A stretch of DNA of 39,201 nucleotides, taken from the NCBI GenBank assembly GCA_015232825.1, contig JADFYY010000007.1, forward strand, positions 1-39,201, given 5' to 3'. Below are positions 1 through 39,201 of the stretch, one piece after another. Under the pieces are notes generated by a model. It was given only the letters and a program-made list of their open reading frames with translations. It did no database searches and was not told where the DNA came from. The translations under genes were made by a program, and so were the position numbers. This DNA comes from Magnetococcales bacterium. GTDB lineage: Bacteria; Pseudomonadota; Magnetococcia; Magnetococcales; Magnetaquicoccaceae. Numbering within the stretch: position 1 is the first letter of the stretch; each line of letters opens with the position of its first letter.

Positions 1-303
1 GTTTCATCGGATCGGGTTGTGATTGTCTGTAAGGATGCGGAAAAACAGCTTATTGTTTCAATCCTGAATCAAATTGGTTGGAAGTCAAAAATTCAAAGTA
101 TTATCACAGAAAACAATTTGATAGCATGGTATGAAAAAGCTTTAAGAGGGGAACATGCAGAGTTGATTGGAGACAATCTTTTGAAACTATTGCAAAAAGA
201 AATTGAATCCGAATTTCCGGTAACTCGTGGTAACGATTTTTCTGATTTTATGAAAAAACGGAACTACCTTGCCACGATGGATTCTTTTTGGCAAGTTCTA
301 TGA
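1..303 (+). CDS. C-terminal end of an unrecognised protein (gene starts before the window)
   Basis: The reading frame is open from base 1 and stops at TGA 301-303, giving about 100 residues. The first in-frame GTG (19) lacks a convincing ribosome site, so the gene most likely begins upstream. The fragment is rich in Lys, Glu and Asn and looks helical, with no motif I recognise. Its tail contains the sequence KKRNYLATMDSFWQVL. It converges on rpoH and the two stop regions overlap by 6 bp, so there is no terminator between them. The base composition is AT-rich compared with rpoH and plsC, which would fit an accessory gene. Function unknown. Confidence 0.6.
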   Translation, partial: VSSDRVVIVCKDAEKQLIVSILNQIGWKSKIQSIITENNLIAWYEKALRGEHAELIGDNLLKLLQKEIESEFPVTRGNDFSDFMKKRNYLATMDSFWQVL

Positions 304-1167
304 TGAATAAGATACGACCTGCGCCGGGCAAAGGGCTTGGCGCATTTTGGCTAGGGCTCGCTGTTCCAGTTGCCGGATGCGTTCCCTGGAAACACCCAGT
401 TTGCGACCGATCTCTTCCAAGGTGAGGGGGGTGTCGCTGAGAATTCGCCAAGTGATGATGGCTCGTTCTCGCTCGTTGAGTGTTTGCAGGGCTTGGGTTG
501 CGTTTTTTTGGTTCAGGGTTGTGTTTTCGTTTGCCAGCAAGAGAACCTCTTGATTGGCGCGGACGTCGGGAATAAGATTTTGGATCTCCTCACCATCGTC
601 CATGGTGCAACGGTTCAAGGAGTCGTCACGGTTGGCAAGGCGACCATCCATTTCTAGGATTTCTTGGGTTTTTGCACCCAGTTTGCGGCCTAGAGTGGCG
701 GCCTCATCCTGATCGAGACGTTCGATGCTGCTTTTGTTGCGGCGTAGGCTGAAAAATAGTTTGCGCTGTACGGCAGTGGTGCCGATCTTGACCAGACTCC
801 AGGAACGCAAGATGAACTCCTGAATGGCAGCCCGAATCCACCACATGGCATAGGTTGCAAGACGAAATCCTTTGTAAGGGTTGAATTTTTTTACTGCCTG
901 CATCAGACCAAGAGAACCTTCTTGGATCAGATCCATCAGGCGCAAGCCGTAGTCAACGTACTCTTTGGCGATTTTGACTACATAACGCAGATAAGACGAG
1001 ACCAGTCGATGCGCGGCATGAATATCTTGATGTTCGTAGAAGCTGACAGCCAGTTGGAACTCCTCTTCCGGGGATAGCAAGGGGAAACGATTGATTTCAG
1101 AGAGATAGCGAACAAGATCCCCTTGGTCCGCAACCGGAACTAGGGCGTGGCCTGTCATTGGTTTCAT
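298..1167 (-). CDS. rpoH: RNA polymerase heat-shock sigma factor (sigma-32)
   Basis: This 289-residue protein is a group 3-like sigma70 factor of the RpoH class, which directs RNA polymerase to heat-shock promoters. Region 1.2/2.1 covers about residues 15-80 (YLSEINRFPLLSPEEE). Region 2.4, which reads the -10 element, is FRLATYAMWWIRAAIQEFI at 101-119. The RpoH box, QRKLFFSLRR at 134-143, is the signature separating RpoH from other sigma factors. Region 4.2, a helix-turn-helix, is around 248-276 with GVSRERIRQLEQRAL. Length is typical (E. coli 284). The gene is divergent from plsC with only 45 bp between them, so the promoters must share that gap. The family is usually regulated by mRNA structure and DnaK/FtsH; neither can be read here. 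Confidence 0.95.
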   Translation of the reverse strand: MKPMTGHALVPVADQGDLVRYLSEINRFPLLSPEEEFQLAVSFYEHQDIHAAHRLVSSYLRYVVKIAKEYVDYGLRLMDLIQEGSLGLMQAVKKFNPYKGFRLATYAMWWIRAAIQEFILRSWSLVKIGTTAVQRKLFFSLRRNKSSIERLDQDEAATLGRKLGAKTQEILEMDGRLANRDDSLNRCTMDDGEEIQNLIPDVRANQEVLLLANENTTLNQKNATQALQTLNERERAIITWRILSDTPLTLEEIGRKLGVSRERIRQLEQRALAKMRQALCPAQVVSYSS

Positions 1168-1212
1168 AGTGCCTCGGAATTTTTGGTTTTGCTTGGATGA
1201 AGGGAGTATTAT

Positions 1213-1968
1213 ATGTCAAGATTTATGCTGGTCAAGGGATGGCTGCGCTCTGGGATCTTTTTTGGCTTGTTTGTGGTCGGAATTTTTGTGTTTGGAATGG
1301 CTATTACACTGTTGTGGCCAGTGACCACGTTGGCGCAGAGACGTGCATTATCACGTCGTTGGTCCCGTTACACGCGGGCCATGCTGGCCTGGACATGCGA
1401 CTTGCGGGAGCGGGTGGAAGGGTTGGAGAATCTGCCCTCTGGACCCTGTATCCTATTGTCCAAGCATCAGTCGGCCTGGGAGACGGTCGCGTTTCTTTCC
1501 ATTTTTCCTGGGTGTGTGCTGGTACTCAAGGAGAGCCTGATGTGGATCCCGGTGTTTGGATGGGCCTTGAAGGCCACCGAACAGATTGCCATTGATCGCA
1601 GTCAGGGGGTGGCCGCCTTGCATCGTTTGCATGAGCAGGGGTTGCGACAGGTTGAAGGGGGGATGTCGGTATTGATTTTTCCTGAAGGAACCCGCTCCGC
1701 ACCCGGACATCCAGGCAAGTATAATCCCGGTGGCGTGGCATTGGCCTTGGCGGCGGGGGTTCCTATTGTGCCAGTTGCCCACAATGCCGGTTTATTTTGG
1801 GCGCGACGCACGTTTGTCAAGAAAAAGGGCGTGATTCATGTGCGCATTGGACCTCCCATAGCGACCGCTGGCCTGAATCGTTCGGATCGCAAGGCGTTGA
1901 TGGTTCAAGTGGAGGCCACCATCGAGGGGATGATGACCACCCTGGAAGGTCCAACAGTCGAGGATTGA
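1213..1968 (+). CDS. plsC: 1-acyl-sn-glycerol-3-phosphate acyltransferase
   Basis: This 251-residue membrane enzyme would acylate lysophosphatidic acid at position 2 to give phosphatidic acid. An N-terminal hydrophobic segment spans about residues 12-36. The catalytic HX4(D/E) block is HQSAWE at 85-90, with Glu in place of the more usual Asp, a known variant. The glycerol-phosphate-binding motif FPEGTRS is at 156-162, and PIVPVAHN lies at 184-191. The ATG at 1213 is preceded by GGGAG about 7 nt upstream, which supports this start. The gene is transcribed away from rpoH. No terminator is obvious after it; the next gene starts 117 bp later with its own promoter candidate. Confidence 0.93.
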   Translation: MSRFMLVKGWLRSGIFFGLFVVGIFVFGMAITLLWPVTTLAQRRALSRRWSRYTRAMLAWTCDLRERVEGLENLPSGPCILLSKHQSAWETVAFLSIFPGCVLVLKESLMWIPVFGWALKATEQIAIDRSQGVAALHRLHEQGLRQVEGGMSVLIFPEGTRSAPGHPGKYNPGGVALALAAGVPIVPVAHNAGLFWARRTFVKKKGVIHVRIGPPIATAGLNRSDRKALMVQVEATIEGMMTTLEGPTVED

Positions 1969-2010
1969 ATATAAGCAATTTATAATGTTATCTGGGCAGA
2001 GTTTTTTTAA

Positions 2011-2038
2011 TTTACAGCCATCGCGTTGCTGTTAGAAT
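2011..2038 (+). promoter_or_regulatory. sigma70-type promoter candidate for the gene at 2086
   Basis: TTTACA (2011-2016) and TAGAAT (2033-2038) are separated by 16 bp and lie 47 bp upstream of the ATG at 2086. The match is by eye only, so it is a candidate. Confidence 0.35.
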
Positions 2039-2085
2039 GATGATGCTGAATTAGGGAACCTACTCATTAAAAAAGGGGTTGGATC

Positions 2086-2607
2086 ATGGAAGGTGTTACC
2101 AAAAAAATGCACGAGAAGGATGTTTTTGAAAATACCTTGACGATTATCAAGGGGTTGTATGGCAAGGAGAGCTTTTGCAACCGGATCAAAGAAGGACCGA
2201 TTTATATCGATATCGAAGTGGAGCAGGGATGCACCAAGAGCATCATGCTGGAATATGGCAAGCTGGTTGTTTCCAGGGACTCCAAAGATGTGAATGGGGC
2301 TTATGTCACCCATGATATCCTGCGGGATCCGCAGTCGTTTGAGCAGTTTGTTTTTGTTGAAAAATTCTATGAGTACATGGACTGCAAGATCAATGATCTG
2401 ACAGAATATGAAATCTCGTTGCGTGAATATGAAAGTCTGTTGAAGTTCTCCCAGATCACCGCGAATTTAAACTATAAAATGTTCCCGGCTCTGATGGAGT
2501 TCTTCAAGAAAGATTGTTTGAATACGTTCAAGTCGGTTTTGAGCAAGGAGCAGACCAAGGTATTGAATATGCGACTTGGTGAGTTGTTGTTGGAATATCG
2601 TGCATAG
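2086..2607 (+). CDS. hypothetical protein, 173 residues
   Basis: The ATG at 2086 follows AAGGGG with 7 nt spacing, a strong ribosome site, so the gene looks real. The product is soluble and acidic, with mixed sheet in the first half (IYIDIEVEQG, IMLEYGKLVVSRD) and helix in the second (YEISLREYESLLKFSQ, ALMEFFKKDCLNTFKSVL). There is no signal peptide or membrane segment. I do not recognise the family. Its 3' end overlaps the start of the DUF262 gene by up to 32 bp in another frame, suggesting co-transcription and possibly a functional link to that module. An alternative is a stand-alone regulatory or chaperone-like gene. Confidence 0.7.
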   Translation: MEGVTKKMHEKDVFENTLTIIKGLYGKESFCNRIKEGPIYIDIEVEQGCTKSIMLEYGKLVVSRDSKDVNGAYVTHDILRDPQSFEQFVFVEKFYEYMDCKINDLTEYEISLREYESLLKFSQITANLNYKMFPALMEFFKKDCLNTFKSVLSKEQTKVLNMRLGELLLEYRA

Positions 2608-3637
2608 GATCTCCAACCCCTTTGACCCGTCTAGGATCAAGGTTGAGACCAAGCCGATGAGTTTGGATACCTTGATCCGCCGCATGAAAGAGGGAGAGAT
2701 TGAACTTTCTCCTGATTTTCAACGTAATGAGGTCTGGCAACCACCCGCCAAAAGCCGGTTGATTGAATCCTTGTTGATTCGTATTCCTTTGCCTGCTTTT
2801 TACATGGATGCGACGAATGAGGATCGATGGTTGGTGGTGGATGGTTTGCAGAGGCTCTCCACGTTGCGCGATTTTGTTATTCCGAAGTCTGAAGATAAAA
2901 GATTGCGTCTGGTTGGTTTGGAGTTCTTGACGGAGTTGTCGGGGAAAGGATTCGATGAGCTTCCCCGCAACTATCAACGCCGCATTGAAGAGACGCAAGT
3001 TACGGTATATCTGATCGAAGAGGGTACGCCGCCGGAAGTCAAATTTAATATCTTTAAGCGTATTAATACGGGAGGCCTTCCCCTCTCTCCTCAAGAGATT
3101 CGGCATGCGATGAATCAGGGGCCGGTTACTGGTTTTTTGAAAGAATTGGCAGAATCTCAAGAATTCCGGGATGCCACGAAAGGGGAGATTTGGGATAACC
3201 GTATGTCGGATCGGGAGTTTGTCTTACGTTTTTTTGCTTTTGTTTTGATTCCTGATAGATGTAATGAGATAGATGATGATACGTTTCTCATGGAGGCCAT
3301 GGACCGATTGAATAAAATGTCGGATCAGGAACGGCAGGTGTTGAAGCTGAGATTCTATCGTGTCCTGTTGCAAGCAGGGCATTTTTTTGTCGAGACTGGT
3401 CCTTTCTGGAAGGATATGTTTGTAGAATTGTGTGTGAGTCTAAATGAATTGACTGAAGATCAAATCAATTTTATAATAGAAAATAAAAAAGAGTTTAAAT
3501 TTTCAAACGATTCATTTTTTTTAAATGATGTATATTATGATGATTCTTTTTGTGATCCGCAGGACCGGCAGTCGCGTTTTAGTTACATAAGAAATGAGAT
3601 TCAAGATTTCTTGCAGAAAAAGGAGCATCCCTCATGA
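2576..3637 (+). CDS. DUF262 (GmrSD N-terminal / ParB-like) domain protein
   Basis: The DUF262 family includes the N-terminal half of GmrSD restriction enzymes and belongs to the ParB/Srx superfamily; many members act in phage defence with an ATPase partner. Family hallmarks seen are SPDFQR at about 45-50, SRLIESLLIRIPLPAFY at 60-76, the DGLQRL motif at 89-94 and FNIFKRINTGG further on. Length is about 353 residues and there is no fused DUF1524 HNH nuclease. The start is uncertain: TTG 2576, GTG 2579 and GTG 2600 are all in frame and none has a good ribosome site; an N-terminus near RISNPFDPSRI is normal for the family. The last codons become AT-rich. Its stop overlaps (ATGA) the start of a truncated ATPase gene, the usual companion. 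Confidence 0.85.
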   Translation: MVSCCWNIVHRISNPFDPSRIKVETKPMSLDTLIRRMKEGEIELSPDFQRNEVWQPPAKSRLIESLLIRIPLPAFYMDATNEDRWLVVDGLQRLSTLRDFVIPKSEDKRLRLVGLEFLTELSGKGFDELPRNYQRRIEETQVTVYLIEEGTPPEVKFNIFKRINTGGLPLSPQEIRHAMNQGPVTGFLKELAESQEFRDATKGEIWDNRMSDREFVLRFFAFVLIPDRCNEIDDDTFLMEAMDRLNKMSDQERQVLKLRFYRVLLQAGHFFVETGPFWKDMFVELCVSLNELTEDQINFIIENKKEFKFSNDSFFLNDVYYDDSFCDPQDRQSRFSYIRNEIQDFLQKKEHPS

Positions 3638-3726
3638 TCCGTTCTCTTCGTTTAAAAAATTTCAAATGTTTCGAGAATGCCACCATTCCCTTGGCCAATC
3701 TTGGTTTAATGATTCGGATGTTATAA
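3634..3726 (+). pseudogene. 5' stump of an AAA/SMC-like ATPase gene (DUF3696-type partner of DUF262)
   Basis: The ATG at 3634 overlaps the DUF262 stop (ATGA) and has a strong AAGGAG ribosome site 9 nt upstream. It encodes IRSLRLKNFKCFENATI and a little more, which is the typical first beta hairpin of RecF/SMC-like ATPases that accompany DUF262 genes. After IPLANL the frame loses the family pattern and stops at TAA 3724-3726, before any Walker A motif. The rest of the ATPase, normally several hundred codons, is absent. A deletion with a junction near 3705 is the simplest explanation. Translation probably still starts, giving a 30-residue peptide. Confidence 0.7.
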
Positions 3727-3867
3727 AAGAGTCTCGACTTTATTTAAAAGATCTTGCTGTTCGTTCTCCTTTGCTTGAAGGATTGAATGAATTCCAGGAT
3801 CAAGCGGCGGGTTCAGAATTTTTTTTTGATGGCCAAAAGGCTGAGGGTTTAGGTGTCGCCTTGATGA

Positions 3868-4026
3868 CCAATATCTCTCCTTCCTGACGGAGATGATCTG
3901 ACATTCAGTTACCACGCAAAGCTTACCAACCCATGGCGCATTTATTTTGATCCAGGGATTGGTCCAGGAAAACTCCATGTTGGGTATGTCGGGCGTCATC
4001 TCAGAACCAAAAAATTTAATCAATAA
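3868..4026 (+). pseudogene. C-terminal remnant of an unrecognised protein
   Basis: This frame runs from the stop at 3865 to TAA 4024-4026 without a start codon and encodes a protein-like tail: LTNPWRIYFDPGIG followed by KLHVGYVGRHL and RTKKFNQ. The run of alternating hydrophobic residues ending in 'VGYVGRHL' resembles the C-termini of small accessory proteins in defence islands, but I cannot name the family. The preceding 140 bp (3727-3867) are open in a different frame (for example IKESRLYLKDLAV), so one frameshift may separate the two parts. The end overlaps the rsmA stop region on the other strand by 11 bp. Confidence 0.4.
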
Positions 4027-4828
4027 AATCCACAGCATTGGCCAATCGTGCAAACTCCGCAATCGAGAGGGTCTCGCCCCGGCGTTCGGGGTCGATTTCC
4101 GCACGTTGCAGCCACTCTAGAGGGGAGCTGTGCATGATTCGCAGGGCGTTGGAGAGGATTTTTCTTCTTTGCCCGAAGGCGGCCCGCACCACATGAGAAA
4201 ATGTCTCTGGATCCTGGACCTCTGCCAAAGGGGTTGGACGGCGTAGTAGGCGCAATACCGCCGAGGTGACTTTGGGCGGAGGGCGGAAGGCCGATGGGGG
4301 AACGGTCAGGATGATTTCACTCTGCATCCATAGGCCGCACAATACCGAAAGGGTTCCATACGCCTTGGTGCCAGGAGCAGCAGCAATCCGTTCGGCTACT
4401 TCGGTTTGAAACATGAGGGTCATCTCCTCGATGGATTCCCGATACTTGATAAATTGTAGCAATAGTGGCGTGCTTACGTTATATGGAAGATTGGCGACAA
4501 TACGCAAGCTTCCACCAAGATGGTGTGCCAGTTCCTGAAAATTGACCCGCAAGGCATCCACCTGCTCCACATGCAACTCTCCCAACCCAGCGGTACGTTG
4601 CAACAGCAAGGGGACGAGTTCCAGATCCAATTCAATGGCCCACACTTTCCCAACCCGTTTGAGTAGAGGTTGAGTAAGGGATCCTAAACCGGGTCCGATC
4701 TCGATTACCCGGTCGCCGGGGGAGACGCCAGAGCCATCGACAATGGCTTGGGCAATCTGGGGGTCGTTGAGAAAATGTTGCCCCATGCGTTTTTTGGGCA
4801 GTGGGGCGGAGAGAAAGGAGTTGGCCAT
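4016..4828 (-). CDS. rsmA: 16S rRNA (adenine1518/1519-N6)-dimethyltransferase
   Basis: RsmA/KsgA dimethylates two adjacent adenosines in helix 45 of 16S rRNA, a late step of 30S assembly. The protein from the ATG at 4826-4828 has 270 residues, matching the family (E. coli 273). It opens with KKRMGQHFL, the conserved N-terminal signature, and carries the SAM-binding motif VIEIGPGLGSLT at about 43-54, the acidic motif AIELD and the catalytic NLPYN. The frame stays open for 63 further codons upstream, but those lie inside the histidine kinase gene and do not match the family. Only one nucleotide separates this start from the kinase stop, so expression is probably coupled to it. Confidence 0.95.
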   Translation of the reverse strand: MANSFLSAPLPKKRMGQHFLNDPQIAQAIVDGSGVSPGDRVIEIGPGLGSLTQPLLKRVGKVWAIELDLELVPLLLQRTAGLGELHVEQVDALRVNFQELAHHLGGSLRIVANLPYNVSTPLLLQFIKYRESIEEMTLMFQTEVAERIAAAPGTKAYGTLSVLCGLWMQSEIILTVPPSAFRPPPKVTSAVLRLLRRPTPLAEVQDPETFSHVVRAAFGQRRKILSNALRIMHSSPLEWLQRAEIDPERRGETLSIAEFARLANAVDFID

Positions 4829-4829
4829 T

Positions 4830-6764
4830 TTAACCCAGAAAGCGTCGTACCCGTGGAATGAAATCCTTGGGCGCAAATGGTTTGGTGATGAAGTCGTTTG
4901 CTCCAAGACGGAACGCGGATTCTCGTGTTTCGATGGAGTCGTCCCCAGTGACAAGAATGACGGGAATGTTCTTGAGTTTTGGTTCGTTGCGAACAGTGGA
5001 TAAAAAAGTGAGACCATCCATGCCGGGCATTTGAATGTCGCAAATGATTAAATGGCAGGTATGGCTTTTCAAGGTTTGTAAGGCAGTCACGCCGTCCGTG
5101 GATTCCAGGGTTTGTACACCATCGCTGTGGAGAAAATGCAAGATTAAACTCCGAAATCCTGGATCATCATCTATGACCAGTGCCTGGGGAATAACCTCTG
5201 GGAGATGGATATAAAAGATACTGCCCACGCCCTCCTTGGATTCCACCGTGATGTCGCCCTGATGGGCCTTGAGAAGATCACGGCTGAAGGGCAACCCATA
5301 GCCGGTGCCATGCTCTCCGGCTGTGCCTACGGTCGAGGTTTTTTCTTCCAGTTTGAATAGCCTGGAAAGTCGCTTTTGCCGAATTCCAATACCTGTGTCC
5401 TGAACAGCCAATGTGGCCGGTGGCTTTTCAGTTGGACGAAATAGGGTGATGCGGTCCCCCTGGCGGCAGAATTTGACGGCATTGGTGAGCAGATTGTGCA
5501 GTACCTCACCAAACAGTCCAGGGTCGGCCTGTAGACGAAAGGTCTCTGGGAGATCGTTGATCACTTCAATGCCCTTTTGCTCCGCCATGGGACGGATGGA
5601 GGTCAGAGCATCTTCTCCAAGAAAGCGGGCATTGAAAAATTGGAGTTCTGGGACAATTTTACCGGTTTTTAGGCGGCTGATGTCGAGAATTTCGTTAATC
5701 AAGCCAAGCATCTTGCTGCTGCTTTCTGAGATCCACTGGAGATACCCTTTTTGCTTTTTATTTAATGGATTCTTGGGGTCGTGATCCAGGAGTTCCAAAA
5801 ACCCCAATATAGAAGTAAAGGGTCCACGAAGGTCATGGGCCACCAGTGAGACGAATTGATCTTTCAGTCGAGTGGCGCGTTGGGCTTCATCTCTGGCCCG
5901 GCGCAAGGCGGCTTCGGCTTTGAGATGACGGGTGATGTCGCGTAGAATGACCACGACGTGCCAGGAGTTTTGTATCTGAATGGCAGATGAGGAGGCTTCT
6001 ACGGGGAAGGTCTTGCCGTTTTTTCGTTTAACTGTGAATTCAGTGACCCGTCCAATCATCGTGCCTTTACCAGTACGGCTGAAGCTCTTGAAGGTTCTTT
6101 GTAAACGGGTGGAAAACTCGGATGGGGGCAATAGGTCGAGAACTGGATGTCCCAGAATCTCTTCAGGTTGGTATCCAAACATGCGGCTTGCAGCAGGATT
6201 CCAGAAGGTTACCCGCATTTGCGCGTCCAGAATCAGGATGGGATCATAGGCTGAGGAGGCAATGGCATCCAGGCGTTCACGGGCTTCGGTGATGACGACG
6301 GCGTCTGTTTCGACACGCTTTTCCAGTTGTTCTTTGGCGAGCTTGAGTTCGTGGAGTGCGGCCTCTAGGTTTTGATTGGTCTGACGTTTCTCTAAGACAT
6401 GGTGAATGGCGCGGTTGATGACGTCTATGCTCAATTCGCTTTTGCGCATGTAATCGTCGGCCCCAACGCGGATGGCTTCCAGGATGGCCTCCTCCCCTTC
6501 TGTGCCAGTGAAGAGAATGCAACCTGCACGACTGCCCAAAGCTTTGAAGTGTCGGATTAAATCGGTCCCGGATTCGTGATTGAGTCGATAGTCCACAAAG
6601 GCCACTTCTGGATCGCGTTGGCTGAGTAGATGCAAAGCCTCCTCGCCGGTGGCACAGGTAAAGGGTACGATGGACCAACGGGTGATTTTTTTGAGCAGTC
6701 CTGACAGCAAAGCCCGTTCCATTGGGTTGTCGTCAACGATCAGTGCGTGTATGGCGTTGTCCAT
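4830..6764 (-). CDS. hybrid sensor histidine kinase/response regulator (REC-PAS-HisKA-HATPase-REC)
   Basis: This 644-residue protein has no membrane segment, so it is likely a cytoplasmic sensor. An N-terminal receiver covers about 5-125, with phospho-acceptor Asp58 (AFVDYR). A short coiled coil follows at 128-165, then a PAS domain at about 166-285 (MRVTFWNPAASRMFGY). The HisKA H-box VAHDLRGPFTS carries His310. The HATPase N-box is HNLLTNAVKF at 423-432, with G1 DTGIGI at 456-461 and G2 GTGYGL at 486-491. A C-terminal receiver starts near 526, with Asp576 (ICDIQMPGMDG) and Lys628. The order fits a phosphorelay. The nearest response regulator lies 400 bp away, divergent; whether they are partners is not shown. 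The gene is followed after 1 nt by rsmA. Confidence 0.93.
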   Translation of the reverse strand: MDNAIHALIVDDNPMERALLSGLLKKITRWSIVPFTCATGEEALHLLSQRDPEVAFVDYRLNHESGTDLIRHFKALGSRAGCILFTGTEGEEAILEAIRVGADDYMRKSELSIDVINRAIHHVLEKRQTNQNLEAALHELKLAKEQLEKRVETDAVVITEARERLDAIASSAYDPILILDAQMRVTFWNPAASRMFGYQPEEILGHPVLDLLPPSEFSTRLQRTFKSFSRTGKGTMIGRVTEFTVKRKNGKTFPVEASSSAIQIQNSWHVVVILRDITRHLKAEAALRRARDEAQRATRLKDQFVSLVAHDLRGPFTSILGFLELLDHDPKNPLNKKQKGYLQWISESSSKMLGLINEILDISRLKTGKIVPELQFFNARFLGEDALTSIRPMAEQKGIEVINDLPETFRLQADPGLFGEVLHNLLTNAVKFCRQGDRITLFRPTEKPPATLAVQDTGIGIRQKRLSRLFKLEEKTSTVGTAGEHGTGYGLPFSRDLLKAHQGDITVESKEGVGSIFYIHLPEVIPQALVIDDDPGFRSLILHFLHSDGVQTLESTDGVTALQTLKSHTCHLIICDIQMPGMDGLTFLSTVRNEPKLKNIPVILVTGDDSIETRESAFRLGANDFITKPFAPKDFIPRVRRFLG

Positions 6765-7095
6765 GGTTGGAAATTTTAAATGCCATAAATGGGGTGATTG
6801 ATTTTTGCAGCCGACAGAATAACACAGTTTCGTGTCGTAATGAGGGGATTGGATGATTGTGTCCCCATTTTTCTTTGGCGCGCCTTTATTATGTAAGATA
6901 ATACTTTATGCAACAATATTATTCTTTAATGCTGAAATATATAATTTTAATTATTAAAAATTGGCAATAATATAAACTTATAAAAACTGTAAAAATTAAA
7001 ATTTTTAAAATTGTTAATGCATTGTAAATGACAAGCTGTCAAATATCGATCATAGCATGACTCGTGATGGATTTAATATGGCTAAAAAATTAATC
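6765..7095. other. AT-rich intergenic region between divergent two-component genes
   Basis: No gene is visible here. The stretch 6890-7060 is extremely AT-rich and contains near-palindromic runs, for example around 6943-6962 and a 16-bp AAAAATT/AATTTTT dyad near 6990-7010. A small dyad TGACA-AGC-TGTCA sits at 7029-7041. The region must hold the promoter of the kinase gene and upstream control sites of the response regulator. Binding by a nucleoid protein is plausible but not shown. Confidence 0.5.
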
Positions 7096-7125
7096 TTGAT
7101 TATTATGATGTGTGTAGGATATAAT
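7096..7125 (+). promoter_or_regulatory. sigma70-type promoter of the response regulator gene
   Basis: TTGATT (7096-7101) and a perfect TATAAT (7120-7125) are 18 bp apart and lie 39 bp before the ATG at 7165. This is the best -35/-10 pair seen in the window. Confidence 0.5.
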
Positions 7126-7164
7126 GTTTCAACTTTGAGTCATAGTTAAGAGAGAATATCTGTT

Positions 7165-7869
7165 ATGAATTATCAATCTGTTTTGGTCGTTGAAGATGAT
7201 TCTGTGGCGAGGGTATTGCTGGCGACCTATTTTGAAAAAGCTGGATTTCAGGTTTTTGAAGCCGAAAATGGTCAGCAAATGTGGAAGCTGTTGGAGTCCA
7301 CAAAGCTGGACTTGGTTCTGTTGGATATTAATTTGCCCGGCGAGGATGGTTTTTCGCTGACGCGGGCTTTGCGCATGCAATCGGATATCGGCATCATCTT
7401 GGTGTCGGCCCGCAAGGAAGATGTGGACCGGATTGTCGGCCTGGAGTTGGGGGCGGATGATTATGTGATAAAGCCCTTCAATGAACGTGAGTTGCTGTAC
7501 AGAGCCAAAAATCTGTTACGAAGAACCAGCAAGCTGAAAGATAACAATGAAGCGGTCACCTGTTATGAGTTCAACGGATGGACTCTGGAAGTCGAACGGC
7601 GGCGATTGGTCAGTCCAGATGGTCAATATACCTCTCTGACCAACGGTGAATATTTGTTGCTGGCAGTTTTAGTGCGCCGACCAGGACGGATTTTTACCCG
7701 TGATCAGTTGTTGGAGGCTATGAGCAGTCGGGAGTGGATGCCCAATGATCGGAGCATTGATGTGATGATCAACCGTTTGCGTCGCAAGTTGGACGATACA
7801 TCAAACCCGCGCATGCTGGTGACTGTTCATGGGGTTGGGTATCAGTTTGTCGCGGATTTGAATAACTGA
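7165..7869 (+). CDS. OmpR/PhoB-family response regulator, ArcA/TorR-like
   Basis: This 234-residue DNA-binding regulator has a receiver domain (1-120) with the acidic pair Asp11/Asp12 (VVEDDS), phospho-acceptor Asp54 (LLDINLPGEDG) and KPF near 105. A winged-helix domain occupies about 135-232, with the recognition region RSIDVMINRLRRKL and the closing wing VHGVGYQFV. The receiver resembles ArcA and TorR most closely (LLDINLPGEDG, IVGLELGADDYV). The ATG at 7165 has AGAGAG upstream. It is monocistronic between a promoter and a hairpin. No kinase is adjacent in the same direction, so its sensor is unknown; the divergent hybrid kinase is a candidate. Confidence 0.92.
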   Translation: MNYQSVLVVEDDSVARVLLATYFEKAGFQVFEAENGQQMWKLLESTKLDLVLLDINLPGEDGFSLTRALRMQSDIGIILVSARKEDVDRIVGLELGADDYVIKPFNERELLYRAKNLLRRTSKLKDNNEAVTCYEFNGWTLEVERRRLVSPDGQYTSLTNGEYLLLAVLVRRPGRIFTRDQLLEAMSSREWMPNDRSIDVMINRLRRKLDDTSNPRMLVTVHGVGYQFVADLNN

Positions 7870-7881
7870 TGCGAAACGTTT

Positions 7882-7908
7882 GGATCCTGCCTGATTCGGG
7901 CAGGATCC
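7882..7908 (+). terminator. hairpin terminator after the response regulator gene
   Basis: GGATCCTGCC (7882-7891) pairs perfectly with GGCAGGATCC (7899-7908) around a 7-nt loop, 12 bp after the stop codon. The T-tract is weak and distant (TTGTTTTT at 7923-7931). It lies between two convergent genes and could act in both directions. Confidence 0.55.
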
Positions 7909-7936
7909 AGTGTTCCTCTTGGGTTGTTTTTCGCAC

Positions 7937-10903
7937 CTATTCCATCTCTTTTTCAACAATTTCGGCCAGAAAGCCCCGGACTTCATTGATTACATCGAAC
8001 CATTCTTCTGGTTTTTGTTGACGAAACAAACGCATGGTTGGATACCATGGGCTATCCTCTCTGGATTCCAGCCAACGCCATTCGCAAGCAGAATGGAGCA
8101 GTGTCCAGACGGGTGTGCCGATGGCTCCAGCCAGATGCACGATGGCCGTGTCCGTGGAGATGAGTAGATCCAAATTCATTAGGGCCGCCGCTGTTTCAGA
8201 GAAATCGGTCAACTCTTCATCCAGAGAGATGATTTCATGCCGTTGCATCAGGAGATCCGTCAGTTGGGCAGCCGGTGGACCTTTTTGCAGGCTGTAAAAG
8301 GTGATATTCGGCACCAGGGTCAAAGGCAGCAGATCTTCTAATGTGCAGGCACGATTCCGGTTGACCGACGCATTCGGGTTGCCTGACCAAACAAGGCCAA
8401 CCCGCAGTCCACTCCTCGACCCCAGTCGTTGCGCCCAGGCTTGGACGCGCTCTGGCGTCGGGGTCAAATAGGGAGTCCGCCGGTTGGGAATCGTCTCAAG
8501 TGTGGTGCCAAAGAGATTGGGTAGACTTAATAGAGGAATATGGCGGTCATAATCGAAAGGAGGCGGTTGTTCATCGCCCAGTTTGCGTGCATAGACGAGG
8601 TCGGCTAGGTGTGAGTTGGTGAATAGCTCAACCAGTTCTGGGCGGCATTCCAGATGGACGATACCGCCTTTTTTGCGGATCAAGGGGGCATAACGTGCAA
8701 ACATAATGGCGTCGCCATAGCCTTGTTCAGTATAGACGTAGATGCGTTGCCCAAAAGGCGAGGAGCCGTCCCATCTGGGTACAGGACAGATGCGCGCGGT
8801 ATGGTTTGGTAGTTGAAAACGCCATTCGTACTCCTGCCACCCTTCCAGGAAACGACCGGTCTTTAAAAGGGAAGCCGCACATCCCATATGAACTTTTGCG
8901 GATTCTGGCTCACAGCGCAAGGCCTGTTGGAACTGGTCCATGGCCAGGAGATGATCGCCGTATTCCTGAAAGATTACCCCTAGGTTATAATAACCGGTGG
9001 TGAGGCTTGGATTCAGACGCACGGCGGTTATGTAGTATCCCGCCGCACTCCGGTGTTCTCCTTCGTTGAAAAGCAGATTTCCCAAGTTGATATGGGCTTC
9101 AGCCAAATCCGGTTTGAGTGCAATGGCGGTCAACAGGCTTTGCTTGGCCTCTTGGGTCCGTCCCAGCAAACCGAGAATCGATCCTTGATTGAAGTGATAA
9201 AAGGGTTGATTGGGATTGATGGCAATGGCTTTGCTTAGCAGGTTTTCCGCCAGATCATTACGGTTCATCGCGCTGGCACTGACTCCGAGGAGATAAAAGG
9301 CGTCGGCGTTTTCGGGATCTTGGTTGAGAATCTGTCGAACCAAGTCATTGACCTGAATATAATCTTTCTGTTGATAGCAGGTGAGTGCTTGAGCCAGCAG
9401 AGTGGGAATCGAAAGTAGAGGAGAAACGTCGTTCATGGCAATGGTTTCCAGTGTAGTGGTCATTTGCAGGATGGGTTCTGCCCAATGGTTGGGAATAACC
9501 TGACGAAATAGACGCATGGTGGTATACCAGGGAGTGGTATCTTGAGTGATGCCCCATCGCCAGTCTGGGGCGGTGGGAAGTAGGGTCCAAACCGGTTTTC
9601 CCAAAGCTCCTGCGAGATGGGCGGTGACCGTGTCGATGGTGATGATCAGATCCAGATGAGACATAACTGCAGCGGTTGTGGAAAAGGAGTTCAATTGCTC
9701 CCCAAGCGCGATGAGTTGCATGTTTGCCGGTGGGGTCAAGGCTTGTTGACCGGGTTCTCCTTTTTGCAGAGTGAAAAAAACCACACCAGGAACCTGTGCC
9801 AAAGGAGCCAGGTCTGCCAAGGTGCAGGAGCGACGCCGGAGGGGATCGTTTTGATGCAAGGGTTTGCCTTCCCAGATCAGGCCCACTTTAAATCCGGGAA
9901 CAGAGAGGGTTGAAAGCCAGCTCTTGGCCAGTTTTGGGTCTGGGGTCAGATAGCCGTCTGCAAACGGTATGTTTTCCATCGTGATGCCCAAGAGGGCAGG
10001 CAGAGAGAGCAAAGGGATGAAATAATCGATGGGTTCGGCAAAACGGATGTGATCCTGGACAAGATCCACGCCAGTCACGGTTTGAAAAAGGGTAACCATT
10101 GAAGTTGGAGCGGTCAGCAATACCCGGCCACTTTTTTGTTTGAGTCCAGCGGCAAAGCGGATGAATTGTACCATATCTCCAAAGCCCTGTTCTCCCAGAA
10201 TCAGGATGGTTTTTCCGGTCAATGGCTCCCCATGCCAGCGTGGGAGGTCAGGGGGGGAGGTTAATATGGTGGACGATTTTAATTGAAATCGCCATTCATA
10301 CTCTGCCCAACCGTGATCATAGGAGCCCATGATCAAATGGGTCATCGCCAGATTGACGTGGGCCGTGGCATTGTCTGGCTCTGCTTGGATGGCATTTTGA
10401 AAACAGATCAGGGCTTCCGGGAGTTGTTTTTTGGATTTTTGACACAGCCCAAGATTGATCCAGGCCTCCACAAAGTCGGGTTTTAACTGGGTGGCTTGGG
10501 CTAAGTGATGAATGGCTTCATCGACTTTCCCTTGATCCATGAAGATATCGCCTAAGTGAAAGTGGGCCTCTGGTTCATTGGGGTTGAGTTGCAGGGCTTC
10601 TTGTAATCGTTCCATGGCCGGGATGCGCATCCCTTTTTTCTTGAGCAGTACTCCCAGAGCCAGATGAAAGGCGGGTTCCATGGGTCGGATGATCAATGCT
10701 TGGCTAAAGGCCTCCATGGCCCCTTTGAGATCGCCCATTTCCTGTTGTACCACGCCCCAAAGATGGAGAATTTGGGGGGTAACAGAGGAGGAGTGCTGCC
10801 GCAATGGAGCCAACAAGGCACGCGCCTCTTCCCAGCGACTTTGCTGGATGAGGGATACCGTTGTGGCAATCGTTGCCTGGAGTGGGGAGGAGAGGTTGGT
10901 CAT
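7937..10903 (-). CDS. TPR protein with two GT9-like glycosyltransferase domains
   Basis: The protein has 988 residues built as two similar halves, each a block of TPR repeats followed by a glycosyltransferase domain. The first TPR block is roughly 15-195 (e.g. AHFHLGDIFMDQGKVDEAI), the second roughly 510-680 (e.g. AHINLGNLLFNEGEHRSA). Each is followed by a near-identical hinge (GWAEYEWRFQL; GWQEYEWRFQL) and a heptosyltransferase-like domain. Matching C-terminal motifs are DLIITIDTVTAHLAGALGKP in copy one and LLISTDTAIVHLAGAIGTP in copy two, followed by WTLL and SPWYPTMRLFRQ. Such proteins are associated with surface or flagellar glycan transfer; the acceptor is unknown. The ATG at 10903 overlaps the upstream TOPRIM gene stop (ATGA); an alternative ATG is 12 bp earlier at 10915. 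Confidence 0.85.
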   Translation of the reverse strand: MTNLSSPLQATIATTVSLIQQSRWEEARALLAPLRQHSSSVTPQILHLWGVVQQEMGDLKGAMEAFSQALIIRPMEPAFHLALGVLLKKKGMRIPAMERLQEALQLNPNEPEAHFHLGDIFMDQGKVDEAIHHLAQATQLKPDFVEAWINLGLCQKSKKQLPEALICFQNAIQAEPDNATAHVNLAMTHLIMGSYDHGWAEYEWRFQLKSSTILTSPPDLPRWHGEPLTGKTILILGEQGFGDMVQFIRFAAGLKQKSGRVLLTAPTSMVTLFQTVTGVDLVQDHIRFAEPIDYFIPLLSLPALLGITMENIPFADGYLTPDPKLAKSWLSTLSVPGFKVGLIWEGKPLHQNDPLRRRSCTLADLAPLAQVPGVVFFTLQKGEPGQQALTPPANMQLIALGEQLNSFSTTAAVMSHLDLIITIDTVTAHLAGALGKPVWTLLPTAPDWRWGITQDTTPWYTTMRLFRQVIPNHWAEPILQMTTTLETIAMNDVSPLLSIPTLLAQALTCYQQKDYIQVNDLVRQILNQDPENADAFYLLGVSASAMNRNDLAENLLSKAIAINPNQPFYHFNQGSILGLLGRTQEAKQSLLTAIALKPDLAEAHINLGNLLFNEGEHRSAAGYYITAVRLNPSLTTGYYNLGVIFQEYGDHLLAMDQFQQALRCEPESAKVHMGCAASLLKTGRFLEGWQEYEWRFQLPNHTARICPVPRWDGSSPFGQRIYVYTEQGYGDAIMFARYAPLIRKKGGIVHLECRPELVELFTNSHLADLVYARKLGDEQPPPFDYDRHIPLLSLPNLFGTTLETIPNRRTPYLTPTPERVQAWAQRLGSRSGLRVGLVWSGNPNASVNRNRACTLEDLLPLTLVPNITFYSLQKGPPAAQLTDLLMQRHEIISLDEELTDFSETAAALMNLDLLISTDTAIVHLAGAIGTPVWTLLHSACEWRWLESREDSPWYPTMRLFRQQKPEEWFDVINEVRGFLAEIVEKEME

Positions 10904-11583
10904 GGTGGGGGGCATGTTCCGCCAAGCCCACTCCAGATGTTCAGGAGTGTCTTGAAGCTGTCCAAGTGGTTTGTACTTTGGCAGCGTTGGGCGAGTGCGG
11001 TTAGATAATTTGGTTCATGGACGAGTCGAGGAAAATTTTTCGTATAAGATGTTTGATTTTCACGAAACATGGCTTGAAGATATTCTAGGTGAAATTTCGC
11101 AGTTGATCTGTTAAATCCATCGGGTTTTGGCATGGATTCAGGATCCAGATTTCTGACATCATAATGGTTCCACAGGGTGTGAAGCGGAGTCCCAGTGGTG
11201 GGTTGCTCTGGCATCATGTTTTGATTTCCAAGAAACCATGTTTCAATGCAACAGTTGGCAACGATGACCGAGAAGGGACAGGGACACTGGAGTTCCTGGA
11301 GTTGTGACGTTAGCTGATTACGTTTTATTTCCACGGAGTCATCATCCGCATCCACGCAGACGAACAGGTGATCAATGCAGGCGATAGAGCGAATATCCTG
11401 GAGTGTTTTATCAAGAAACCCTTTTGCAAAGGGATAGCCGTTGGATGAGAAAACAAAGAAATCATTTCCTTTTAGATCATCCATGTTCACTTGGTGTTGG
11501 ATTCCTGGAAAGACAAGTGCGGTCCATGCCTTGTAGACTTTTTTTTCAGTCTGTTCCCCTTCCACCAGAAAGTAAAAATTCAT
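10900..11583 (-). CDS. TOPRIM-like (DUF4276/RloB/AriB-type) nuclease candidate
   Basis: This 227-residue protein starts with NFYFLVEGEQTE, the first strand and acidic loop (Glu8, Glu10) of TOPRIM-like folds in RloB, DUF4276 and DUF4435 proteins. A second acidic cluster FVCVDADDD has Asp78, Asp80 and Asp82, matching the TOPRIM DxD. A third element, CCIETWFLG with Glu114, resembles the 'cfE.WlL' block of RloB. These residues would bind metal ions for nucleic acid cleavage. The gene begins inside the stop of an AAA ATPase gene (ATGA, 11580-11583), a layout seen in two-gene defence systems such as PARIS (AriA-AriB). The C-terminal half is not recognisable. A nuclease role is inferred from motifs and context only. 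Confidence 0.65.
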   Translation of the reverse strand: MNFYFLVEGEQTEKKVYKAWTALVFPGIQHQVNMDDLKGNDFFVFSSNGYPFAKGFLDKTLQDIRSIACIDHLFVCVDADDDSVEIKRNQLTSQLQELQCPCPFSVIVANCCIETWFLGNQNMMPEQPTTGTPLHTLWNHYDVRNLDPESMPKPDGFNRSTAKFHLEYLQAMFRENQTSYTKNFPRLVHEPNYLTALAQRCQSTNHLDSFKTLLNIWSGLGGTCPPP

Positions 11584-12662
11584 GAGATGCCCTCTTCATA
11601 TTCTGGTGAATTGATCAATTGTATAAATTGATCGTGCGCGGATTGGCTCTGCAAGGCCCGGACGTCAGTAGCATTTTTAACCCACACCTCACCGCCGCTT
11701 CTCATGACCAGTTTCCAATCTTTGTAGGGGATATTGTTGATGACGTAAGGGTGGTGACTGGTGAGAATAAATTGCACTTCATCGTTGCGTTCCTGCATGG
11801 CGTCAATAATATGGGGCAGACAATTGACTCCTAGGCCGTTTTCAATTTCATCGACCAGGAATACGGATCCTTTGGGAGCTAGGGCGAGTTCAAATAGAAA
11901 ACATAATGTGCGGAGCATTCCTGATGATATTCTGTAAGCGTGAATTGGAGTATTTACGCCAGTTTCATGGATGGTTAAGAAAATTGAAATTTTTTCTTGT
12001 GTTGCTCCTGATTTTGTTTCAATTTTTATTTCATTGACTGTTGCAAATATTTCAATAAATTTGTTCTGAATGCGATGAAAAGTTTCTTTATGTTGTTGCT
12101 GGATGATATATGCTTTCACAATGAGAGGTGTGTCGCTCTGTTTTTGCAGATCCTCAAATGAAATATCGTTCAAATCCTCATGAAGTTCATTGTTTTGCAT
12201 TTCATTGTTTATGCTAAAGATGAAGCTACGAAGATTTGAATAGAGTGGTAGAATGGTCTCTTCATCTTTTAATAATGTGATGGCACTATCTGTTTTATTC
12301 AGTTTTGGCAAGGGTTTATTATTAAAAATAAAAGTTTCATCTATCTGTTTGCGTGTAACCAGTTCGTTGCCATTCAGAGTGATAGTCTCTTCCTCAAAGA
12401 TTGGATTTTTATTCGTATTTTCAATACGTGTTTCCCATTGATAGATATGTTCATCTATGGACAGTTTTAATAGCCAAGAACATCCAGCAGCAGAATTCAA
12501 TAAATTTTGTGTGCCAGCACGGCTGACGATGTCTAATGCCTGAAGAATTCGTGTCTTTCCCACGCCAGAATGGCCCACAAGAAGATTAAAAGGACTAAAA
12601 TGCGTTTCTTGAAAACGCCAAGTATTGTCTTTATTCTCAAATCGAAACGAAATAATACTCAT
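11580..12662 (-). CDS. AAA_15/AAA_21-type (OLD/AriA-like) ATPase
   Basis: The ABC/SMC-related ATPase has 360 residues from the ATG at 12660-12662, which has GAGAGGG as ribosome site. An in-frame start 63 bp upstream lacks family similarity. Walker A is GHSGVGKT at 30-37 after FNLLVG. The ABC signature-like ISSGM is at 245-249, Walker B FLVDEIENGLG at 268-278, and the H-loop TSHHPYVI at 301-308. The middle (about 55-235) is an AT-rich, low-conservation insertion typical of OLD-like ATPases. It is followed by the TOPRIM-like gene with a 4-bp overlap. OLD-family and PARIS ATPases sense phage components and control a TOPRIM effector; this is the likely role here. Unrelated glycosylation genes lie on both sides. 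Confidence 0.85.
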   Translation of the reverse strand: MSIISFRFENKDNTWRFQETHFSPFNLLVGHSGVGKTRILQALDIVSRAGTQNLLNSAAGCSWLLKLSIDEHIYQWETRIENTNKNPIFEEETITLNGNELVTRKQIDETFIFNNKPLPKLNKTDSAITLLKDEETILPLYSNLRSFIFSINNEMQNNELHEDLNDISFEDLQKQSDTPLIVKAYIIQQQHKETFHRIQNKFIEIFATVNEIKIETKSGATQEKISIFLTIHETGVNTPIHAYRISSGMLRTLCFLFELALAPKGSVFLVDEIENGLGVNCLPHIIDAMQERNDEVQFILTSHHPYVINNIPYKDWKLVMRSGGEVWVKNATDVRALQSQSAHDQFIQLINSPEYEEGIS

Positions 12663-12688
12663 AATCCCTCTCCCCGCTTTGCAAACCA

Positions 12689-12701
12689 TCGGTCCGACCG
12701 A
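12689..12701. promoter_or_regulatory. operator-like dyad upstream of the AAA/TOPRIM pair
   Basis: TCGGTC-C-GACCGA is a perfect 13-bp dyad ending 26 bp before the ATPase start, in the 168-bp gap shared with the divergent MAF gene. It could be a repressor or activator site. There is no T-tract, so it is unlikely to be a terminator. No other copy was seen in the window. Confidence 0.3.
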
Positions 12702-12830
12702 CCACAAAAAAACAGCATGATTCAATATGCAAACATGAGGCCGAAAAGTGGTCTTGTGTTGAAATGGCCAGAAAATTGCTAGTTGACAGCAAAGAGTTTC
12801 GTCTCAAACACCCGATTGAAAGGGAAAGCC

Positions 12831-15320
12831 ATGCCGTACTCGACGAGTGATACCCAATTTGGTCCATTTCTCATGAACCGGTTCGGGGAGAGGTATCTGC
12901 CATCTGTGAACCAGGAGGCGTTTTCCAGGGTTGGATCGGGCAATTTGTTTCATCAGCAATTTGCTGAAACATTCACCAAGGAAGATTCTCTCTATTTGGT
13001 GGTTGGTACAGACTCCGGTTTGCTGGTGAACTGGATCCTCAATAAAAAACTACCCGAAGGGTCGCGCTGCCTGTTTCTGGAATTCCCGGATCTTATCCAA
13101 CGTCTTGACGAGGAGCGAATCCTCCCGGAAGAGTTGCCTCCGTGGATGGCCATCGTTTCCCATGAAGCGTGGCTGGAGGCCGCCGAAAAATTCTCGATCC
13201 GGGATTATGCCTATCTGGATCAAGTGTTTTTGCTGAAATCCCTGGCCGTCCTAGATGGCGTGCATGACGGTTATACCGGAATGTTCAATGCGTTGGAACG
13301 GGCATTGGGTCAGTTTCGTCTTCAAGTGGGACATGAACTCGGTAGCCGGATTTTTATGATGAAAGGGTTGGAAAATCTGGGGGAAAATCGGGTCTCAATC
13401 AATATCTTAAAAAATATCTTCAAGGGGTGTACCGCCATCTTGTTGGCGGGGGGGCCTTCGTTGCCTGAAAGCTTTGGTTGGCTTAGACAACACCGAGAGA
13501 GCTTGGTGATTCTGGCTGTGGCACGGGTGGCCGATTCGTTGCGTCGTGAAGGAATCGTCCCGGATTTTGTCTTTGCCATTGATCCTCATGATGTCATTTT
13601 TCATCAGAGCAAAGGGATGCTGTCACTTTGGCAAGATACGGTGCTGGTCAATATGTTTCACTTAAATCCATCTCTGCTCAGTCAATGGCAAGGGCAGAGC
13701 CTCTTTATGGGGGCTCTCTTTCCCTGGGAGAGTGCGTTAAATTCGATCTGTATTCAGTATCCAGGTATCACCGTGGGTCATCAGGCCTTGGGCGTGGCCA
13801 TTGATATGGGCTTTTCTCAAGTGGTGATGGCCGGGTTTGATCTCTGTTTTAGTCGCGAGGGTTTTACACACGTTGTCGGGAGTGTGGAACAGGAGATTGG
13901 ACCTTTTGTCGCACGAAGCGACCTGATGGTGGAAACCAATGGCGGCTGGATGGCGGAAACCAAATATGATTTTTTAAATGCCATTCCGAGTCTGGCGATA
14001 TTGGCAGAATATGCCTCTGAGCGGAACTGCCATCTGGTCAATCCGGCTGCTGGTGCGGCCAAAATTGCCGGGGTGAATCATCGGCCATGGGAGGAGGTTG
14101 TCCCGGAAAAGATGGAGAAACCGGCTAAAGAGGTAATCACTTCGCTTTTGCCTCAAGAGACCGAGGAGACCCGTCTTGCTCATTATCGGGCAGTGGAGAC
14201 CGAGTTGGTCACGATGCGTAAGCAGGTTGCCAAGGTCAAGGAGTTGGCTATCGAAGGGATTGCTTGTAACGATGGACTGTTCGGACGCAAGGGAAAACCA
14301 CCGCAATTTAAGTTCAAAAAGCGGATGGATGAGATTGAAGAGACCCTGGATGGAACACTTCTGCCTGTCAGTCGGTTGGTCAAAAAATGGGGCTTAGGGG
14401 GAATGCTCAAGCTGGGTCGGCCTGATAAAGAACGGGAGTGGAGCGACGCAGAGATTGAACAGGCTGGGCGAAAATATTATGAAATTTATCGTGATAATGC
14501 CGTTTCGTTGATTAAAATTTTGGATGAAGTGCGGCAGCGCATTGCATCCCGGCAAGAGGAGGAAAAACCTCGCCCCAATTACAGGTCTCTGTTGGCTCAA
14601 TGGAAAAAAGATGGACAGCCAGGACGGAGTCGGGTTTTTTTGCATCGCAGACAGATTGCCATAGAGGATCTTCCCCCCGCAATTGGAGCGGGTTTTGAGG
14701 CGTTGCTCCTCTCTTTTCAGGCACTCCTGGATCAAAAGGATAATGATTATAAGAGGTATCTTCTCTCCATACAAAGTTCTCCAATGGATGTTCGTGCCAA
14801 GGCTTCTGCTATGTTTCGCAATAAGGATCAAGAACGTTTGCGGCAGTTTTGTAAGGGGTTGGAGCAAAGTTCATTGGAGGAGAGGCATGAATATTGTCAT
14901 CTTGTTCGGGGTTATTTGGCGGAATTAGAGCAGCAGCCTGAGGTGGCGATTCGTCACTACCGGCAGGTGACTCACACGGTTTTACTGACGGAATCCTTGC
15001 AGAGGATCTTTACCGTGGCTTTGCAGGATCACGACCTGTTGACTGCATTGGCTGTTTCTAAGCGTTTGGCTCAATACTCTTATTTACATATTCCTTTTCA
15101 CGCCGAGCTTTTGCGCATCTCTGGGGAGAAGGAGAGTGCGGTGTCCATTTTTGAGGACTATCTCAAGGTGGTTCAAAAGGATTTCGTGACCATGATGAAA
15201 CTGGGCCGGTTATATTTGGAGCTTGGACGTATCGAGGATGCTAGGAATATTTTTGCCCGGATACTGGTCGAGGATCCAGACAATAAGGCGGCTCAGACCT
15301 TTTTGTCTGATCTGGATTGA
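12831..15320 (+). CDS. MAF/DUF115 family nonulosonic-acid (flagellin) glycosyltransferase
   Basis: Motility-associated factor (Maf) proteins carry a DUF115 (MptE-like) domain and transfer pseudaminic or legionaminic acid to flagellin. The ATG at 12831 follows AGGG at good spacing; an upstream in-frame TTG (12783) lacks support. Of 829 residues, the N-terminal part (about 40-180) contains LYLVVGTDSGLLVNWIL. The DUF115 core follows with TAILLAGGPSLPES, LVILAVARVADSLRREGI, PDFVFAIDPHD and VVMAGFDLCFSREGFTH. The C-terminal part is helical and ends in TPR-like repeats (DFVTMMKLGRLYLELGRIEDA). It opens a rightward run with legC, an acyltransferase and ptmE homologues, consistent with sugar transfer after synthesis. 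No flagellin gene is in the window. Confidence 0.88.
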   Translation: MPYSTSDTQFGPFLMNRFGERYLPSVNQEAFSRVGSGNLFHQQFAETFTKEDSLYLVVGTDSGLLVNWILNKKLPEGSRCLFLEFPDLIQRLDEERILPEELPPWMAIVSHEAWLEAAEKFSIRDYAYLDQVFLLKSLAVLDGVHDGYTGMFNALERALGQFRLQVGHELGSRIFMMKGLENLGENRVSINILKNIFKGCTAILLAGGPSLPESFGWLRQHRESLVILAVARVADSLRREGIVPDFVFAIDPHDVIFHQSKGMLSLWQDTVLVNMFHLNPSLLSQWQGQSLFMGALFPWESALNSICIQYPGITVGHQALGVAIDMGFSQVVMAGFDLCFSREGFTHVVGSVEQEIGPFVARSDLMVETNGGWMAETKYDFLNAIPSLAILAEYASERNCHLVNPAAGAAKIAGVNHRPWEEVVPEKMEKPAKEVITSLLPQETEETRLAHYRAVETELVTMRKQVAKVKELAIEGIACNDGLFGRKGKPPQFKFKKRMDEIEETLDGTLLPVSRLVKKWGLGGMLKLGRPDKEREWSDAEIEQAGRKYYEIYRDNAVSLIKILDEVRQRIASRQEEEKPRPNYRSLLAQWKKDGQPGRSRVFLHRRQIAIEDLPPAIGAGFEALLLSFQALLDQKDNDYKRYLLSIQSSPMDVRAKASAMFRNKDQERLRQFCKGLEQSSLEERHEYCHLVRGYLAELEQQPEVAIRHYRQVTHTVLLTESLQRIFTVALQDHDLLTALAVSKRLAQYSYLHIPFHAELLRISGEKESAVSIFEDYLKVVQKDFVTMMKLGRLYLELGRIEDARNIFARILVEDPDNKAAQTFLSDLD

Positions 15321-15372
15321 CCAAAGTAGGGGATGATGACAATTTTTGTCAATGTTTTGCTTCGGAGGTGTC

Positions 15373-16524
15373 ATGCAAAGGATTCTTTTGGCTGTGCCTG
15401 ATCTGACGGGCAACGAGGCGCGGTATCTTCGGGAGTGCGTGACTTCTAATTTTGTTTCGTCTGTGGGACCGTTTGTGGACCGTTTTGAGTCCATGGTTGC
15501 GGAGGCCAGTGGGGCTGGTGTGGCCGTGGCGGTCTCTTCTGGGACGTGCGGCTTGCATGTGGCTCTTTTGGCCTTGGGGGTTGGACCGGGCGATTTGGTG
15601 ATTGTTCCTTCCTTGACCTTTATCGCCAGTGCCAATGCCGTGGCCCATTGTGGGGCAACGCCATGGCTGGTGGATGTGGAAGCCGATAGTTGGAATCTCG
15701 ACCCTGTTGTGCTGGCCGATTGTTTGGCAAAAGAGACCCATTTGCGTGATAACGGTTTGGTTCATCGTGCTACAGGCAAGCGGGTGGCCGCGATTATGGC
15801 TGTGCATAGCCTTGGCTTGCCCGCGAACATGGAGGCTATTCTTGGCGTCGCTCGTCCTTTGGGCGTGCCAGTGATTGCCGATGCGGCGGCTGCTCTGGGA
15901 GCTTCGCATCAGGGGCGACTGGTGGGAGATTTGGGAGCGGATCTGTCGGTTTTCTCTTTCAATGGCAATAAGACCATCACCTGTGGCGGCGGGGGGGCTG
16001 TGGTGGGAAATGATGAGAAACTGCTCGGTTTGGTACGTCATCTCACGACCACGGCACGTCTGGGTAATGGGTATGATCATGACCGGGTGGGGTTTAATTA
16101 TCGTATGACCAATCTGCAGGCCGCAGTTGGTTGCGCCCAACTGGAGCGGTTAGAGCGATTGGTGGCAGCCAAACGTCGTATTCGTACTCGATATGACCAA
16201 GCCTTTGCGGATTTGCATCACCAGATTATGCCGTTTCCAAATCCGCCGGGAAGTGACGGGGCATGCTGGTTTTCTGGATGCGTGGTGCTATCAGCGGATC
16301 TGGAAAAGGTGGATCAATTGCGTGCGGGTCTGCAACAAGCCGGGATTGATGCCCGTCCTTTCTGGAAGCCCATCCATTTGCAACTCCCCTATCGGGATGC
16401 TCCAAAAACCTTGCAACCGGTTAGTGAACAGCTTTGGTCGCGTGTTGTGACCTTGCCGTGCGCTTCGGGGTTGACCCAAGAGGATCAGGATCGGGTCATT
16501 TTTGCAGTTCGCGCCTTGCTGTGA
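15373..16524 (+). CDS. legC: LegC-like PLP-dependent aminotransferase (DegT/DnrJ/EryC1/StrS)
   Basis: In the legionaminic-acid pathway LegC adds the 4-amino group to a 4-keto-6-deoxy nucleotide sugar. This 383-residue protein has the family N-terminus (LAVPDLTGNEARYLRECV), VSSGTCGLHVALLALGVG, VPSLTFIASANAV, the cofactor aspartate Asp170 (VIADAAAALG) and the PLP lysine Lys200 in SFNGNKTITCGGGG. That SFNGNK context is the LegC-subfamily form rather than the PseC or ArnB form. The ATG at 15373 is preceded by GGAGG with 5-nt spacing; earlier ATG and TTG codons overlap that ribosome site and are rejected. It lies 52 bp after the MAF gene and is followed by a NeuD-like acyltransferase gene. Confidence 0.88.
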   Translation: MQRILLAVPDLTGNEARYLRECVTSNFVSSVGPFVDRFESMVAEASGAGVAVAVSSGTCGLHVALLALGVGPGDLVIVPSLTFIASANAVAHCGATPWLVDVEADSWNLDPVVLADCLAKETHLRDNGLVHRATGKRVAAIMAVHSLGLPANMEAILGVARPLGVPVIADAAAALGASHQGRLVGDLGADLSVFSFNGNKTITCGGGGAVVGNDEKLLGLVRHLTTTARLGNGYDHDRVGFNYRMTNLQAAVGCAQLERLERLVAAKRRIRTRYDQAFADLHHQIMPFPNPPGSDGACWFSGCVVLSADLEKVDQLRAGLQQAGIDARPFWKPIHLQLPYRDAPKTLQPVSEQLWSRVVTLPCASGLTQEDQDRVIFAVRALL

Positions 16525-16576
16525 GGTCATTTTTGCGTGTACTTGATCTGTTCTGAATGTATTTTATTTTTATAGT

Positions 16577-16598
16577 ATTGTTATTTAACAATTTTTTT
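16577..16598 (+). terminator. weak AU-rich hairpin with T-run, possible attenuator
   Basis: ATTGTT (16577-16582) pairs with AACAAT (16587-16592), followed directly by TTTTTT, within the 128-bp gap between the legC-like and acyltransferase genes. The stem has only six mostly A-T pairs, so termination would be inefficient at best and may only reduce downstream expression. Confidence 0.2.
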
Positions 16599-16652
16599 AT
16601 AAAATTGTTCTGGCTTGTTTTTTGCAAAACAATATCCAAGGAGCCGTGGAAC

Positions 16653-17303
16653 ATGAAGTGCGATTGGATTGTGCTGGGGGCCGGTGGGCATGCACGGGTG
16701 ATCGTGGATCTTCTGGAGCAGGCTGGTTGGTTGTCTCATGTGCGCGGTGTGTTGGCTCTAGAAGTGACGGCTTTGGAGCGGGAACGGTTGTTTGCAACGC
16801 TTCCCTGGTTGGGCGGGGATGAATTTTTATTGAACTGTTCCCCAGAGGAGACGCAGTTGGTCAATGGTATAGGCTCCATTGGCAAGAGCGGGTTGCGGAT
16901 GGAAGCTTTCATGCGGAGTCGGGCTATGGGGTTTGCCTTTGTTTCGCTGATTCATCCAGGTGCCATGGTTTCAGCAGGCGTTCGTCTTGGCGAAGGGGTT
17001 CAGATTATGGCCAGGGGAGTGGTACAGACTGGGGCGGTGTTGGCGGAGAATGTCTTGGTCAATACTGGGGCCATTGTTGAGCATGATTGCATGCTGAATG
17101 CGCATGTGCATGTTGCCACTGGGGCTGTTGTTTGCGGGGGGGTGCGTGTCGGATATGGGACGCATATCGGGTGTGGGGCCGTGGTTAAGCAGGGGATTGA
17201 GATTGGATCTCATGCGGTGATTGGGGCGGGAGCTGTGGTGGTGCGGGATGTGCGGGATGGTGTTGTGGTGGTGGGGTGTCCAGCTAGGGAGATTGAACGA
17301 TGA
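16653..17303 (+). CDS. NeuD/PglD-like sugar O/N-acyltransferase (left-handed beta-helix)
   Basis: This 216-residue acyltransferase is of the type that acetylates amino-sugar intermediates or sialic-acid-like sugars. The N-terminus is the nucleotide-sugar-binding Rossmann motif WIVLGAGGHARVIVDLL at 5-21. Hexapeptide repeats run from about 95 to 205 (IHPGAMVSAGVRLGEGVQI and following), with the catalytic histidine in NTGAIVEHDC. The end, VVGCPAREIER, is typical of the family. The ATG at 16653 has AGGAG upstream; earlier in-frame codons form an AT-rich run unlike the family. Its stop overlaps the next start (ATGA 17300-17303). In the legionaminic pathway it could supply the N-acetylation (LegH/PglD-like) or O-acetylate the product (NeuD-like). 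Confidence 0.85.
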   Translation: MKCDWIVLGAGGHARVIVDLLEQAGWLSHVRGVLALEVTALERERLFATLPWLGGDEFLLNCSPEETQLVNGIGSIGKSGLRMEAFMRSRAMGFAFVSLIHPGAMVSAGVRLGEGVQIMARGVVQTGAVLAENVLVNTGAIVEHDCMLNAHVHVATGAVVCGGVRVGYGTHIGCGAVVKQGIEIGSHAVIGAGAVVVRDVRDGVVVVGCPAREIER

Positions 17304-18364
17304 GTCTTGATCAGATGCGTTGGCGATCTATTTTGATTCGACCTGAGTTGTCGATCATGGAGGCCATTCAGGTGATTGACAAGGGAGTGTTGCGTCTGGC
17401 CATGGTGACCGATGCTCAGAATCGTTTGCAAGGGGTTGTAACAGACGGCGATGTCCGGCGAGCCTTGTTAAAACGGATGGACTTGAGGGAGCCCGTCTTA
17501 ACGATCATGAATCCTGTACCCATCTTTGCCCGGATGACGGATTCCAGAGAACGCATCTTATCCATGATGCATGCGAGAAAGATTGAACACATTCCCTTAG
17601 TGGATGAAACGGGTCATGTGGTGGGGTTGGAGACCATGCACAATCTTTCCGTACCCACGCCCAGGGATAACTGGGTGACGCTTATGGCGGGTGGATTGGG
17701 GTCTCGTCTGTCGCCATTGACCGATATGATTCCCAAGCCTTTGCTGCGGGTTGGTTCTAAGCCGATTTTGGAAGTGATTTTGGAGAGTTTTCTTGCGTAT
17801 GGATTTCGGCGGTTTTTCTTATCGGTCAACTATCGCAAGGAGATGATCAAAGAGTATTTTGGTAATGGTTCTGCGTGGGGTGTGGAGATTGAATATCTGG
17901 AGGAGAATGGTCGTCTGGGTACGGCGGGATCTCTTTCTTTGTTTAAGGAGCGGCCTGAGCAGCCATTTTTTGTCATGAACGGGGACTTGTTGACTCGAAT
18001 TAACTTTCAGCACGTCCTGGATTTTCATTTGGAACACCAATCCTGTGCCACGCTGTGTGTGCGCAAGGTGGAACAGACTGTGCCTTACGGCGTGGTGCGT
18101 TTGGATGCCCATCGATTGGTGAATATCGAGGAAAAACCGGTTCAGGAATATTTTGTCAATGCCGGGATTTATCTGTTGGATCCATCGGTTCTTTCTCTGA
18201 TTCCTAAGGGGCAATATTACGATATGCCGACTTTGTTTCAGAGTATCATCCGGCAGGGAGAGACGACGGCGGCCTTCCCGTTTTTGGATTACTGGATGGA
18301 TATTGGCCGTATGGGAGATTTTCGTCAGGCCTGTCAGGACTATCCAGAGGTGTTTGCCGCGTGA
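17300..18364 (+). CDS. ptmE: PtmE-like CBS-domain sugar-phosphate nucleotidyltransferase
   Basis: The 354-residue protein joins two CBS domains (about 8-118, e.g. GVVTDGDVRRALL and RKIEHIPLVDETGHVVGL) to a nucleotidyltransferase (about 125-350). The nucleotide-binding motif is GGLGSRLSPLTDMIPKPLL at 131-149, followed by VNYRKEMI, VMNGDLLTRI for the metal aspartate, VNAGIYLL and DYWMDIG. In Campylobacter jejuni PtmE forms GDP-glucosamine (or its acetylated form) at the entrance of the GDP-linked legionaminic-acid pathway, and this architecture is the same. The CBS domains may bind adenylates. It is translationally coupled to the acyltransferase gene and closes the run, 9 bp before a strong terminator. 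LegB, LegI and LegF homologues are not in the window. Confidence 0.87.
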   Translation: MSLDQMRWRSILIRPELSIMEAIQVIDKGVLRLAMVTDAQNRLQGVVTDGDVRRALLKRMDLREPVLTIMNPVPIFARMTDSRERILSMMHARKIEHIPLVDETGHVVGLETMHNLSVPTPRDNWVTLMAGGLGSRLSPLTDMIPKPLLRVGSKPILEVILESFLAYGFRRFFLSVNYRKEMIKEYFGNGSAWGVEIEYLEENGRLGTAGSLSLFKERPEQPFFVMNGDLLTRINFQHVLDFHLEHQSCATLCVRKVEQTVPYGVVRLDAHRLVNIEEKPVQEYFVNAGIYLLDPSVLSLIPKGQYYDMPTLFQSIIRQGETTAAFPFLDYWMDIGRMGDFRQACQDYPEVFAA

Positions 18365-18373
18365 AAAAATTAG

Positions 18374-18408
18374 TTAAAGACCGACTTTTTGTTAAAGTCG
18401 GTCTTTAA
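18374..18408. terminator. bidirectional intrinsic terminator
   Basis: A perfect 15-bp inverted repeat, TTAAAGACCGACTTT (18374-18388) and AAAGTCGGTCTTTAA (18394-18408), with a 5-nt loop, is flanked by an A-run on the left and a T-run on the right. It lies between the convergent ptmE and aspartate aminotransferase genes, and touches the stop of the latter, so it should end both transcripts. Confidence 0.9.
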
Positions 18409-18413
18409 ACTTT

Positions 18414-19619
18414 TTATTTTGTCAACTGTTCTGCCACCTTGCGAATGCGGATCATGGCTTGTTCCAGATCCTGCATGGAGGTTGCAAAGGAGATGCGGAT
18501 GTAGGGATCCATCCCAAAGGCCGAGCCAGGAACAACGGCCACCCCCACCGATTCCAGTAAATAGGCGGATAGGTCCAAGCTGTCTTTGATTAAGGTGCCA
18601 TCTGGGGTTTTGGTGTTCATCAATCCCGCCACGTTGGGAAAGACGTAAAACGCCCCTTCCGGGTTGCGACAGCTTACGCCGGGCATGGCGTTGAAGGCTG
18701 AAACCACGAAATCCCGCCGTTCTTGGAAGGCTTTCACCATGGGTTTGATGCATTTTTGGGGTCCAGCCAAGGCAACGGCAGCCGCTTTTTGGGCAATGGA
18801 GGTTGCATTCGAGGTGCTTTGGGATTGCATTTTGACCATGGCCTTGATGATGGCCTTGGGACCAACGGCATAGCCAATGCGCCAACCGGTCATGGAATAG
18901 GCCTTGGAAACTCCGCTGACAATGACCGTGCGTTCCAGTAGGGAAGGGGCTACCGAGGTCAGGGTGACAAACTTGAATGGCTTGTAGATGATTTTTTCGT
19001 AAATGTCATCACTGATGATCCAAACATGGGGATTGCGTTCCAAGACGGCGGCCAATTGCAGCAGTTCTTCCGCTGTGTAGGCTGAACCGGTCGGATTGGA
19101 CGGGGAGTTGATCACCAGAAAACGGGTTTTAGGTGTGATGGCCCCTTCCAACTCCTGTGGAGTCATTTTAAAGCCGTTCTCTTCCAGGGTGTTGACGATC
19201 ACGGGTTTGCCATCGGCCAACAGAACCATATCCGGGTAGGAGACCCAGAATGGCGCGGGGATGATGACCTCGTCTTCTGGGTTAATTGTGGCCTGGATCA
19301 GGTTGTAGAAAGCCTGTTTGCCGCCAACGGTTATAACCACCTGATCTGGGGTGAAGGTCAGGTTGTGATCCTTGGCATAACGGTGGATGATGGCCTGATG
19401 AAGTTCATCGATCCCTTCGACAGCGGTGTATTTGGTAAACCCCTCCCGCAAAGCCTTGATGGCCGCTTTTTTGATGTGTGCGGGCGTGTCGAAATCAGGC
19501 TCACCGGATCCCAAGCCAATGACATCCTTGCCTTGAGCCTGGAGGGCTTTGGCCTTGGCGGTGATCATCAGGGTGGGTGAAGGCTTTACGTTCTGGATGC
19601 GTTGCGATAGCATGGACAT
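18414..19619 (-). CDS. aspC: aspartate aminotransferase (class I/II, Ib type)
   Basis: PLP enzyme of 401 residues interconverting aspartate and 2-oxoglutarate with oxaloacetate and glutamate; some members also act on prephenate. Seen are GLGSGEPDFDTP at 35-46, GGKQAFYNL at 99-107, NSPSNPTGSAY at 171-181, the cofactor aspartate in ISDDIYEKI, the PLP lysine Lys239 in VSGVSKAYSMTGWRIGY and the arginine motif YIRISFATS near the end. The subgroup is the thermophile/alpha-proteobacterial AspC (Ib), judging by KPSPTLMITAKAKAL at the N-terminus. The start could be the ATG at 19619 or the in-frame ATG at 19613. It is divergent from cysS (86 bp gap) and apparently monocistronic. Confidence 0.93.
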   Translation of the reverse strand: MSMLSQRIQNVKPSPTLMITAKAKALQAQGKDVIGLGSGEPDFDTPAHIKKAAIKALREGFTKYTAVEGIDELHQAIIHRYAKDHNLTFTPDQVVITVGGKQAFYNLIQATINPEDEVIIPAPFWVSYPDMVLLADGKPVIVNTLEENGFKMTPQELEGAITPKTRFLVINSPSNPTGSAYTAEELLQLAAVLERNPHVWIISDDIYEKIIYKPFKFVTLTSVAPSLLERTVIVSGVSKAYSMTGWRIGYAVGPKAIIKAMVKMQSQSTSNATSIAQKAAAVALAGPQKCIKPMVKAFQERRDFVVSAFNAMPGVSCRNPEGAFYVFPNVAGLMNTKTPDGTLIKDSLDLSAYLLESVGVAVVPGSAFGMDPYIRISFATSMQDLEQAMIRIRKVAEQLTK

Positions 19620-19705
19620 GGAAGTTTTTATCCGAGATAGAGCTGACGGTATTTTTGTTTAAAACCGATCCACGTTAACACAGATCCATTGAGAATGCAA
19701 TCACG

Positions 19706-21193
19706 ATGACACTTTTTCTTCACAACTCTTTTGGTCGCAAGAAAGAACCCTTTGTGCCGCGTGTTCCAGGTCAGGTTGGGATATATGTGTGCGGCATTAC
19801 CGCTTATGATTACTGCCATATTGGCCATGGGCGGGTGATGGTCTCTTTTGATGTCATTGTGCGTTATTTACGTACTCAGGGGTTGAAAGTGACCTATGTG
19901 CGCAATTTTACGGATATTGACGATAAGATTATCCGTCGGGCCGCACAAGAGGGTGTGGATATCGGGGCGTTGACCACTCGGTTCATTCAGGCCTTTCATG
20001 AGGATATGGCCGCTTTAGGGGTGGCCCCTGCGGATATCGAACCCAAAGCCACGGATCATCTGGCAGAGATGCAGGCGATGATCCAGACCCTGCTGGAGAA
20101 GGGATTGGCTTATGAAAGCGGCGGGGATGTTTTTTATGCGGTGGATCGTTTTCCCACTTATGGGCAGCTTTCTGGCAAGAATTTGGAGGAGTTGGATTCT
20201 GGTTCTCGTGTGGATGTGGATGTGCGCAAGGCCAATCCATTGGATTTTGTCCTCTGGAAAGGGGCCAAACCCGATGAACCTCAGTGGCCATCCCCTTGGG
20301 GGGCTGGACGACCAGGTTGGCATATCGAGTGTTCTGCCATGAGCGTCAAATATTTGGGGGACTCTTTTGATCTGCATGGCGGCGGACGCGATTTGATTTT
20401 TCCCCATCACGAAAATGAAATCGCTCAAACCGAAGGGGCGACTGGCAAACCTTGGGTCTCTTGTTGGCTGCACAATGGCTTTGTCAATGTCATTGATGAG
20501 GGGGGACAGCGGGAGAAGATGTCCAAGAGTTTGGACAATTTTCGCACGATTCGGGATCTGTTGAAAGCCTATCGAGGCGAGACCTTGCGCATGTTTCTTC
20601 TTAACAGCCATTATCGCGCCCCTTTGGATTTTTCTTTTGAATTGCTCGATGCGGCCCGTAGTGGTCTGGATCGTCTGTATGCCGCCTTGCGAGGGGCGTA
20701 TGGGGTGTTAGGGGGGCGGCCTGTTGTAGAGGGGCTGACGCGAGATTGGGAGCAGGAGAGGCAGGCTTACCCGGATGGGAGTGTGGCTCGTTTTATGACG
20801 GCCATGGATGATGATTTTAACACCCCGCGTGCCTTGGCCGTGTTGTTTGATTTGGCTAAGATTCTTAATCGATTGGGGACGGAGGCTGACCGTCCTGGAC
20901 GTTTGGAGGAGATTGAACAAAACCTCTCTTTGTTGCGTGGCTTGGGTGCCATTTTGGGGTTGTGCGGGGAGGATCCTGAGATTCATTTTCGTTTTTGTCC
21001 GTGTGAAACCGGCGAGGAGGCGCGTGTGGGCGGGTTATCAGACGAGGCGGTCGAGGCGTTGATTGCCCAGCGGAGTGCGGCCCGTGGCAATCGGGATTTC
21101 CAGGCTGCAGACCGTATTCGCAAGGAACTATCCTCGGCTGGAATTTTGTTGGAAGATACCCGTGGTCAAACAATCTGGAGGAGAGAGTCGTGA
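19706..21193 (+). CDS. cysS: cysteinyl-tRNA synthetase
   Basis: Class I aminoacyl-tRNA synthetase of 495 residues that charges tRNA-Cys. The HIGH motif is at 38-41 and KMSKS at 271-275. Zinc ligands Cys29 ([10 protein letters not shown]), Cys209 (WHIECSAMS), His234 and Glu238 (FPHHENE) are all present. The C-terminal helical and anticodon-binding region includes [15 protein letters not shown] and [12 protein letters not shown], both characteristic of the family. Length is normal for bacterial CysS. The ATG at 19706 begins the conserved N-terminal strand directly. The stop overlaps the GTG start of rlmB by 4 bp, so the two genes are translationally coupled. Confidence 0.97.
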
Positions 21194-21939
21194 CGATTGA
21201 AGGGGATTTGGTATTTGGGTTGAATCCAGCTTTGGCCATTCTGGCGGATGCATCGCGACCGGTGGAGTCGGTGGTCATGCTGCAGGGGGCGCGAGGTGAG
21301 CGGTTTCAAGAAGCGGAACGGTTGGTTCGTGAGCGGGGTTTGCGGCCTCGGTTTGTGGATCGTCCAACCTTGGATCGCATGATCGACGGGGCCTCACATC
21401 AGGGGATTGTGTTGCGGGTTGGGGTGCGGCTGCAACCGACTTGGGATGAACTGTTGGACCGTTTGGAGGATCGGGTTGATCCGGTGTTGTTGTTGTTGGA
21501 CAACGTGGAGGATCCCCGCAATCTTGGGGCGATTTTGCGTTCGGCGGAGGCGTTTGGAGTGGAGGCGGTGGTCTTGCCAAGGGATCGAACCGCGCCTTTG
21601 TCGGGAGTGGCCATCAAGGTTTCATCTGGGGCCGCAGAACGGGTGGATGTGGTTCGGGTGACCAATCTCGCTCGTGCCATGGTGGAACTCAAGGAGCGTG
21701 GCGTGGTTTTGGTGGGATTGGATGGCGAGGCGAACCGTGTTTTAGAAGATGGGGCGTTGCATGGTCCTTTGGCTTTGGTTTTGGGGGGCGAAGGCAAGGG
21801 GTTGCGGCGTTTGACTCGCGAACGGTGCGATGCCATGCTCTCCATTCCTATGGTGGGCGGGGTTGGTTCTTTGAATGTCTCAACTGCTGCTGGCATCGCC
21901 TTGTATGAGGTGCGACGTCAAAGGGATCATTCGTCTTGA
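21190..21939 (+). CDS. rlmB: 23S rRNA (guanosine2251-2'-O)-methyltransferase, SpoU/TrmH family
   Basis: RlmB methylates the ribose of G2251 in the peptidyl-transferase P loop. The protein has 249 residues and starts at GTG (21190), overlapping cysS by GTGA. An N-terminal substrate-binding domain (about 5-78) contains LVFGLNPALAILA and the RlmB-typical ASHQGIVL. The SPOUT knot carries motif 1 NVEDPRNLGAILRSAEAFG at 105-123 (Asn111, Arg117), motif 2 LGGEGKGL at 198-205 and motif 3 from 218 (SIPMVGGVGSLNVSTAAGI). Other TrmH-family members cannot be fully excluded, but the N-terminal domain and the cysS pairing, common in proteobacteria, favour RlmB. Confidence 0.92.
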   Translation: MTIEGDLVFGLNPALAILADASRPVESVVMLQGARGERFQEAERLVRERGLRPRFVDRPTLDRMIDGASHQGIVLRVGVRLQPTWDELLDRLEDRVDPVLLLLDNVEDPRNLGAILRSAEAFGVEAVVLPRDRTAPLSGVAIKVSSGAAERVDVVRVTNLARAMVELKERGVVLVGLDGEANRVLEDGALHGPLALVLGGEGKGLRRLTRERCDAMLSIPMVGGVGSLNVSTAAGIALYEVRRQRDHSS

Positions 21940-21973
21940 ATCGCTACGGATGTCTCAAAAAGGAGAACTTTTC

Positions 21974-22627
21974 ATGCCTAGCGTACTGACAGTTGATGAC
22001 GTTTGGAAGATGTTCCAGGAGACAAACCGTCTGTTTCAGGAGTCGCAGCAAAATTGGGAGTTGCGTTCCCAAGAGTCGCAGCAAAAATGGGAGTTGCGTT
22101 CCAAAGAGGCTGACAAAAAAATGCAAGAGTTGACCGCCAGTCAAAAAGAGACGGATCGTCAGATGCAGATAACTGACAAAAAAATCAAAGAGGTCAGTAC
22201 ACTGGTTGGCAATTTGGGCAGTCGGTGGGGTGACTTCATCGAGGGAATCGTGGCACCGGCCAGTACCACCCTGTTTGCCGAGTGGGGCATTCCGGTCCAC
22301 AAGGTGACTCGCAACGTGAAAGCCTATCTGCCGGGCAAGGAGATGGAGATCGATGTCCTGGTGGTTAACACAACAGCCATTGTGTTGGTTGAGGTGAAAA
22401 GTCGGCTGCAATACGAACATATTCAGGAGCATGTGGACAAGTTAAAAGAGTTCAAAGAGTTTTTTCCTGAATACGCGAACAGACAGGTGATAGGCGCGGT
22501 GGCCGGTATCGTTATCGATGAGCATGTAGACCGACATGCCATGAAACAAGGCATGTTTGTCATTGTCCAGTCTGGAGATGGCGTCAAGTTGGCCAACGGG
22601 CTTGGTTTTGTTCCAAAAAGCTGGTGA
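21974..22627 (+). CDS. coiled-coil PD-(D/E)XK nuclease-like protein (DUF3782 type)
   Basis: A 217-residue protein with an N-terminal helical region (about 10-75) of charged and Gln-rich repeats, and a C-terminal restriction-endonuclease-like fold. The nuclease core is visible as EMEIDVLVVNTTAIVLVEVKS, with the acidic residue in EID and the EVK pair, followed by FKEFFPEYANRQVIGAVAGI. Proteins of this kind are numerous in cyanobacteria and magnetotactic cocci; their function is not established. The ATG at 21974 has AAGGAG 8 nt upstream; in-frame codons before it overlap rlmB and are unlikely to be used. It follows rlmB by 34 bp in the same direction and could be co-transcribed. Confidence 0.8.
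   Translation: MPSVLTVDDVWKMFQETNRLFQESQQNWELRSQESQQKWELRSKEADKKMQELTASQKETDRQMQITDKKIKEVSTLVGNLGSRWGDFIEGIVAPASTTLFAEWGIPVHKVTRNVKAYLPGKEMEIDVLVVNTTAIVLVEVKSRLQYEHIQEHVDKLKEFKEFFPEYANRQVIGAVAGIVIDEHVDRHAMKQGMFVIVQSGDGVKLANGLGFVPKSW
22037..22102 (+). repeat. imperfect 33-bp tandem duplication inside the coiled-coil gene
   Basis: Two consecutive 33-bp units (22037-22069 and 22070-22102) differ at two positions and encode QESQQNWELRS and QESQQKWELRS. The length keeps the reading frame and adds an 11-residue (three helical turns) step to the coiled coil. Confidence 0.9.
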
Positions 22628-22737
22628 TGGCATCACTCTTTTCGATGATACCAAAAAGTAGCAATGGGCATTCCGGAGAATGGTAGTCGTCACACTCGAT
22701 TCGCAAATACCGCATCCAGAGACTGAACGTCCCAGAG

Positions 22738-23673
22738 TCACGATGCGAACACGTCATCCAGAGAATTGGCGAACAGGAGCTTTTTACTCCATTTTCCAAT
22801 GAGTTCTCTATCAGCGTCAGTGACTTTTTCGGTCACTGACTCCGCAACTTGGCCAAATTTGCAACGAAGCAATTCAAGCAGCAAACCAGTCTCACCTTTC
22901 TTTTCGCCCCTCTCTTCCAAAAACCGTTCCATACTCGAAATGTAAGGCATTTTCTGGCTCTCCTCGTATTCAAGAATTTCTGCGTTCAACCGATCATCAA
23001 GCTCTTTCGGCAAATGCATCACCCAGTCGATAAAGTTAAATATATCAATCACATGATTGCGACTAAAACCTCTTCGGTACAACCTAAAAATCATACGCCT
23101 TTTGACCATATAGCGATCTTCCGTCCGGTGTTTGGTCTTCTTGGCATGCAGATGCGCCAATGTGACAATCGCAAACGGGTTTGTGGACTGCTCCAACTCG
23201 ATTTCCGAATAGTCCAACAGCTTTACAGAAGTAAACTGATAGCTCTGTTTCGTTCCCCACATCTCATAACCAAATTCAGTTGGCCGCCATCCAAGCTCCT
23301 CGTCCGCCAAAATGGCCAAACCGACTACCGGCACATGGTAGAGATCATAGGCCCGATACTGGAAGACATACATTCCTGAGGCAAAGTTAGTTTTCCTGTC
23401 TCCCTGAATCTCAATGTGGATGAGAACCCAAAACTCCTTGCCATCAAATCGCCAGACCTTGACCAACTTGTCCATTCGTCGGTCACCGATGTCGGCGTCA
23501 CGGGAGATGCGAGCAAATTCGGTATTCAGGAACTCAAATCCTCGACTCCAGTCGATTTCGGCAAACGCCACAGGCAGGAAGAATTCCAAAAAATCAGGCA
23601 AATAGGCCTCCAGAATATCCTTCCATGGGACGTCGAACTGATCATTCGGGCGTTTTCCGTCACTTTCTGGCAT
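22738..23673 (-). CDS. Rpn-family PD-(D/E)XK nuclease-like protein with DUF4351-like tail
   Basis: The 311-residue protein begins with a family-type lead (DILEAYLPDFLEFFLP). Its nuclease core is MDKLVKVWRFDGKEFWVLIHIEIQG, in which the Asp and the E-x-Q pair occupy the active-site positions, followed by the family pattern GMYVFQYRAYDLY. The Rpn family (formerly transposase-like YhgA) includes DNA endonucleases that promote recombination. The C-terminal 45 residues (LLELLRCKFGQVAESVTEKV to ANSLDDVFAS) match the DUF4351 type of domain and resemble the end of the gene at 25032. The ATG at 23673 has AGGA upstream. Convergent with the DUF3782-like gene; the 110-bp gap between them shows no clear feature. 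Confidence 0.82.
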   Translation of the reverse strand: MPESDGKRPNDQFDVPWKDILEAYLPDFLEFFLPVAFAEIDWSRGFEFLNTEFARISRDADIGDRRMDKLVKVWRFDGKEFWVLIHIEIQGDRKTNFASGMYVFQYRAYDLYHVPVVGLAILADEELGWRPTEFGYEMWGTKQSYQFTSVKLLDYSEIELEQSTNPFAIVTLAHLHAKKTKHRTEDRYMVKRRMIFRLYRRGFSRNHVIDIFNFIDWVMHLPKELDDRLNAEILEYEESQKMPYISSMERFLEERGEKKGETGLLLELLRCKFGQVAESVTEKVTDADRELIGKWSKKLLFANSLDDVFAS

Positions 23674-23830
23674 AAGGCTTTCCTGTAACCTGTCAGATTT
23701 TCAATAAATCAATCACATCTCATGGCAATCTAAATTAATGGCTTGACTCACATAACCATGGATGATAATTCCGTGAAATTCCTTTGAAAGTCAATCAAAA
23801 AAGAAGGATATCCCCAAAATTACTCGTTCC

Positions 23831-23896
23831 TCAATGAGATGGTCGAATAGCTTTGAAGGCCACCCCAGGCCCCATATGAAAAACAGTGAATGGCAT
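23831..23896 (-). pseudogene. N-terminal stump of a membrane-bound metal-dependent hydrolase gene
   Basis: Twenty-one codons encode PFTVFHMGPGVAFKAI after the ATG, the very recognisable opening of the 'MPFTPFHMGPG' metal-dependent hydrolase family, then stop at TGA 23831-23833. The remaining roughly 150 or more codons of the family are missing. The start overlaps the preceding fragment (TAATG). I infer a deletion. Confidence 0.55.
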
Positions 23897-24030
23897 TATT
23901 TATGTTCTCCCTCATCACGCTGCCATAATCGCCAACTGACTATCGTCAACCACAGCAATAGAAAAAGGTTGTCAACCTCTGGCCCAAGCCACTTGGAATA
24001 AGTGAATGTATCTGGATAAATGTAAACGTG
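23896..24030 (-). pseudogene. fragment of a membrane-associated protein upstream of the hydrolase stump
   Basis: A 44-codon frame without a usual start codon encodes YPDTFTYSKWLGPEVDNL, then a hydrophobic segment (FLLLWLTIVSWRLW) and stops one base into the next ATG. The TAATG coupling and sensible composition suggest it was the 3' end of a gene preceding the hydrolase. The family is not recognised and the 5' part is missing or frameshifted. Confidence 0.35.
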
Positions 24031-24085
24031 CTATTGCTCTTGTATAGCAAAATCAAAATACATCAAATGAATATCGTTTTGTTGC

Positions 24086-24439
24086 TCATTGCGCTTGGTA
24101 GACAAACAAACCAAGCATAATAAGAAAAGGCACAGTAATGATCATGGCAGGAACAATCAGTTTTTTCAAAGGCGTAGGATGCTCATCAGGCCATTGATCC
24201 AACGTAAAAGCAAAACAAGTTCCCTTGTCCGGGTGCCAAGTCAAATTCCAGAAGAGACCCGCAGAAACAGCTATAGATCCAGATATTGGCAAATTTGGCA
24301 ACCAAGTTGCTGGATAGGCATGGTCGCGCATAAGAATATAAAAATCATAAGACCAGCACGGTGTCATAAAGAGGCAGAGTGCAACAAAAACTTTCCATCC
24401 GAAATTACAAGCTTTTACAGATCGGTAAAAAACACCCAC
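24086..24439 (-). CDS. small hypothetical membrane protein, possibly cut at its 5' end
   Basis: About 117 residues with three likely membrane segments: VFVALCLFMTPCW near 17-30, ISGSIAVSAGLFWNL near 52-66 and LIVPAMIITVPFLIMLGLFV near 89-108. The motif FWNLTWHPDKGTCFAFTLDQ links the last two. No family is recognised. The GTG at 24439 is the first available start in frame, but there is no clear ribosome site and the sequence just before it belongs to an IS66 tnpB remnant, so the original N-terminus may have been lost when that element arrived or decayed. Confidence 0.5.
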   Translation of the reverse strand: MGVFYRSVKACNFGWKVFVALCLFMTPCWSYDFYILMRDHAYPATWLPNLPISGSIAVSAGLFWNLTWHPDKGTCFAFTLDQWPDEHPTPLKKLIVPAMIITVPFLIMLGLFVYQAQ

Positions 24440-24557
24440 TGTCCATGGAGTTGTTGTTCCCCTCCACTAGGGCAGCCAGCGACATCATCCCCTTGCGAAA
24501 ATCCACTGGCTGCATGCACAAATAGACCTCAGGCAGGTCATTGGCCGGGCGCATCAT
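24405..24557 (-). mobile_element. IS66-family tnpB (Orf2) remnant
   Basis: From the ATG at 24557 the frame reads RPANDLPEVYLCMQPVDFRK, GMMSLAALVEG, the conserved start of IS66 TnpB (accessory protein of about 115 residues in intact elements). Similarity ends near 24440-24460 and the frame then runs into unrelated sequence, stopping at 24405. The start overlaps the tnpA stop in the ATGATG manner usual for IS66. The missing 3' part and tnpC show the element is a fragment. Confidence 0.7.
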
Positions 24558-24847
24558 CGGACACTCCCCCCAGCGACCAAGGGCAACGCTCCAGCAACCT
24601 GCAACAATTGGCCAATCAAACCGGCGGACAAGGTACCGCTCACCTCCAATGCCGTTCCGTTGGGCAACCGGATGCGACAGCTGGAAAACGCCGCCAGCGA
24701 TGAATCGGGCATCGGTGACAGATTGCCAGACCCATCCACTGGATCTGGCGACAGCTCTTTAGTCTGGCGTCGCAATGGCCTGGACTGACTCCAAACGGCT
24801 TTAGCAAAATTTGTGAACCCTGGGGAGAAATTGGCGTTTACTTCTGA
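24554..24847 (-). mobile_element. IS66-family tnpA (Orf1) 3' remnant
   Basis: The frame, open from the stop at 24848-24850, ends with SSCRIRLPNGTALEVSG and LIGQLLQVAGAL before TGA 24554-24556. This is the typical C-terminal beta strand and helix of IS66 TnpA. The N-terminal helix-turn-helix half is absent or degraded; residues before KELSPDPVD do not match. No terminal inverted repeat of IS66 type was found around it. Confidence 0.55.
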
Positions 24848-24849
24848 TT

Positions 24850-25031
24850 ACCCGATTTTGGCCATATTGCCAAGCAGTTTGATGATGAGGCTGCTGGATT
24901 TTGCTGGACACTGAGGCGGATTTCCACGAGAATCAGAGACAAAGATTGATGGTGCGACGGTCGTCATGGCCTAAGTTTTCCTGAATCGGGCAAGAGGCAT
25001 CGAAACCCGTGAATACCTGCCATCGGAGATT
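24850..25031. other. spacer with decayed 5' end of the Rpn gene
   Basis: No intact gene is seen. In the last 55 bp the frame of the following Rpn gene stays open back to TAA 24972-24974 and encodes FLNRARGIETREYLPSEI, which still looks like Rpn N-terminal sequence (EYLPSEIVEQM). This suggests that the original start was further upstream and has been lost. Confidence 0.4.
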
Positions 25032-25913
25032 GTGGAGCAGATGGCACCGGATTTTCCTGAGTTGGTGGAGGGTTCGTTTGTGCCGGACGCCCTCAGCCTA
25101 TTCATCTCCGACAAGCTGTTTCGTGTGAAGATGGTCCAAGGTGCCCCAATTTTTATCCATGTATTGACCGAACACAAGAGCTACCCAGATCGCAAAGTGG
25201 GCTGGCAGATTACACGCGGCATCATGGCATGCACAGAACAATCCATCCGAGAAATGGGCAAAAACTGGGAATCGCTGCCAGCCGTGATTTCAGTGTTGAT
25301 CTACCACGGCAACTCCCCATGGAATTACCCCAATGACCTGATTTCCCTGGTTGATGCCAACAGTGCCATGCACCCATGGCTGCTGAATATTCGATACATT
25401 CTTGTGGACCTGAGTATCACGGCAGATTCACTGTTATCTCGACATGCCCGTTTGCGAGCAGGATTTTTGGCTCTGAAATACGGAACTCGCAGTCCGGAAG
25501 AGCAGATGGAAGCACTTGGACAGATTGCCGATGCACTTCGGGATGCACCAGAACTCTTAGTTCCGGTGATGATTTATCTAATGGCAACATTCACATTACT
25601 GAAAAAAGAAACCGTGCATGAGATCATCATGCAGGTCAAACCGGAGGAGGAAACGGAAATGATGTCACAATTCGCACAAGAGATTTTGAACAACGGCAAA
25701 CCAGAGTGGGCTACGATGGTGCGGCAGGAAGGATGGCAGGAAGGTCGCAAGGATGAAGCCGCTGCCATGCTGCTCAAACAGATGCGTCGCAAATTTGGCC
25801 AGACATCGGACTGGGCGACCGAGAAAGTCAGGTCGGCAAACCTGGAATTGATCGAGATATGGAGCGACAACTTCGTCTTCGCAAACTCCGTGGACGAGGT
25901 CTTTGCGCCATGA
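25032..25913 (+). CDS. Rpn-family recombination-promoting nuclease, N-terminally shortened, with DUF4351-like tail
   Basis: The core is well conserved: ELVEGSFVPDALSLFISDKLFRVK and FIHVLTEHKSYPDRK hold the catalytic Asp and the E-x-K pair of this PD-(D/E)XK family (Rpn/YhgA, PF04754 type). The C-terminus, LLKQMRRKFGQTSDWATEKV to ANSVDEVFAP, is a DUF4351-like domain related to that at 22738. The listed start is GTG 25032. Family members normally have some 20-40 more residues, and matching sequence continues upstream to an in-frame TAA at 24972. The gene is therefore either a slightly truncated survivor or a recent pseudogene. It points away from the other Rpn gene, with the IS66 debris between them. 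Confidence 0.7.
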   Translation: MEQMAPDFPELVEGSFVPDALSLFISDKLFRVKMVQGAPIFIHVLTEHKSYPDRKVGWQITRGIMACTEQSIREMGKNWESLPAVISVLIYHGNSPWNYPNDLISLVDANSAMHPWLLNIRYILVDLSITADSLLSRHARLRAGFLALKYGTRSPEEQMEALGQIADALRDAPELLVPVMIYLMATFTLLKKETVHEIIMQVKPEEETEMMSQFAQEILNNGKPEWATMVRQEGWQEGRKDEAAAMLLKQMRRKFGQTSDWATEKVRSANLELIEIWSDNFVFANSVDEVFAP

Positions 25914-25970
25914 GTAGATGGCCCGAACTGGATCGGACGTCACCTTGGCATTTCCCGGTCCTGATTCTCC

Positions 25971-26190
25971 AATTTTCTGTGGTGCCTCACAATGACCTAA
26001 TCAATCCTTAACAGGATATATTTGTAATATCATATAGTTATCAATAATGATCAGCACGGCTTGGCCCATTATTTACAGCCCGTTTAAGCGTTGTGCGCCA
26101 AGGGAGGTACGAAAAACAGACCCCTTCCGTGGATGGGCTTCTTTGTCTAGGCTACTCCCGTTAGGTCATTGTGAGGCACCACCGAAATTT
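25971..26190. mobile_element. 220-bp MITE-like element with 30-bp terminal inverted repeats
   Basis: The left end (25971-26000) and right end (26161-26190) are inverted copies with 28 of 30 matches; the inner 22 bp (25979-26000 and 26161-26182, containing GGTGCCTCACAATGACCTAA on the left) match perfectly. The 160-bp interior has no plausible gene. No target-site duplication is evident next to the ends. Size and structure fit a miniature inverted-repeat element mobilised in trans by an unidentified transposase, or the fused ends of a deleted insertion sequence. It lies just downstream of argH. Confidence 0.6.
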
Positions 26191-26237
26191 AAATGCTTCC
26201 GCCAGGACTTTCTCTGCAATTATGGAGTAGTTGCGTT

Positions 26238-27611
26238 TTATGATAGACGAGCCCGTGCGGACTCAATGGCCGTGCGTACCGTTGTAAATGCTGTACCACC
26301 GACCACCTTGCGGGCATTGACCGAAGCAGTCACGGTCAAAACGGCCATCACCTCAGAACCAATCCGTCCATCCACAGCCTGCATCTCTGCGAGAGTTAAT
26401 TGCTCTAGGGAACGACCTGTGTTCACACAAACACGTACCAAACGCCCGGAAATCTCATGGGCCTGACGAAATGGAATCCCTAAACGTACCAGATAATCGG
26501 CCAAATCCGTGGCCGTGGTGTAACCAACCTTGGCTGCAGCCAACATGACCTCAGGATATACCCGAATCTCAACTAACATCCCGGTAAATACCTTGAGACA
26601 CCCCCGTACCGTGTCCACAATGTCAAAAATGGCCTCTTTGTCCTCCTGCATGTCCCGGTTGTAGGCCAAAGGCAAACCCTTCATCAAAGTCAACAACCCC
26701 ATCAAATGACCCGTTACCCGACCACTCTTGCCACGCACCAACTCTGGAGCATCTGGATTCTTTTTTTGCGGCATGATGCTAGAGCCTGTCGCAAAGGCAT
26801 CGGATAGTTCAATAAAACCAAAATTCGGCGAAGACCAAAGAATCAACTCCTCGGAAAAACGCGACAAATGGGTCATGACCAACGCCGCCGCCGCCGCCGT
26901 CTCAATGACAAAATCCCGATCCGAAACCGCATCCAGAGAGTTGCGACATACCCCTTCAAAACCCAATTCCTTAGCAACCCACTCCCGATCAATGGGATAG
27001 GGCGTCCCGGCCAATGCGGCTGACCCCAAAGGGAGTTGATTGATCCGCTTACGCAACTCACTAAACCGCTGCCTATCCCGATCCAACATCTCAAAATAAG
27101 CCATGAGATGATGACCCAACGTCACAGGCTGGGCATTTTGCAAATGGGTGAAACCGGGCATGATGGTCTCAACATGAACTTCAGCCAAATCCACCAAAAC
27201 ACTCTGTAAAGTACGAACAGCATCCCGAATGGCATCACACTCCTCTCGCAACCACAACCGCAAATCCGTGGCTACCTGATCATTGCGAGAACGGGCCGTG
27301 TGCAACTTGCCTGCCACAGGACCAATTAACTCAGCCAGACGACTCTCCACATGCATGTGAATGTCTTCCAGATCATCGCGAAAGGGCAACTCCCCCTGTT
27401 CAATCTCCGCACGCACCCGCACCAGACCATCCAGAATCAAATCGGCCTCATCCCCGGCAATGATCCCCTGACGCGCCAACATGCGACAGTGAACCATGGA
27501 ACCCTGAATATCCTGACGAAACAACCGCGCATCATAGTGAATGGAGGCGGAAAACGACTCCATGAAGGCATCGGTAGCCTGGGTGAAACGCCCCCCCCAC
27601 AGCTTTGTCAT
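26238..27611 (-). CDS. argH: argininosuccinate lyase
   Basis: Last enzyme of arginine synthesis: cleaves argininosuccinate to arginine and fumarate. The 457-residue protein shows [12 protein letters not shown] at the N-terminus, [17 protein letters not shown] at 104-120, [10 protein letters not shown] at 153-162 and the superfamily signature [12 protein letters not shown] at 276-287 with the catalytic serine loop. Length equals the E. coli enzyme (457). The start overlaps the argG stop by 4 bp (ATGA). It is the last gene of the argD-argF-argG-argH unit; no terminator hairpin is visible before the MITE-like element 48 bp further on. Confidence 0.97.
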
Positions 27612-28828
27612 GGCCGAGATTGGCGCAACAAAGCGGCAATGCGCATCCGCAAGGCGTTGAGCTTGATGAATCCCCCGGCATCCGCCTGATTATACGCCCC
27701 GAAATCCTCTTCAAAGGTGACAATGGCCGGATCAAACAACGAATGGTCCGAACGCCGCCCGGTAACCGTGACATTCCCCTTGTAAAGTTTCAAACGAACC
27801 ACCCCAGAGACAAAGGTCTGCGAGGCATCGACCAAAGCTTGCAACATCAGCCGCTCTGGACTAAACCAGTAGCCGTTATAAACCAATGCGGCATAACGGG
27901 GAGCCAGATCATCTTTCAGATGGGCCGCTTCCCGGTCCAGGGTCAATGACTCCATGGCACGATGGGCAATCCCTAAAATGGTGCCACCCGGTGTTTCGTA
28001 CACCCCACGGGATTTCATCCCCACATAACGGTTTTCCACCAGATCCAAACGACCAATACCATTGGCTCCACCCAATTGATTCAAACGGGTCAGCAACGCA
28101 GCCGGTGATAACGGTTGACCATCAATGGCGACCGGATTCCCTTTCTCGAAGGACAACTCCACATAGGTGGGTTTGTCTGGTGCCTTTTCCGGGGAAACCG
28201 ATAGAATAAACATGTCATCATCCGGCTCTTTCCAGGGGTCTTCCAACACCTTGCCTTCAAAAGAGAGATGCAACAAATTGCGATCCATGGAGTACGGCAC
28301 CTCTCCCCGCTTGTCACGGGAAACGGGAATGCCCTGTTTGTCGGCATAAGCCAACAGCTTCTCACGCGAATTCAAGTCCCACTCCCGCCAGGGGGCAATC
28401 ACACGAATATCAGGACGCAGGGCATAATAGGCCAATTCAAAACGCACCTGATCGTTACCCTTGCCCGTGGCCCCGTGAGAGACGGCATCGGCCTGCACCA
28501 TTGTGGCGATTTCGATCTGACGCTTGGCAATCAGAGGCCGCGCAATGGAGGTTCCCAGATGATAAACCCCTTCGTACAAGGCATTGGCCCGATACATGGG
28601 AAAAACAAAATCGCGGACAAACTCTTCCTTGAGGTCTTCGATGAAGATCTCTTTGACGCCCAACTTCAAGGCCTTTTGACGGGCTGGTTCCAACTCTTCG
28701 CCCTGGCCTAAATCCGCGCAGAAGGCGACCACCTCACAGCCATAATTCTCCTGCAACCATGTGAGAATAATCGAGGTATCCAGGCCGCCCGAATAGGCCA
28801 ACACAACTTTTTTAACGGTTTTGGACAT
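27608..28828 (-). CDS. argG: argininosuccinate synthase
   Basis: ATP-dependent condensation of citrulline and aspartate. The 406-residue protein carries the N-type PP-loop [12 protein letters not shown] at 11-22, [29 protein letters not shown] for citrulline and aspartate binding, and [15 protein letters not shown]. It belongs to the roughly 400-residue class common in alphaproteobacteria and Gram-positives, not the longer E. coli form. It is separated from argF by 12 bp and overlaps argH by 4 bp, so the three are one transcriptional unit. Confidence 0.97.
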
Positions 28829-28840
28829 ATTTCCTCACCT

Positions 28841-29788
28841 TTACAAGGTTATTTTACCCAACAGCCATTCCAGAATGGCTTTTTGGACGTGTAGACGGTT
28901 TTCCGCTTCATCCCAGATGACCGATTGGGCACCGTCCATCACCCCGGCTGTCACCTCTTCGCCACGATGGGCGGGCAGACAATGCATAAACAACGCCTCT
29001 GGTTTAGCCTCTCGCATCAAGGCCTCATCCACCCGATAGCCAGCAAAGGCCCGCACGCGCCGCTGTTGCTCGGATTCCTGTCCCATGGAGGTCCAAGTAT
29101 CGGTGCAAACCAAATCAGCCGCCGCCGCCGCCTCAGCGGGATTGCGCACCACATGGATGGATCCCCCAGTGGCACTGGCTTCCCGTTGCATCTGTGACAA
29201 AAGCTTGGCCTCAGGACCGTAATTGACCGGACAAGCCAGAACCAGATGAAATCCAATCTTGGCTGCAGCCTGAATCCAGGAGTTGGCCATGTTGTTACCA
29301 TCGCCGATCCAGGCCACCTTTTTGCCGGTTAATGGACCACGGTGTTCCTCAAACGTGAATAGATCGGTCAAAACCTGACAGGGATGAAAATCGTCAGACA
29401 GCCCGTTGATGATCGGAACCGTGGCATATTCGGCCATGATTTCAACATTTTTATGGGCAAAAGTGCGCACCATGATGCCATCCACATAACGCGACAACAC
29501 ACGGGCACAGTCGGAAAGCTCTTCACCGCGCCCCAATTGCATATCCTGAGCTGACAAAAACAAGGCCTGTCCACCCAGCTGAAACATGCCGGTTTCAAAG
29601 GAGACCCGTGTGCGGGTAGAGGGTTTCTCGAAAATCATTCCCAGGGTACGCCCCTTGAGAGTTAACTCCTGCTCACCCGCTTTTTGTGCCTGTTTGATGT
29701 GGTGTGTCCGCAAAAACAGACGGCGAATCTCCTCGGCGGTGATGTCGTCGAATGTCAGAAGATCACGTTTGGTCGTTTGATTGTTCAT
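28841..29788 (-). CDS. argF: ornithine carbamoyltransferase
   Basis: Makes citrulline from ornithine and carbamoyl phosphate. The 315-residue protein has the carbamoyl-phosphate loop KPSTRTRVSFETG at 55-67, QLGRGEELSDCARVLSRYVD, FHPCQVLTDLFT and the ornithine motif MHCLPAHRGEEV with Cys270. DSMG is represented by the neighbouring CTDTWTSMGQE block. The gene has 12 bp of spacing on each side, after argD and before argG. The anabolic role follows from its operon. Confidence 0.97.
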   Translation of the reverse strand: MNNQTTKRDLLTFDDITAEEIRRLFLRTHHIKQAQKAGEQELTLKGRTLGMIFEKPSTRTRVSFETGMFQLGGQALFLSAQDMQLGRGEELSDCARVLSRYVDGIMVRTFAHKNVEIMAEYATVPIINGLSDDFHPCQVLTDLFTFEEHRGPLTGKKVAWIGDGNNMANSWIQAAAKIGFHLVLACPVNYGPEAKLLSQMQREASATGGSIHVVRNPAEAAAAADLVCTDTWTSMGQESEQQRRVRAFAGYRVDEALMREAKPEALFMHCLPAHRGEEVTAGVMDGAQSVIWDEAENRLHVQKAILEWLLGKITL

Positions 29789-29800
29789 GATGCCTTCGAT

Positions 29801-30973
29801 TTAAAAGAGATCGTTTAGTACGCTGCCAATAATGGCCACACCCTGTTCAATCTCTTCTTTGGAGATGGTCAGAGGGGGTAACATGCGCAACGTGGTGCCC
29901 ATTTGACAACTGAGCAAAAGACGCCGATTCAGACACATGGCACCAACCTCTTCGGCAGGGACATTGAGTTCCACAGCGGCCATCAACCCTCGTACACGGA
30001 CGGCTTTGATTAATTTATATTGTTTTTCAAGTTCTTGCAACTGATGTTCCAGATAGGCTCCCAGTTCCGATACTTTCTGCAAAACACCATCATCCAACAA
30101 GGTTTCCAAGGTGGCCAGAGAGGCTGCACAGGCCAAGGGATTGCCGCCAAAGGTGGAGGCGTGGGTGCCAGGAGAGAAATGGGCCGCCACCGACGCTGTG
30201 GCCAGACAGGCTCCCATGGGAATGCCAGAGGCCAATCCTTTGGCCACGGTCATAATATCCGGGGTCATAGAACTCCATTGATGCCCCCAGAATTTCCCGG
30301 TGCGTCCCATACCGGTCTGGACCTCATCGAAAATCAGCAACAGGCCATGACGGTCGGCAATGGCACGCAAAGCCTCCAGGTAGCCGTCGTCTGGAATCCG
30401 CACGCCTGACTCTCCCTGAATGGGTTCCACGAGAATGCCAGCCGTATAAGGGCTAATGGCCTTTTCCACGGCCACTGGGTCGTTGAAGGGGACATAACGA
30501 AAGCCGGGCATCAGGGGTTCAAACCCACGCTGCACCTTTTCTTGGGCTGTGGCCGAAAGAGTGGCCAAGGTACGACCATGAAAACCGTTGAAAGCGGTGA
30601 TGATTTCGAAGCGTCCCGGATGACCCCGATCCCGCATGGTCTTGCGGGTTAGCTTGATGGCGGCTTCATTGGCTTCGGCCCCGCTGTTGCAGAAAAAGGC
30701 CTGATCGGCAAAACAGGTGGCAGTCAGACGTTGCGCCAATTTTTCCTGCAAAGGGATGCGGTACAGGTTTGAAGTATGAACCAATTGGCCAGCCTGTTCC
30801 CGAATGGCTGCCGTAACCTTAGGCGGACAGTGACCGAGATTATTAACCCCGATGCCAGCCAAAAAATCCAGATATTCTAAGCCTTCCTCGTCCCACAATC
30901 GGGTGCCTTCTCCCCGCACAAAGGCCACGGAATTCCGTGCATAGGTCAACATAAGAGAATGGGTGTCGTTCAT
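29801..30973 (-). CDS. argD: acetylornithine aminotransferase
   Basis: PLP enzyme converting N-acetylglutamate semialdehyde to N-acetylornithine; the family can also serve lysine synthesis. From the ATG at 30973, preceded by GAGGAG, it has 390 residues. Motifs are FCNSGAEANEAAIKLTRK at 94-111, FHGRTLATLSATAQ at 131-144, LLLIFDEVQTGMGRTGKFW with the cofactor Asp216, and PLP lysine Lys245 in TVAKGLASGIPMG. An in-frame ATG 57 bp upstream lies in the promoter region and is not supported. It is the first gene of the arginine unit. Confidence 0.95.
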   Translation of the reverse strand: MNDTHSLMLTYARNSVAFVRGEGTRLWDEEGLEYLDFLAGIGVNNLGHCPPKVTAAIREQAGQLVHTSNLYRIPLQEKLAQRLTATCFADQAFFCNSGAEANEAAIKLTRKTMRDRGHPGRFEIITAFNGFHGRTLATLSATAQEKVQRGFEPLMPGFRYVPFNDPVAVEKAISPYTAGILVEPIQGESGVRIPDDGYLEALRAIADRHGLLLIFDEVQTGMGRTGKFWGHQWSSMTPDIMTVAKGLASGIPMGACLATASVAAHFSPGTHASTFGGNPLACAASLATLETLLDDGVLQKVSELGAYLEHQLQELEKQYKLIKAVRVRGLMAAVELNVPAEEVGAMCLNRRLLLSCQMGTTLRMLPPLTISKEEIEQGVAIIGSVLNDLF

Positions 30974-31000
30974 AATGGCTCCTCGCTGATTCAAAACGTT

Positions 31001-31030
31001 TTTATACTCTATTAACGAACGGTTTGGCAA
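31001..31030 (-). promoter_or_regulatory. sigma70-type promoter candidate of the argDFGH operon
   Basis: On the minus strand TTGCCA (31030-31025) and TATAAA (31006-31001) are 18 bp apart, ending 27 bp before the argD ATG. No clear ArgR box could be recognised by eye. Confidence 0.45.
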
Positions 31031-31087
31031 CTATTTATCGTATCTATAGAAATTTTACAGCCAGCGAGGGAATGCAAGCGTGGAAAG

Positions 31088-31127
31088 ACCAGGACGGAGT
31101 GGCTTAAACGTCCGCTTCCGTCCTGGT
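31088..31127. terminator. hairpin terminator between dsrE2 and argD
   Basis: ACCAGGACGGA (31088-31098) pairs with TCCGTCCTGGT (31117-31127); part of the 18-nt loop can pair further (GTGG with CCGC). It follows dsrE2 by 17 bp on the minus strand, where the tail is only CTTTCC. A better T-run (TTTTT) lies on the plus-strand side, so it may work mainly against rightward read-through. Confidence 0.6.
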
Positions 31128-31143
31128 TTTTGAGGCGATTGTT

Positions 31144-31614
31144 TTAGATAAACAGGGTGATATCCGCCTCTTGGGCCACTTCAAAGAAGCGTGCGGCCCC
31201 AGCGTATTCCAGACCATCGATCAGCTCGGAATGTTTGAAATCAAACAAATCGACGGTCATTTGACAGGCGATCATCTTGACATCGGATTCCAAGGCCATT
31301 TCCATCAGGTCATCGATGGAGGCGACCCCCTTGCTGGCCATTTTTTGTTTCATCATGATGGTGGCCATGCTCTCCATGCCTGGCAGCATTTGCACCAGTA
31401 CGGGCATGGGAATGGGCATGGGCATGGCTGGATTGCCCAAGGGTGAAATCAGCAGATTGCGTTTTTTCTTCAGCACCTGCAACCCGTAAAAGGTCCAAAA
31501 TATGGTGACTTCGTAATCCAGTGCCGCAGCCGTGGTGGCCAAAATCAGCGGTGGATACGCGAAGTCCAGGGTGCCTTTTGTGGCGATAATCGCCAGTTTC
31601 TTTTGGTTGGCCAT
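31144..31614 (-). CDS. dsrE2: DsrE2-like sulfur-relay protein
   Basis: The 156-residue protein matches the DsrE2 branch of the DsrE/F/H family: KKLAIIATKGTLDFAYPPLILATTAA at the N-terminus in two blocks, FWTFYGLQVLKK, the family's NPAMPMPIPMP stretch, and the single conserved cysteine Cys117 in KMIACQMTVDLFDF. The ending, EYAGAARFFEVA, is also typical. In sulfur oxidisers DsrE2 works beside TusA and rhodanese in persulfide transfer to the cytoplasmic oxidation machinery, possibly at the membrane. It follows tusA by 19 bp on the same strand. A hexanucleotide-like run (GGGCATGGGAATGGGCATGG and beyond, 31402-31428) underlies the Met-Pro stretch. Confidence 0.85.
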   Translation of the reverse strand: MANQKKLAIIATKGTLDFAYPPLILATTAAALDYEVTIFWTFYGLQVLKKKRNLLISPLGNPAMPMPIPMPVLVQMLPGMESMATIMMKQKMASKGVASIDDLMEMALESDVKMIACQMTVDLFDFKHSELIDGLEYAGAARFFEVAQEADITLFI

Positions 31615-31633
31615 GGGAAATTCTCCTTTTTAA

Positions 31634-31858
31634 TCAAGGTTTACGAATTTCATAATAGTACACTTTGTTTGCTTCCGAGGCCTTGACCAACTCGTTTCCG
31701 GTTTGGGAACAAAACGATTCAAAGTCCTTGGCAGAACCGGGATCTGTCGCTTCAATTGCAAGAATTTGACCGGAGGTCATATCCTTGAGGGCCTTTTTGG
31801 CTCTCAGGATGGGCAGGGGGCAGTTCAAACCTTTCGCGTCGAGAGTAACGTCAGCCAT
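31634..31858 (-). CDS. tusA: TusA-family sulfurtransferase
   Basis: A 74-residue TusA/SirA-like protein carrying sulfur as a cysteine persulfide. The active cysteine is Cys13 in the CPxP motif (LNCPLPILRAKKALKDM), followed by GQILAIEATDPGSAKDFESFC, typical of the fold. It precedes dsrE2. TusA can serve tRNA thiolation, molybdopterin synthesis or dissimilatory sulfur oxidation; the dsrE2 partner favours the last. The ATG at 31858 is the natural family start. Confidence 0.93.
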   Translation of the reverse strand: MADVTLDAKGLNCPLPILRAKKALKDMTSGQILAIEATDPGSAKDFESFCSQTGNELVKASEANKVYYYEIRKP

Positions 31859-32049
31859 GTTGTTTCACCTTTAGGTTGGGGGCGTTGATGCAATTTTGGA
31901 TGCAATTATTAGAAAAACAGCAAACTCTGTTATAGTGAATCGCATCGGCCTTGGTTGCAAATTATTTTTTCTCTTTTATACTAGAAAAAATGGCACGCCA
32001 TGTGAATCAATTCTCTTCAACTTCAATTTTTGGTTTGATCAATCGGGCC

Positions 32050-32601
32050 ATGGATACTCAAATGACCGCTGTTCTCATTGCCTTGTTGCTTTTGATTCTC
32101 CTCTTTTGGGTGCTGCTTAAGCTACGCGCCTTGCGAGAAAAAAAGCTCATCGATGAAAAACCCGCCGACAAATACACCATTCTGTTGGGTCTGTATTATG
32201 TCTTGAGCCGGGCCTGTTTGCACTATTACCGGGATCGAAACAGCTATCCCAAGGTGGTGAGCGGAAGCGTGGACGGGTTGATGGAGTTGGGATATTTAAA
32301 AGGGGAAACCTTGGCAGATACAACAAATGCTTTAAAACTATTCTCTATTATTACCACAGACAAAGATGGCTGTGGGATCTGTCTGGCCCATATCAAGGCC
32401 TCCATGGCCCATGAGATCATCAATCGAGTCTCTGAGGCTCGCGTGCCGTTTCATTTCCAGGATTTCAAAGGTGGCCAGTTGAAACCTCTGGATAGCCAAG
32501 GCGACACCCTGGTCAATTTGACCCTGCCGCTGCCAGTACGACCTGTGGGATCGACGCCTAACAAGGTCGAGGATGGGGGGCAGGCTCAAAAATCACCGTA
32601 A
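32050..32601 (+). CDS. hypothetical protein with N-terminal membrane anchor
   Basis: From the ATG at 32050 the product has 183 residues: one membrane segment at about 5-23 (TAVLIALLLLILLFWVLLKL) and a cytoplasmic domain of mixed composition (YTILLGLYYVLSRACLHYYRD, CGICLAHIKASMAHEI). The frame is open upstream to 31951, with an additional ATG at 31990; ribosome sites are weak everywhere, so the start is uncertain. No family is recognised. It is divergent from tusA and its stop directly abuts the stop of def. Confidence 0.65.
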   Translation: MDTQMTAVLIALLLLILLFWVLLKLRALREKKLIDEKPADKYTILLGLYYVLSRACLHYYRDRNSYPKVVSGSVDGLMELGYLKGETLADTTNALKLFSIITTDKDGCGICLAHIKASMAHEIINRVSEARVPFHFQDFKGGQLKPLDSQGDTLVNLTLPLPVRPVGSTPNKVEDGGQAQKSP

Positions 32602-33123
32602 TTAGGATCGACCCTCATCCTGTTGTTTTTTCTTCAATTTTTGTAAAATCATCGACCGTTTCAGACGCGAGATGTGATCGATAAACAACGTCCCATCCAG
32701 ATGATCCATTTCATGTTGAAGGCAGACGGCGAGCAGGTCTGTGGCGTCAATCGTGATCTCCTGGTTATGTTGATTCAGCCCTTTGACTAAAATCTTGGCG
32801 GTACGAGTCACTTCGGCGGTATATTCGGGGACAGAGAGACACCCTTCCGTCCAGACCAGCTCCCCTTCTCTGGCAACGATCTCTGGGTTAGCCAGAAAGC
32901 AGGGATTTTTTTTCCCATCCTTTTGGCCATACTCCACATCCACGACAATGACCCGTTGCAACACCCCCACTTGCGTGGCTGCCAAACCGATTCCTTGGGC
33001 ATGGTACATGGTTTCGGCCATATCCTCCATGAGACGGCGTGTCGCATCTGTGACCGCATGGATTGGCAATGCCTTGCGTTTCAATCGTTTATCTGGTGCG
33101 GTGAGTATCGTTAGTCGTGTCAT
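32602..33123 (-). CDS. def: peptide deformylase
   Basis: Metalloenzyme of 173 residues that removes the formyl group from nascent proteins. Motif 1 GIGLAATQ is at 44-51, motif 2 EGCLSVP at 93-99 with metal ligand Cys95, and motif 3 QHEMDHLDG at 136-144 with both histidine ligands and the catalytic glutamate. Length is normal. It lies 59 bp after priA on the same strand. The common partner fmt is not between them nor downstream; the next gene to the left is convergent. Confidence 0.96.
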   Translation of the reverse strand: MTRLTILTAPDKRLKRKALPIHAVTDATRRLMEDMAETMYHAQGIGLAATQVGVLQRVIVVDVEYGQKDGKKNPCFLANPEIVAREGELVWTEGCLSVPEYTAEVTRTAKILVKGLNQHNQEITIDATDLLAVCLQHEMDHLDGTLFIDHISRLKRSMILQKLKKKQQDEGRS

Positions 33124-33182
33124 ATTGATTTTCTTTGCTTAAGTGGATTGGCAGGAGATATTAATATTTTTGGTCGCATCAT

Positions 33183-35399
33183 TCAAAGAAAGGTATAAGG
33201 ATCCACGTCGATTTCTACCTGAATATGTTTTGTCGTTAACTCTTCGGCCAAACGCATCACCTCACCCAAGGCACGATGAAGCCGTCCCCCCTCTTTTTCC
33301 TTGATCAAAACCTGCCAACGATAACGGTTGCGCAATTTGGATAAAGGCGCGGGAGCCGGTCCCAAAAACTCGACATCCCCACTCACCGGTAAACTGGCTT
33401 TCAACGTTTGACAATAAAAATCCCCTTCGAGTTTCACCGTGCTGGAAAAACGCAACAACGCCAAACGGCGAAATGGCGGGTATCCAGCCTGACGCCGAAA
33501 AGTCATTTCAATGGGCGCAAAAGATGCTGGATTGTTGTTGGCCGCATTCAATGCATAATGATTGGGATCAAAGGTCTGAATGATGGCCTGTCCCAAATGA
33601 TCCTCCCGTCCTGCCCGTCCCGCCACCTGAGTCACCAGTTGAAAAGTCCGTTCTGCCGCACGAAAATCGGGTTGACACAACGAGGTTTCAGCCTGCACCA
33701 CGCCTACCAGAGAAAGTCCGGGAAAATGATGTCCCTTGGCCGTCATCTGCGTGCCAATCAGAATGTCCAAACGACGATGCAAAAAGCCATCCAAAGTCTC
33801 CTGCAACCGTTGTCCAGAGGAGACGCTATCTCGATCCAAACGGGCGATGCGGGCTTGTGGAAAGGCTGCACGACTCTCCTCTTCCAAACGTTGGGTGCCT
33901 GGACCAAAATGAAACAGACTCAGTTGGCCGCATCCTGGACAGATATCCAAGGGTTCTTGGCTAAAATCGCAATAATGGCACAGCATCCGCGCCTTTGCAG
34001 TGGCGGCGTGCTTATGCAAGGTGAGTGTGACCGAACAGTTGGGACAATTGAGAGCCTGTCCACAACGATAACACAAAAGTGATGGCGCAAAACCGCGTCG
34101 ATTGAGAAACAATAAAACCTGACGTCCGGCCTCCAAAGTTGCGGTAATGGCCGCATGCAAAGGTGGGCTGATCAGGCCATCCCGACCCATGGCCTGACGC
34201 ATGGCCGGATCTCGCAAACAAATGGCTTCCATGGAAGGGGTGGCACCGCCTCCCACTCGTTGGGTCAAGAGCAAATGTCTGAAACGGCCCCGTTCCACAT
34301 TGGCCAGTGACTCCATAGAAGGGGTGGCACTGCCTAAAATCAACACGGCTTCGGTACGTTGAGCCCGTACTGTGGCCATGTCTCGTCCCTGATAAGGCAC
34401 CCCTCCTTCTTGTTTATAGGAGGGATCATGCTCTTCGTCCACGATCACCAATCCCAAATCGGCAAACGGGGCGAACACGGCACTTCTGGCTCCAACGGCC
34501 AGTCTCGCCTGACCATTGCGCACCCGTTGCCAATGTTCCAGACGTTGCATCTGGGTCAACCCAGAGTGCAGCACAGCCAAGGTTTCGGGGAAACGGGCTT
34601 TAAGGCGGTGGATCATCTGCGAGGTCAGAGCAATTTCCGGCACCAGCAGCAGAGCCTGACGTCCCAGTTCCAGACAGCGTTGAATGGCCTGCAAATAGAC
34701 CTCGGTCTTGCCACTGCCGGTGACCCCTTCCAGAAGAAAGGGGGTGAAATGACGAGTTTCGAGTGCCTGACGTAAGGTCTGGACACAGTTTTCCTGTTCC
34801 CTAGTCAGAATGGGAGTGGTGGTAGGAGCAGGGCGTATCTCTTGGTCTGGGATAGGAGGTGTCTGAATGTTTTGCGCGTGCCAAGTTGACACCAAGGTGA
34901 TCAACCCACGTTTTTGCAAGGCATTTAAGTTGGCGATCAACCCTTTGCGGCCAAAATCTCCTGCTAGGGTCTCTTCGCTGAGTCCATTGTGTTTGCTTTG
35001 GATGCGGGTGGCCAACGGCATCAGGGGATCAGGCAGTGAACCGATCTCCTGGCCTTCTTGCCAGATTGCACGACGTTTACGTTTGAATTCAAGCCGTCCC
35101 GGCAAGACCACTGTGGCCACGGAGCCGATGGAGCGCAGATAATAACGCGACATCCAATCGAGCAGATAGAGCAGATCCGCTCCCAACAACGGGGTCTCTC
35201 CCAGCGTATCGGCAATCTCTAAGATTTTGCCCTCTTTCCAGGTTGGTTCAGTGGTGATTTCCCACACCACCCCGGTACGATAGCTGTGGGCCACTGGAAC
35301 CAATACCAGAAAGCCCGGTGCAACCGTCATTCCGTCTGGCACACCATAGGTAAACAAACTGCGTTTAGGTATGGGCAGGGCAACTTGAACAAATAACAC
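33183..35399 (-). CDS. priA: primosomal replication restart helicase PriA
   Basis: Superfamily 2 3'-5' helicase of 738 residues that reloads the replisome at stalled forks. The N-terminal 3'-DNA-binding domain shows VALPIPKRSLFTYGVPDG. Walker A is GVTGSGKTEVYLQ at 225-237, Walker B VDEEHD at 320-325, and GSATPSMES at 356-364 is motif III. Eight zinc-binding cysteines occur at 443, 446, 452, 455, 474, 477, 487 and 490. Motif VI region GRAGREDHLGQAIIQT is present near the C-terminus. It is preceded by the lipoprotein gene (17 bp) and followed by def, so the three probably form one unit. Confidence 0.96.
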   Translation of the reverse strand: MLFVQVALPIPKRSLFTYGVPDGMTVAPGFLVLVPVAHSYRTGVVWEITTEPTWKEGKILEIADTLGETPLLGADLLYLLDWMSRYYLRSIGSVATVVLPGRLEFKRKRRAIWQEGQEIGSLPDPLMPLATRIQSKHNGLSEETLAGDFGRKGLIANLNALQKRGLITLVSTWHAQNIQTPPIPDQEIRPAPTTTPILTREQENCVQTLRQALETRHFTPFLLEGVTGSGKTEVYLQAIQRCLELGRQALLLVPEIALTSQMIHRLKARFPETLAVLHSGLTQMQRLEHWQRVRNGQARLAVGARSAVFAPFADLGLVIVDEEHDPSYKQEGGVPYQGRDMATVRAQRTEAVLILGSATPSMESLANVERGRFRHLLLTQRVGGGATPSMEAICLRDPAMRQAMGRDGLISPPLHAAITATLEAGRQVLLFLNRRGFAPSLLCYRCGQALNCPNCSVTLTLHKHAATAKARMLCHYCDFSQEPLDICPGCGQLSLFHFGPGTQRLEEESRAAFPQARIARLDRDSVSSGQRLQETLDGFLHRRLDILIGTQMTAKGHHFPGLSLVGVVQAETSLCQPDFRAAERTFQLVTQVAGRAGREDHLGQAIIQTFDPNHYALNAANNNPASFAPIEMTFRRQAGYPPFRRLALLRFSSTVKLEGDFYCQTLKASLPVSGDVEFLGPAPAPLSKLRNRYRWQVLIKEKEGGRLHRALGEVMRLAEELTTKHIQVEIDVDPYTFL

Positions 35400-35416
35400 G
35401 CAAGAATCTGCTCTCT

Positions 35417-35959
35417 CTAAGGACGTGCGATCTGAGCCTTTTTGCGAATCGCCTTTTCGATTTGACGGGCGGTTTCTGCGTCAGACGGCGCATCGGTCCA
35501 GTTGCCATCCCGTTGTTGCGATTGCTTGAGTACCACCACCTTGACATCCCCATAAGGAGCTTGACCGGAAAGGCGGATGTTCAGGCGATATCGGGAGGTG
35601 GCGTCATTGGGATCGGTTTTCCAGTCTGTGGAGACAAAGCCCCCTTCCCGATTGGAAACCTGGATCGGCAATTCCATGACGACGTCTAGTGTGCCAGCAA
35701 AGAGTTTCTCCAGGCGGATCTGCTCTTGGGTCTGTTTGGTGCCACTGCCCCCACCAAAACCGAAGATACTTTCTTGTCCCAACAATTCGGCAGACGAGTT
35801 GTCCCGGCCTTCCAGGGCATCCTCACGCGCCTTTTTTTGACCAAATTTGGCAAATTTTTGGTCTTCTAAAGTGTTTGGACTGTTCCATAAATTACCGGAA
35901 CACCCGCCAATTCCCAAGGTCAGTATGGTTACGGCTACGGTCAAAAAGTTTGCTTTCAT
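35417..35959 (-). CDS. DUF3576-type outer-membrane lipoprotein
   Basis: From the ATG at 35957-35959 the protein has 180 residues and a lipoprotein signal peptide: a Lys, then LTVAVTILTLGIGGC with the acylated cysteine at 20. The mature part contains FGFGGGSG, LEKLFAGTLDVVMELPI and GGFVSTDWKTDPNDATSRYRLNIRLSG, which I associate with DUF3576 proteins of proteobacteria. The function is unknown; an envelope role is assumed. An AAGGG ribosome site lies 9 nt before this ATG. The longer open frame to 36040 would place a hydrophilic stretch before the signal peptide and is rejected. It precedes priA and is divergent from hsdR. Confidence 0.82.
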   Translation of the reverse strand: MKANFLTVAVTILTLGIGGCSGNLWNSPNTLEDQKFAKFGQKKAREDALEGRDNSSAELLGQESIFGFGGGSGTKQTQEQIRLEKLFAGTLDVVMELPIQVSNREGGFVSTDWKTDPNDATSRYRLNIRLSGQAPYGDVKVVVLKQSQQRDGNWTDAPSDAETARQIEKAIRKKAQIARP

Positions 35960-36087
35960 GGTGGTCAACCCTTCGTTTGCCGGATGGAATGTGCAAAAAT
36001 CGTATGGTAACATTAAACAGATCCGGTTGACCATTCTCAATCAATCATCAAACAGAATTTTCAATTCGGCATCTTGGAACTGGATTT

Positions 36088-39060
36088 ATGGCGACATCAG
36101 AACACCAAATCGAGCAAGACCTCATCGGCAAGCTGGGTGAGCTTAAATACACCGTTCGCCCCGACATCCGCGACCGCGCCGCGCTGGAGGCCAACTTCCG
36201 CGTCAAGTTCGAGGCCCTCAACCGGGTCAAGCTCACCGAAGGCGAATTCACGCGCCTCTTGGATAGCGTCACCACGACCGATGTTTTCAATGCCGCTCTG
36301 ATGCTGCGCAGCATTAACGCCTTTGAACGGGATGATGGCACCCCGCTCAATTATACGCTCGTCAACATCAAGGATTGGTGCAAGAACGACTTCGAGGTGG
36401 TCAACCAGCTTCGCATCAACAACCACAGCAGCCATCACCGCTACGACATGATGCTGCTCATCAATGGTGTGCCAGTGGTGCAGATCGAGATGAAAACTCT
36501 CTCTGTCAGCCCACGCCGCGCCATGCAGCAGATCGTCGATTACAAGAACGATCCAGGCAACGGTTATGGCAACACGCTGCTGTGCTTCATCCAGATCTTC
36601 ATCGTCAGCAACCGCACCGATACTTGGTACTTCGCCAACAACAACACACGACACTTCAACTTCAACGCCGACGAGCGTTTTTTGCCCGTTTACCAGTTCG
36701 CGGACCCAGACAACAAGAAGATCATCCATCTCGATGCCTTTGCCGAGAAGTTCCTTACCAAATGCACCCTGGGCGAGATGGTCAGCCGCTATATGGTGCT
36801 GGTGGCCAGCGAGCAAAAGCTGGTGATGATGCGGCCCTATCAGATCTATGCCGTGCGCGCCATCGTAGACTGCATCCATCAACGCTGCGGCAACGGTTAT
36901 ATCTGGCACACCACCGGCAGCGGCAAGACGCTCACCTCGTTCAAGGCCTCCACGCTGCTCAAGGACAACCCGGACATCGACAAATGCCTGTTCGTGGTGG
37001 ACCGTAAAGATCTCGACCGCCAGACCCGTGAGGAGTTCAATCGCTTCCAGGAAGGCTGCGTCGAAGAGAATACCAATACCGAGGCCCTGGTGCGTCGGTT
37101 GCTCTCGGACGGCTATGCCGACAAGGTCATTGTCACCACCATCCAGAAGCTAGGTCTGGCACTCGATGGCACGAACAGGCGCAACTATGTGGAGCGTCTG
37201 AAGCCGCTGCGCGACCAGCGTATGGTCTTCATTTTCGATGAATGCCACCGCTCCCAGTTTGGTGAGAACCACAAGGCCATCAAGGAGTTCTTTCCCAACG
37301 CCCAGTTGTTCGGCTTTACCGGCACGCCCATTTTTGAGAAAAACGCTTCCTATAAGCAATTCCAGGACCAGCAGGGATCGTTCAGGACTACGGAAGAGAT
37401 CTTCCAGAAACAACTGCATGCCTACACCATCACCCATGCTATCGAAGACCGCAACGTCCTGCGCTTTCATATCGATTACTACAAGCCAGAGGGCAACAAC
37501 CCGCCCAAACCCAGTGAAGCCCTGGCCAAGGAAAAGGTGATTGAAACCATCTTCGCCAAGCATGACGCCGCCACCAGTGGCCGCAAATTCAACGCCGTAC
37601 TGGCCACCGCCAGCATCAACGACGCCATCGCCTATTTTGATGCGTTCCAACGGATGCAGGCCGACAGGCGGACCGAAGACCCGGAATTCAAACCGTTGCA
37701 CATCGCCTGCGTCTTTTCACCGCCCGCCGAAGGCAACAAGGACGTGGCGCAGATTCAAGAAGACCTGCCGCAGGAAAAAAGCGATAACGAACAAGATCCA
37801 GAGGGCAAAAAGGCCGCACTCATCCGCATCATCGCTGATTACAACACCCGCTACGGCACCAACCACCGCATGGCCGATTTCGACCTCTACTACCAGGATG
37901 TGCAAAAGCGCATCAAAGACCAGCAATACCCCAATGCCGACCTGCCTCACGCGCAGAAGATCGATCTGACCCTAGTCGTGGACATGCTGCTCACCGGCTT
38001 TGACTCCAAATACCTCAACACCTTGTATGTTGATAAGAACCTCAAGCACCATGGACTCATTCAAGCGTTTTCGCGCACCAACCGCGTACTCAACGACAGC
38101 AAGCCCTATGGCAACATCCTCGATTTTCGCCAGCAGCAAGTGCCGGTGGAAGAGGCCATTACCCTGTTCTCCGGCGAGAAGATCGACAACCCGCGCGAAA
38201 TCTGGCTGGTGGACGCCGCCCCCAAGGTCATCGACAAGCTTGGGGCCGCCACGCAGCAACTGGAAGATTTCCTGCGCTCGCAGGGCCTGGAGGCCAAGCC
38301 TGAAGAAGTGGCCAACCTCAAGGGCGATGCGGCGCGCAGCCAGTTTGTCAACCTGTTCAAAGAGGTGCAGCGTCTGGCCACCCAGCTCGACCAGTACACA
38401 GATCTTTCTGCGGAACAGAAAAAACAGATTGACACCATTGTCCCGCCCGATACCCTGCAAGGCTTCCGTGCCCAGTACCTGGAAACCGCCCGTCAACTTA
38501 AGAAAAAGCAGGACAAGAGCAACACCGCCCCCGAAGTGCAGCAGCTTGATTTCGAGTTCGTCCTTTTTGCCAGTGCCGTCATCGATTATGATTATATCAT
38601 GGGTCTCATCGCCCGGATGACTCAGCCTGGCAGACGCACCATGAGCCGTGATCAGTTGATCGGCCTCATCCAGTCGGATGCCAAATTTCTGGACGAACGC
38701 GACGACATCGCCGACTACATCCGTAGCCTGCCAGTAGGACAGGCACTGGACGAAAAAGCCATTCGCGAAGGTTTTGATCGTTTCAAGGCAGAGAAAAAAA
38801 CGCAGGCCATCATCGATCTGGCCGCCCGCCACGGGCTGGAGGCGCAAGCCCTGCAAGGCTTTGTCGATACGGTGCTGCGCCGCCACATCTTCGACGGCGA
38901 ACGCCTCTCCGAGATCTTTGCTCCTCTGGAGTTGGGCTGGAAAGTGCGCACCAAAGCCGAACTGAAACTCATGGACGAACTCGCGCCCTTGCTGCACAAG
39001 CTGGCCCAGGGGCGGGAGATTGCGGGGCTGGCTGCGTATGAAGAGGAGCGCACGGCATGA
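36088..39060 (+). CDS. hsdR: type I restriction endonuclease, R (translocase/nuclease) subunit
   Basis: The 990-residue HsdR motor translocates DNA and cuts it. The N-terminal nuclease has Asp120 (HHRYDMMLLING), Glu134 and Lys136 (VVQIEMK), followed by the QxxxY-type element QQIVDYK. The helicase core has Walker A HTTGSGKT at 274-281, FVVDRKDLD, the DECH box at 384-387 (FIFDECHRSQFG), GFTGTPIF and a late motif FSRTNRV. It resembles the EcoR124/EcoprrI group. The stop overlaps the hsdS start by 4 bp. The sequence is clearly more GC-rich with long C-ending codon runs than the priA-lipoprotein side, consistent with horizontal gain. No frameshift is seen, so it appears intact. Confidence 0.95.
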   Translation: MATSEHQIEQDLIGKLGELKYTVRPDIRDRAALEANFRVKFEALNRVKLTEGEFTRLLDSVTTTDVFNAALMLRSINAFERDDGTPLNYTLVNIKDWCKNDFEVVNQLRINNHSSHHRYDMMLLINGVPVVQIEMKTLSVSPRRAMQQIVDYKNDPGNGYGNTLLCFIQIFIVSNRTDTWYFANNNTRHFNFNADERFLPVYQFADPDNKKIIHLDAFAEKFLTKCTLGEMVSRYMVLVASEQKLVMMRPYQIYAVRAIVDCIHQRCGNGYIWHTTGSGKTLTSFKASTLLKDNPDIDKCLFVVDRKDLDRQTREEFNRFQEGCVEENTNTEALVRRLLSDGYADKVIVTTIQKLGLALDGTNRRNYVERLKPLRDQRMVFIFDECHRSQFGENHKAIKEFFPNAQLFGFTGTPIFEKNASYKQFQDQQGSFRTTEEIFQKQLHAYTITHAIEDRNVLRFHIDYYKPEGNNPPKPSEALAKEKVIETIFAKHDAATSGRKFNAVLATASINDAIAYFDAFQRMQADRRTEDPEFKPLHIACVFSPPAEGNKDVAQIQEDLPQEKSDNEQDPEGKKAALIRIIADYNTRYGTNHRMADFDLYYQDVQKRIKDQQYPNADLPHAQKIDLTLVVDMLLTGFDSKYLNTLYVDKNLKHHGLIQAFSRTNRVLNDSKPYGNILDFRQQQVPVEEAITLFSGEKIDNPREIWLVDAAPKVIDKLGAATQQLEDFLRSQGLEAKPEEVANLKGDAARSQFVNLFKEVQRLATQLDQYTDLSAEQKKQIDTIVPPDTLQGFRAQYLETARQLKKKQDKSNTAPEVQQLDFEFVLFASAVIDYDYIMGLIARMTQPGRRTMSRDQLIGLIQSDAKFLDERDDIADYIRSLPVGQALDEKAIREGFDRFKAEKKTQAIIDLAARHGLEAQALQGFVDTVLRRHIFDGERLSEIFAPLELGWKVRTKAELKLMDELAPLLHKLAQGREIAGLAAYEEERTA

Positions 39061-39201
39061 GCGGGAACGAGAAGCACCCTTTGGTGCCACGGCTGCGGTT
39101 TGCGGAGTTTCGGGAAGGGGGGGAGTGGGAAAGAAAGCCACTAGGAGAGTTGGGCGATGTATTGATGTGCAAAAGAATTTTTGCGGATGAGACTAACGAT
39201 A
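39057..39201 (+). CDS. hsdS: type I restriction specificity subunit HsdS (5' end, cut by window)
   Basis: The ATG at 39057 overlaps the hsdR stop (ATGA). The 48 visible residues contain VPRLRFAEFREGGEWERKPL and VLMCKRIFADETND, a classic HsdS N-terminus leading into the first target-recognition domain. HsdS reads the DNA target for both methylation and cleavage. The gene continues past base 39201. No hsdM precedes it within the window, so the methylase must lie downstream or elsewhere. Confidence 0.88.
   Translation, partial: MSGNEKHPLVPRLRFAEFREGGEWERKPLGELGDVLMCKRIFADETND

Follow-up and report, generated by a model that had tools for sequence, protein, structure and literature searches.

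The window, i.e., the whole 39,201-nucleotide stretch of a Magnetococcales contig analyzed here, carries a short inverted-repeat element between two convergent genes. The features of the locus, with the basis for each call, are:

25032-25913, + strand: gene for an Rpn/YhgA-like PD-(D/E)XK-type protein, convergent with argH (Pfam Transposase_31, DUF4351)
25970-25977, + strand: octamer CAATTTTC on the left flank, resembling a target (its score is reached by 0.03% of window octamers)
25978-26183, no strand assigned: miniature element, 206 bp, 46% G+C (departure point of the copy on contig C261; homologous IS ends)
25978-26000, + strand: left terminal inverted repeat, 23 bp, of which 22 bp are perfect and the first base is T, not G (inverted-repeat search and IS end comparison)
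26068-26154, + strand: probable 3'-terminal remnant of a transposase gene of the IS1-like kind (around WPVRTLR..K), with stops and indels (alignments and shuffles)
26161-26183, - strand: right terminal inverted repeat, 23 bp (inverted-repeat search and IS end comparison)
26184-26191, + strand: octamer GAAATTTA on the right flank, resembling a target (its score is reached by 0.6% of window octamers)
26238-27611, - strand: argH (argininosuccinate lyase), 3' end toward the element (Pfam Lyase_1 and ASL_C2)

Two defence genes, for a protein with a GmrSD N-terminal domain (2576-3637) and for a Type I restriction R subunit (36088-39060), surround a housekeeping block in the same window.

A preliminary description of this DNA proposed a MITE-like element with 30-bp terminal inverted repeats and a non-coding interior. 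An inverted-repeat search of the window returns arms at 25971-26000 and 26161-26190, each of 30 nt, 93% complementary and separated by 160 nt, which match in 28 of 30 positions and include a perfect core of 22 bp (25979-26000 and 26161-26182). By our own arithmetic, the number of perfect inverted pairs of 22 bp, no more than 500 bp apart, that chance would produce in DNA of this size is about 1e-6. The repeat is thus real, but the true ends are only 22-23 bp long. A second copy in the same genome departs right after 26183 and related insertion sequences (IS) begin with GGTGGTGCC, which places the boundaries at 25978-26183; the terminal sequence of the element is GGTGGTGCCTCACATTGACCTAA, and its first base is T where the relatives have G. 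What lies outside these boundaries in the 30-bp arms is target-like flank, and its palindromic nature accounts for the longer arms described before.

Stops interrupt each of the six frames of the 206-bp element, and an ATG-initiated ORF that crosses part of the element (26047-26466) has no Pfam match, in agreement with the non-coding interior first noted. The element is hence what a MITE is expected to be in structure: short, non-coding and bounded by terminal inverted repeats. It also folds strongly (−82.8 kcal/mol, z −5.6), as the long stem formed by the two ends would itself suggest. That fold, together with the location between two convergent genes, could also be read as a regulatory or terminator hairpin of argH and the Rpn-like gene that merely looks like a transposon. 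We consider this highly improbable: no terminator-like site is found in 25800-26400, there is no Rfam match at gathering thresholds, the second copy has a different neighbour, and a DNA search at E 0.001 returns no copy in 60 other genomes. Specifically, all 11 genomes of the genus have argH, and in the 163 to 1494 bases that follow its stop codon in the 10 congeners (two of these flanks are short, 279 and 163 bases) the best match to the end has at least 8 mismatches in 22 positions. These flanks are not alignable by eye to that of the window, and none of the 10 congeners has the element anywhere by DNA search. Because the element is missing after argH in the congeners, a conserved regulatory role is disfavoured. 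A single copy conserved downstream of argH, which the preliminary description named as the observation that would speak for a regulatory structure, was looked for and not found.

Further copies are few. The assembly to which the window belongs (3.03 Mb in 270 contigs, 77% complete) contains one additional, partial copy (search match C261:1-81). Contig C261 starts inside the element, and only the right 77 bp are assembled: these match the window without a difference from 26107 on, and after 26183 the contig continues into other surroundings. The assembly being a metagenome bin, C261 could derive from another strain. With a trimmed query no copy is found at E 0.001 in 47 other genomes of the order, but two decayed relatives exist in a genome of the same family and another genus (G013), one on contig C143, located via its end (L015), and one on C434, located via the first. 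The core of the window element aligns to that of the C143 copy with a score of 165, compared with a mean of 52 and a maximum of 119 for shuffles. The C143 copy has no right end, since another, widespread repeat begins there, and the C434 copy has degenerate versions of both ends in the same order as in the window: left end, core, right end. Both are thus homologous to the window element in core and ends, but cut (C143) or decayed. Occurrence at multiple unrelated places, a second feature of MITEs, is accordingly represented by the window copy and the right 77 bp on C261, plus the two decayed G013 relatives.

Several other matches are not counted as copies. An end-like site on C226 with 3 mismatches lies inside a 447-aa ORF without a partner end and is taken as chance. 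Matches to the C143 query in G030, G012, G007 and G008 were dropped because the rest of the element is unaligned, and most matches to that query, in at least 28 of 48 genomes of the order, belong to the widespread repeat. This repeat, with a core around GTCAGGTCGGCCTTGATCAT, cuts the G013 copy at about 1340-1375 of L015, and it looks like another mobile repeat family. The exact 20-base end has 0 matches in GTDB genome contigs and 0 in viral contigs, collections from which the own and near genomes are perhaps absent, and the element has no match among plasmids and phages in distant mode at E up to 1.

The ends themselves are shared more widely than the element. With at most 3 mismatches allowed, the 22-bp end occurs in 8 genomes, the own among them, out of 61, and a backwards-pattern control gives 0 in all 61. 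A wider 23-base pattern gives 9, 29, 16 and 12 sites in G000, G021, G047 and G036, for 0, 1, 3 and 1 with the control. In relatives, paired ends enclose an IS1-like transposase gene in elements of 1240 bp (G015), 1197 bp (G036), 1186 bp (G021:C17) and 1185 bp (G040:C314). The genes are mostly in two frames, zinc ribbon/HTH and DDE; four distinct Magnetococcales elements have these as two overlapping frames in that order, and the D, D and E columns are present in the alignment of the partner transposases. In the own genome, C194, C16 and C133 carry IS fragments that end in this way; by our own count these ends differ from those of the element at 4, 4 and 6 of 23 positions. An intact IS bounded by the ends of the element is absent from the assembly, which is 77% complete. 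A transposase gene with the same kind of ends, the search for which had been proposed earlier, is thus found as IS1-like elements in relatives and as fragments in the own genome, and it is in this form that the element shares its ends with an autonomous one. The Rpn/YhgA-like gene next to the element is not supported as its transposase by any evidence obtained here. The tail of a similar Rpn/YhgA-like protein lies near an IS1-like end in G002 (L016).

NCBIfam IS1 is the best or near-best family for the partner transposases. The longest single frame matches NF033558 at 1.6e-12 and 47.8 bits, with a curated cut-off of 100; the other transposases are weaker, all below that cut-off, and one ORF A is slightly nearer to ISL3 (4.2e-5, vs. 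5.2e-5 for IS1). Pfam IS1 models reach only E 0.01-0.04. Plasmid relatives have 23-43% identity, and 5 are annotated as IS1 among the 15 matches listed of 19 records. The ends were initially ascribed to a possibly undescribed family; this does not hold, because they belong to IS1-like elements, if to a divergent branch under the NCBI curated cut-off for IS1. This assignment also agrees with the earlier remark that the sequence does not resemble the ends of IS66. The transposase is found at 1e-10 in 14 of 48 genomes of the order, and a scan of named genomes gives 11 loci, 5 of them in four Magnetococcales genomes and the other 6 in four Planctomycetota-type MAGs (Planctomycetota, Gemmataceae, Phycisphaerae).

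IS1-family elements make 8-9-bp duplications in A+T-rich targets, and both traits are seen for the partner IS, the former in flank pairs of G047 and the latter in the A+T profile. In 35 IS flanks (20 from G021 and 15 from G047), A and T make up 0.63-0.91 of the bases at positions −2 to −7, compared with 0.34 at −1 and 0.26 at −8. The target is a roughly palindromic, A+T-rich 8-bp site, about S-AA-WW-TT-S. A symmetrised matrix from these flanks ranks the left and right octamers of the window element at 1.0% and 1.9% among the few local intergenic octamers; the octamer one base inward of the right flank scores slightly higher (6.0 vs. 5.1). The flanks in the rest of the own genome rank at 0.1% (C194), 0.2% (C16), 1.7% (C261) and 6.0% (C133), and those in relatives at 0.6% (G015 left and G036 left), 0.9% (G004), 2.9% (G036 right), 5.4% (G013:C143) and 54% (G015 right). 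The fit of both window flanks supports insertion at both ends by an IS1-like transposase. More generally, a palindromic target preference can lengthen apparent terminal inverted repeats and blur target duplications.

That no target duplication is visible had been noted before and stands: there is no exact 8- or 9-bp duplication at the window element, the two flanking octamers being equal at only 5 of 8 positions. An exact duplication is likewise absent in all 9 two-ended elements examined, and among the 9 left and 11 right ends of G021, where the only matches are two of 7 bp with offsets. The 35 fetched flanks include two exact 8-bp left-right duplications, both in G047; the location of one of them within a repeated, hairpin-like sequence makes it less certain, since its two sides could belong to different insertions. 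The absence at the window element may reflect decay, recombination between copies that left the flanks of two insertions, or a chimeric contig. Plain decay is unattractive because the ends are perfect.

Flanks that are both target-like with no duplication between them, together with perfect ends that make decay unattractive, would also suit an origin in which recombination, deletion or misassembly joined two ends of separate former IS1-like or MITE copies; the present pair would then never have transposed together in this form. We give this a small probability. The C261 copy repeats the right 77 bp, and in G013:C434 left end, core and right end follow one another as in the window, if in degenerate form. 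The octamers at the window left and C261 right ends agree at only 4 of 8 positions, which leaves an exchange with the C261 copy unsupported.

To locate a source for the interior, alignments to IS1-like genes were scored against shuffles. When scores are summed over the last 190 nt of seven such genes, 15 of 300 shuffles are as good as the window element, and 0 of 300 are as good as either of the G013 copies. For the remaining 5' gene parts the corresponding counts are 145 for the window and 35 and 5 for the G013 copies. All three copies align to the transposase 3' ends in one register, and their orientation is the one that the right end predicts. Note that for the window interior the similarity to any single IS is weak, with 16, 89, 169 and 499 of 1000 shuffles as good. 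A first test with loose gap costs gave 6 (C194), 25 (G015), 69 (G036), 81 (G003), 137 (C16) and 155 (C133) of 300; a comparison of G013 with G015 scored the reverse strand above the forward; and nhmmer found no match for the window copy, and among the real cores only that of G013:C143 (E 0.96), beside one shuffle. The left ~70 bp of the element are without a detectable source.

This last point, the weak similarity of the window copy and a core common to two genera suggest an alternative, in which the MITE family is old and its interior is not derived from an IS by deletion; IS1-like transposases would still mobilise it, and the similarity to the 3' end would be due to chance or convergence. 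We regard it as the more serious of the alternatives, though still unlikely, given the shared register and orientation of the three copies. Internal deletions of IS do occur in the order, because G021:C11 (L112, 214 bp) and G021:C82 (L113, 571 bp) carry IS pieces between IS1-like ends. They have other interiors than the window element and represent separate deletions. Together with L110 (G036:C116) and L111 (G036:C6) they form a set of miniature or internally deleted elements of 165-571 bp with IS1-like ends, of which L111 seems to contain an extra internal end.

On the alignments, the window element is likely, if not proved, to be a deletion derivative of an IS1-like IS. With considerable confidence we interpret it as a non-autonomous IS1-type MITE that most likely arose by such a deletion and would be moved in trans. 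An internal deletion would have spared the left end together with some 3'-terminal sequence of the transposase gene, leaving two transposase-binding ends and no gene. The DDE transposase of IS1-like elements (zinc ribbon, HTH and catalytic part) would then mobilise the miniature by recognising its ~23-bp ends and joining them to A+T-rich, roughly palindromic 8-bp sites. The initial MITE-like assignment is well supported by the partial second copy, by the transposase-bearing elements with like ends and by the target preference at both flanks. An orphan hairpin can in this way be assigned to a named transposon family, most likely as a commonplace miniature that rides along with a divergent branch of it, and IS1-like elements in Magnetococcales would appear to leave miniature derivatives.

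As far as the excerpted descriptions go, MITEAba12, SMN1 and SM3A of Sulfolobus and the 187-nt MITE of Microcystis tied to ISL3 are likewise short and non-coding, with inverted ends common to a resident or related IS; the window element differs from them in its IS1-like partner, its few copies and its lack of a target duplication. Searches of an open-access subset of the literature listed neither an IS1-linked MITE nor any MITE from Magnetococcales. The parent IS resembles IS1 in end length and in two overlapping frames, zinc ribbon/HTH first and DDE second, but it is ~1.2 kb long compared with 768 bp (both points on IS1 from the portion of PMC12428005 used here), its proteins fall under the curated cut-off, and its ORF B is offset by +1 instead of −1; the miniature differs further in having no gene.

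The +1 frame overlap of the parent IS may matter more than the miniature element. Five elements share a TTTCCCCC tract, with the first frame ending 9-10 codons after it: those of G004 (L148), G015 (L014), G021:C17 (L146), G040 (L147/L187) and L190 (Gemmataceae). In all five the first frame is open for 120 to 257 codons upstream. The catalytic frame is in +1 relative to it and stays open for 249 to 309 codons in the Magnetococcales elements, but for only 28 in L190. The candidate recoding site is TTTCCCCCTC. The same portion of PMC12428005 states that IS1 itself shifts −1. A −1 frameshift at A6C was not found in the partner IS, which have the +1 overlap at the T/C tract instead.

The conservation of this tract in diverged elements suggests that +1 recoding, by frameshift or slippage, is possible, and the overlap may be a trait of an IS1 subgroup. 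In the part of a 2016 review cited here (PMC5009743), +1 transcriptional slippage is known, but +1 ribosomal frameshifting had yet to be identified in any IS, so that recoding at the translational level would give a first case relative to that text. We tentatively, and with clear reservations, place the MITE as one of several miniatures on a divergent IS1 branch found in Magnetococcales and Planctomycetota, which would use palindromic 8-bp sites and make its transposase by +1 recoding at TTTCCCCC. L189, also from Gemmataceae, is not among the +1-overlap elements: either the open stretch of its first frame upstream does not exceed 60 codons, or the motif was missed. Variants with CCCC also occur: that of G036 reads through in one frame, and that on C16 of the own genome is a fragment.
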